A DNA stretch of 60,856 nt, taken from Krasilnikovozyma curviuscula. Taxonomy: Eukaryota > Basidiomycota > Tremellomycetes > Cystofilobasidiales > Mrakiaceae. The stretch lies in NCBI GenBank assembly GCA_014825775.1, contig MVAQ01000121.1, positions 1-60,856 of the forward strand. The letters run 5' to 3'. This document shows positions 1 through 60,856 of the stretch, piece after piece (position 1 is the stretch's first letter; each line of letters opens with the position of its first letter). The notes under the pieces are model-generated. The model searched no databases. It was not told the origin of the DNA and was given only the letters and a program-made list of their open reading frames with translations. The position numbers and the translations under genes are program-made.

Positions 1-636
1 GTTTTGTGCTTCTTCTCCAAGGTCAAGCACCTAAAGGTGATCCTACCAAACAACTACAAGCTCTTCGATACCCTGATGGCAACTTCTCTTTCAACAAAAC
101 GCCTCACGTCCCTGCAAACCCTTGAGCTCATCGATGGACCGGACCAACTCGCTCTAAGCGGTCTGGGAGAAGATCAGATCCAGTCGTTCATCATCAACCT
201 CTCACCTCCCAACCTCATCTACCACTGCCGACATATCAACCTCCTCCCACCTCTCGAACCTGTGATTACCCTCCTACCAGAGACCAGCACAGTGCATCAC
301 TTCCTGCGTCAGGCGGTGCACACCCTTGAGGTCGACTCGCTCGACCTCAATGACATCGTCAACCTCTTCATAGCTACGTCCCAGCACTCGTCCATCACCC
401 TGGAAAACAATATTAAGAAGATTACGGTTAACGAGCCGCTCGACCCTAACAGCTCCTTCGTTGGCACTCTTCGCATCCTTCTCAAGCTCTTGACATGGTC
501 CACGCTGTTTATGAAGTTGGAGACCGTTATCATACACGCTGCTGATGACGGGCGGCGGGAGAAGTTCAAGGCAGTTCTGAAGAGTGAGGAGAGGAAATTG
601 AAGAAGGCCAGGTTCGATGTGGTAGTGGTTGGGTGA
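1..636 (+). CDS. 3' end of an unknown protein gene (cut by window edge)
   Basis: An open frame enters from the left edge and runs about 210 codons to a TGA at 634-636. I do not recognise a family. The protein is leucine-rich with evenly spaced hydrophobic stretches, rather like the LRR/F-box-type proteins common in basidiomycetes, and ends in a basic helix (EERKLKKARF) followed by a valine-rich tail. No catalytic motif is visible. The true start lies outside the window, so length and N-terminal domains are unknown. It converges on the SYLF gene. Coding is supported by a long uninterrupted frame with protein-like composition; function is not assigned. Confidence 0.55.
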   Translation, partial: VLCFFSKVKHLKVILPNNYKLFDTLMATSLSTKRLTSLQTLELIDGPDQLALSGLGEDQIQSFIINLSPPNLIYHCRHINLLPPLEPVITLLPETSTVHHFLRQAVHTLEVDSLDLNDIVNLFIATSQHSSITLENNIKKITVNEPLDPNSSFVGTLRILLKLLTWSTLFMKLETVIIHAADDGRREKFKAVLKSEERKLKKARFDVVVVG

Positions 637-897
637 AGTTTGAAAGATTCGCTGGTGTATAGAGAGGAAGAATAAGTTGTTTAATGAAAGAGGGGTATCC
701 TATGGTATAGTGGAAGTGACATTAACTGCAACTGCACGCAAGGAAGCGATGGTAACAGATGAAAGTGAATTCATAATAGTCGTGAATTCTGGTCGTCAGG
801 CAAACAAATTTAAACAAAGAGGTATGGATACAGTTCGTCGTTTCGTCTTTTTTACACCTTCACATCCTCTACACTATATTCCGCTGGGCCAGTATCC

Positions 898-2570
898 TCA
901 GAACTGGTGTTCCATGGGATCATTGGGATTCGGTTTCGTCAAAGTTCCGCTCCTCTTACGAAAAGCTCTCTCCTCCTGGTCGATCCTCCTCTGAATCGCC
1001 TCTTTACTATCCACGTCTTCCTGAAAGTGTTCATCTTCCACCTCATAAGGGGCAGCATAAAGCGAACCGCTGTGATATAGCGCAGGCGAGTCGACGATAA
1101 AGTCTTGTTGTTCTCGCTGTGGTGAGTCAACAAACGGATTGGTAACTGGGGACGAAATGGAGGACGGTATTCCTTCTGCTGATTGGATAGTTCTGATGAG
1201 TGAATGAGCTTCCAATGGCATTTCGACTCTTCCTCGGAGCTGTGTTTTTAGCGAACAATGAGAGCAGCGTATCAGGTTAGTCATGTTCGGGAGAGAAGTG
1301 GATGTTGAGAAGAACCCACTATATCTTCAGGTCTAACTTTGGGCCATTGGTAGAACCTCGCGTTCTCCTCCCATCTCGTGACAAACACTTGTCCGACCAA
1401 CTCAACCCCGGCGTACAACCCTCGACTCCTCACGTAGCTTAGCACAGGCTTAAGTTCCAGTCCCGATTCTGCAGCTGCTCCTGCACCCCACGGACCAGCT
1501 GCCACGGCAAGCTCCCCTCCGAGTGTGGGCTTTGCAAGTTTGGAGAATGCGGACACGGATTTTTGGGTGCGCAGGATCAGGACGGCGTCGTAGATGTCAA
1601 TTCCAAACATAAAACCTGGAGACAAAAAGAACTCAGAAGATGTCAGAAGGCGAGGACTGTATTTATTTTTACTCCACATCTTCTCACCTCCCGACAAATT
1701 GAATGGCATGATTCCAGAAGGCGGTGACCAGCCTGGCACACCATAGAAAAGGAAGCTGTCAACGACACGCCGCCTTGACAAATTCTTAGTATTGTGCACT
1801 CACTTCCATCAGGTAACCTCGCAATGATCAGTCCGTTTCCGTTTGCTCCTCCCATAGGCGCAATACCGGCTCGCATAGCTATGGCGATGACAACAAAGCG
1901 CCGGGGATGTGTCAGCGTAAGACTTACGACGACGACGTCAACGACCCAGCCGCGACGGTAACGAGACTTACAAGTAAAGATGACGATCCCCTGAGCCTGA
2001 CGTATAACCCCCGGAGGAATTCTCATCATTGTCTTCTTCTGCTGCTTCCATTTCGGTGTTTTTTTATCTGCTCTTAGGGAGGAGGTGTTTGGGTCGTCGA
2101 CTTCTATGCCTTCGATGGTGAACGCGCGTAGTATCGAGTTGCACTTCTTGATTTCTTCTGGAAAGTCACCGTTGATAGCCCAGAAGGAATTGGAACCGAC
2201 CTGAGGACCGATGGTGGGTGAGGTTGTGGTGAGCGGACGAAAGCAAGGACAACAGGAAAGGAACGAGACTGTCAGCAAACTATCTAGAAGGTATAGCAAG
2301 ATAATGGTTTAAATACAAAAGAGAAGAGCTAACCTTTCCAGAGAGCTTGTTAGCTCCAGCACCGAGCTTATCATTCGCCTTATCAGCGACATCATGAACT
2401 GCGTGCCCTAATCCCTTCAGCCTGCCTTTCCAACCACCCTGCTGCTTCCCATCGCTAATGGCTTGCTTTGAGGTAAAAAAGGGGGCACTAGAGTTGTAGT
2501 CAGAGTTGACCGCATTGTAGATTCTTGGTGGAAGTGGAGGTGGGGGAGCGTAATCTACTGCTGGACGCAT
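898..2570 (-). CDS. SYLF-domain (Ysc84/SH3YL1-like) protein
   Basis: Multi-exon gene. The start is the ATG at 2570 (MRPAVDYAPPPPLPPR). A proline-rich N-terminus and an amphipathic stretch (GWKGRLKGLGHAVHDVADKA) come first. The SYLF (DUF500) domain follows over several exons: RIPPGVIRQAQGIVIFT, GIAPMGGANGNGLIIARLPDG, WSPPSGI, PGFMFGIDIYDAVLILRTQK, LGGELAVAAGPWGAGA and GLYAGVELVGQVFVTRWEEN. In yeast this domain binds phosphoinositides and actin at endocytic patches. The C-terminus (DSKEAIQRRIDQEERAFRKRSG...PMEHQF) is charged, and I see no SH3 domain of the yeast Lsb3/Ysc84 type. A TATA-like box lies about 100 bp upstream. Family assignment is firm; exact exon borders are approximate. Confidence 0.88.
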
Positions 2571-2671
2571 TCGACGGTGTTTGTTTTGATTTATGTGAGT
2601 GAGGGGAGAAGTTCGACTAAATTTGTGAGTAAGTGAAAGTTTCAAGAGGGAGAGTGGTCAGAGTTTCCTCC

Positions 2672-2679
2672 TTTTATAA
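2672..2679 (-). promoter_or_regulatory. TATA-like box of the SYLF gene
   Basis: On the minus strand the sequence reads CTTATAAAAG, about 100 bp upstream of the SYLF-gene ATG at 2570. Position and match to TATAAA are the only evidence. Confidence 0.35.
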
Positions 2680-3021
2680 GATCTGGTCCTCGCTTGATGG
2701 ATCACCTAATCGTTGCTGTCCTGCTTTCCGTGGCCGCGATGACGTCCACGCCCTTTTGGGCTGTGCGGACTGAAAGTCCATGAAAACAAATCCCAACACC
2801 AACAGCGTTGAACCATATATTGTACGTCGTTTATTAGATTCATTGTTTTCTTGAGAGCTGGATAGAAAAACAATCTGTAAGCTGCAGCTTTCATTGCGGT
2901 GTGGAGGACATGTAAACAAAGAGATTCTTATAGGCACTAATCAAATTCACTTCGAACATACAGAAAGACGACGAGCTTGTATTTTACATTATGGAATAGG
3001 ACAGCTGCATGGCGGAGGAGT

Positions 3022-5465
3022 CTATACATGCTCAATCCTCTTCTCCTCTCCCTTCTCAGATCCCTCGGCAGAAGTTGTGATAGCGGCTCGCTCACGCATG
3101 TCAGCCATGACAACGGCATGAGCACGACGAGCAGGAAGTCCAGGAGCGAAAAGTTCATCTAGAACGAATAAGAATAGAAAGTGAGCCTTGATACCAAAAA
3201 GTTCAAAAGCTGAGGTGGAAGGTGACTTACCCATCCTCTCCAATGGGATCCTGGCCGTTTCAGGCAGAATGAAGTACACAAAGGGGATGGAGAGGACCAT
3301 CATCGTGGCAAAGAAGATGTAGACTCCAAAGCCCATGGTCGTAAACATGTTGGGTGTGAACCTCGCAATGATGAATCCCCAGAACCAGTTTGATGCCGCG
3401 ACGACGGCTTGAGAAAAGACTCGGACTTGTTGTGGGAAGATCTCAGCACCGACGACCTGTGAGATTAAAATGAAGAATAGTGAGAATTGTGTTCAGAAAG
3501 AGAGAGAAAGGGATGAAAGGGCGTACCCATGGGGTTCCATTCCAAGTAGGCGAGTAGAAAACGGTCCAGAGGTAGAGGAAAGCTAAGGCAGATTGACCTC
3601 CTGGAGTAAGTTTGGCACTTGGGTGGGCGATAGAGCCAGAAACTACGACACGGAAGAAGTTGGTTTCAACGAGCTGAGATCACAGGACAAGAAGGAAAGT
3701 CTCACTCTTAATGTAAGCACCGATCTGTAGATACCGACAAAATCCATAGAAATAATCAGCTTGTGGTACAAACAAAGGGGTTGATGCGTGTGTGACTCAC
3801 GTAGTACATGCAGAAAGCGCCTCCGATGGACCCAATAAGCAGAGTGTTTCTTCTGCCAAACTTGTCAACGACAAAGAGCAGCCAAACAATAGCACCGACA
3901 GTCTTAATGACACCGTAGACACTATAGTAGAGCAGTGTTAGAATAATGGGACATTGGAAAAACGAGGTGAGAAGTCGGACATACCCAGTTGTCAAGAGCG
4001 AGGTGGAAGTACCGGAGATACCCTGTTTGAGCAAAAGGAGATTTGAGTCAGAAACATTCTTCCGATATAAGAAGGGAGACTTGACATACGATTGATTTGA
4101 AGATGGCTTTTGCGAAGAGGGGAAGAGGAATTAGAGATTAGATGAACAACTCGTTATGGATCTAGAGCTGATTGCTTACTTGGACTGAGAGGGAGAAATT
4201 TATAGGTTAGTTGCTGGCACAGTCGGTCAAATATGGGATGGTCACTCACGAGTAATAGTTGATGGCGTTAATACCAGTACCGTTCTGCGTATCAGAAAAA
4301 AGTCACAAATTAGAGACAACTGGGCCAGAACAAGGGGATAGTAATTCAAACTCACCTGCCAAATGAAGAGAGATGAAGCAAGACACAATCTAGCGAACAG
4401 TGCTTTGCTCTTGAAGACTTCCATCATCGGTGCCAAGAATCCAGCACCACTTAGGCTCTGTTCGTGGTCAAGCGCATTCTGAGTATTCTCGTATTGACGG
4501 ATGATGTATGGGTGGTCGGCTGGCAAGTTACGGATGTAACAGAGATTCTTTAATGCTGCTTCACCTCGGCCGCGAGATTGTAACCATCGTGGCGATTCGA
4601 CCATGAAGAAGGAACCGGCGAGGAGCATACCGCCTGGAACGAGCTGGATGGCATCATCATTTTCAAGTCATTCAGTTTCAAGTCGAGTTTGGAAACCTAA
4701 GGTGATGGAACGAGAGGTGTTAAACTCACCTGAATAGCAAATGGAATGACCCATTGCTTGTGGGATGATGGAATATGAAGATTGACCCCACTTCAAAACA
4801 ATACCAGTCAGCGTCTGTGTGTAGTGGCTGCTGACACCAAACTCACTAATTGATCCAGAAACCAACAATACCACCAATCTGCCATGACAGCTCGTACAGA
4901 CCCAACAGACGTCCTCTGATCGCAGCTGGGGCGATCTCAGAGATGTAACAAGGCGTCAAGTTGGAAGCAGCACCAACGCCGAGACCAGCAATGATTCGGC
5001 CAGCGTAGATGAGACCAAGACCACGAGAGTGGTTTGCTCCCAACATAAGCCCGGAACCGAAAACAAAGAAGGCGGCGGAGAGCACTAAAAGAAAGAAGGT
5101 GCAGGTAAGTAAACATTGCGGCGGTAACCAGAAACAGCGGACTCACTGATTCCGTACTTCCTTCCAATGAAGTAACCAATTGGCCATGCTGCAAATGCGC
5201 CGAAGAAGCAACCTCCTTGGAATGTCGAAACAATGTTTGCAGAGAGGAAGTTGAACGAGGCGGTTGACACCTTCGACAGACCGAACTCGTTTTTAAATGC
5301 TGCCAACGCGAGGGTCGTACCGATGAAGGCTGAATCGTAGCCTATCATCACTGCTGCAAATGCAGCGATGCCAGAACAGAAGTAGACCCTCCAGTTATAG
5401 ATTTCAGAAGGCGTCTCGGTTTCTTCCTTCCATTCGTTGGAGTCTTTGGATTCGACAGCGACCAT
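3022..5465 (-). CDS. MFS sugar/quinate-permease-type transporter
   Basis: Spliced gene encoding a 12-TM sugar porter of the fungal quinate permease (QutD/qa-y) type. Visible hallmarks in order: EIYNWRVYFCSGIAAFAAVMIGYDSAFIGT (TM1, split here only for reading), AGRIIAGLGVGAASNLTPCY with EIAPAAIRGRLLG, VESPRWLQSRGR (PESPRW motif), an NGTGINAINYYS-like segment after FIWQ, VDKFGRRNTLLIGS (GRR motif) and ILPETARIPLERM replacing PETKG. The last exon gives DELFAPGLPARRAHAVVMADMRER, a tail typical of quinate permeases. The frame at the 3' end runs through an intron (about 3165-3232) that must be removed. Substrate is inferred from subfamily only. A decayed copy of its 5' end lies at about 52.9-53.3 kb. 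Confidence 0.87.
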
Positions 5466-7861
5466 GATGGAATGATAAGAGGTGGGTGAGCTGAGGGGTT
5501 GGTCGAGGAGAAATTTGTGTAGTTCTGATGGAGCAAAAAATGGGGCACGCGCGCCCGAGTGGAGAAAAAATGAAATTCCAGACGGTAAGCAACAGCAACA
5601 GCGACGACATCATTGCTAAGAGCCAGGCTTACCAGCAGATTAGTTTAAGTTCTGAAGATCTGTTTGATGGCGCAAGAAAATGAAAGCCAAGGAAATAAAC
5701 CAAGCCAGGGCGTTCAGGAATGTTGTCTCGCGTGCACGGAAGAAATCGCGCCTAGACTACTCACCAGGCTCTTTCCTTCAAACTCTTGAGTTGCTGCCCA
5801 GTAAAAGTTGATAATGCGGAGAACTAGAGGAGATGGCGGTGGAAGGTGTAGGGAAAAACAGCGGGGGTCGTTCCTCTTTATACTTCTGACTAGACAGTAC
5901 AAGACAGAGCCGACCCCAGGAAGAACTCTGAGGAGCCCTGCGTGCTATTTTTGATGGTGGCCCACAGCGGCAAGAGGCAAGTAAGGGGAAGAAGGAGTCT
6001 CCAGCGGCAGAAGAATTCACCGGCTGGCCGGTCTCCTCTGCCGCGCTGCGTATTTATAAACGCAGCGGGTAAACAAACACACGGAGGCACGTTCTTCACG
6101 AGATGGGATGGGACGAATGTGTGATCGGTGGGTTGTGCTCTGCCATAATGATCTTCAAGGGAAGTTTGGTTCTTCCTTGCGGATCAACGCAAAACATATC
6201 AGAAGCATGGATTTCCCCACCCATGGACCGACGACGAGCAATGAAGTTCCACTGCAGTAGTTCGCTCTCCTGGAAGAACATGGCAGGCGTTTCAAATCCA
6301 ACGGGAAGAAATTCATAAATTCGGTCATAGACGCTTTTCGTGATTGGGCGTGCGTTGCGTCAACGTAACTGAAACTTCCAATTTACAGTCCTTCTCAATA
6401 TCATACCATTTCCATTATCTGCGTAGTGTTCTCTTTCATTACGTTATTCAAAGTCCTGCTGAGAAACTCTCGTAAGGTGGAAGCCACTGGTCGAGATGTG
6501 TTAAAAATGGCATACTGGGGCCTTCAAGTTAGGTAAGAAGCTCTGTAGGACAATCTGATTTTTTGTTGCGCTGGATGGCTAACACATCTGACAGGTGTCA
6601 TTGATTTGAACCGAATAAACATTTTGAGCATATTAGAACGGACTCTGTTAGACCAGGTCATCGTTTTGTGATTTATGATGGAGCAAAGTTAGGGAGGTTT
6701 GCTAGACATTCCGTTAGGTTTTTTTTACAGAAGTGATTTCCATATGGGGAGTTGCAAATATACCTTCATATCTTTTCATATGTTACTTCTCGGGAAACAG
6801 ACTCCCCCAGAATTTCAGAAGTTTCTGAAGACCTCCCCAGCTCGTCAGCATTCCAACCCTTTCTCACTACCTCACGGTTTCCCTTCGACCCCCAATTCTT
6901 CAGATCGTAACAGGAAAACATAACAGAATTTAGGGGGATACTTGTTCTTCAAAAGCTCAACACTCTGAATGTACGTTGAAGACGTTGGACTGCCTCTTCC
7001 AATCGTTTTAGTCCAGCGTACAGCCAGCTGTCACTTCTAGGCGTTGGAAATTTCTTTGTTTCTTCTATGGTTCAAGAGTGAAGGATGATTGACTGTGTAT
7101 TTACTACATTACAGCCCTTTCTGTCTCATAAGAAGGAGTGACTTGGGTACAACAGTCTGGTTTAACTGGCTGCAAGTAACTAGTATTGTTTTGATCGCGC
7201 GATCAATAATCGACAACTAAGGCATTTGCTGCAATCTCCGATTTCCAAAAATATCACCAAAAAATCAGTTCTGTTATATTTCGTGGTGTACGAAGCAGAG
7301 AAAGGTATCGGAAAGCAGCCACATCGTATCAAAAAATACTCCTCTCTCTCCTGTCCAATCGAACTTGTACTTTAGGTGGTGGTGAATGAGAAAAGAGAAG
7401 GAAGAAAATGGTTCAAGAAAGAGTTTTGGAGGAGCACCAGGGACTCCCAGTTCTACCAAACAATTTCCTGCGAAGATGGGCACCCTCGAACAAGTAATCT
7501 TCAGCATACACAGCTTTTTGAGAGATTTCTGGGACTCTAGATTAGACGAAAGAATTATTTCCCGGTTGTAAAACCTGTAAATTTTGTATAGTCAAGGCGA
7601 AGTGAGTCTTTTCCAGCGGGATTTTGACTGTTCTGGCTTGTAGCGCCGTCCAGAAGATGATTGAGGTTCCTTCAACAACAATCTCGATGTTTATAGGCAT
7701 CACTGAAGTAGGATTATTCAACAGTGACTATCTTGAAGATCATCTTCTAGCCTGTGCTTCGAATTAGAAAAGCTCAAGGCCAGACAGCTCATTCGTTTCC
7801 TCGCCTTGGATACCCTTCACCAGGCTAATTCGACGCGATGAGCTAATTCCATCAGTCGACC
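5466..7861. other. Intergenic region, no convincing gene
   Basis: About 2.4 kb between the divergent MFS transporter and MLH3. It should hold both promoters. Pyrimidine-rich stretches and an imperfect GC-rich inverted repeat (6019-6032) are visible. A minus-strand frame at 6096-6365 has protein-like character (KSVYDRIYEFLPVGFETP; WNFIARRRSMGGEIHASDM) but lacks an in-frame ATG at its beginning, and frames on both strands are open there, so it is not called a gene. Confidence 0.5.
6019..6032. repeat. Inverted repeat ACCGGC-TG-GCCGGT upstream of the transporter
   Basis: Perfect 6-bp arms around a 2-bp spacer, about 555 bp upstream of the transporter ATG. It contains CCGG/CGG triplets of the kind bound by Zn2Cys6 dimers. 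Its regulatory role is inference. Confidence 0.3.
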
Positions 7862-10800
7862 ATGCCATCCCACTCCACTAGAATAGACCCTCTCTCATCT
7901 CACGCCCGGTCACAGCTTCGTTCGAGTCAAATAATCACTTCATTGTCTCAAGCAATCATCGAGCTGGTACAAAACTCCCTCGACGCCCAGTCTTACCAAA
8001 TCGATGTATGGGTCGAGCTGGCTACTTGGAGTTTCAGAGTATGGGATAATGGTTCTGGATTCAGGAGGGAGGATCTGCAGAGATTCGGCTCGGGGTGTTC
8101 AACTGAGGACGGAGCAGAAACGCCTGGTGACGAGAGGGACGATGGGAGATATTGGACAAGCAAGGCAACAAGCTTGGTCTCGTTAGGTGCTCTGAAAACG
8201 TTTGGATACAGAGGCGAAGCTCTGGCTTCGATTGGGTCTCTATCCTTGCTGGAAGTCATATCGACGGACTCGAACGCACCCCAAACGTCTTGGTCGTCAG
8301 TCGTCAAGGTGAGAGATCTGAACACTCCCGCTCTTCATAAATGATGATCTACGAAGATTCTTATTTGTTTCTTTCCATTGTTCCAGGGCGGAAAGCAGCT
8401 GTACAGTGGTCCTTCTCGCCGACTTCCAAGGACAAAACGTGGAACGACCGTTGTGATTCAGGACCTCTTCTACAACGTGAGTCTCGGTGTTCAAACAAGA
8501 AGGGGTGCTTGTCCTTCTTATGCTTAACAATATCTTTTCTGGCTACCAGCTTCCTCTCCGTCGTACTTCGTCTCCCTCACCATCCACCGTCCTGTCCCAA
8601 ATAAAGAAGTCACTCGAATCAATATCTCTTTTGAAGCCGATGGTATCAATATCCTTGACAGTACGAAGAGATAGTTTCAATAATGATGATGAGAAGATCT
8701 GGAGTGTTGGAAAGGCTAGGGATGTGAAGAGTCGATTCGGCCAGGTATTTGGTGGTGATCTCATACAGGTGCGCGTGGTCCTCGTTTATTGAGTTCTATA
8801 AGAATCATCACTCACTTTCAATTGGAACTTCTGCCTTTCCACCTGTCTAGAAAACAACAGAAATCGACCTATCGTCGAAGTCGTCCATCCTCCTCAAAGG
8901 TTTCATCTCGACAACCCCAACACACTCTAAGTCATACCAGTTCATCTTCGTCAACGGACACCTCCTCTCACGGTGCATTCTACATAAAACCCTCGTTAAT
9001 GAGCTGGACAAGTCCTTGTTCGGTAGAAACCATCGTTGCTCGTCTCCTTCGCCGCTGAAGCGATCTGGCGAGAATGGGAGAGAGGCAGTGTATCTGTTCG
9101 ATTTCAAAATTCCGAGTAGAGAGCTGGATTTGCTGACGCCAAGGAAAGATGAGATCTCATTTGAGGTGAGAACCTTCCTCCCTCGTGTTTTCGTCTTCTG
9201 CCTGAGAGTAACTAGCTTTAAATCTGTACATTTGTAACAGAACTGGGATGATCTGACCCAACTTATCAAATCGGCAGTCACCATCTTCGTGGAAAAAAAT
9301 CTGCTGCGATTACAACCTTTATCTTCACCTTCGAAGCGGAAGCATCAAGCGTCTGAAGACAGCTATGACGGTCAACAGCAACCCTTGCCAGCTGCCTTGC
9401 AGGCAAGCTTGTGGAAATCATCTCCAGCAAAAAATTCTAGAATTGAGATCTTTCACCAGCACGATGATATTGTCGCTCATCCAGGTCGGTCGGCTGAGCT
9501 TGCATTTGAGGAAGAAGAGTACCCAACTCATCACCCCCATCTGCCACAACACCAGCACGACGACAACAGCGAAGATAGTGACAATGAATTGATCCCTAGC
9601 AATGGTTCAATTGCTAACAAATCGCACTTCAATTCACGCAGAACCGGCTACTCGTTCTCTCACCCTAAATATTTATTTGCTGCAGCGCCTGGCGGCAAAA
9701 AGACGTTCTCATTCTTCAACGATAGGTTATCTCAGAATATCAGCTCAGGTGCTTATAAGCCACGAAACGAGGAAAGCCTTCCAACGTGGCTGCAGTCGAC
9801 GTTTGACAAGTGGGAGAATCCGGTGTTTAAGACCCCGGCTCTGGATGATGAGGAAGAAATTGGAATACCTCAAGTCCGCGTTATGATTTCAACGAGCTCT
9901 CCTATAAATAAACTACCCAACCAATCACAACAGCTACCTGAACCCGATGGCAGTCGCTTTTTCCAGTCATCTCCTGTGAAACGCAACACCGCTACACCTG
10001 AACCTTACCCTCGGACACCAACATCACCGATGTTCACATACCATCACATGCGAAAACTCTCGCGGTCAGCCCTCAAGACAGCCCAAGTGATCAACCAAGT
10101 CGACTCCAAGTTCATCGCCCTCACCCTCTCCACCTTAAACGATGGTGACAAGCGGAAGTACCTTGTCGTGATTGACCAACACGCTGCGCATGAACGTGTC
10201 CGCGTCGAAAACCTCTTCGAAACTTTAATTCGCCAGTGGGTTGGGGAGGGTGTCAGGAGAGAGGATGTTCCGACAGGGGGTGTTGAGGTTCTTTTGAATC
10301 GCCAGGAGTTTGAGGAGGTCATGGACGGGAACGTCGAGTTGTTATTGGCAAGCTGGGGGTTCCAATATAATTCTTATACACCTTTGTCAACAACTCAAGA
10401 TGGCGGAGCCCAGAAGATTCAAGTTCAGACCGTCCCTCATGTCCTCTCGTCTCGCCTACTCTCGGGTTCGCTCTCAATCAGCCATACCATCAAATCCTAC
10501 ATCCATGAACTCACCGATGAAGCTTTTGCTAGTGGTTGTATGGCCGGAGATGTTGCTAAGAGGTTGTTAGATGTGAGGCACAGCGAAGGCAAAGGGGGCC
10601 TATGGATGAAGATGCTGAAGTATGTACCGAAGCTGGTCAGGGAGGGGATTGAGAGTAAGGCTTGTCGAGGTGAGTTTGCTACTATCGATTTTTGTTTGTT
10701 AGGTCGCTCTTGCTTTGAACTGACATCGTCTACTCCGATTGTTCTTTTGTTTCCTGGTTTGTCTGGTTTCGGGCAAAAGGAGCCATCATGTTCAATGACC

Positions 10801-11054
10801 CGCTCACAGTCTCACAATGCTCAAAACTTATTTACCAGCTGAACAATACGGATCGTTGTTGGGAATGTGCTCATGGAAGGTACATCTCGTCCAGTCAACC
10901 TTCTTTCTTCTATATGAGGCTGATTATCCCTTTGTTCCATTTATACAGGCCGTCGTTGGTCCCATTGGTACAGATACCTTCTCCGAGGGAGAAGATAGAG
11001 GATAAGTTCAAGCCAAGGGAATGTGGGTGGAGTGAATTTGTTCGGCGTATGTAA
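7862..11054 (+). CDS. MLH3: DNA mismatch repair protein Mlh3
   Basis: MutL-family endonuclease subunit, normally paired with Mlh1 in mismatch repair and meiotic crossover resolution in the nucleus. Seven exons join in frame: 7862-8308, 8387-8476, 8550-8768, 8851-9165, 9241-10669, 10780-10879 and 10949-11054, giving 901 residues. The N-terminal GHKL ATPase shows IIELVQNSLDAQ (motif I), VWDNGSGF (motif II), FGYRGEALASI (motif III) and FYN|LPLRR across an intron. A long disordered linker follows (roughly residues 360-610). The C-terminal nuclease has DQHAAHERVRVE, ACRGAIMFND and CAHGRPSLVPL. The CAHGRPS and ACRGAIMFND forms indicate Mlh3 rather than Pms1. The intron before GAIMFND must end in AAG to keep the frame. 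Confidence 0.95.
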
Positions 11055-11954
11055 CCTAGGAAAGAGAGCGGTACGCAGCAGCGTATTATTCACACATTAT
11101 TGTATCGATAGATTATCAGCTTGTATATGGACTATAGGGTGACTTAACTTGTGAATAGGTGTATGCAAAATGGGGTGGGATAGTAGTGGCAGGCCTTGAA
11201 AATCTCATGAGACCGCGTCTGACTTTGAGGACCAGAGTGGGGACGCGAAGGCATTCGCCAGCTTTTTGATACAGAGCGAGAAAACGAGCTTCTACAGACG
11301 TCATTTCACACAGACTACACCAGGAAAAGGAAGGCGTAGCAACAAATGATTGCAGTTGCACCAAATTTACTCCGACCACACATCAGATCAAAACCAGTCA
11401 TACATTCAGCAGTAAAATAAGTAATGTGCCTTCTGAAAATGGTATCGCTCTCAATCCTCATCTCGAAAGAATACAAACAGAGAGTATTTGAACCAACAAA
11501 GCTCCCACCAGCACGAGGCTGAGCGGGATTCTGACTCTTAGCCTTCGCGAGCACCTACATATCTCCACTGGAATATAACTGAGCGTAAGAGACTCTAAAG
11601 CGAAAGCGTTGTAGTGAGAACAGACCTTTTTGCTAGACAACGGGCGAAGTGTATGAACGCGATAAGATTTACAGTTTTCACCGTGGGAAAATATTATGAC
11701 CCCTGCGCGCGCCACCATGCCTTTGCTCTCGCTAGGTTGAGACGGGGCGAAGGTACTGTTTTGATCTTTGTCTTTCAAGTTCCCCTTCAGGTGAGGCAGC
11801 ACGTTTGCTGTAATTGTTTGAGAAGTATTAGTTACTAACAGAAATACTTGTTTCTTGCTGCTCTCTCGAATTCATATCCCATCATTGCATTCACTCTCGC
11901 AATCGAACTCGAAATTATATCGACGCCTCATCCTCTTCACCCACAATAGCAACA
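11055..11954. other. Intergenic region upstream of RPL11
   Basis: About 900 bp containing the MLH3 3' end and the RPL11 promoter. Short frames occur on both strands but none has family features or splice-linked extension. The 100 bp before the RPL11 ATG are pyrimidine-rich, as is common for ribosomal-protein genes. Confidence 0.5.
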
Positions 11955-13162
11955 ATGGTTAGTACTGACAGTTCCTCAATAAGCGGTTATTCAGGTGGAT
12001 ATTGCATGTGGCTTGGTAGGAGGAAATGTGTTGGGAGGAAGGCATGGGATAAGCTGAACTGAGGATCGATGGTGGAGTGCAGAATTGATGTTTCTGTTCT
12101 CCATTCGTTAACAATTCAACGAAAACTGGCGGGAGTCATAGCTTGGGAATGGGGTTTGGGTGGATACTGCTCTCTGCTGAACAGTTGTGCTAATCATCCC
12201 TTCTCGTCTATGAATATCAGGCCGAAACCAAGACTGCCCCAACCAACCCAATGAAGGATCTCAAGATCCAAAAGTTGGTCATCAGTGAGTTCCACTTATC
12301 TCTGAAAGTTGGTTAACAGTCTTTGAGGAACCCGTTTCCTCGAGCTGGATACTAGACGCCATTATTTTAAGGAGGAAGCATTGATTTCTGACGTTTTTAA
12401 ACCTTCACATTCCTCTTCCAACTTGGCTTTGAATCATCCTCAACTACCATCTCCAACCTCTTCTAGACATCTCCGTTGGTGAATCAGGTGATCGTCTCAC
12501 CAGAGCCTCCAAGGTGTTGGAACAGCTCACTGGTCAATCCCCAGTCACCTCCAAGGCCCGTTACACCGTCCGATCGTTCTCTATCCGAAGAAACGAGAAG
12601 ATTGCTGTCCACGTTACCATTAGAGGTCCAAAGTGTGAGGAGATCTTGGAGAGAGGCTTGAAGGTCAAGGAATACGAGTTGAGGAAGGTGAGCATTCTAG
12701 AACGACTCTTAATGGTTATTAGTTTGGCCGATGAAAAAAAAGTGTTGTGATGTTGGAGGATCTCAGATGTATCGGTCTTCTTGATGAGCTCCGTTGCTGA
12801 CTTTGACTGCCCTCTTTGTTCCCCCGTCCTCAGCGCAACTTCTCCGCCACCGGTAACTTCGGTTTCGGTATCCAGGAACACATCGACTTGGGAATCAAGT
12901 ACGATCCAGGAATTGGTATCTTCGGTATGGACTTCTACGTCGTTATGGGTCGCCCAGGAATGAGAGTTGCTGAGAGGAAGGAGAAGAAGGCTAGAGTTGG
13001 CCCAACCCACAAGGTCAAGCCAGAGGAGTGAGTCGTCCATTTTCCTTTGCTTCCTATTCCTCGAATTGTGCTTGATGAGAATGTATTGCTGACAATTGCG
13101 CTGCTTCTTGCAGGACCGTTGCTTGGTTCAAGCAAAGATTCGACGGTATTGTCTCCCGATAA
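11955..13162 (+). CDS. RPL11: 60S ribosomal protein L11 (uL5)
   Basis: Structural protein of the large ribosomal subunit that contacts 5S rRNA at the central protuberance. Five exons: 11955-11957 (only the ATG), 12221-12284, 12467-12687, 12834-13027 and 13114-13162, giving 176 residues against about 174 usual for fungi. Diagnostic sequence: [92 protein letters not shown] and a C-terminal [13 protein letters not shown] first exon consisting of the start codon followed by a long intron (263 nt) is typical of fungal ribosomal-protein genes and often holds transcriptional control elements. Identification is secure. Confidence 0.97.
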
Positions 13163-14510
13163 ATCAACCCACTTTCTATAAGCGCACAGGGGTTTTTTGA
13201 CTTGACGAGATGATGAGAGGGAGGTGATGGGAAGTCGGGTTCACACATGATCTTCTACTATGGCCTATCGATCCTTTTTTTCTGATGATTACAGTCTGAA
13301 GGTATTATGCTGCAAGGTGTGACCATATAAAGTGTGACCATATAAACCCATGATATCTTTTCACGCAGGGAATAGTACGCTGGTGGGAATGCAGGTAGGA
13401 ACAGGAAGCTCCGCAGTGGCTAAATGAAAACATACTTCGACTCACTGTTTTGCCTCGGTTCCGTTTCATGCTCCCGTAGAGATGAACTTCGAAACACACC
13501 TAGTATCACAATAAGTCATAACTCAATTTCTCACCACCCTTCGTTGGTCAATCTAGGACTGCTCAAACTTCGCGAGTAGGAACTCAATTAATAAGGTGAA
13601 ATAGCCACAGCCACGAAGTGTTCGTTCCTCGTCTGTCCAAGATTTCCACTATCACTCGCTCTATCCCTCGGGAGTTCTCATTGCACAATATTCATCTGCA
13701 TTTCCATGGTGAGTCCAATTTCAGTGTGTAATACGTACTTCTCCTTGAAGTGCTATCACTGGGGCCGGCTTGCGGATGCAGCAAGGGTTTGGCAAGTCAA
13801 ATTTGGTTTCGACCTCACTGACAGGAGTCTATCAGAACCATCTTCAAGTAACTTCTTAAGTACATGTTTTTCTTTGAGCTTCTTGTCAAAGTAACATTGA
13901 TACTGAGTATTTTGCTTCCAGACGATTCTGTTAGCTTGTTTGTTTTGATTGATGTCACTTGCAGCGCTAGAAGAACGAAAAGACGTCAAATTCACAGCTT
14001 GATAAAGCTATTATCTTGACTTCCTGGAGTACTCTGTTAAGATGGTCTTGTAATCAACAGGTCATGCCCTCATCTCTCTTTAGCAGCGCGCTGTCCGCTA
14101 CAACTCTGCTATTGGATGCAGATTTTGTCCTATGTTGTTCTACAATTACTTTTAAGTCAACAAAACAGAAACACCGTTTTTGATTGCCTTTTCAGCCCAC
14201 TTGATTGCACTCTATATATCTCCGATTTCTGTCACAAGTGGAAAACATTGAATAACAGCTGTACAGCTGGGATTGCGAGTAAGTGTTGAACATGGTTGGA
14301 GATTCCCTAATACACGACATTTACCTTCTGTCTTCAACATGTGAGGACGACTAGAAGCCATTGCAACCTTGATCAAAATCGAAATCACTCTATCTTATCT
14401 CCACCGTCGTGTGGCGTCGCGTCCAATTTCTGCAAATTTCTTCGAGGCGACTACGGTGCAGGCGAGGTTTCACCCTTTCAACGAGCATCAGACCCCAGTC
14501 AAACCTTGCA
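13163..14510. other. Intergenic region with a possible small spliced transcript
   Basis: About 1.35 kb between RPL11 and PUF6. A direct repeat GTGACCATATAAA occurs twice near 13319-13347. Around 13706-14019 there is an ATG immediately followed by a good donor (GTGAGT) and matching acceptors that would encode a 26-residue basic peptide; this is treated as a finding, not a gene. Nothing else is recognisable. Confidence 0.45.
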
Positions 14511-17042
14511 ATGGCCATTCCTAATTCTAAGAAACGGTCTGCACCTTCAGGCTCTTTGTCGAGCTCTGCCAAGAAGCCAAAGTCGGGAGGAAGGACCCGT
14601 CAGGTTGAGCCAAGGGAAGAACCCAAGCGAAAGAAGGCCATTACCTCAAGAAAGACACCACAGGATCAAGAGGAGGATAGTCTAGAAGGTGGAGATAGTG
14701 ACTGGGAGGACGATGGGGAAGGTTACGATGAGGTTCCAATGGAAGATGAGGAAGCTGAGGAAGAGGAGGAGAATGCTGGAGGGGATGCTTCCATGACAGA
14801 AGAGGCTGCTCCTACAAAAGCTAAAGATCTTGATGGTAAGTGAACTATTCTTTGTTCCAATAAGGTGCTGTTGTGCTGACTATCCTATCTTCAGCTATGA
14901 GGGAAGCTCGATTGGCGCAGAAGAACGAGAGAATAGTACGACGAGCCACGAAATCAGGAGCAGATATTCTAGCTGTAGGAAAAGTACGTTTCTCCAAATC
15001 ATAGGTGGTAATCGCTATTGCTACGGTCGATTGACTGGTGCTCTTGCCCAAAATTTTGTTGTTGCTCCGCCTCTCAAACAGACTCTTTGGGCGAAACTCA
15101 ACCTTCACTCAGCAACGGCAGCAGAACGAGCAGAAGTTTTAAAGGAACTGATGGATCTCCTCAGAGGTAAAATGGCGACCTTGGCCTCGAAGCACGACGG
15201 AGTCAGAATCTTGCAGTCTATCGTCAAGTACGGATCAAAGAGTGACAGGGAAGCCGTTGCTATCGAGCTGGAGCCAAAGGTCCGAGAGTTGATTGTTGGG
15301 AAATACGGACGATTCGTTGTAGGGAAGTTGATCAGATTCTGGTGAGTGATATTTTCTACGGCTCTCGATTTCAATCTCCTATGCTCACGCTTGTGATTTC
15401 TCTTAGCCCAAGCCAACGGACCAAACTCTTCACGAACCTCGCTCCACTCGTCCCACGACTCCTCACCTCACCTCACGCCTCGCCCATTCTCGAAGACGCC
15501 TTTGCTCTTTATTCCACCGCCAAGGAAAGGAATATCCTCCTCAAGCCGTTCTACGGTAAAGAAGTCTCGCTGTTCTACACCGATTCCGATGGTAAAGGTA
15601 TCGCTGGATTTTTGGAGAGTGCCACTGAAGAAGCCAAAGGACGTCTTGTACTTGGTTTGAATAATTCGCTGAAGAATATGTATGTCTCCTTGAGATTGAG
15701 TCTCTGGTGAACTAACATGTGACTTACATATTGTGTTATTGTTTTCCAGTCTCAACTCATCCAAAGCTCCTCTTCAAAATGTTCTCCTCCACCGTCTTAT
15801 TTATGAATACATTCTCACTTTCTCGTCGCTGGCGAACGAAGAGACTAGGGCTGAGAAGAGAAAGGAGCTGATGGAGCTGTGTGAGGAACACGTTGCTGAG
15901 TTCTGTCACACGAGGGACGGAAGCTCGGTTGTTAGGGATTTACTGGCTCATGGAAATGCTAAAGTAAGCTGTCTTTCGCAATCTTTTATGATACGTCTTA
16001 TCGTCTCAACGCGATGTTGGTCTCGTTCATTGTAGGATCGAAAAGCCCTCATCAAGTCCCTGAAGCCTCACATTGTCAGCATGTGTGAAGATGCTGAAGC
16101 CCAGACTGTCTTATTCACGATATTTGACTGTGTTGATGACACCAAGTTGGTGGGAAAGAGCGTCATTGGAGTAAGTCGTGACTACTCCTTCACCGATCAA
16201 TACTCGTTGACTCTATCTTTCATCTCTTGCAGGAGATGTTCCCCTCTATGCTCGAGATCCTTCAATCCAAGACTGGCCGACGAGTACCCCTCTACGTACT
16301 CGTTCCTCGAGTGACACGATACTTCATCCCCTCAACCCTCGCCCAACTCTCCTCCACTGACGCCGCCGTTGCTCTCACGAGTAAGAAGGCGACGCCTGTG
16401 AGACGGTCAGAGTTGAAGAAGGCCATCAGTAAATGTCTATTGGAGACTGTAAGGGATAACGTCGATGTTTTGATAAGGGAACCTGGCAGTTGCTTGGTAG
16501 TAGGTGAAATCTTGCTCTACGGCGATGATGGTGAGTGATTTTACTTCCTTCACAATTTCGTTCGACGTTTTCTCACGGGTATATGCGGTTTTGTTTTTGC
16601 TTCATCAGACATCAAATTGTCAATCATTCCATCCCTGCTCACCCCAATCACTAGCCCTTACAAACCTACATTTGCCCCTTCACCGAACCCCGAAACCGCA
16701 CACCCAATCGATCTATCTTACTGCGCGCGACTTTACAAGACCCTCTTTGCAGGAGGCCACTTCAACTCAAAGGCTACACCACCGGCAGTAGAGGTCGTTG
16801 ACCAGAAGTTTGCATTCGAGTTCTCGAAGCAGTTCCTGAGCGTGACGAAGGGCGGGCTGCTGCTCGACTTTGCGAGCGGGAACGGAGCGTTTGTGGTCGC
16901 AGAGCTAATTGAGGCGCTTAAGGGAGATGCGGAGAGTAAGAAGGTGCTGAAGGGTATTTTTGGAAAGGAGGGCAAGAAGAAGGTCGAGGAAGGCCTTGGG
17001 AAGGGTAAGGAGGTTCTCCTCAGTAAGATTGAGGAGCTGTAA
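14511..17042 (+). CDS. PUF6: Pumilio-family protein Puf6/PUM3 with CPL domain
   Basis: Nucleolar RNA-binding protein of the Puf6/PUM3 type, linked in yeast to 60S ribosome biogenesis and ASH1 mRNA repression. The ATG at 14511 (MAIPNSKKRSAP) begins a lysine-rich, then strongly acidic N-terminus (DSDWEDDGEGYDEVPMEDEE). After several introns come degenerate PUM-type helical repeats: TLWAKLNLHS, LASKHDGVRILQSIVKYGS, IVGKYGRFVVGKLIRF, SPILEDAFALYS, FCHTRDGSSVVRDLL, CEDAEAQTVLFTIFDCVDD and GRRVPLYVLVPRVTRYFIP. The CPL region follows: REPGSCLVVGEILLYG, then FEFSKQFLSVTKGGLLLDFA and FVVAELIEAL. It ends at TAA 17040-17042. At least seven exons; only the coding core was frame-checked. Confidence 0.92.
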
Positions 17043-17810
17043 TGTCTGCTGCGCTTGTGTTCTTGATTCTCTGCATTTCTATTATGGTGGATATATACCA
17101 AATAAACCTGGTATCAAAAAACCCCACTTTAAGTCTAAGATTATAATAAAAAGCAGGAGCACTCCGCGCGTCACCACGATGCAGCCTTGAATGCTAGCTG
17201 TCTGAGGAAAGTCCTTACTTCCAATCGTCTGTCCAGTAACAACTATTCCCCAGTCGAACCAATCCCATCTGAACCTTGAGAGTAAGTTTCCGTAACCTCT
17301 GTTCATCTCCTGAGAGACCACACACAGTCTTGATGTCTAAATGTAACATAGGATGCAATGTTGCAACCGCGTGACAGCTCCGTTGAGCGTATTGTGCAAT
17401 AGGTTGATTCGGTCGCTCCCAAACGAAAGGAATGTTACTGATAATGCTGATGAAGAATTTCTCAAGTATTCAATAGAGCAGAGTCAAGGAGTGGGACACT
17501 GTACTGCTCTTCTTCGCCCTCGTCGGGTGTTGGTTGAAGTCAAGCATCCAGAATATGATCCACTTGTTTCATGTTCGATAGGACTGTAATTTCATAATAT
17601 AGATCAATCCCAACAATATCTTAGATGTCTTCCTGCGGCGGGAGGCTCGGCGTCACTCGCACTGCTGATTGATTAAGATGCCACCGTCCAGGCAGGATCT
17701 TCTCTCTTCTCCGATGCCAAAATCGACTAGGCTCAATTCTGACCCCTAAATTTGTAAATCTATCTCATCTACAGTGGCCCCACTATACACTTCACGTATG
17801 TTCCACGTAT
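17043..17810. other. Convergent intergenic region
   Basis: The 770 bp between the 3' ends of PUF6 and COQ10. Short frames only (for example 17353-17589), none with recognisable features. Probably overlapping 3' UTRs and terminators. Confidence 0.5.
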
Positions 17811-18692
17811 CTACTGCGGTGTTCTCAACGATCCTCCAAACAACTTGTCTGCACGTCCTTCAAAGGCATTGATCATTGCTTTACTAGCCTTCCCGAAGAA
17901 CATCCCCGACGCCATGGAGTGAGAGGGGTTGGCGAATGCATATTCGAGCTCCAAAGCCACCAGAGTGGAAGTTGTCGATGCTGTCGGTTCAAATGTCCCT
18001 GATGGTGAAGAGAGTTGGTGCGGTAAGCTGTGAACAAAAGAAGCCGAGAAAATAACGGCGGATTAACTCACATTTCGTAACTAAATGCTTGATGAGAGAG
18101 CTCTGAAGAGCTGTCGCCTGTCCCGAAGAAAATCAAAGCCTCAGCCAAACCATCGACCGCTGTCGCTAAACAATCTCTCACCTCAACAGACTTAAACGGC
18201 GTCCCAACGACGATACTCGTGTACTTCTCCGCAAACGGCGGGAAACCAACGGCAAGTTCTGCTTGAGTTGTGAAGGGTTCTTCTAGCGACGGGCGTGGGT
18301 AACCTGGTATGATGGTCGATGCCGTGCAGAATGGTAGAAAGGTTGAGTAGGATGGGACGTCGGCCACCATTTGGTAGAGTTGCTTCGACGAGTATCTAAT
18401 TGATGAGTGAGTTTAAAAATGTGTGAGCTTCCAGAAGAGCTTCGACGAATTGTTGAAGCCGTCTTATTACCGGCGAGAGCGAATCGAAAGAACGACGAAC
18501 TCACGGCATGACTTTTTCTTCACGGTATTTGTTGACTCCATCAGTTGGTAATCCTGGCGGTGTAAAATTAGGTAGGTTGAAGAAATTCCTCTGCTGCTGA
18601 CATTGCTGTGAAGCGACGTAGGTGAAGGGGGATGGCGAAAGAATATGAGCTGATTTGGAGCATGTATTTTGACAAAGTAACCTGATAGACAT
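17811..18692 (-). CDS. COQ10: Coenzyme Q-binding protein Coq10 (START-like)
   Basis: Mitochondrial polyketide-cyclase/START-like lipid carrier needed for coenzyme Q function in respiration. Three exons, 18692-18505, 18395-18072 and 18027-17811, join in frame to 242 residues. The basic, serine-rich first exon (MSIRLLCQNTCSKSAHILSP) fits a mitochondrial presequence. The core has the Coq10 pattern: KQLYQMVADVPSYSTFLPFC, ELAVGFPPFAEKYTSIVVG, and a final helix VALELEYAFANPSHSMASGM followed by FGKASKAMINAFEGRA. The gene converges on PUF6. Function is taken from the family; no feature is missing. Confidence 0.9.
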
Positions 18693-19416
18693 GATGTTCT
18701 ATGATGAGAATGATAAAAATGATGAAGCTGTATTACTGAGGGTTGTTAGAGACTCTAATGGTATCTATTCTAGGTTTTGAAGTTGAGAGTGGATTCTGAT
18801 GGAAGGATGAGAGAAAAGTCAGCCTTTTGCGATGGAAAACCTGAACAAATTTGTTACTCACATAAAGAAATTAATTTAGGAACACGGTGGACAGTATTCT
18901 AAGGGCCTAAGGGGTATCCAAAGCAACTTCCGAGCTGCCTTTCTGTCTGGTCTAACAAAATCGAGTTAGTAACCAGAGTCACAAAAAGTACCAATAAGAC
19001 TGATGGTCTTTTACCCTGCACAATCTCTCAGCTCTCTATACACTGGGTATTCTGATTAATTTTGAGATATACGCCGTTGCAGTTAGGAGACGAGGTGGCT
19101 GCCCACTGGAATCGATCGATGACGATAGGTACAATGCATAGAAAATAAGCTGTTATTTTTTGTCCCCATCAAATCCAGATCGATTGGTTGTTGTTACTTT
19201 ACTATTTTCTCTGGGTTGTAAGGATGATTTGTTCTACTTTCAGTTTTGAGGCGCACACGTTGCGAACGACACGAAGATGGGTAATAATTTTGAGATCTTT
19301 AGACAAAGCTACAAAAACACTAATTAAATTTGTGCTAAAAGTAAATGCCTAGAGGGGCAAACACATGGGCGCAAATGTTGGAAGGAGTGATCTAGTCCAT
19401 GAGAAGAGAAGAGAGG
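18693..19416. other. Intergenic region, nothing recognised
   Basis: About 720 AT-rich bp between the COQ10 start and the DOT1 stop, both on the minus strand. It must carry the COQ10 promoter. No open frame of note, repeat or RNA gene was seen. Confidence 0.5.
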
Positions 19417-21564
19417 TCATAAAGCATTATAGACCCAATGACACTGTTTCCTATTCTTGAAAATATTTTTGAATGTGTTCTCGGTTGATGACGGTGTGGT
19501 AAAATCGTCCTGGTTCGTCAGTCCATGAGACGGCCGCTGTACCGAAGCGCTTTTCTTCAACTTGAAGGATTGCTTGAACGGAACCACACTATCGATCCAC
19601 CAAGAAAATTTAGGAAGTCCGACAGTAAAAACAATGGGAGATGACGGAAAACTCACGGTACGCGCACTGAGCTTAAAATCCGGGGGGACGAAGGACTTCA
19701 AAGAGATGATCTGAGCTCCCTCTTTGAGATCAAGGAAGAGCATAGCAAGTTGATTGTTAAGCTGAGGACTAAAAGCGTAATTGTTACAGATCTAATTCGA
19801 AGCAGCGATATCACGATCAATACTTGACGGCAACAGCATTCACGGTTCCAGAACAATGTACTCACAATAACATCAGCTCTCCTCATCGCCTTCGATACCT
19901 CTTCACTAGTCGTAAAATCATCCTCCCACACCTCAATGTTTCCAGCGTTCAGCCCCCACATCGCCCATCTTCGTTTACCCTCTTGGACTTGGAGAGCTGC
20001 AATATGAGCAGCAGCGTGTAGCTGTTCACAGCCGTAGGACTCAGACCCGGTTTGAAGCGCTATCTGCAGCGCGCAATTACCGACACCTGATCCCAAGTCG
20101 ATCCTGAAACAAGTGAAAAACGAAAAGATCTTTATTTGAGCGGGGTCAGAGGTGATGGGGGGAGAATGACGAGGGATGTACATCACAGACTCAGGTCCAA
20201 GCTTTGTGAGGTGAACGATGTCAGACAGGAAACTAGGATTCAGCTTGAGAATAAAGGAAGAATATTAGTCAGAGTATAGTGAACTGGAATCATAAAATAA
20301 CAGCTGCGAGTCACCTCTCCGTAAACATTGCTGCTGAACGGTACGTAGCCCCTCAGCTCCTCCGTCCTGGGCCCAACAATTCTCTGGTACGTCTGACCAC
20401 CAATGAGATCCCACAACTGGTTCTTGACACCCTTCATGTTCTTGATATTTTTCAAAATATCACCACTCTCCTTCAACTTTACGATCTCTTGGTTGTACCG
20501 GGTCACGGCGTGTACGAAGAGGTCCCCGTTCAGAACATTGCGAGACGTTGACTTGGCAAGCTCACGGAGAATGGAGTCGGAAGGGGGAAATGGGGAGGAG
20601 GTACGAGATGGTGGGCCCAACATTCCTGAGGCTGTTGCTTGGAGAGGTGTTTCGAGTATGTCAGTTGGGACAGGTGATGGTGCCGCTGAAGATTCCTTGG
20701 CTGGTCGTTCTGTTGTGAGAAAAGAGAAAAGTCCACGTTCAGACCCAACTTGACCAAAGATTTCCTGTTGGTCCGGAGTAAGGTCTGTTATGGGTTAAAC
20801 AAAAGTCAATATTGCTTATAAGGAGATACTGAGGTTGATCATCACTCACAGCAGTCGATGACAGTTCGGATAATTCTGAGAACTTCTGATATTGGGTCAT
20901 ATTCTCCATACTTTTTGGGGCTGAGTAGGGCGAAAGTCTCGCGAGGTGCGCCAATTGCTGGGTATTCGAGCTCAATAGTGGGGTAGGAACCATCTTCCTG
21001 GATGCGATATCTCGGTTGTTTAAAGTCTATATAGCGATGAGACAAATTTGTCAGTGGTTTTCTCTCACAGAGGAAAATCATGAGAGTATGTCACTCACAA
21101 GGCTCGTATCCGCCTAGCAACGGCTGGACGATGTCGTTGCTATGGACGAAACCTTCCACCCGAGTTTCAAGAACAATATCTTCATCCGCTGCAACATATC
21201 TCTCCACTATTTGAGGTATAACAGGTGTTGAAACTCTTGACAGCGCAGAAGCTGATGTTCCATTGTTGTTGTCGTCTTCTGACTCATCCTCTGGCATAAA
21301 TACTTGAACATAGTTTCCATTCTTAGTCTTTGACCGCTTGTACGATGATGTTGTTGATCCAGTGGAAGAAGGGGCTGGTGAGCTGGTACGTGAGGGACCC
21401 CGTGAGGAGCTCGTTTTCCGTTTGGCGGAGGCATTCGACGGCGTCGGTCGGTAGAGCGGGGTTGGTGTGTTTCTCTTCTTGACCACAGTTGATGTGGTGG
21501 TGACAACTTTGGTGGTAGATGATGAGGAGAGGGGTTTGTTGAAGAATTCGACCTTAGCACTCAT
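19417..21564 (-). CDS. DOT1: Histone H3-K79 methyltransferase Dot1
   Basis: Nuclear SAM-dependent enzyme that methylates lysine 79 of histone H3. The ATG is at 21564 (MSAKVEFFNKPL). A serine/threonine-rich basic N-terminus (KRNTPTPLYRPTPSNASAKR, then SKTKNGNYVQVFMPEDESED) leads to the DOT1 fold: YDPISEVLRIIRTVIDCC, GDLFVHAVTRYNQEIV, and GYVPFSSNVYGE before the SAM site. Then come DLGSGVGNCALQIALQTGS (motif I) and ERR-type helices with GLNAGNIEVWEDDFTT. VNNYAFSPQLNNQLAMLFLD with LKEGAQIISLKSFVPPDF corresponds to the VNN(F/Y)AF active-site segment. The end is NRKQCHWVYNAL. Seven or so exons are inferred from frame and splice sites. The position of the basic N-terminus matches yeast Dot1. Confidence 0.94.
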
Positions 21565-22848
21565 TTTGGAGCTGTTTGTGGGTTCAAGGAAGACGTCTGG
21601 CTAGGGCGGGGAGCGATCAGACCTGCGACTAAGAAGACCAACGAAGAATGAATACCACCAAACCATGTGAGTTTGGAGCTCTCTAAGAATACTAACTTGT
21701 TGTCGCAAAGGGGCAGGGCTGGTATAGGTCTTGAGTCGGGAATTTTAGAGGACGGAATTTGGGAGCGTTTCGTGACAGGTCAGAAGCATTTCTAGCAAGC
21801 CAAATAACAGTTTATCCGAAAGACTGACCAGTATTTAGAGGATCCTGATATAATGACGATGTTCCTGGAGGAAGAAAATGAGCTTCGGCTTGACGACGTA
21901 CTGAGTATCACCTCCGCCTTTTGGATTGAGAGGAATTTCAGCTAGATTTTAGAGCAAAGCCTGTTGGAAAGCAAGGACCGACCTATTACTTGATCAGGTA
22001 GAAGAGCAGAAGACCTTGAAGGTAGCGGTGTTGATCTGAATTCTATGGACACCTGTGTCTCCCCTGACGCTTGCAGAACAGTCGGGAGACCTCAGCACAC
22101 ATTGGTGCACGCAGGGAGGATCTGGACTTACGAAAAAGTGCACTGAGGATCTGACCTGATCAGAAAGTATCTGGTTTGAGATTCGAAGACTACCTAGGTC
22201 ACCTTTCGAGGCTTTGACAGTTGGGAGGACAGTTGCAGCCAAATCGGGGGATAGGCGAGCACACGTTGCAAGGTTCACTTTTGCAACAGCTTTGTGAAGA
22301 TCAAGATTTATACAGAGAACAGAAAAGTGCAAGTGTAAATGGTAAAGGTAGGCTGTGGTTAGATTTCGATCTTACAGTGAACGCGTCTACTCGTTGGGCG
22401 CGTCTAATCTACATACTGCAATCCAGTGTTTGCGACGAGGTTGGGTGTGGGTAGGCATTGGAGCAACCTACTCACAGCCAGTAAATTCGCTTGCTACTTC
22501 ATTTATATTCGAAACATTACGCTTGGATGCTCGGATTCGTCGAAGGTGCAGTACCAAAGCGACAATTTCGCAGACGTATGATGTTTTACTTGTCAATTAT
22601 CCTTCCTTGCTCTAGGGATATGTGGATTTCTCTGCGTTCTCTTTCGCTCAGGTCAAGACAGAAATAGGAACAGTCAGATGGGTTTCGGTGGCGAAGGCAC
22701 CGAGGCAAAGTCACACCACTCGGTCGCCAGTTGCTCCCCCTCTTCTCCTTTCGACGACAACGACGACGACGGTTGAGTTGCATTACACTCTGGCACTGCG
22801 AAATCACCCAATCGAATAGAGAAGGACCTAACAGCAGTATCAGGGCCA
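21565..22848. other. Divergent intergenic region, no gene called
   Basis: About 1.28 kb between the DOT1 start (minus) and the GH5 start (plus), so it should hold both promoters. Frames such as 21994-22332 (minus) are open but show no family features, no splice continuity and ordinary composition. Confidence 0.45.
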
Positions 22849-25800
22849 ATGGCGGTCCCTCCAACCTCCCCCGTCACTGGCGACGAAGTGCCCGCCCACT
22901 TCATCCACGCAAACTCCCTCTTCTTCCAAGGTGTGTGAACGGTTATCACTCACAGTTTCTCTCTCATCGGTACTTATATATATCCTGTCATATCCAACAG
23001 ATGTCAAAGGTAGATCCGTTTTATTGCGAGGGGTCAACCTCTCTGGCTCGTCCAAAGCACCGCCCAACCACCCGTCGCAGGACCACACAGACTTCTGGGA
23101 AGACGCAAAGAACGGGGGAAATTCCTTCATCGGAACACCACTGAACCTTGAAGATGGTTCAGCAGAGGTCCACTTGGCGAGGCTGCGAGGGTGGGGGTTC
23201 AACTGCTTGAGATATGTCGTAACTTGGGAGAGCTTGGAGCGGGAGGGACCGTGAGTTGACACTTCTCGGTAGCCCGTATCGCTTGCTGCCGTTATCACTA
23301 ACTCTTGTTCTATTTATTGGCTTTCTTATTAGTGGCAAGTACGACTTCGAGTTCATGGACTATACTATCGAGGTTCTTCGTCGCTGTAAAGCCCACGGTT
23401 TCTACGTAAGCAACATTATTTTCTGATCCGCTATTTCCCCATTTCCACTTTCGTTGTTATTTCTGGAGGAGTTTGAGAAAGAAAAAGGAGTGGTGGAATG
23501 GTTTGAAAGGGGACGATTCTATCACACGGGTGGGGGCCTTTCCTGGGCTCAAGAACGCCAATGGCGCCGCCCTGCCCTCTCCATGATGTTTCCACGAAGG
23601 CCAGGCTAAGAAACGAAGGGAAAGAGATGCGACCTGTTGTTAAAAGCTAGGTAGTGGCCTTGCCAGTGTCAAGGAACGCTGTGCTTTTGGTTGCAGGCTG
23701 CTCTCGGTACCGTCGGCTCCCCTTCCGTCGTCGATGCTTACTCATGTTTGTTCTTTGTCTGAACATGACCCAACCATTACAACAGGTGTACATGGATCCA
23801 CATCAAGATGTTTGGTCACGCTTCTCTGGGGGCTCAGGAGCACCTTATTGGACCCTCCCCCTTGCAGGCTTCTCCCCTTTCGCAATCACATCCACCCTCT
23901 CTGCCGTCGTCCACTCTGAGTACCCTTCAGCGTCAAGTCCGAATCCAGCAGCGCTGCCGGCGATGATCTGGTCAACCAACTACTCCCGCCTGTTAATCCA
24001 GACAATGTTCACCCTGTTTTACGCTGGGCGCGACTTTGCACCGCTCTGTATCGTCGACGGCGTCAATGTTCAAGACTATCTTCAATCGCATTATATATCT
24101 GCGTTCTCGCACCTCGCTGAACGAATCCACGCTGCGGGGAATCTGGAGGATGTGTGTGTGCTGGGCTGGGACTCGATGAACGAGCCAGGTGAAGGCTACA
24201 TTGGAATCGAAGACCTGGGCCAATTCCCGAAGAGCCAGGCGATGAAGAAAGGTCCGACGCCAACGAGTTTCGATGGTATGCTCCTTGGCATGGGCCGCGC
24301 GGTCGAGGTTGAGAATTGGAGCTTTGGCAGTATGGGCCCGCAGAGGGATGGAACGGTTGTGGTCGACCCCAGGGGTGTTAAGGTGTGGGCAACGGAGGAG
24401 GATCTTGGGGAAGTTGACGGTGAGAGTGAAAAGTGGGGTTGGAAGAGGGATAAAGGATGGAAAGTTGGCACCTGCAGTGAGTCGTTTTTATTTGTCGGAG
24501 CCTATATCACCTCTTGTTCTGATGCATTTGTCGGTTTGTATTAATCATCAGTTTGGGCTCAGCACGGTGTTTGGGAACCATCATTAAATCAGCTTCTCGT
24601 CCCGGACTATTTCAGCAGAGTCGCCAAATCAGAATGTACGCTTTTCTAAACTCAACTCATTTTTCATATGTCCCAGGGGTAGCTGACAAAAACTTACGAT
24701 TAATTATTGCAGCCCCTGATGAGTATGAAAATGTTATATTCATATCCAGGTACTGGCGACCTCACTTTTACGGCTGGGCGAAGATGGTTCGCCAACAACA
24801 CCCAGAGGCGATCCTTTTCATTAATGGGCCTGTCTTCCATCCACTACCTGAGCTCGACGAAGAAGTGCTTTGCGGGAGGGTCTGTGTCTCGCAACACTAC
24901 TACGATGGCTTGACGTTAATGTGAGTCAACATTTCTTGCACATCGTGTTTTGAAATGGGCTGCGGTTCACACCTGATTTGATGCCTTGCTATCTTATCGA
25001 CCTTCCAGCACTCGACACTGGAACTGGTTCAATGCTGACGCCCTGGGTATCCTCCGAGGTAAATACTCTTCCGTACTCCAAGGTGTACGAATCGGCGAGC
25101 CGGCAATCCGAAAATGTCTGCAGCAGCAGCTGGGCGTCCTTAAGTCGGACACGGCTGTGCTCGGTAATTACCCAAGCCTGATTGGCGAGATTGGTATCCC
25201 GTACGATATGGACGGGAAAAAAGCATATGGGTACGTCGATGGCGGGAAGGGAGAGGGTGATTACTCCTCACAGATGAAGGCGCTCGACGCTAGTCTCAAC
25301 GCTTGTGACGGCGAGAATGTCCTCAACTACACCATATGGAACTACTGCGTCGACAAGTAAGTTTAGACCATTTCTTAATTTCCCTTCGATTATGTTTTTA
25401 TAATAATTGATTTATCCTTTGCAGCTCACACGAATGGGGCGACAACTGGAACCTCGAAGATCTCTCTCTTTGGTCTGAAGACGACACCGTCAAATCCCGA
25501 CAACGCCGAGACGATCAAGGAGGAGATACCGAACGTGACGTCATTGGTTACCAATCGTCCACTTCCGTGAACCAACATGCACCTTCCTTCAATAAAATGC
25601 CATACCCTAAAGAATCCCGCACATCCAACTTGGCAGTCCCTAGCTCGTCCACTCTCTCATCATCCAATTCATGTATAGCTCTTCGTCGTCCAAATGCCAT
25701 CCCAGAAATCACCAGCGAAATTCTCGTGGACGGTTCTCGTGCGCTTGGCGCTTTCTGTCGACCTTACCCTGTCGCGACAGTCGGCAGACCCCTGCGAATC

Positions 25801-26806
25801 GATTTCGATATCAAGTCTAGTCTCTTCACGCTGTGCATTGAAGTTAACGACGATGAGTTGTTCTCTGCTGGTCCTGACGCTTTCACGGAGGTTTACCTCC
25901 CTTGGGTTCATTATCGATGCCTGAACAATAAATCATCCTCCACGCAATCTTCTGAACCTACATCATCTTCGTCGTCGAAGAATCATATCGATTTCAACCC
26001 TTCAAATAGTGTGGGTCCAGATATTCTTGCTGAATCAGGTTCATCCACTTCTGTCGCATCTGGAGACAATAGTCGGGACGTATCACCCTCTTCCACAATC
26101 AACAAAAACTCGATCGGTGTTGGCTCAAAGGTCCTCACTAAGTCACTCAACACTTCTTCTCTCTATGTTCCCTCATCAGTATCAGCACCTACAATCGACG
26201 GTCTCGAGCTTGACGTCGACATCAAAGTTACCGGCGGACGAACTGAATTAGATGGCCAAGTCCTGAGGTGGTATTACTCCTCTGCCCTCTCACCAATGAC
26301 ACCAGCATCTTCATCATATCCGAAATCTTCACTCCCATCAGATCCAGCCGGGATTAACGGTACGATGATGTCCAACGATTTGCCCGCAGTAGGATCCAAG
26401 TCGGAACCCATCTCAACTACCTCACCATCTCTCAAACCATCTCCTTCTCCCAACGCTTCACGGACTTACACACTGACTGTCCGACGGAGGACGGGAAAGG
26501 GTCTCAATCTCGCCGGTACACTCGAGAGCAAATCGTGGTTCGATCAGGTGTGTGGTTGTTCGATTTGCTAGAATTATTGCAGTTGGTGTTGGGGGGCTTG
26601 ATAGAAGTTCGATGAAAAGAGTGTATGTGTCTGTTTACTTAAAACGCCATCACCTTCGGACTGTTTCCTCATGGTTGTCGCGGCAGCTTCGCTAACTTGA
26701 GACTTTTGATGCTGTTCTACAGTGGTACCAGGCTCTGAGCCTCGACAAGGTCCCAGTCGGCTTCTGGAAAGCTCTCGATCCCAGTCAGCTGGCACCAGAT
26801 TGGTAG
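22849..26806 (+). CDS. GH5 endoglycoceramidase-related protein (EGCrP1/EGCrP2-like glycosidase)
   Basis: Retaining GH5 beta-glucosidase of the fungal EGCrP group, which hydrolyses glucosylceramide (EGCrP1) or ergosteryl glucoside (EGCrP2/Egh1) inside the cell. The ATG at 22849 ([13 protein letters not shown]) lacks a signal peptide. Motifs: [67 protein letters not shown] (acid/base Glu), [20 protein letters not shown] (nucleophile Glu) and [20 protein letters not shown] beta-sandwich-like C-terminus follows, carrying a Ser/Thr-rich insert (about 25930-26170). The long open frame stops at 26571, but CAG|GTGTGT at 26547/26548 spliced to 26723 adds [20 protein letters not shown]...APDW and ends at 26806; I take this as the real end. 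Which of the two substrates is used cannot be told here. Confidence 0.9.
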
Positions 26807-27073
26807 GCTGACTGTTTGTTGTGGACCAACTACGTGTTTTCTCAGCTTTTAGCTCCTCTTTCTTCTGTTCCGATCTTCTTGCACTCTGGCCCATTTTCTT
26901 GGTGCACATACTATATATGTTTTACGTGACGATCATTTGATTGTATGTTTTTTTTTTCTGTATTTTTTCGCTGTAGTTCCTAGATTGAGACGCTTTAAAT
27001 GATTTGTTGAACACTATGCTTGCAACCCCTTCAATTTGAAGAACCTACAACTTTATCGGGTGTGTACTAATCA

Positions 27074-28185
27074 TCACCTAACAACCTCCTGAGCTTCAAC
27101 ATAGCTATCAACATGTGACTGTCCATCTAGAAACGGCTCCAGCGCTGTATTTTCCTGTGTCAGCACCATCAACCCCTCCTCTTCTGTTGTCGTAGGCGCA
27201 TCATCAATGGCTACCCCTGACCTCGACCACGAGCTCCTCCTTCTATCCTGCTCGCTCTGGAGCTTGACATAGTCCATTATCGAGTTTTGACCATTTTCCG
27301 TGTTGTCCCCTCCGAGCCCATTCCACCCAGCCTTCATACTGCTCTTCAGCAGTCGCTCGAGTACACCTTCGATGACCTCGCTTCTCCTCTCCTCCGTCTC
27401 TCGATTCTGATCTAGTCGTGCATGAAGTACCTCAATGTATGCCTTCATCTCCTGAAAGTCGGTTCGTAGCGACTCGAGCTTATCGTCGACATCTGCTTTG
27501 CGGTTCGATGCTGACCTGCTGGAGCGGTAGGATTCGCCTAGAATGAGACCGGCTGCAACACAGAAGAGAAAGGTCTCTGCGATTGTGTTGGCTCCTGATT
27601 GGATAGCTCTAAGTGTTGAGGACGGCGCATTAGATGGGAGAGGGTCAGTACGTGCATGGAAACTCTGAAGAGGACAGTTTCGAAGCTAACTTTGCTTCAT
27701 TGAGAGCTATTTAAGAAGAACGGATTCACCAGAGCAACTTCAGTTTAGAAGGGGAATTTGAGTAAAACGACAAGCACTCACGCTTGATTTTTGTCGGGCT
27801 TTCATTCAGCAGTCCGAGTCTCATCCTGACTTCGCTCCTGTGACCAGCTTGAGAAAGTAATATTAGGCAACGAAGCAGCGAATTGCACCATGGGAAATCA
27901 ATTATAAAACTGGTCAATATTCAGGTCGGCACTGGCCAGCATCACTTCAAACACCGCTGGAATCAGTCCCAGCCAGGTCTCGCACTCACCCTGTGCGATC
28001 CAGATGCAGAGCGACCTGAAGGTAGGATGCTCCTGAGCTTGCTGTTTGAGCTTGTTTGCTATCGGCTTCGAGACAGCTGCGTCGACGAGACAGAGGTTTG
28101 GAACAGTGAGCGAGCAGTTTGACGAGCAGGGACGAGAGGACCACTCACTCTTGATGAGAAGGGAAGCAATCTTCAGACTCGCCAT
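27074..28185 (-). CDS. OPA3-like mitochondrial protein
   Basis: Small mitochondrial membrane-associated protein of the OPA3 family. The ATG at 28185 begins MASLKIASLLIK; after splicing the sequence continues TVSKPIANKLKQQAQEHPTF and RSLCIWIAQ, then AGHRSEVRMRLGLLNESPTK, IKPLNEAKAIQSGANTIAET and FLFCVAAGLILGESYRSSRS. This follows the family layout: N-terminal KxxSKPIAN helix, CxxIAQ, a basic MRxR segment, PLNE, and one hydrophobic segment. Behind it lies a coiled-coil stretch (VDDKLESLRTDFQEMKAYIE) and an acidic tail ending EAQEVVR. The second intron must end in AAG (near 27860) to keep the frame, which is unusual. Four exons; the spans of exons 3-4 are approximate. Confidence 0.85.
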
Positions 28186-28556
28186 TTAATAAGCTGTTGG
28201 TTTCTGTGTGAAGCAAGTCGAAGTTTGGGATGGGAAATCTCTAAGCCGAAGTCGTCGACCGTGCGAGGGCTGCCCTCTGCCTGAGCTCGACGTCTGCTTC
28301 AATGCCGGCCGCCACACGGTAAAGTTTCTATAACTTGTCCGCCGAGCTGTGTCTTGTTTTTTTCGTCTCTTATTACTAACTTTGTCTATTCGTTTCTATA
28401 AAAGCATACAGGGAAAAAAAATCTTGGAGCTTCTTCTGTGTTCTTTCGCAAGGTGCATCGAGCAGAGAAGGTGAATTCATCGCCATCCGCTGTCAACTAC
28501 TGATGCTTGGTTTTGTAGACAACCAATATACGCTGCCCATCAAAGTTTTTCTTCGG
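28186..28556. other. OPA3-like promoter and TRP1 3' flank
   Basis: The 370 bp between the OPA3-like ATG and the TRP1 stop, both genes on the minus strand. It should contain the OPA3-like promoter. No other feature was seen. Confidence 0.5.
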
Positions 28557-31424
28557 CTACGCTTTTGCCTTCTGGATGAACTCCTTCACCTTGATGGGGT
28601 CCTTACCGGTCTTCCCAGTGTCTTTCGCATACTCAACACCGCTGCTGACGTCGACCGCCCAAGGCTTGACCACACTGACGGCCTCACGCACATTTTCAGG
28701 GTTAAGTCCACCAGCAAGCAGAAAGGGGACACCGGCGTTGGAAGTGACGGTCCAGTCGAAGGACTCGCCAGTACCCCCAGCGGCACCACCACTCGCTGAT
28801 GCCGCGTCGAGCAGGACATAGTTATTTAACCCGGGCCTAGTGATTTCTGTTGGAATGGACTTGTCTGTCGGAGACACGTGGAACACTTTGATGACGGGTA
28901 CGGGAATGAAGTGTGACCATTCGGCGGGCTCGGAGCCGTGCAGCTGAACAACATCGAGGGTGAGCGTCTGCACCATGTGGAGAATGTATGCCAGAGGTTG
29001 GTTCTGGAAGACACCGACAAGTCGCGGGATGGTGGTTCCGTCGGCAGTGATGGAGAGGGTAGTAGAAAACTCGAACCAGGAAGGTGTTTGGTCTTCTGCT
29101 GATGCAGATGGAACTGACGAAGACAAGAGGGAGGATTTGACGACCTTCTTGGCAGCTTCATGAACTGCTTCTGAGATTTTCAGACCGTTTTCGATAGTCA
29201 CGCATCGCTTGGAGCCTTCAACGAGAATGATGCCGACAAAGTCAGCGCCAGCATCGAGCGCGACCTGTGCGTCGCCCCTCGACTGGACCCCACAGATCTT
29301 GACGAGCGGCTTCTTCTCCGTCGTACCTGTTGATGGTTCTGGTGGTGGGAGAGCGAGGAGTTCCCGGATGAAGGCTTTTGGATCCGACGCCCTCATGAGA
29401 TATTCACCTACCAATAAGCCCCTGACACCCTCTTTCAGGTAACCCTCGACGCTCTCCCTGCCGGTGATACCGCTAAGAGCAATGATCAAAGGCTGTTGTT
29501 GCTGATGGCCACCACTAGCAGCACCTTCTTTGAGTGCATCGGCGACCCTCGACGTCGTGCCCATGTCGACCTCGAAGTCATGTAGGTTCCGGTTGTTGAC
29601 ACCAATCACCTTAGCCCCTACACTGAGCGCGAGTTTAAGCTCTTCCGGATTGTTGACTTCCACGAGGGGTTCCATGCCGAGCGACACAGAATGGTCGTAC
29701 AGCTCCTGAAGCAACACAGGATCAAGCATCGCGACGATCAGCAGGACCGTGTCAGCTCCGTACAAGCGCGCCTCATCAATCTGATATTTGTCTAGAATAA
29801 AATCCTTTCTCAGTACGGCGGGGCGATTGGGGAGCTGGCCGAGCGCAAGTCGGACTGAGAGCATGTCCTGTAGGGAGCCTTTGAACCACTTGGGCTCTGT
29901 CAGGACCGAGATGACGGATGCCCCTGCGTGCGCGTATGTGAGCGCCTGCGTGGCAGCATTGGTGTCTGGTGCGATGGATCCTTTGGAGGGTGACGCGCGC
30001 TTGACTTCGGCGAAGACGGCAGGGATCGACGGCGAGGAAGTGGTGATTCGCGGAATGAGCGGGATGAGAGGTGGGCTCAGGTGTAAAGAGAGGTTCGTTT
30101 GGAGCTGGGCTGGAGTAGAGGATGGGTGGGAGGAGATGAGCTGGACGTCCGACAGGCGCTGAGCGTAAATCTGCGTCAGGATTGTGGTGATTGATTTATT
30201 AGACTGACGGTCGCTGGGGGTGGTGGTAGAGGAAGAGGAAGAATGGGTGCCATTGGCGACGAGAGGACCTGCGGCTGATGTTGGCGCGGATGGGATAGCA
30301 GTTGGGATCGTCTCTTGGCCAACACCAAACTCACGATTGTCGTCCCACGTCGCACCTTTCAGCTTGAGGAAGTTGCCCATCAGTTCCATGCCGTGTTCAC
30401 TCAGAACTGTGTGTGAGGAGAGAGAAAGAACAAATATCGTGAGTTTATATTACAGCAAAAGTACAAAGTCAATGTTCGATTGATAGTTGGATCATTCAGA
30501 CTTACCAGACTCTGGATGGTACTGAACTGCCTCGACAGCATATTTCCTGTGTCTGACACCCATAACCACGCCGCCCTTATCACCCTCCGCCTCTACTGTC
30601 GTACTTGTCACTTGAAGATCGGCGGGAAGGGTCAGGATGGACGCGGCCAACGAGTGATATCGTGTACATTTGATATTCTGTGGGAGAGAGTGAAAGAGAC
30701 CTCGGGCGTCGTGCTTGACTAGAGAGGTTTTCCCGTGAAGAATTTCACCAGCGTATGAAATCTGAAAAAGGAGAGAAAGACAAAAGCGATAAGTGGTTTT
30801 GAAGTTGAGGTGTCAAAGAAAGGAGGTGGCGTCGAGTGAAGTGATTCTCCGTAGACACCACAAAGCGGACGGGGTGAGCAGGGACTAACCTCTCCTCCAA
30901 GCTCATGAACTAGACATTGCAGTCCCATACATACACCCAGTATAGGCAGCTGACACAAGAACAAAGGAAAAAAAAGTGAGTCACAACCAGAACTTTTTCC
31001 TCCAATATTCCGAGTCATTCGTTCGTCAAGACAGAAAAAGAGGAAGAAGCAAAGTGAACTCACTTTGCCGAGTCCCCACCTTATCACATCTCTTGAAATT
31101 CCAGAGTCTGTTGAAGGGTGTCCTGGCCCTGGCGAGATGACAATGTTTCGAATGAGGCCCGATTGGAACAGCGTCTACGAGAGAAAATAAAGGAGACAGG
31201 AGGGGGAAAACAAACCCAGAGTCAGCAAGATAGTGAGAGCAGGAAGATCCCAATAAGAAAAGAGATGTAATAAGAATATGACTAACGTCGATCTCTGGGA
31301 TAGTAATTTGGTCGTTTCGTACAACCTGGACGTCTGCACCGAGATTTCCCAAGAATTGGTAGAGATTGTGGGTGAAGGAGTCGTAATTGTCAATCATCAG
31401 CGTCTTCCCAGTAGGTAAAGCCAT
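28557..31424 (-). CDS. TRP1: Trifunctional tryptophan biosynthesis protein (anthranilate synthase II / IGPS / PRAI)
   Basis: Cytosolic fusion enzyme with the glutaminase subunit of anthranilate synthase, indole-3-glycerol-phosphate synthase and phosphoribosylanthranilate isomerase, in the order G-C-F usual for fungi. The ATG at 31424 starts [20 protein letters not shown], followed by [32 protein letters not shown] (catalytic Cys) and YHPESVLSEHG (His-Glu). A Ser/Thr/Pro-rich linker precedes [56 protein letters not shown] and [19 protein letters not shown] shows [56 protein letters not shown] and [20 protein letters not shown]. The last 610 codons are one exon; introns cluster in the TrpG part. 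All catalytic signatures are present. Confidence 0.96.
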
Positions 31425-31702
31425 CTTTGCTGCAGCAGTCAACAAAATTTGACTTGAGGCTGATGGAGGTTCGAGTAGCCTCGCCCGCCCTCTTGTTTCG
31501 CTCGACAGCCACAGCCAACATTTACCTTTGCAATGGACCAAGTGAGATTAATTCAATGCGAACCTTGATCATCCTTCTGATACTGACGTATTGTATATGT
31601 ATATCTGTGTCCAGAACGCTTTCAAGCAGCTGCTCTCTGCACCCAGACCCTCTTCGTCCAGTGCGGCTGCTGTTCTCGGTGGGGGGGCCTCAAAGAGACA
31701 AC
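31425..31702. promoter_or_regulatory. Short divergent promoter between TRP1 and RED
   Basis: Only about 280 bp separate the TRP1 ATG (31424, minus) from the RED-like ATG (31703, plus), so both promoters and 5' UTRs share this interval. No specific site could be assigned. Confidence 0.5.
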
Positions 31703-33410
31703 ATGACAAACCAGCCTATTACAAACAGTAAGTTGTCTTCTTTTTCTATTTTGTCTTCGCTTATGTGCTCACAACCCCGTCTACATATTAGCGATCCTCT
31801 CGCACCACCGAAGGAGAAGAAGCAGAACCAGCACAAACCCAAGTCCAATTTCAAGGAAGGTAAATATAAGGACAGGGCAAGAGATAGGAGGCTTGGTAAA
31901 GAGGAGGACGAATTCGCTGAAGTCGTCAGGCTGAATGAGGAGTTTGAGGCGAAGGCAAGGCAGGACGAGGAGCAAGGCGGGATGGATGTGAGTGGTAGAG
32001 CCTTTGACTTCTAATCTTTCTTCTTTTATTTGGTGGGAATGCGTTACTGATACCTTTTCCTTCTATGCTGTGACTTGTTGTCAGCTCGAGTCACAGCGAG
32101 CGTACTTGGGAGGAGACGCCAAACACAGCGTGCTGGTCAAAGGTTCGTGTTCTCACTCATCTTTCCCCACGTCGGTCATCCATCCTTATTGATCGATCCA
32201 TCTCCGCTCTATTCTAGGTCTTGACTTTGCCCTATTAGCCCGTAACAAAGAGGAGCTCGACGCTCAGGCGGCTGCCGAAGCCGATCTCAAGCTCGAGGCC
32301 CACTTTGCATCTACTTCCTCCTCCCAACCAATGCATACGGCTACGAAGTCGAGTGGAGATGACCTCATGGCCAAAATAAGAGCCAAGAAGCTCAAACTCT
32401 CTGGACTAGCCTCCTCTCAGACGGTAGACCTGCAGCCCAAAGAAAAACTGAATACAAAGTTTAAACCAATTGGGTGGGCAGCAGAGGAGCCAAAGAAGAA
32501 GAAGAAGAAAAAGAAAAGGGTCGATGAAAGAGGTGTTACTGAGGTTGATGGAGAGGAGAGGAGGAAGAAGATCAAGGTGGAAGAGGACCCAGTGGCAGCC
32601 ACGAAGGAGGAGGGTGTGGCAGTAGAAGCTGCATTACCAGCACCTGTTGAAGTCCAGCCTCAGCCGCCCCAACCAACGTCAACCGCAATGACCAATGAAA
32701 TTGAGTCAAAATGTGAACGAGCATCTCCAATATCAAAAACTTTACCACAACCTACTCCGTCTTCCATTTCACCATCACGGCCGTCCAATCCCACAATGTA
32801 TGACTCTGCCTCGGACGACGACGACATATTTGCCGGCGTCGGAGATTACGAAGCTCCAGACCTTGATTCTGATTCTGAAACGGATACTAAGGCAGCAGAG
32901 GTTAAGAGAGCCAACTGGTTCAACGACAAGTCGCCTTCGCCGATCCCTACGACCTTGAGTCAGCTGCCAGCAGCGGCTTCGTCTACGGCGTACAGAGAAT
33001 CATCTCGTTCGCCTTCACCACCAACGACGACACGACTCGTCGGCTTCGCCTCTTCCAAGTTGCTCTCTGCGTCAGCCTTGCTAGCGGCCGACAAGGCGCG
33101 CGCTGATGCGGCGGAGAAGAAGGCCAAGAAGGCGGCGTGGAGGGCGAATCAAGGATTGAGTAAACAAGTGGATGACTATGACGAGGACGAGGACGATGAG
33201 GGTACCGGGCGGAGTTGGAGAGGAAAAGATAAGGGCGAGACCGATGAGGGGAAAACCAATCGAGGTCAGTTCTTTATTTCTGTCTAACCTGTGAATTTCG
33301 CATCAAGTTCCACATTGTTGACTTTTTATATACCTGCAGAGTATCAACAGCTTACGGCATATACCAACAGGAAGGCAGGGAAGGGGGACGACGACGAGGA
33401 AGGGGAATGA
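31703..33410 (+). CDS. RED/IK-like splicing factor
   Basis: Nuclear RED-family protein, a spliceosome B-complex component that works with SMU1. The predicted start MTNQPITN (31703) is followed after an intron by DPLAPPKEKKQNQHKPKSNF, YKDRARDRRLGKEEDEFAEV and RAYLGGDAKHSVLVKGLDFA-LLARNKEEL. These are the RED_N signatures (Y-x-DRAxxRR..., YLGGD-x-x-HxxLVKGLDFALL). A poly-lysine stretch at about 32490-32520 looks like a nuclear localisation signal. The middle is acidic/serine-rich (YDSASDDDDIFAGVGDYEAP). The last exon gives EYQQLTAYTNRKAGKG and an acidic end, with TGA at 33408-33410. The first donor is uncertain: the best GTAAGT breaks frame, whereas a weaker GT 4 nt downstream keeps it. Divergent from TRP1. 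Confidence 0.85.
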
Positions 33411-33605
33411 ATTGTGAGAGCACACTATTATTTTAATATGCTCTTCCATGTCTTGAATGTTGGCTCAGCTGAAACAACACTGCTCTAGCAAGTATATATT
33501 GGTGAAGTATAACAACCAAAATCTACATGTATCGCGCGCATTGCCCTATGAACGATAGACCACATAGTAGAATCCTCCAAGAACTACATTGTTCAGACCC
33601 TGAAT

Positions 33606-35717
33606 TCAGCGAGTGTCGATAATGGAATTGACTGGAAGGACAACGTCCCAAACAAGAGTTTCATTCCACTCAGAAGACGGCTTGACAAAACCCTTCCAGC
33701 ATATCTTTCCGTCTTTCTTCTGATCCTCTACAGAAACATTATCATGTTCATCCGAAGAATAGTCGCCCCATCTCCATCCATCACCAGGCTTTTTAAGCGA
33801 AATCGCAGCCAAGGCGGAGGGTGTCTTATGTATACCGTCTGTCGTGGTTGTAGCAAGCTCGACGGGATGCTTAAGCGTGACAACAAGCCTAGAGTCTTCG
33901 CTGACAGGAACGCGCTCGAGCACCTTGAGCTGAATAGGAATCATCTTAGTGTTTTTGATGATAATTTTCTGATGGTGCGTCGTCGTGTTGGTCTTCGTCT
34001 GGCTCGAACCTCCACCAAGACCAGCGAAGATGCCAGTCGAAGTAGAAGGCGTAGGTTTCGTGTGTTTGGATGGGGGTGGATAGGTCACTTTTACAGATGG
34101 GTCAGCACCGAGAGAGCAAGTGAACTTCTCACCCGGCGAGACGGAGGTGATGGTCGATTTCGCAATGAATGAGCCGTCTAAGAATATCGAGGTCGGTCCC
34201 GCAAGGAACGCTGCAAGGTTTACATAAACGAATAAGCTCCAGCTTTATGAAGACCTTGGAAATCTAAAAGCCAAATAAAACAATAAAGCTCACGCATGAC
34301 TGATGTGTTAGTGATCTCCGCTTGGATGAACGCCTTCTCACCAGCAAAAGGAAGCACGATCCATTCCATCTTACATTGAAGATTATCCAGCACTCCGACA
34401 CAGACCTTCTGGCTGCTCGTCCTGATATCTTTGTTAGTAGAAGACTTGACGGTGCTTTTGCCCTCAATCTTGAAGTTGACAGCAGCCGCACCGCTGTCGC
34501 CTCCTGGTGCAGACACGGTTGTCTGCTGGATAGCCAAGCGCTTCTTGGCCATCTGTGGCATTGCTCGCATAGCTGGTGCAGCTGCCGGTGGTAATGGTGG
34601 AGCAGCGCCGTAACTCGAGGAGAAGGAATCGTCCAAAGCCCCGCCTCCGGAATAGGACGCCCCGTAGGAAAGTGTGCGGGGACGAGGTTCCCAAACTCCT
34701 AATTTAACCCCAGACCAATCGAAGATTGTGCTACCAGACTGAGGGGAGGCGGTCGAGAGGACCAAAGAGACGTTGTCCCAGTTTTCGTAGGTAGAGTTCT
34801 TGATGGTCGAAAGATATGTCAGGACGAGCGAGGCGATGCCGTGCTTCAGTGACTTGTCGTTACTGCTGCTAGCGGAGGAGGAGGGATTCGTTGCGGTTGA
34901 GACAGCCAGATTATACAGAGCAGTCCATGAGGCATTGTAGACGTCTTTGATGGGAGCACGAAGTAAAAGGTTGAGTATACCTCGAGAATTTACTCTTGGC
35001 GCTGGTCAATAGAATAGGGGGGAATTTCACTTACTGTAGGTTAGTATGATGGTGACTGGTGAAGTTTCCCCTTCCTCGTCTCTGATTTCTTCATCCACGC
35101 TGATTCCAACTCTGACGCCGTGAGATCGTCCTTCGTACTCACCACCGCTCTCCTTCTCCTGCAACTCCTGGAGTTTTTTTTGCAGCGACAACACTTCTTC
35201 ATTTGTTTCTCTAATGGAGGTCTCAAGCCTCAATCCCTCCTTGAGTCTGATGTCAAATACCTTCGCCAATTCCGCTGGTGGGGTGTACTCTGGCGCAACC
35301 GCAGTCACGTAGGAGTTCAGCAGCTGGTTGCAAGCATGATACGCTCTGAATGTAGCTTCAGCCTTGTCCAATTTAGAAATAACCTCCAAATGTTCTTCTG
35401 AAGTTGGTTTGGGGTTCTGGATAGGTTGTATGACGCTCACATCAACTGCAGAAAAGTGTAGTGAGGAAAGGTGCGATGCCAGAGGATAAATACCATAAAA
35501 CGAGAGACAGACCGATTGTTGCTGAACCTGATCCATCCACCCTTATAGAATCCTCGTCTATGCAATCAGGCAGGTTGAGGATCGCAACAGTCGAGAGTCC
35601 CTTGGCGTTCAACTCAACCGAGAATTCCCTCACTACCTCTGCACGATCCTGAAACACAGTCACCTTTTTGATAGCGTGCTTGGGGGCATATAGCTGGATT
35701 GTGTTGCTGTCAGACAT
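33606..35717 (-). CDS. DUF4139/DUF4140 protein
   Basis: Conserved eukaryotic and bacterial protein of unknown biochemical role (the F37C4.5-like group). The ATG at 35717 begins MSDSNTIQLYAPKHAIKKVT. The N-terminal DUF4140 part reads VTVFQDRAEVVREFSVELNA and LPDCIDEDSIRVDGSGSATI. A coiled coil follows (IRETNEEVLSLQKKLQELQE). The DUF4139 part has ASLVLTYLSTIKNSTYENWD with NVSLVLSTASP, KLGVWEPRPRTLSYG and a proline/alanine-rich loop. It continues with MEWIVLPFAGEKAFIQAEIT, FLAGPTSIFLDGSFI, SVSPGEKFTCSLGADPSVKV and the C-terminal KICWKGFVKPSSEWNETLVW and DVVLP. About five introns. The domain order matches the family; no function is claimed. Confidence 0.87.
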
Positions 35718-36096
35718 TTCTATGTACTCTTAGAATATTGGAAGTTGGTGGTCAAGCGAGAACAATGGTCAAACGACCGGCGTCCCACTTTTTATAAGCG
35801 GGCGGCGGCACCGCCTCCTGATTCAACTTTCGAAAGTCCAGTAGTTGGGATGCAAGACTCAAAGTTCTTAGTGCCTCCTTTCTACCTCTATATAGACTGA
35901 ATAAAGGAGACAAAAAATAACCACTGCTCTTTTGGCAACTTCGTTTCTTGTCGCTATTTGTTGGCAGCAACAAATCTAGCAATCCACGAAGAGTAATTTA
36001 TAAAAAGAGATACATGCTTTTTGCTATAAAACCACTGTTGCGATACAGAATGAGCCAGCTATTAGAAAACGAAAAGCTACAAAAAGCCATGGGCAC
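35718..36096. other. Short intergenic region with DUF4139-gene promoter
   Basis: About 380 bp between the DUF4139-gene ATG and the PhoD-like gene stop. Apart from a TATA-like box at 35789-35796 nothing is recognised. Confidence 0.45.
35789..35796 (-). promoter_or_regulatory. TATA-like box of the DUF4139 gene
   Basis: Minus-strand sequence CTTATAAAAAG about 75 bp upstream of the ATG at 35717. The call rests on position and sequence match only. Confidence 0.35.
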
Positions 36097-39000
36097 TCAA
36101 GCCCAACGAGGAGCAGGGGATGTGATAGGGTACGCTTTGGTATCACCACCACCTTGAATAATCTCAACCATGAGCTGATATTGGAGGTCTCCACTAACAG
36201 TATCGTAATCGACCTGTGTCCAGTCTATGAAAAGGGAATGCGCTTCACTTCAGCATACGCATCAAGCTGAGAGGTACATGAGATGCACCTACTTCTCGAC
36301 AGCATGATAGTGTCCATCTTCCTTGCTGATCCATCAGGACCTTCTTTGAAAAGAGCAATCATCTCCTCATCTGTGTCGATGTGGTGCAGTGTCTTATGAC
36401 GACGCGCACCGAGGGTGGAAACGAGTGTTCCAACAGCTGCTGGTGGTGGTGTGTTGACGATCGCACTGCATGTTGAGAGGACACAAAGAAAGGAAGTTAT
36501 CAATAAAAGAAGAACTTATCTTCGGAGAAACTGACCTTGTGATGATCTGGCAGTGAGGCACATGACAGAGTGCGTATCAGTATTGAAATGAGGACGAGAG
36601 AGGCAAAGAACACTCACGTTCAACATGTACTTGGAATCAAGAGCAGGATCCACACGGTCATGTCTACTCGGCTTGGTATAGAAGCATCCAACAGCACCCG
36701 CATGGACATCACTTCAGCACATCAAAGCTATCAGCCAAGAAGGCCATCTCGTTAACAAAAGTGAAGTGACTACTCACCCAGAGAGGAATGAGATTCTCAA
36801 TTTCTTCTCAACGGCCAATTTCTGACATTCTTCTACGAGCCAGTTTCGCTCTGCTTTATGGTGAGTGGCAGTCCTGGAAACAACGGGGCAACACAGTGAG
36901 CTCGGGAAAGGACGAGTGAGAGAAGAGTCGCTCGGAGGAAAGCTTACCAGTGATCTGCAATTAGTTCAACAAAGTGTTACAATGAGCAATGATACCAGGA
37001 AAAGAGAAAAACGAAACAGATCTCACCATTCAAGTCATCCAATAGCTCCGCCTCCTCGTTAAACTTGTTGATAAATCCTGGCATCATTCCATGTTTGGAG
37101 AGTACAGTCAGGGGATTCATCTTGCTCTCCAAAGCGGCTTCGACAAAGTTCATCCGAGGATACGCGATGGGGATACCAAGCTGGACAACGAGCTGCTCGA
37201 CTGCTTGAGGGAGAGCTTTGAGTTTGGTAAAAATGATGTCGTATGTCTGTTTGGAGACGACTTGATCCTTTTTCCGCTCAGCTCTGACATACAGCAGATT
37301 ACATTAGTGACAACCACCGGAGAGAAGAGCGGTAGTTTAGCTGACCTTCCATCCAGAAGCAACATCGTAACCTTTGGCCCAAGGTAGACAAGAAGACTGT
37401 GCGATGGGAAAGGAATCCAAGGCCCATCACCTCCTATGATCATGGAGCTCATGGGATGAGGGTTGATGATTGAGGTACCATCGAGCTCATCTGAAAAGTT
37501 GGAGTGACATTCATCAGACGAGAGTAAGGAAGAGAGAGAGGAGGCTAAGAGAACTTGCCCACGGTGAAGAGTTGGAAAAGAAGATACCAGAAATAACCTC
37601 TCGAACCGATACTATTTCAGGACGAAGAAGAAATGACTTGAGAAATAGATACACTTAGAAATGACGAAGCAGGTGAACGACAGCTCACGTTTTGAAAACA
37701 GGGCTGCTCTGCAGATCATCAGGGTAGCTTCCAAACCCATCAATGAGATCATGATCGTCCAGCATATTGACCTGTTTTGGGCCAGAACAGTGTTATTCAA
37801 AAAAAAAAAATATGAGGGAGAGCCTTCGACGTGAGATGACGCACCATTGGAATTCTTCCGATCGCCTCTCCAAACGCGCCCATACGGAAGACTTGAATGT
37901 AGCGGTTGAAGTAGTACTTTATATCATCATGCAACAGCGAGGAAATGATTAACCAGACTGAGTGTACATGATGAAGAACAGAGGCCTCACTCGATCGATG
38001 GCAAATGACATATCGTCAGTGAGTGGGAACTTCAGCTTTCTATTCTGATCGTTTGAGCTATTGACCCATGGCTGCATCTCTGGCTCTCGAGACAGGCCAT
38101 CACAGTAGACCTATTGTACGGTGGCAAAATACGGTTCGAGAACAATGTCAGTCAGAACAGTTTTAGCTTGATTCCACGAGCAGCTCTCACTTGGTCACCA
38201 CCACCGACTAAGCAGTGGAATGGTTTTCTCTCGTGCTCTTGAAGCACATTAGTCCAAAGTGGGTCATAGCCGTTGTCAAACTTGTCCTTGTCGAAGAACT
38301 AACATCAGGGGGCAAAAGTTAGAAAGCATTCGAAATAGATATTTAAAGTGGTCGCTCACTGCGCTCTCGTCCACACCACTGCTGAACCCATTACAGCTGT
38401 GAGCCGCCCATCTCAAGTTCTCTTCACTTCCTGGAACCCAGAAACTCAACCCCGTAGCGCCCCCTTGCGATTCCGTATCACTAGCAACAGATGGCTTGTT
38501 GAGGTAATGGAAGACTTCCATCGATGTAGTTCCCACTGGGAGAAGAATACTGATTGGAAATCTAAAGAAGGATTGTGGTCCCGTTGGTGAATGATAGGTA
38601 TAGATTTTGGTCGCTGTAATGGTTTGTGTTTGTGGTGTAGACGGAGAAGAGTCGGTACCAGAAAGAGATCCGGGGTTTGTGTATGAAAGAGTCAAGATAG
38701 GAAGAGACTAAGGTTGAAATTGGAAAGTATTCGAAGGGTGTTCGGGTTCGGGATTGAGCATAAAAACATAACAAAGGATGTTCAGCTCACCTCATAATCA
38801 CTGCCGTCGTCACAGCAAACAACCATCGCTGCTCCATTCCAGACTTTACCCTTCTCAGAATCTGTCACAGTATGATACGCAAGTATTGGGCCAAGCATCA
38901 TCTGCAAGTGTGGTTCCATGACTGAGACTGAGCGGGCATGAGGTGGTGCGGGTGGCTGGATGGGTGACTGAGTAGGTGCTTCTTCTGATGAGATCCAAGC

Positions 39001-39553
39001 AGGCGGCCGATAAGAGTTGACTGGAGCAATACATGAAGAGGTAGAGGATCAGAGATCTTGTCAGAACGATTGCTACAGGACTCAAATGCAAGGGGACTCT
39101 CACCTTCGTACGCGCCCATTGTCCCCTCAGCTTGCCCAGGAAGCTTTACCAGCTTCTGGATTTCTTCGGGGCTGGGGTCAGCAGCATCTTTCCCAGAATG
39201 TCGAGCCTGGTTGAGAGGTAGGGCTGTCGCGATTCCTGTAGTGCCACCTGTAGCATGCAAGTTGCCGGCATCGGGATGAGCACTACGAAAAACGGGAATG
39301 ATGAAAAGCACTCGTGTAAGGTTAGAGAGCTAGCAGAGAACCGGATAAGAGCTTACGCTGCTTCATCGAGCTAGAGCCAGCAAATAGGGAAAGGAACAGT
39401 CGAGGACGCTGGTCAATACAAAGTGCGGATGCATGAACACCGGGGGACGACTTTACCCTGGCTCCCCTCAACCTCGCATGGAGACCTACAAAGCCAGAGT
39501 CAGACTGCGTGAAAACTTGGTCTGAGCAATGACTACTTACCTGGTTCATCCAT
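36097..39553 (-). CDS. PhoD-like phosphatase
   Basis: Large gene of many short exons encoding a metallophosphatase of the fungal PhoD-like group. The start is the ATG at 39553 (MDEPG, then LHARLRGAR). Early exons give AHPDAGNLHATGGTTGIATA and ILAYHTVTDSEKGKVWNGAA with MVVCCDDGSDYE. A beta-rich region continues with KIYTYHSPTGPQSFFRFPIS. The metal-binding core shows FHCLVGGGDQVYCDGLSREP, MVNMLDDHDLIDGFGSYPDD and ISFLSGDVHAGAVGCFYT (Asp/His ligands), with LVYLGPKVTMLLLDGRSERK between. The C-terminus is QYQLMVEIIQGGGDTKAYPI followed by TSPAPRWA and TGA at 36097-36099. Substrate is unknown. Exon order is clear, but not every border was frame-checked. Confidence 0.86.
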
Positions 39554-40429
39554 CTTGTTAGAAAAAAGCACAAGGTCGCTTTGAACGTCGAAGGGAGAGA
39601 AAAACGTCATCGCCCTTGGCGCTTTATCGCGCTGGTCATTGGATGTTTTGACGCTGTGTCGTTCGTTACACGCTGATCATTCATTTTGCGCATAGAGCTG
39701 TCACCTGTATCGTCTGCGAAGCTATCTTCCTATTCTTATTGTTGAACTTGTATTGTCCTATCATCCTCTGGGTTCAAACCCTTCATTTGAGTTGAGGGAT
39801 CGAGATAGCAAGAAGGTAAATATCAGAAGTTTAGGTCCAAAAGCGACAGGATAACTGTTGTTTCGACACTATACAATACCTCATTAGGACGCACATCAAG
39901 TTACGTGTAGGGTTCACGTTTGAACAGCCGACGAAGTTCATATGAATATGCATCTTGCGATGCCCTATACCACTCGACATCGTTTACGAAAGGCGTGACA
40001 AATGACTTGCAAATCATTGTCCAAGTAGTTTATTCTCAAGATGTTACTAATCATAATGTAGAAATTGCAATGGATTATCCATATACTTTTATATCACGCT
40101 AAACAGCTCTTTCTCCGATTGGTACCGTCATAGTTTCTTGACAATTTGAGTAGTTTGCTTGGCTAAACAAGCATATCCTCTTACCATCTCCAAGCGTATA
40201 TAACCTTTCATCCTAGATCCCTCTCGTTCTGTCTCTCACTTACGCTTCCTTTGCTATAGAATTCGAGAACTATTATGGAATATCGCAACCAACGGGCTGA
40301 AAACTGCATGTTACTATAGGATGAAACGACGTTGGTCCAATGCTTTTCTATACGATAAGGATGCGACAACGAAAATCGACAATTCTTTGAGCTACCAAAT
40401 ATATTCATAATTATATACATGACGTACTT
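39554..40429. other. Intergenic region, nothing recognised
   Basis: About 875 AT-rich bp between the PhoD-like start and the first WD40 gene's stop, both on the minus strand. Only short frames; no RNA gene or repeat seen. Confidence 0.5.
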
Positions 40430-42025
40430 CTATTCCTTTAAGTCCCAAAACCTAACGGTCCCATACAAATCAGCTGAGATCAAAATATTACCATCGCCTC
40501 CAAATACGAATGGTCCAAACCCTTCAGATCTTTTCGTGTTTTGTCTGTAGGCCGGAACAAGCTCCCACTTCTTGTTCTTGTCGTAGTTATACACAACAAT
40601 CCTTCCATCCGGGACTGCAAAGGCGACGTAGTTGAAAGATGGGGATACCGCGAGTTCTTCGATCTCAAGGTGCCCAGGGAACCAAGTCCGATGATCGTTA
40701 GGTGTACCGTGTTCAGCATGCCAGTACTGAATGCATTTCCCACCCCCTTCAGCTGAGACATCAAACATTTTGACAATACCTTCTGCTGATCCCACTGCGA
40801 GAAGTGTTCCATCTGGATTAAAACCCAACGTCCGACTCCAATCAATAAATCCACCCAACTTGGCAACTTCTTCTCCAGTTTCAAGATCCCACACATAAAC
40901 GAAATGATCTCCAGAACCAACGGCGATTAATTTAGAGTCTGGTGAGATTGCACCCGCCCAGTTCTGACTACCCGTGTGCAAAGTGTGCTCAAGATGTCCG
41001 GTACTGAAATCCCATATTTTAATAGTACCGTCCCAAGAAGATGAGGCGATAAATTTAGAGTTTGGGGAAGAACCAACCCACATTATTGGGCCGTCGTGCT
41101 GGAGAGTGAATTTGATAACGCCGGTCTGGATACTGACCGCTGAGATGGTGTGATCCATCAGGTTGCGGGAGAGGACGTACAACAAAGAACCATCTTCGCT
41201 AAAAGGTTTAGAGCCAAAACCTGCAAGAAAAGATTGAGCATATTGTGGTGGGTGGCTTGATTGGGAGAGGCTGCCTGGCATTGGGGAGTGTCTACTGTAT
41301 GGGTGTTGGTCGATCTCTTGTAGAACTGAACTGCTACCGTCTGTTCCCACGTATACCATCTGTCCAGACTCTCCATTGGTGACATCCCACTTCTTGTCAT
41401 ATCCTGCTCCAACCTCAACCTCACCTGAAACCTTCTCCCTTCCCAAATCCCAAACCTTCACCATAGATTTACGAACAGCCCGATGCTCCTTGTCCACCTC
41501 ATTAAAAGAAGATGAGACAACAAGAACATTGCTGTCTCGAGGATTGAATGCGATGTTTGTTATTTCACCAAGCTGATGAAGAATACAGATGAGATAACGA
41601 TTGGTTGGATCGGAAATGTCGTATATGTGGATTTCCCCCGCTGGTTGGCTCGCAGCGAAGAAAGTCCCATCTCCACTAAGAGAGATAGCATTTGCTTTGA
41701 CTCGAGACTCAAAAGTGATCTGATTTTTTGGGCGTGGAAAGCTGCTGATATCCCAAAGCATTGGGTGGCCAGGGAAGTACGACGCGTTTTCTCCATTCTG
41801 ATTGAAATCACTGGTGAGAGTGTGATTGTAGATATCGATAAATTGTTCAAGAGCTGGACCGGCTGGCCCTGCTGTAACCTGGGAAATTATGAAAGGCACC
41901 AAGAGCCAGGAAGTGCAGAGGGTGTTGAGGAGATCTTTTGGAATTTGGAGGGTTAGTCTCCTTGTACATACACTCCGTCAAACAGGTCAGGAAAAAGAGC
42001 ACTCACTAGGTTTCTTAATTAGCAT
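40430..42025 (-). CDS. Secreted WD40-repeat protein, copy 1
   Basis: A beta-propeller protein predicted to enter the secretory pathway. Exon 1 (42025-42007) gives MLIKKP; joining to 41934 keeps the frame and yields MLIKKPNLLNTLCTSWLLVP plus FIISQVTAGPAGPA, a signal peptide with a basic n-region, a hydrophobic core and a likely cut after VTA; total 507 residues. WD repeats follow: GEIHIYDISD, SMVKVWDLGR, IASSSWDGTIKIWDFS, IAVGSGDHFVYVWDLE, LAVGSAEGIVKMFDVS, GRIVVYNYD and a closing LYGTVRFWDLKE. Possible N-glycosylation sites NHT and NAS lie just after the signal. It resembles the neighbour at 42.9-44.5 kb in plan. The joining intron would end in AAG; an alternative start inside exon 2 is not available as ATG. 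Function is unknown. Confidence 0.78.
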
Positions 42026-42916
42026 CTTATCAAAGAGATACACTCAGTCCTTCAAATGAAGTCTATGGTTGGGAGGAGATAAGCAGAATTGAACTTCTCG
42101 CTGGAGGGTTACATAAAAGATCTGCACAGCGGCTGACCCGCTGTCACCCGCTGTGCAGAGCTAGAGCGTGAGAGAGGCAGTCGTCTGTTGCTCTTGCAGC
42201 CCTCAGTGGATCTTTTAGCTGCCTGAACTCGAAGCTAACAACTATCGTCATCTCAGGGTCTTCTACCTCTCCAACCATTGAATATGACTGCACAGTGGAA
42301 ATGGCTCATAACAAGTTTGAGACCACGCTGGTCAGCCTTCGAAGACGCACATTGAAGTCCCACTGCAAGGAATGCTAAAATTCGTATGAGAATACGGGAG
42401 CTGTCGCAGGTGTAAGCACCCACCAAGTGGTAATACAATCAACATTTTTCTTTTCAATCGGCTATGGGCACGGTCTATAATACCGGTACCTTCTTCCAGC
42501 ACACATTGATCACCAACAGAGTACATCTCTTTACTACAAGTGATGAAGAAGTATCATTGGTCCCCACTGCGCTGCCCTCCAGCCACCGATCCGAACAAAA
42601 AAACAAAGACAATCGCGGAAAAGGCAAAGAACGGTCAGTGAACTACAGTTGCGATACTAACTTTTTTTTTCAACTTTACCACAATACAGCGAGTGTAGTT
42701 GGAGGCAGTATGACAGCACGGCCAGGTGAAATCTGACCCCTTTCTATTCTGTATCTTACGGGAGGCATACCTTCTGTATACACCCTTATAGCTGATTTCT
42801 TTCAGTGTCACGGATGGATAACGAAGTGGGAAATAGAGTTGAGAAAACTAGTATGAGCAAGCAATGTGATACGAAGACAGGTCCGCGACAAAGTAAATCA
42901 GACAGAATAACACTCA
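42026..42916. other. Intergenic region between the two WD40 genes
   Basis: About 890 bp that must carry the promoter of copy 1. It contains the strong inverted repeat at 42121-42159. Short frames only (for example 42464-42736 plus), without family features. Confidence 0.5.
42121..42159. repeat. Near-perfect inverted repeat, 17-bp arms, 5-nt loop
   Basis: Left arm TCTGCACAGCGGCTGAC, loop CCGCT, right arm GTCACCCGCTGTGCAGA. Sixteen of 17 arm positions pair. It lies about 95-135 bp upstream of the copy 1 ATG at 42025, inside the likely promoter. It could be an operator for a dimeric regulator, a hairpin in the 5' UTR, or the remains of a small mobile element; sequence alone does not decide. Confidence 0.6.
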
Positions 42917-44458
42917 TCAAATGAATTTCCAAATTTGAACCTTTGAGCTTTGGGAATGACCCCAAAACAAAGTTCCGTCTCTGTCAACCCTTCCAAAGGC
43001 AAACTTGACTCGATCATTGACAGTCATCTCCTCAGCGACTACCTCCCACTTCCGGTTTTTGACAAAGTCGAAGACGATGACTGAGCCATTGCTGAATGAA
43101 TATGGAATGTAGGATGATTCGATTTGGTGAGACCAGTCCAGCTGATAGGTAGCACCAGCTGTAGATGGGCCCTTCCAAAGTCTGACAGGTTGTACTGAGA
43201 TGGCGGTGCCAGTGATAGCAACTTCTAGGTCAAGCTGTCCAGTTGTGTAGACATGGATCGAAGTGTTGTCAGACTCTACCACTTCCACCGCAATGACCAG
43301 TCCACCCCGTTTACCACCGTCCCATCTCAACGTCCTGACAACTCCCTCTAGCTTCAACAGCCTGAAGACGACGGAGGCACTTCGCACGTCCCAGATTCGA
43401 ATCACACCATTAGATGATGCAACAGCAAGAAAGTTGGAGTCGATAGACCAAGCTGCGAGCGAAGGCTGGGCTAAAATGCCGAGCTCTAACTTGAGGTCCG
43501 GAGCGCCGTTCAACTCTGACGAGATTCGAACCGTATTATCCCACGAGGTACTGGCGATAAGGTTGGAGTACGGATTAGGGGACGATTGTATACAGCGGAT
43601 TTTGCTGTCGTGAGCTAATATATATTCAACGGTGCGGGTGGTCATGTTGAGAGCGTTGAGGGTACTGCCACCGTCGGTGAGGTAGAAAAACAACGAACCC
43701 TCGTAATTGAAGTATGCTGAAGTGGAATCAACGAGTGAAGGTGAGAGATTATTTGTGGGTAAAGCCGAAGGTTTGGCCATTAATGTGTATATGTATGGTG
43801 CTGGTGCAATCTTAGAGTCGATTTTGAGAGTGAGAGTTTCCGGATTGAAGTCGAAAACCATCTCTTCGGCATCTACTGAAGGAACATAGATCTCCTCAGC
43901 CATGAACATGATATTTCCCCCCTTCCCATTTCCGTCCTGCATCATCACCCAATCACCCTCCCTGTCACCCAACTCGAACGCGTCGACTAAGTCCCAGATC
44001 TTGACGTCCGTCTGATAAAGGATGGCGTCGCGACCTTCTTCCACTGGCATCTTCCATCTTGAGCCGGCAACAAGGATAGAGTTATTTTGCGGACTGAAGG
44101 AAAGCGAGGTTATTTCTCCCCTTTGTTGGACGTGATGAGTTCGACGAAGATAAGCGGTGTTTGAGACATTGTAAACGTTGATTTCACCTGTAGAGAGACC
44201 AACCGCCAGTGTCATTCGATTTGAAGAGATAGCCATGACAGTCACTCCTCCTCTGCCGTAATCGAACTGCTTGAGTAAAGCGACAGATTGGATGTTTACA
44301 TGGGAAGCGTAGGAGCCGTCTTGTGTGAATTGAAGCGGGATGGATTTGGCGTTGATGTCAAGGTGAGGAATAGTAGGCCTGCTGACGAGTGGGAGAGCTT
44401 GAGACAATGCAGAGATAGGGAGAACGATGCAGACGACCAAGAGTGGCTTGAACAGCAT
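42917..44458 (-). CDS. Secreted WD40-repeat protein, copy 2
   Basis: Single-exon gene of 513 residues. The first ATG of the frame is at 44458; upstream codons of the same frame lack ATG. It starts MLFKPLLVVCIVLPISALSQ followed by ALPLVSRP, a clear signal peptide with a likely cut after SQA. WD-type blades: GEINVYNVS, TDVKIWDLVDAFELG, IASTSWDNTVRISSEL, VASSNGVIRIWDVRSAS, and a last blade ending SSKVQIWKFI. Several N-x-S/T sequons (NVS, NNS, NMT, NTS, NGS) fit passage through the ER. Layout, length and the C-terminal KNRKWEVV segment (KNKKWELV in copy 1) show that the two are diverged tandem paralogues. Most WD40 proteins are cytosolic or nuclear, so export is unusual. Function is unknown. Confidence 0.85.
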   Translation of the reverse strand: MLFKPLLVVCIVLPISALSQALPLVSRPTIPHLDINAKSIPLQFTQDGSYASHVNIQSVALLKQFDYGRGGVTVMAISSNRMTLAVGLSTGEINVYNVSNTAYLRRTHHVQQRGEITSLSFSPQNNSILVAGSRWKMPVEEGRDAILYQTDVKIWDLVDAFELGDREGDWVMMQDGNGKGGNIMFMAEEIYVPSVDAEEMVFDFNPETLTLKIDSKIAPAPYIYTLMAKPSALPTNNLSPSLVDSTSAYFNYEGSLFFYLTDGGSTLNALNMTTRTVEYILAHDSKIRCIQSSPNPYSNLIASTSWDNTVRISSELNGAPDLKLELGILAQPSLAAWSIDSNFLAVASSNGVIRIWDVRSASVVFRLLKLEGVVRTLRWDGGKRGGLVIAVEVVESDNTSIHVYTTGQLDLEVAITGTAISVQPVRLWKGPSTAGATYQLDWSHQIESSYIPYSFSNGSVIVFDFVKNRKWEVVAEEMTVNDRVKFAFGRVDRDGTLFWGHSQSSKVQIWKFI

Positions 44459-45041
44459 GAAGCTGGAACGAGATATGGGGCACTTGTCAACCACTCCGCC
44501 AATTAATTACAATTCCAGTGAACAAAGACTCACGCTAGAATACAGATAAGTTCAGGCCCGTTGAAGAATAACGATGTGGATTGGTAGTTGTATGGGTTGT
44601 TTAGAGAATAACTGACCAGCAGGAGATGTTGGTGTTAAAATGAGAGCCATGTGGATGCAAAGGATAAGCTCTCAAGCTCAAGATGATCTGCAGTGCGCCG
44701 CTGAGGTTGCCACTCGGTTGCCACCGCTGATCCAAAGAACGCGACTAGTGTTGTCATCCGTAGAGTCTAACCCGTCTCTGATTACTTACGATGTGGGCCC
44801 ACTACAGCAAAAGTAGCCAATGGTTAGGATCTAGGTTCGTGTTCAAGAGTATCTATGGAGGGCATACTGTGACGACTCAAGGTCGCAAGCAAAAAAGAAC
44901 TGTAGACAAGACACTAAGCTTGAGGATTTAGGTCCTCGCACCTCAGCACAATAGCTTCTTTTGTTGCCAACTTGAACACGACCTTTGCAGACATCGCATA
45001 AATCGCATACTAAGCCTTGTTCTTTATATCTAAGAATATTT
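44459..45041. other. Intergenic region, WD40 copy 2 promoter
   Basis: About 580 bp between the copy 2 ATG and the transcription-factor stop. It has possible splice signals near 44530 (minus), compatible with a 5' UTR intron. No gene is called. Confidence 0.4.
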
Positions 45042-48000
45042 TTAGCTGGAAGTGCTGCTGTGCAGAGGAATAGCGCCAGTATCAGCCTGAGTTTGGTCCC
45101 ACAAACGCTGCAAGATATCAAATAGCGACTCTCCGTCCCCGACAGCATCGTCGCACCGCTCATCAATTAACTCAGTTGGTGATGCAACATACGGAGTGAA
45201 AGATGGGTGGAACAAAAATTCGCCATGATCATCATGGAACGGATGAAAGTCCACTCTCTGTTGGGAAGAAGGATGCGCAAGAGATGACGAGAAGTCTACC
45301 TCAACTCCTTGAGAAAAATCACTGGATTGGTCTGAGGACAAGAAGGACGAGTCTGAAGACATCATATAACCTTTGAGAATCTGCCAGATTTGTTGTCCGA
45401 GCAGAGATGCTATGCCAAACCTATGGGATGGTGAAGTCCCAGCCTTTTCAAGGTGAAAAGCTACTTGAGCTAACAAAGACAGTAGCTGAGACTTTGCTGC
45501 AATGTCTGCTGGTGAAATGACCTTGATTGATAGCTGGGATAGAGAACCGGACTTAGAGTAGATACGATATGAACTGAAAGCAATGTGCACTCACTTTCAG
45601 AGCTACAATTGCTGAGTAGGACACCATCGACCACCTCAAATTGAAAAATATAACATGTGTTTAGCGAACAATACCAAGGAGAGTGTCAGCAGTGACGATT
45701 ACTTGCGCTATTTCAAATCAAAACAGATTGAACAGAGGAGAGAACTTACGTATTCGCCAACATGCAATAAAGCTCTTCTCCGATGTCTCGAAGATCTCTC
45801 ACCGAAGTTGCACAACATTTGACAGCTGCATTGAAACAAGCCACTCTTAAAGCTGAGGCAGAAGCGTCGGTCGGCTCTTCGCTTCTGGGCAGTACAAAAG
45901 ACAGAGACCACAGATGAGCATGCATGGAAACCTTTAATCATGGCACATAGAAAGTGTAAGGGAACACAAAAAAAGGGTCACTTAAACCCGAAGCGGACCA
46001 AGAGAGCAACAGAACTCGGATGCTACTCACATATTCCAAGAAAATGTTTGAGAGACCACGCACTCCTGGAACTAAACACAAATTACAGTGTGATTTAGTA
46101 AACTTGGAGGTCTGAGGAAGGAATAAAAGTCGAGTTACCACGGCAGGAAGGCAGCCAGGAACTCCTCCATTTATCAAACCTAGTTGAAACCAAGGTATTC
46201 ACCCAGTGGGAATCAGCCTGGGCTAAGCAAAGTCCATCTTGTAACTCTGCGTGCAGTTGAACCTTAACCAAACAACAAAGTTGTGAGGAAAAGCAAACGA
46301 TTAGTTTAACTTTGTTGCTCAAGCCCACTAGAGTATCTCGAATGAGCCGCTCACAACGAGTTTTCGCAATTCAATAAATCCACAGGTTGCCTTATCTGTA
46401 TAGTCTGATAATTGGTGTTTCCACCAGGAGCCCGTCTGGGTGAGGCAAGAAGTAGGAACGTCGTTTAATTGACCTCGCGATGCATTGCTTGCCCTTTCCC
46501 ATAACACAAGCCTCATCTGCCAAGATCGCGAAGAATGAGAAGAACAAATGAAATGTTTTAGTTTTTTTTTAGAACGCTGTGGGTTAAACCATAATATTTT
46601 CGCGATTCACTCACCCAGGTTCTCTGCCGATTTCGCAGGATCCTTTCCCCACCGTTGACGTCTTCAAACCCATCTCTTGAAAGCTGATAGCTCCATTGTT
46701 GTTTATCGAGAGACAGAGCTGACGCAAGATAGAAGGCGTGGGAAGTCAACATGCTACTCCGTTCTTCGGTAAAACATTTTGCTGGTTGGGCCGAAGACAA
46801 AGTGATGTAGTAGGCTTGAATTATCTCTATAGATTTGAGCCCATTGGAGTGTACAAAGCGTGAAAGCTTTTCATTATGATGGAAGAGCCGTTGTGAAAGA
46901 GAAGCCATCCGGGGGAGATGACAAAATAGCGATGAGCTGTATAGTATGGAAGTGAGAAGGAAAGCAGATCTTGGCCGAACAAAATCTGGAGTATGAAGGG
47001 ATGAATCTTTCAGAAAGAAAGAGTGACATCAGATTATGTAAGGAATCGCGGTGAGTTGACACATTTACACACCTAAGACTCCATTGAAAGGGTGCAGGCG
47101 CTGAAAATACACGTCGAACAAAACGTCCAGATCCTCCATATCAACCAACCCCAGATCAACAGGATCGAACTCTGGCCCAACGTCGCCTCCCATCTCATTA
47201 CCCTCAAGCTGCTTCCTGAAATAATTCTGGCAGCGTCCACCGTCAGTGGATCCGGTGGATTCAAATGTTTTCGCCAGTAACATATCGATACCATGCTGGA
47301 GTTGTTCAGTAGACAGACCTGTTTCTAAGATTACAGAGCGGTCTGTTTGAAGTGATTTTGTTCCCAATATCAATACAGGAGTGGTGTCATGTGAAGCCGG
47401 ATTGGAAGGGGGTTCGTCTTCTAACTTCGCAGCTTCTGATGCTTCAGCTAGCAGACCCAGAGGGTTACTGTGAATACTAAGAACGGAGGAAGAAGCATCT
47501 GGTATGACAATCTCATTCGTAATTCTAGTGTCTCTGAATTGAGGGGATGCGGTCTGTAGACGGTGAGACGGGGCAATCAACGCTGAGGGTGAATTTGAAT
47601 TGAGGGTTGCAGCTGTTGTTCCGGTTTTCGTTGCTTCAATTATTCAGGACTATAGTCAACTCATTGAACAAAATTTGGCCGGCAGGAGAGCAAAAGACAT
47701 ACACCACGTTTGAAGTCCTAGCTCAATGCTATCAGAGACGATCTTCCTGGCAGTGGTGCTCTCTAGATGAACGCCATTTCGTTCCAGTTCCGTCATGACA
47801 AACCCTTTAATCCCATTGAATCTGCCTCTAGCACCTGAAGTATCAAAATAAGTATCGAAGGTCAATCATAGAACGCTGGCACGCGGGGGTAGCATGGGGT
47901 TGCACCTTTTTTCCTACCCCAGCTCCTCGACTCTGGCAAAACGCATTGCTTCCCACTTTTCAGGCACCTTGCGCAGGCTGTTGCGTCTGGAAGCCGACTG

Positions 48001-48198
48001 CATCGCATCTGACATGTCAAGGAAATGAATGGCGTCAGGGGCGAGCTGAGAAAATGGGAATGAGAAGCAGAACAAGAATGCCCGTACCTTGAGTTTTCGA
48101 CATGCTGTGCAGGCAATACTAATCGGCTTTTCATGTGAAGTAGACGCTGACGAAGTATGGTCCGATGAAGAAGCCATCGGAGGACTCAACTCATTCAT
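45042..48198 (-). CDS. Zn2Cys6 fungal transcription factor
   Basis: Nuclear regulator with an N-terminal binuclear zinc cluster. The ATG at 48198 begins MNELSPPMASSSDHTSSAST. The finger is assembled across an intron: CTACRKLK|MRCSRLPDATACARCLKSGK-QC, spacing C-x2-C-x6-C-x8-C-x2-C-x6-C. Then come RGRFNGIKGFVMTELERNGV and a linker. The middle homology region reads FDPVDLGLVDMEDLDVLFDV, YFQRLHPFNGVL, DSSLHTPDFVRPRSAFLLTS, LSQRLFHHNEKLSRFVHSNG and KSIEIIQAYYITLSS, which matches the fungal-specific TF domain layout. The C-terminal exon (FHLEKAGTSPSHRFGIASLL ... SLFDILQRLWDQTQADTGAI) ends at 45042. Many introns. It lies beside the FAD oxidoreductase and TIM-barrel enzyme and is the obvious candidate pathway regulator (inference). 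Confidence 0.87.
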
Positions 48199-48381
48199 AG
48201 CGTTGAACTAGTGAGAGTCGGGGTGGGAGTGAACCAGTCGAAGTGGCGGTAGTACCGCAGACCTGCTGTTGATAGTACTAAGTGGAATTTAATTTTATTA
48301 TGTGTAGACCCTTCCAGTCCTATCAAAAGCGATGGTTACTCGAGAAGTGGTGTGAATGAGTCAAGATTTGCGCGCCAGCAA

Positions 48382-48579
48382 ATGCCCTTACTCTTAAACT
48401 TCATGAAGATATTCCGAGACGAGTTACTTCCACCTGAATACACCAGCTGGAAGATATATAATGTCGAGTTTGGCAAAAGTAGCGTTGATTTCGGATTTCT
48501 ACCCTTGGAAGAGGCAGAGCGCTTGCATGAGGGCTCGTTTTCTACTTTGTGGGGCCATTGGTGCGCCTTCTATATTTGA
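48382..48579 (+). CDS. Small unknown open frame, possibly a gene remnant
   Basis: Starts at ATG 48382 (MPLLLNFMKIFRDELLPPEY) and continues TSWKIYNVEFGKSSVDFGFL and PLEEAERLHEGSFSTLWGHW to TGA 48577-48579. The frame stays open about 10 codons further upstream. The composition is protein-like and unlike the neighbouring non-coding frames, but no family is recognised. It lies between the transcription factor and the FAD oxidoreductase and may be a leftover of a further cluster gene. Confidence 0.25.
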   Translation: MPLLLNFMKIFRDELLPPEYTSWKIYNVEFGKSSVDFGFLPLEEAERLHEGSFSTLWGHWCAFYI

Positions 48580-48796
48580 ACCCCCCCTCCCCTTCTCCTA
48601 AGGAAGATTTAATACTCACCATATCTACCTGACAAGGCTTTCTGTAATAAACATGCTGCCCGGTGGGGAGAACAAGATTATGAAGGGAATTCCTATACAC
48701 TTTCTTTATCGTTGTTTTGAAAGCGCTGCACAAAATCGATGAGTATGCGTAATAACTGTACGCGACGTTCCGTTTACAGTAAAAAAAACCCCTTTG

Positions 48797-50840
48797 TTAC
48801 AATCTGTTACGGAACTTGATGGTTAAGTCATCCATGGAAGTTCCCGTCGCTTTTGGAAGAGATGGGACTTGTAATCCAAGTGTTCTAGCAACGCTCTGGC
48901 TGGCCCATACTCCACTCACAAAGGCTAGAGCGAGACCACCAGCATACCCAAGGTTACTAGTTTGGGGCAAGAGAAGAAAATATGACGCGAACTGTTAGAA
49001 AGAACGATAGAAAAGTCGAGCAACAGTCATTTACCTGAAACCTCCAGCATCGACTCCGCAACATAGTAAGCCTGGAATAGGAGCGCCATCAAAAGCAGAT
49101 AAAACTCTAGCATGAGAATCGATCTTGATGCCCCCATAAGTGAACGTGATGCTTTCGTTACCCCGGCGCACAAAAACAAGTCAGCGCTGAACTCTTGGCC
49201 AGAGCTAATTGGAGACAGTTTTCGCTCACGACGGTTGCACTTCCATCACATGAAACGGTCCATCGCCTTCCTTCAGAGTTTCAGGGGAAGGAGAATTTCC
49301 CTTCGGAGACAACGAACCAGGATCATAGTCCATCACTGTCTTCAGGGCAACTCCTCCGTCCGCACCCCATTTATTTAAGACTTCTGGAAGTTCATTCAAA
49401 GATTTTACTGTGGCAACCCTGCATCCATATTCCTTTGCTTTTGCAAGTCGGTCTACATTGCCAGCGTTGGGGAAAGGAGCACCCATGCAAAACTTTTGTC
49501 TGACACCCTCGCTAATAGTTACGAAACAAAGAACTTCAGCAGTATTCTCGTCAAAAGTCAAATAGAACATGACTCACTTGAAGATGATGAAACCTCTTCG
49601 ACCTTCTTCTTTCGCCAAATACTGGTTCACCACTTCATCTCCCAATGTCTCATCAACAAAACGCTTACCGCTTTCGTTGACCAGCAGGCAGTGTTTGGAT
49701 TCTATTCGATAAAGACGAAGACATCGTATTAGTATTTGATTTGGTGAATCAACTTTGCTGTTCGTTTGTTCACCAGCAGTAGAAACTCACGATACTGAGC
49801 CAAAGGCAAAAAATCTGCTGGGTTTGTTTTGCTAGCGCTGAGAGGCGAGGCTAGCAAGTGGCCGTAGAACGTATTTAGACCTCTACTTGCACCGGCTCCA
49901 ACGGTTTCTGCAAGAGTCAAACCATCACCAGTGGAGCCTTTGTTGGATCTGACGAAGATATTGTCCGCTCCTTGACCCAAATGAGTAGATGTCAATCGAG
50001 AGTTGCCTTGGAAGCCACCGGTAGCCAAGACAACAATTCTAGAACGAACTTCAGTGAACACTGGATCCTGACCGTCGTTGTTTGTTTTGATGATGGCTCC
50101 AACAACTTTGGAACCTGGAATGTTGGGATGCTCCTGCAAGAGCTTGACCACTGAAGTATTGAGCTTGATGGAAGAGCTAGTTCCGCTGTTGATGAGAACA
50201 CTTTGATGAATCTCATGGAGCTTTTGGATCGATATTGGATATCCAATACCTGAAGGTAAGGGGCAAGGTATATATTAGCCAGGAAGACTTGCGATAACTT
50301 CAAGAATTTGGGGAAGATCTGAAACACATACCGATCGTCATGATGGGCTCAAATTTTGGAGCAATACTAACTCCTGAGTTGATCATCCATTGAACAGCGG
50401 GTAGATAATCCTCCATCCAACTCTTCTGCAAAGTTGGATCGCCGTACGGTACCCATTTTCTCAAGTTGGCGATAGATTTCGGGCCCCAACTGGGAAATCA
50501 TGCAGTCAGCGCAGTTATACATTTATTGGAATCAGTGAACTTCTTGGGTCAACTTACAACATGCCGGCACTCAACAGTGAAGAGCCTCCAATTCGATCCT
50601 GCTTTTCAATGACCAGAACTTTGGCCCCTGCTTGAGCTGAAAATGCTGCACACGCCATTCCTGACATTCCACCACCACATACCTGAATACAATCAGAGTA
50701 GTAAAGTTGGAGGTTTGAGTCAAAATCGCTCAGCCTCGAACAGCGTTATTTGTCTGCCATCCTATCTTGACTTCACTTACCAAAACATCGACGTATTTCT
50801 TCTCCATAGGCATACTAGAAGAATTTGAGGAATCAAGCAT
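48797..50840 (-). CDS. FAD-dependent oxidoreductase (fumarate reductase / ketosteroid dehydrogenase-like flavoprotein)
   Basis: Flavoenzyme of the FAD_binding_2 superfamily. The ATG at 50840 starts MLDSSNSSSMPMEKKYVDVL. After the first intron comes the dinucleotide-binding motif VCGGGMSGMACAAFSAQAGA followed by KVLVIEKQDRIGGSSLLSAG. Later signatures: VPYGDPTLQKSWMEDYLPAV, IVVLATGGFQGNSRL (second FAD contact), STGDGLTLAETVGAGASRGL, LLVNESGKRFVDETLGDEVV, SITFTYGGIKIDSHARVL and the closing IPGLLCCGVDAGGFSNLGYA with GGLALAFVSG. It ends KFRNRL, TAA at 48797-48799. Related enzymes use fumarate, tricarballylate or 3-ketosteroids; substrate cannot be told. It shares a promoter of about 200 bp with the TIM-barrel enzyme, so co-regulation is likely. 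Confidence 0.87.
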
Positions 50841-51038
50841 TAATCTGGTTTTTCTTTGTTCGTATAATGTATGAAGTCGTCTCTTGCTTGATAAATGGAT
50901 GTCAGTGTGAGAACCGCTCAAAAAAGAAGAATTAGCCTTCCGGCGCGACAGCCGCCAAATAGACTCCGGCGCCGGTTGCTTATTCCAACATGCAATTCAT
51001 TTCTTAGGTCTTCTTTTTGACCATCACTTGCTTATCTC
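50841..51038. promoter_or_regulatory. Bidirectional promoter with a CCGGCGCCGG palindrome
   Basis: The 198 bp between the FAD-oxidoreductase ATG (minus) and the TIM-barrel enzyme ATG (plus). It holds a perfect 10-bp palindrome CCGGCGCCGG at 50966-50975 and a further CCGGCG at 50940-50945. Zn2Cys6 proteins bind paired CGG triplets, and such a factor is encoded next door; the link is inference. Confidence 0.5.
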
Positions 51039-52414
51039 ATGCCTTCTGTTAATATTGCTATATGCTCCTGCTCCGTTGGCCGAGCTTTTTCTAGGCATTC
51101 TCTTCCGCTCAAGCTTTCCTGGATAGCTCAAGTTGGCTTTGCTGGAGTCGAACTCTTTCTGGAAGACCTCGAGTGGTTCGCCCATGATGAAAGCTCGAGG
51201 AAAGGAGAACTTTTCCAGTCCAGCTTTACTCCTACCCCAATAAATGTGCCTAGTAGACCTGAGGTAAGTTGTTAGTACGTGTAATGCTCTAAATGTTGTA
51301 CTGAATCATATTTCCTTCAGATTATCGCTGCTGCAAAGAAAGTGCGTTCGATTTGCGACGAGCTTGGCCTTAAGGTGATCACTGTTCAGCCACTCCAGTT
51401 CTGTATGTTATCCAAATACCGTCTTTGATTGGAGAAGGCACTTGTGTTGACATATCAGTATACTTAGTCGAAGGGAATGTGGATCCGCAGAAACAAGCTG
51501 CCAAATTTAGTGAAGCTGGGTTTTACTTGCAGATCGCTGAAATTGTAGGAGCTCCAATTCTTCAGGTCACCTCGCACTATTCTACAGAGGGTACAAGTGG
51601 AAAATTGGAGGATATTACTAGAGACATGAAAACTCTGGCCGTTATGGCACAAAAATATAATGTCAAAGTTGCTTACGAAGGAATTAGTTGGGCAGCGTAC
51701 GTAAATACTTGGCAAAAAGCCTATGAGGTTGTTCTGGCTGTAAACGAGGAAAATATTGGTAGTGAGTCCGCCCTTGTCACAGTCTCCATATTACATATCT
51801 GATTTGTCTCACCAATAGTATTGATCGACACATACCATGTGAGATTCCTTTCCCACAGTTGATGTGAAATTCAGTAGCTGAAAGCATACCGGTGTCTTTA
51901 CTGTGGTCTATTCAGGTCCTCGCAGCGGAGTGGTCAGACCCAACGGCGGAAGGTGGTCTACGGTCGGAAGCAGCGCTAAATCTTCAGTGTTCTCTGGAAG
52001 ATCTCTCCAAAACTGTTCCCATAGAGAAGATCATTTATGTGCAGCTTTCAGATATTCTTCCTCCAAAACCACCACTTACACCATCCCATCGCTTCTACGA
52101 CAACGCACTGTGTGGACCTTTACATATGTGGAGCAGGAATGGTCGCGTCTTGTGAGTACCTTTCCTCAGCTCATTTTTTTCCTCCCAAATGTAACCTGAT
52201 TCCACTTTGGCCCTCTTTCGTACGAAGTCCTGGTGAAGGATATGCTCCAGTAGAGTTGGTCACTCAAACGGTTCTGGGCAAGATGAAGTTTGAAGGTTGG
52301 GTGTCAATCGAAACCTTTTCTGAAGAGATAAAGCTACACGGGAATGACATTCCTAAAGAACAGTGTGAGCGTGCCATGGAAAGCTGGAAACTCTTAAAGA
52401 AGGATTTAAAATGA
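51039..52414 (+). CDS. Xylose-isomerase-like TIM-barrel enzyme, 3-dehydroshikimate dehydratase-like
   Basis: Metal-dependent TIM-barrel protein closest in character to fungal 3-dehydroshikimate dehydratases (QutC/qa-4 type), which turn 3-dehydroshikimate into protocatechuate in quinate use. The ATG at 51039 starts MPSVNIAICSCSVGRAFSRH. Then come WIAQVGFAGVELFLEDLEWF, ICDELGLKVITVQPLQF, VKVAYEGISWAAYVNTWQKA (Glu ligand), IGILIDTYHVLAAEW (Asp/His), KIIYVQLSDI (Gln), SPGEGYAPVELVTQTVLGKM and FEGWVSIETFSEEI (last Glu). The four metal-ligand positions are therefore visible. Six or so exons end at 52414. Other members of the sugar-phosphate isomerase/epimerase superfamily remain possible. Confidence 0.83.
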
Positions 52415-52914
52415 TGGCTCAATAATGTCGGTAATGATCTGTCCAAAGCTAAAATTGATATGCACAAGTGTGATTTAATCTTGGGATAGTCTTTTGTGAA
52501 GAAATATATAGAAAAAGAAAAATCCTTCCCAAAATCTGACTGTGACAGGTCCCGAAGTAGTGTGCAGTTACATTTGCGGTTTTGTAAATGACAGTGGTGA
52601 GAGCATGACCCCTGGTGGCGTGCCCGAGGACCAAGTTCAACTCCGGTCCACCGCGCTTCAACAAAAACGTATCCACTGTATTCATCTGAAGCTCGGGGTC
52701 ATATGAACAGGCTTGTGAAAAACACGTACCTTTTCTCTTTTGTTATAAATATACCGGGTAGCAGAGAGGATCGACCCGCCGAATATACTCGACTTTGAGT
52801 CAGACGTATGAAGAGGGATGAAACCCGCAAGTTTCCTCCCAACTTCAACTTTTATCTAATCCTATTATCCGCCTTTAACCTTTACGAGGATAGAGAGTTG
52901 AATTTGATGAAAAG
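52415..52914. other. Intergenic region before the transporter relic
   Basis: About 500 bp. A TATA-like TATAAATATA near 52745 lies upstream of the decayed transporter copy and may be its old promoter. Otherwise nothing is recognised. Confidence 0.4.
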
Positions 52915-53320
52915 AGCTAGGAGAGTAGTCGACATCAAAGACTCCAGCAAGTGAAAGGACGAAATCGAGGCACCTTCTGAGATTGAGATATACAATTGGA
53001 GGGTCTACTTCTGTTCTAGCGTCGCTGCATCTACATAAATGACGAAAGTTTTACGGCTTTCATTAGCATATCCCTCACGTTATGATCTTTCGAGAGAGGA
53101 TTTGGTCTGGCATCGCCGGCCTTTTTCAACTTCCTCTTTGAAAACATTGTTTCGGTGTTCCAAGTAGGTTACTTCTTCGGCGTGTCTGGAGGACCAACGC
53201 GAAATTTCTATAGAAGGAAGTAAGGAATCAGTGAGTCCGCTGTTTATGATCACCAATTAATGATTACTTACCTGCACCTCATTTCTCTAGTGCTCTCCGC
53301 CGACGTATTCAATACCAGCA
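52915..53320 (+). pseudogene. Decayed 5' fragment of the MFS quinate-type transporter
   Basis: Clear but broken relative of the first exon and first intron of the transporter at 3.0-5.5 kb. Matching stretches in order: AAAGACTCCA near the start; CACCTTCTGA; ATTGGAGGGTCTACTTCTGT (52995 onward, encoding YNWRVYFC); TTCAACTTCCTCT with AAACATTGTTTCG (FNFL..NIVS); GGTTACTTCTTCGGCG; and GGAATCAGTGAGTCCGCTGT. The intron-end match TTACTTACCTGCACCT is followed by AGTGCTCTCCGCCG. Stop codons and small deletions interrupt the frame (for example a TAA after SVAAST). Similarity fades after the first bases of exon 2. Because the intron is kept, the copy came from DNA, not RNA. It points in the same direction as the adjacent TIM-barrel gene. 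Confidence 0.85.
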
Positions 53321-53873
53321 TAATCTCAAAGAGAAAAGTGATGACCTAATAGGATGTTCTCTTCCTAGAGGAAGCTACTATTCACGAAGTGAAAAGAAGC
53401 AGAAATGGATTCAGCAGATCGTATGAAAAGAAACCCACTCAATAATAATGTTGTTTATCTGGAGTACTAGTAAATGGAAGCTTCTCCATCTCTTTTCTGA
53501 GACAAGTATAAAGAACAGGGGTGGGTGGGGGATTCAACCTCACATAGGTGGAAGACACAGCGCTGTCAAGTGCGGTGGTGAGACGTTCCATCCAGACAGC
53601 AGAAGTTGGTGAATACTTTGGAAGAAGTCTGCAATGACACGGGATCAGTTTTTGAAGCGTAAAGTTCTAATTCGAAAGTTGGATGCAAATAAGGTTGGCA
53701 GCCACCAAATTTTCCACATAAAATCTAGCCAAGCACCCCATTTTACTTCGCCATCCCTTCCCATTTTCAACATCCCACCCTCTAACTTTTCTTGCTCCAC
53801 CTAAATTTTCCTAACAGACACCAATCTAAATAAAGAACTGGGCTCACAGCTACTGCTATCTACACCTACTGTC
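53321..53873. other. Intergenic region upstream of DUF2235 gene
   Basis: About 550 bp; the 120 bp before the ATG are pyrimidine-rich and look like a promoter/5' UTR. No trace of the remaining transporter exons could be seen by eye. Confidence 0.4.
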
Positions 53874-56140
53874 ATGGGTTCACCCCTCCCCAAAGTTGTT
53901 ACTGATACAAATACATCACCTATTGATAATCACAGCTTTTTTACCCGAGAGAAGGTTTTTCCTCCTAAAAATATTGTTGTCTGTTTAGATGGCACATCCA
54001 ATGCATTCGGTCCCACAAACTCAAATGTGCGTAATATACTTATCCGTGAACCGAAGAAGATGAAACTTAAATTTGCAGCGCAGATTGTCAAGCTTTTCTC
54101 CATTATAGAATCCTCCGAAAGGCAGCTACCATTCTATGATTCAGGTAAACATAATTTTCCACAAAGGCAGATTATCCTGCCTACCTGATTAAATTCTTTT
54201 TTGGGGGCGGTTCAAGGCATCGGTTCCTATTTAGAGGCAGCAGACAGAGCTCATTTACCAGCTGTTCGACAAGCTCAGACTACACTGGACTTTGCAGTTG
54301 CTTGGTAAAGTCAGATCTGCTTTATTAGCGGTGAGATGTGCTTACCTCTTTTTTCTGTAGGTCCTTTAAAGATCATGTAAAAGCGGCATATAAGGTCAAA
54401 CATCTTTTAAGATCACGCCTGTTGTTCTGCTTCTAACTTTTCTTCTTTTACTAAAGTACTTAATGAACTACTACAAGTAAGAAACTACATCAAATGCACA
54501 ACAAAGCGACGCCAACTTCTTTCCTATCTGCTTAATCTCTTTTTCTTTTTTTTTTCAGAAACGGGGATCATGTTTTCATTTTTGGATTTTCTCGAGGAGC
54601 ATACGCTGCACGGGCTCTTGCTGGAATGCTGCAAGCTGTTGGTTTACTTCCTGCTGGAAATGAAACCCAGGTTGATTTGTAAACACTAAGTACTTTAGTG
54701 CTGGTTTTGCAACATTCTAACTCGAACCCTTTTGCCCTTTATCTCCTCTAATTATACTGTTCAGAGCTTACGATATCTATGATGATCCTGGGGGAGTAAG
54801 GAAGAAGAATAAAATGGGTGAAAGTCGGACTGAAATTGGCCAGTTCTACGCTAGTATCTTCGGTCGATCTGCCAACGTTCAGGTTAAGTTCTTGGGCGTT
54901 TGGTGAGTCATATAATACCAATGGATGTATACGTGAACTGAGTGTACGTTGACTGAGTATAGGTGTTTAACTAACCTTTCTAACCGATAGGGACACAGTA
55001 GCGAGTCTCGGAGTGAGAGAGCCCGCAGATCTTCCTTTTGCAGCAGGGAATAGCCAAGTTAAATACTTCCGTCAAGCCCTAGCGTTGGATGAAAGGAGAT
55101 GCAAGTTTTTGCCGGAGTACAGGTAGGATTTAAAATTGTTTCATTTTACCTATAACAGTGGTAACTTATTTTCTAACGTTTCCTTGCGGAGACATGGCGT
55201 AGCAGATGACATCGTGTTGGAAGGAGTGGCGCGAAGCAAAGTGAGCGCGCCTTTCTTTATATTTTATGCAGTAGGAAAATATACTGATTAATTTTTTTCC
55301 AATTGTCTTATAAGGAATGCTGGTTCATGGGAGCTCACTCAGATGTGTACGAGTCTCTTCTTGGTGACGAAACTATACTAACCTTCACTAAACTTCAATA
55401 TTTTTAAAAGTGGAGGTGGTCGTACCTACAACGGTGCTCCGTCTCTTAGCAACATACCTTTCAGATGGATGATCAGAGAGGCTCACTCCGTTGGATTGTT
55501 GATTGATCCAATTTCTTTAGCCGGGAATCCTGCTTACTGGAAACTTGCCTCCGTCAACAATCTTTTACCGCCTCGCTTCCAAAACGGTCCTACTTATGAG
55601 GAGGTACTTGACGTCAATGGACCCCGATGGCTTCCTGGCGATTTGGAATATCTTGGCGATGACAAGGTCAAAATCATCATCGAAACTGCTGCAAAAGCGG
55701 ATTCCGAAATGGAAAACCTCGAGAATCTTGGTCTCCATGACGACGCTACCCAGGATACCTATGAAAGCTTGAGAGGGTCTTGGTGGATTCTGGAGTACAT
55801 CCCATTGAAAAAGTTGGAATACGACAGTGAAGGTCTGAACCCTAGCGCTGTGAAAGTGTATGTCTAGTCAACCAAATGGTTCTTTCGTCGCAGTTCGTTT
55901 ACAGATGATCTTTTTTATTTTTTGTTATTTGCCAGTGTCAATAAAGGTAGCTCTCGACACATGCTATCAAATCAAACTATTCACGCCTCCGTCTTGAAGA
56001 GACTCCGGTATGATTTACTCAGCGTGTCTTCGAACCCTTACACACCGAAAGCTCAATTGCCTCAGTCTCTAAAAGTGGAGTGGCCAGGGAATTGGGATGA
56101 CCTTAGGACCGGTAATTGGAAAAATATTACCGAATATTGA
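53874..56140 (+). CDS. DUF2235 alpha/beta-hydrolase-like protein
   Basis: Fungal member of the DUF2235 family, which includes bacterial type VI phospholipase effectors (Tle1) and many fungal proteins of unknown role. The ATG at 53874 begins MGSPLPKVVTDTNTSPIDNH. Then come KNIVVCLDGTSNAFGPTNSN, VKLFSIIESSERQLPFYDSG, AQTTLDFAVAW, and the nucleophile elbow VFIFGFSRGAYAARALAGML (GFSRG serine). Further on: AYDIYDDPGG, VQVKFLGVWDTVASLGV (catalytic Asp region), WFMGAHSDVGGG (His region) and IPFRWMIREAHSVGLLIDP. More than ten short exons; stop TGA at 56138-56140. The three catalytic regions are present. No signal peptide is seen. A copy of the window-end repeat lies 30 bp behind the stop. Confidence 0.85.
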
Positions 56141-56170
56141 GTTCGTTTGGGTCATCTTCAAGTTTCATAT

Positions 56171-56252
56171 GTATATAGTGCCCTGTGACAACGCAAAGCC
56201 GCCCTCGTGTAGTGTAAGCAAAGCTAAGTTAGGTTTTGAAGAGTATATGTAG
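56171..56252 (+). repeat. Single diverged copy of the terminal repeat
   Basis: Resembles the tandem array at 60.5-60.9 kb: GTATATAGTGCCCTGTGACA, a GCCGCCCTC block, TAAGCAAAGCTAAG, then TTAGGTTTTGAAGAGTATAT. It spans the end of one unit and the start of the next. It lies 30 bp downstream of the DUF2235 stop codon. Confidence 0.65.
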
Positions 56253-56835
56253 TGTTACGATAAGCGAATGAGATGATCTTAAAGTGCATTTGATGACTGT
56301 CAAGCAAGTAAAGAAACAAGAATGAGAAATACCTAGATTCATACTTCAATTTGACTGTGACCAGGCCGAGAGAGCAGTGACCATTGACAGGGACTTTTCC
56401 GAAATCCCACTTCAAGCGCTTCCCAAAGCAGACTGGCTTGATAAGTGAGAGGGCGAAACTTTACAGCAAGAAGAAAACAGAATTGAGAAATAATAGTAAG
56501 ATAAGAGATGAGCACTGCATGAGCCAAGATGTGACATGAAGCATGCATCCGTAGAGTCTTCCTTACATGGTAGCTGGCGATCATTTCAGCAGGCTGAAAT
56601 ATAGATTTTCTTTCCCAGCGACTCTGATGCGAGAGATGAGATCAGGAGTTACTAAACCGTACAGGTGTACACGAATGCTTATCAGTGCAAACTGTTGTTC
56701 TATGCCTTGTATATGAAGTGTTTATAATGTAATGGAAATAATTTTTTACAACCCGGACCATAGATCGTTGCCAAATTGAAAGTTGAGATCATAAATGTTC
56801 GTTGAATGTAGTTAAAAATGTAGTTAAAAATGCAC
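56253..56835. other. Convergent intergenic region
   Basis: About 580 AT-rich bp between the DUF2235 gene (plus) and the HNH gene (minus). A short tandem duplication of TGTAGTTAAAAA is at about 56806-56830. No gene is called. Confidence 0.45.
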
Positions 56836-57929
56836 TCAGATGTTCTCAGCTACAGCGAAGCCTCTGATTCGCGTCATTAAACACTGCTGGTAATGCCAAT
56901 TCACCAAAATGGGATCTGGTTTTGTGTTGACGTAATCTCTGAATCTGTGTGGTTCTAGTATTTTACCATGCCACTGCATCCCATGAGCTCCAGCTGGAAG
57001 GAAATAGTGGACGATGTAGTTTCCATCCTGCAAGTGCTCATCAAGTCAGTCAGGTGAACTTGGAATGGAGCGCGACAAAAAAAATCACCTTGTAGTACAG
57101 CGACCACTCATAGCGATCAAATGCATGATGAAGATCCGACTTTAACAAAAGGCCCATCGAAACTTCGTACTGAGTGATATTTGGACCCAGCAGAGATTGA
57201 TATATCTGCGGGTCCAAAGAAGGGAGAGCATAAGTCGGAATGGAACAAATAAAGCAAAGAAGCACAAGACGATGTTTTGAAACTATTCTTCGAATAAGAT
57301 AAGACTTACATCTAACCTGCTGAGAGGAACAATATGAGCTGCTACGCAGCCTGCGTCGTATCGAATGTCGGTGAGCAAGCACTCTGCATCTCGATAGACG
57401 AGACTCATTTTCAACCGGTCCTGGACGCAGAAAGGACAGTTTATCAATATCATTAAACTGACGAGAAGGGCGTGCACCGCTTGCGACGTACTTGGTTGAC
57501 CGATGAGCGACTCGAAGCACTGACAGTGGATGACTCTTGGTCGGCATTTGGGGGTCGAAATCGCCGGTTAGATGCTGGTCCAACAGTGCATGTTACACTA
57601 ACTAAAGCTGAAGGACATGGATTGGTGAGCGTGCCAGCTTCATATTAGTTCGAATCATTTGTGCACTCACACCGAGGCACAAACGTATATACACCAGCCA
57701 CAGGGACAGAACCACCTTCCAAGGATTGATTGTCAGATCCCAGTATATCCCCTTCTTCATTGACCAGCTCAGACACAACGTAACGGATGAAAGACCAGGT
57801 GTTATCTTGGCAAAGTGCTAAGAACCTGATGGGTATGGAAGCCACGAGGAGAGTCCCTTCATTAGCTACAATGAGGACTTTTTCTCCAGTCCAACGGCGA
57901 TCCGATGCAACGTAAGTGGTCCTTGACAT
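56836..57929 (-). CDS. HNH_2-type nuclease-domain protein
   Basis: Basidiomycete protein with a C-terminal HNH endonuclease domain (HNH_2 type). The chosen start is ATG 57929 (MSRTTYVASDRRWTGEKVLI). Then come VANEGTLLVASIPIRFLALC, QDNTWSFIRYVVSELVNEEG and VPVAGVYTFVPR. Splicing joins SLVSVTCTVGPASNRRFRPP, a serine-rich linker, DRLKMSLVYRDAECLLTDIR, YDAGCVAAHIVPLSRLD, IYQSLLGPNITQYEVSMGLL and LKSDLHHAFDRYEWSLYYK (the AAHIVP...LLLxSDLHxxFD core), then DGNYIVHYFLPAG and WHGKILEPHRFRD. Stop at 56836. Frames were checked across all joins from 57660 to 56836. The open frame extends upstream without an ATG, so an extra 5' exon is possible. Role unknown. Confidence 0.75.
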
Positions 57930-58950
57930 GGCGACCAGCCGTCTCTGGGAGTAGATGAAAAGAGAAGTGGAATGTTGGCTGGAAATGACACAGACAATGG
58001 TATAGTTTAGTTTCTCGTCCGCGTTCCCGGTTACTGTAAAAGGGGGATTACAGCTGTTGATCTCGGATAGCAATGTGAGATGTGACGGTCGTTGCTTGTG
58101 TATTTGGCTAAATGCTAAGTAAGGAAGGTGCAGACTTCCTAACTTCGTGCTTGTACCGAAACTATAGCTCAAGGAACAACGTGAGCCAGAAATTTCGGTT
58201 TTTGCCACTCCTTCAGCTCAAAACCAGACTCGAGCTATGAAGCTACAGAAGCTAGCCTAAATCAGTTTGCAACGCAGATGGAGCTATGGCCTGATGTTGG
58301 AACGCATGTGAGCGAAAATACTTTCAACGCTCCTCCACTGTGGCGAACCTCGAAAGCATTGGTGTCTTCGAATCGGTCGAGCAGAAGAACCACGTCCAAG
58401 CTAGGAAATGAACAGAGATGCAGAAATTCGCAGTAACCTACCTCATTCTCTGACTCAGGTACATATGAACGAGCACGACAGAAGCTTCTCTGAGGGTCGC
58501 TCGCCTTGTCGCCGCAAGCCAAGACACCGATGGAACAGACCAAGTCAACAGTGTCTTGCCTTACCGTTGTCACCCGTTCCGTTGCCAATGAAATTACAAC
58601 TCTAAGATATATGTGTTATGATCATTCAAGTCGCAGATGATGCCGCCGTTCAAAGTCATCTTTGAACATGGACTTAGAACTCACAGCTGCAGCGCTACCT
58701 CCTCTGTATTTAGCGTCGGCAGTAATTAATACCGTACCAAATCAGCCAAGCAACAATTTATCATCACATGTTGCCTACCCATCACTCACACAACGACTTC
58801 CTTTAACTTTTTGCAAATCTTAAAACAAATTGAACATTAGGTTTTCCTCTTCAATGTTTATCGTCGGGGAGCCTTGATTTCCCTCAGAGGCTCTTCATCG
58901 ACCACATCCCTTTCACCAGTTTATTTTTAAAGAAAGACCATTTCACCGTA
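57930..58950. other. Intergenic region, no gene called
   Basis: About 1 kb between the HNH gene (minus) and the secreted-protein gene (plus). A minus frame at 58262-58588 is open but has no ATG at its beginning and no family features. The final 120 bp are pyrimidine-rich, like a promoter. Confidence 0.4.
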
Positions 58951-60488
58951 ATGAGTCACAGAATCTTCCTCTGTACCTTCCTGTTGTTTTGTTCTCTTGC
59001 CTGGTGTCAGACATGCCCAACTGGTGAGCCCCACTTGAAAATCCTGTTTCTTTACTCATCTCTCTCTGGAGTCGTTGTTCTCTTGACTCACCTAAGACCA
59101 AAATCCTCATCTGCTTGTACTAATCATCAGAGGAGAGGGCTGAGTATGGTAAAGTCTCTGTCTTAGGTTCCTTCCACTTTCAATGATATTTTCTCACTGC
59201 ACATTCTGGTTCTTATGTTTATCCATTCCTCATTCTGGGCCTCTCCTTTTGCTCCAATCATAGCCTATACCATCGGTTGCCCAACTCCAGATCCACAATC
59301 CGGCTCCCCCTTTCAAACTTTTCAAAATGTTGACGTCCTCCAGATAGTCTATGATAGTCCACCGACTACAGTCGAAGTCTCATGCATGTATGTATCTTAT
59401 TTGCTGGCCAATTGATTCCATGGCTTCAGTGTGACTTGAGGAGCAGACGGTGTGGCTGATTTTGTTTTGTTTACATTTTTTTCTCCACAGCTATGCAGGT
59501 CCATCAGACAGCTTTATTGAGTGTTCATACACCATCAATGGGAATGATGTAAGTAGAGAGATTATATCCCTTCGACATTGCTCTGATATTTCTACAGACA
59601 CTGAATTACTCCGTTCATATTGCCTTTCGTCTCCGTGTTAACAACCGGAAAGCCGATAACCGTAACTCTCTTCGACGGAAGCTCAGGAACGACAGTGTCG
59701 CAATGTCCGACGTATGCGCAAGCTAACAAACCTGCCTGCGCCCAAGCCAGTACGGGAAGCTGCTTCAAACGTCGAAGCACCATTGAAGGTCTAGTGAACC
59801 AAAATTTGGAACCTGCACGACCAATCGCTGGCAGTATCGGGGGGAAACAGAAGTTGGTAAAAAGAGGTAAGTCTTGTTTTTGTGACTCAGGAACACGTTT
59901 TCACCTGAGTATATTCTCATCTATCACTGTTCATGCGGCCATATTGACCTTCAATTTGCAAAGCAACAACAACGTTCGCGTGTCCATTGACACTTTCTAA
60001 TGGTGGAGCACTAAATTTTGTACGGTGGTACAATGGGGTGACATACGGTATCGATCACAACGTTCTGGAGTGTTATTACGATGAGGGAAGCCAATGCAAT
60101 TACTCTTCTGATGTTAGTAACCCTAGTTTTTCTCCTCTGCTCCTCTCACGTGTTCAGTGCGTCTAAGACTGAAATGACTGTCGTTCACTTCAAACGGTGG
60201 AATTCAAACAAATTGTAAGGCTTCTTCGTTCCCTCTATATGACGGCACCAACCCATCTTTTGTTTCCAAACCCCCATCTTGTAAATCCAAAGCATGTGGT
60301 GTTGTTATCATGAAAAGGTCTACCATTTATGAAGTGATCAAAGAACGACAGTTTACTTATACTGGAAGGACTAATAGGAACAAGAGGAAAAGGAAGGTGG
60401 AGATTGAGAAGTCAGATGAGTTACAAAGCAGATTGAAATTGATGAAGTCAAGCAGGAGGAATTCAGGAAAGAAGTTGAGGCAGATTTA
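58951..60488 (+). CDS. Secreted cysteine-containing protein with two similar modules; frame uncertain
   Basis: The ATG at 58951 gives MSHRIFLCTFLLFCSLAWCQ then TCPT, a clear signal peptide. Two introns join AYTIGCPTPDPQSGSPFQTF, VEVSC|IYAGPSDSFIECSYTI and NGND. A later frame reads GKPITVTLFDGSSGTTVSQC, a cysteine cluster and KRRSTIEGLV, then GGKQKLVKR. After a further intron a second module follows: TTTFACPLTLSNGGALNFVR, ECYYDEGSQCNYSSD, then FPLYDGTNPSFVSKPPSCKS, KACGVVIMKRSTIYEV and a very basic tail to TAG 60486-60488. Each module pairs a C...EC motif, an LFDG/LYDG strand and a KR(R)STI end. Between NGND and LFDG the frame does not connect by any clean splice in module 1, and the same spot is troubled in module 2. 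The gene may be decayed or contain an unseen intron. Confidence 0.45.
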
Positions 60489-60856
60489 GGTTAGGTTTTA
60501 AAAGTATGTATAGGATAAAGACCAGAGTCGCCCGCAAGTAAAGTAAACAACGCTAGATTATCGCTAAAGTCTAAGTATGCGCGCAAGTACAACGTAAATA
60601 TACTAAAGTGTGGGGATGAAAACCCCTCCCTGTGGTTAGGTTAGGGTTTAAGAAGTATATAATGCCCTGTGACGACCGAAGTCGCCCGCAAGTAAAGTAA
60701 ACAACGCTAGATTATCGCTAAAGTCTAAATATGCGCGCAAGTACAACGTAAATATACTAAAGTGTGAGGATGAAAGTTAGGTTAGGTTTTAAGATTATGT
60801 ATCCTGTGACGACCGAAGTCGCCCACAAATAAGTAAACAAAGCTAAGTATGGCTAT
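60486..60856 (+). repeat. Tandem repeat array, units of about 141-150 bp starting TTAGGTTAGG
   Basis: Three unit starts are seen at 60486, 60636 and 60777, each TTAGGTTAGG(G)TTTTAA. Shared internal blocks: GTCGCCCGCAAGTAAAGTAA, ACAACGCTAGATTATCGCTA, TATGCGCGCAAGTACAACGT and AAATATACTAAAGTGTG. Unit 1 carries an extra segment near AACCCCTCCCTGTGG; the third unit runs past the window edge in a shortened form. The first unit overlaps the stop codon of the preceding gene. Confidence 0.85.

Follow-up and report, generated by a model that had tools for sequence, protein, structure and literature searches.

Two neighbouring genes, here called A and B and both lying on the minus strand of a contig of 60,856 nucleotides (the window, meaning the whole stretch of DNA that was analysed), appear to be two of the five members of a family of WD40 beta-propeller proteins that would enter the secretory pathway and serve in non-catalytic binding outside the cytosol, a reading to which we give, from the sequences, a probability of about 0.65. 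Export of the family by itself is likely in our judgement, and a place of action that is extracellular or at the cell surface is probable to a lesser degree. Few binding scaffolds are as common in eukaryotes as WD40 propellers, and they are generally regarded as intracellular: if the reading is true, a family of fungal propellers that has retained its export signal widens the range of places where the WD40 fold works and supplies candidate cell-surface or secreted binders, and annotation by WD40 repeats alone may misplace such proteins.

A five-member WD40 family

Gene B (42917..44458, minus strand) is intronless and encodes 513 amino acids in a single frame that starts at the ATG at 44458, while gene A (40430..42025, minus strand) encodes 507 amino acids in two exons (exon 1, 42025..42007; exon 2, 41934..40430 including the stop) on either side of a predicted 72-nt intron (41935..42006) whose donor, branch site and acceptor read GTGAGT, CTAAC and AAAAG. 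The initial annotation had described both neighbours as WD40 genes and Pfam agrees, with scores for PF00400 of 81.3 bits (A) and 51.3 bits (B) against a cut-off of 27. A matches 46 Pfam families and B 34, and the figures given here come from the best 25 of each: within these, both proteins also exceed the cut-off of the generic ANAPC4_WD40 model (22.9; A scores 57.8 and B 37.5), while HPS5 (36.6 vs 34) and IFT140_2nd (27.9 vs 27) are barely exceeded by A and WDR19 (cut-off 27) is passed or touched by both (27 in A, 28.5 in B), over short stretches that we read as WD40 cross-matches. The best Pfam model by E-value among the 25 listed is the THOC3 propeller (Beta-prop_THOC3, PF25174), but A (164.9 bits) and B (54.2 bits) stay far below its cut-off of 305, and what sets their family apart from it is a leader, an N-terminal segment, an N-K/R-K-W-E motif and a low number of cysteines. 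NCBIfam gave weak repeat models and nothing else.

Eight blade-like repeats can be recognized by eye in A. The AlphaFold models are partial: using nine sequences, the mean pLDDT was 59, with central blades that were modelled well and values below 50 at residues 3-68, 163-230 and 395-429, and using two sequences it was 49. When the partial nine-sequence model was compared with the PDB, WD40 propellers led the structural matches listed, including RACK1 and G-beta chains, and searches of the PDB by sequence returned generic WD40 chains, with 2ymu as the best. A and B resemble the WD40 superfamily both in repeats that pass a curated cut-off and in their top structural matches. The propeller fold is what the family has in common with RACK1 and G-beta, which are cytosolic and leaderless; this comparison concerns the fold.

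An alignment of A with B shows them to be homologous (E 8e-26, with 25% identity across 467 columns), and three further members came to light when A, B, C and E served as queries against the genome: C (contig C335, 530 aa, intronless), D (contig C342, 496 aa, one predicted intron) and E (contig C12, 464 aa, two predicted introns). At E ≤ 1e-3, queries B and C find the five family loci only, and queries A and E also reach other WD40 genes, weakly. Pairwise identity among the paralogues is 22 to 37% (local BLASTP), and 40 alignment columns are invariant; these include F, G and A of the N-terminal segment as well as the N, K, W and E close to the C-terminus. The KN(K/R)KWE segment that had been pointed out at the C-termini of A (KNKKWELV, 40556..40579, minus strand) and B (KNRKWEVV, 43037..43060, minus strand) was indeed recovered by alignment, as N-K/R-K-W-E, in all five members. 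Likewise, an N-terminal segment that precedes the first blade (SDFNQNGENASYFPGHPMLW in A, 41753..41812, minus strand, from the alignment) has an F..G..A part that is common to all five and a P..W part that is found in A, C, D and E and not in B; its G-x-P-x-x-W occurs in A, C and D, reads S-Y-P-K-Q-W in E and is absent in B. The family looks intron-poor: the open frames that hold A, B and C span 515, 529 and 564 codons, compared to a median of 141 in the 27 control WD40 frames described below. The four introns predicted in its genes are short (64 to 83 nt), and those of A, D and E have no common position by eye.

In a tree of the five proteins, B and C were separated from A, D and E with a support of 100/100, while the order within A, D and E stayed unsettled. 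B and C are also each other's best match in the genome searches, in agreement with this grouping. Since A and B fall into different groups, the two neighbours seem to come from two old subfamilies despite their adjacency, so that they are old relatives rather than sisters and not the duplicated pair that they had been taken for. A recent tandem duplication of A and B was therefore rejected on the basis of the tree, with the caution that B and C form its two longest branches and that B, the longest, was flagged as a long branch. Of the duplicated, exported WD40 family that was originally proposed, the likely exported family stands and has grown from two genes to five, whereas the recent tandem duplication does not.

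Export-type N-termini and cysteine content

The initial annotation had proposed that both proteins start with an export-type leader and a VTA or SQA cut site, and this is borne out, for A by way of the predicted intron and for both with sites chosen by inspection. In B, a basic n-region and a hydrophobic core make up the putative signal peptide MLFKPLLVVCIVLPISALSQA (44396..44458, minus strand), with a cut expected between SQA and LP. In A, the main frame is open above the hydrophobic core, yet it has no ATG before Met65; the predicted intron connects ATGCTAATTAAGAAACCTA, which carries the start ATG, to this core and main frame, so that the putative signal peptide MLIKKPNLLNTLCTSWLLVPFIISQVTA (41870..42025, minus strand) is interrupted by the intron and would be cut between VTA and GP. 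An in-frame stop lies 7 codons upstream of the start ATG of A.

A hydrophobic stretch was found in the first residues of all five family members. To score it, we used a simple, self-written rule (an N-terminal hydrophobic leader and a small-x-small site at the start codon), which is crude, is not SignalP and gives first cut sites that sometimes differ from those chosen by eye. The five proteins all pass this rule, compared to none of 40 internal methionines and roughly 5 to 10% of family proteins after shuffling. The three paralogues C, D and E are the close homologues in which an absence of the leader could have spoken against export, and each of them has one by this rule. As a further null, 8 of 119 ATG-started frames of at least 100 aa, most of which are probably not real genes, pass the rule; these frames were taken from the window and from 44 fetched loci, once three frames that belong to D and E, of which two pass, had been taken out of an initial 10/122. 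The leaders diverge in sequence while their hydrophobicity is retained, and those of C and D have no basic residue ahead of the core. Concerning the start sites, there is no second in-frame ATG between the upstream stop and the model's first Met in B, C and E, and the next Met after the leader is residue 65 in A, 75 in B, 53 in C and 95 in E, which is inside or past the conserved N-terminal segment. In D, an in-frame stop lies two codons upstream of the ATG, and Met22 and Met27 are alternative starts behind the hydrophobic core. In E, a run of 24 residues without charge (7 to 30) precedes NRK, and VTS is a possible cut site. At the other end, none of the five proteins has a hydrophobic tail or a KDEL/HDEL-type C-terminus.

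The mature parts of the five proteins contain 7 cysteines in 2391 residues, compared to 97 in 4777 residues of control WD40 frames (p 1.4e-10), the controls being 27 distinct open frames that surround the 30 strongest WD40 hits in the genome, with no family member among them and with some non-coding ends. A stricter count gave 7 of 2160 residues after residue 70, compared to 18 of 1116 within 30 control WD40 repeats (p 1.4e-4); both p-values overstate the difference, because the five members are related and not independent.

N-glycosylation sequons had also been put forward in support of export, an argument that we do not retain. The observed numbers (2, 6, 7, 3 and 4 in A to E) are close to those expected (3.1, 4.2, 4.5, 3.2 and 3.3), so that the 2 in A (p 0.84) and the 6 in B (p 0.22) do not exceed what composition gives. 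The density of sequons is double that of the controls (22/2391 vs 22/4777, p 0.024), but we do not count it as evidence for export since, given each protein's own composition, it is no higher than expected. An excess of sequons is not required for secretion.

Relatives elsewhere and place of action

When B alone was compared with a protein collection, two proteins were found at E ≤ 1e-3, both kinase-WD40 fusions, while a profile of the family matched 345 proteins with a best E of 5.6e-80. An organism is named for 10 of the 120 listed among these 345 matches: nine are bacteria, and the tenth is the fungus Lenzites betulinus, in whose protein the simple rule recognizes no leader. Among 122 matches from both searches that were fetched, 53 of the 99 Met-starting proteins pass a near-identical leader rule, suggesting that export of WD40 proteins may be widespread among bacteria; the profile contains the leaders of the family and may therefore favour leader-bearing matches. 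These apparently bacterial proteins resemble the family in having repeats behind a leader, but by strict patterns none of the 122 has a KKWE-type motif or the N-terminal segment, and we thus judge the profile matches to be generic WD40 proteins. A search with residues 22-140 of D gave 324 candidates, none at E ≤ 1, and the C-terminal pattern matched 424 stretches in prokaryote genomes, none of which belongs to a relative. We consequently considered and set aside a horizontal origin from bacteria as unsupported, given that none of the fetched matches, strong as the profile matches are, has the family motifs by strict patterns and that neither the segment of D nor the C-terminal pattern led to a relative. 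No family member was found outside this genome in the collections searched, in which fungal coverage is uncertain, so that this result says little on other fungi.

Propellers outside the cytosol are known from yeast Vps10 and the dipeptidyl aminopeptidases, which are luminal or type II proteins of other propeller families and which have a catalytic or transmembrane part. The likeness to these would lie in the place of the propeller, while A to D seem to have neither a catalytic nor a transmembrane part. By titles and the beginnings of abstracts, no exported fungal WD40 family appeared among the literature matches listed, in a search that left subscription journals largely outside, and exact phrases such as 'secreted WD40' matched a cyanobacterial review only. 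The words 'signal peptide' and 'secreted' do not occur in the main text of an article on prokaryotic WD40 proteins (PMC5587647). A table row of PMC4000054 places a WD40-annotated spot among the secretome proteins of Cochliobolus lunatus, so that isolated records of WD40 proteins from outside fungal cells do exist; with a value of 109.9 in that row, taken as predicted kDa, this protein would be about twice the size of the family members.

How the family may work can be outlined from these features. The leader would be cleaved in A to D, and, considering that these proteins have neither a hydrophobic tail nor a KDEL/HDEL-type ending, they may be released from the cell or end up in its wall or vacuole. 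E would either be cleaved, possibly at VTS, or be kept as a membrane-tethered form. The propeller would then bind a protein or a glycan outside the cytosol, as a platform without catalytic activity. More tentatively, and with somewhat less than even confidence, a eukaryotic lineage may have turned the WD40 propeller into a dedicated extracellular binding family with its own end segments, few cysteines, at least two old subfamilies and one member that is possibly membrane-tethered.

Several other readings were weighed against this. Leaders and a low cysteine content fit any luminal site equally well and E is possibly membrane-tethered, as would suit proteins that reside in the lumen of the ER, the Golgi or the vacuole, for example as folding or sorting helpers, instead of acting at the cell surface or outside the cell. 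We regard such a residence as unlikely, since a KDEL/HDEL-like ending is found in none of the five and since an identity of 22 to 37% among paralogues would be more divergence than expected of a housekeeping luminal factor. Considering that WD40 proteins of eukaryotes mostly work in the cytosol or the nucleus, the family could also consist of ordinary intracellular scaffolds whose hydrophobic starts are wrong start sites or uncleaved anchors, with the propeller facing the cytosol: the start of A depends on a predicted intron, Met22 and Met27 of D lie behind the core and the topology of E is ambiguous by charge. This appears quite improbable to us in view of the hydrophobic starts of five out of five divergent paralogues, of the depletion in cysteines and of the position of the next Met in A, B, C and E, inside or past the N-terminal segment.

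Finally, the weaker WD40 scores of B and its branch, the longest of the tree, could be taken as signs that the two genes have lost their function and are diverging as remnants or pseudogenes. We give this almost no credit, because A, B and C each keep one uninterrupted frame (of 515, 529 and 564 codons) despite their strong divergence and because the family motifs are retained. An exported family of binding propellers, including A and B, is thus the reading that we prefer.

Genomic setting

The contig that carries A and B is one of 387 in an assembly that totals 22.4 Mb, and we take the genome for a fungal one. Elsewhere in the window, a single frame at 28557..30389 contains IGPS and PRAI domains (Pfam), and a frame upstream of it on the same strand (31026..31541) has an amidotransferase-like start by eye; together, these two frames read by eye like a fused tryptophan gene of the fungal type. 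The fusion of amidotransferase, IGPS and PRAI in this order is typical of fungi. Another frame of the window (23654-24544), delimited mechanically, gave no Pfam match at E ≤ 0.001 and presumably resembles a fungal GH5 glucosylceramidase or sterol-glucosidase.

The flanks of the family genes were compared frame by frame, on both sides of A/B, C and D and on the upstream side of E. The only pair that recurs consists of aldo-keto-reductase-like genes (by eye) that lie upstream of C and E on the same strand (locus L046, about 290-1410, minus strand; locus L049, about 4650-5990, plus strand); no such gene was seen in the flanks examined for A and B, and its recurrence is perhaps a coincidence in a large gene family. 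The intergenic region of A and B holds an inverted repeat (42118-42162), some 93 bases upstream of the start of A, with 20-nt arms that are 90% complementary and 5 nt apart; it could be a regulatory site or have arisen by chance.
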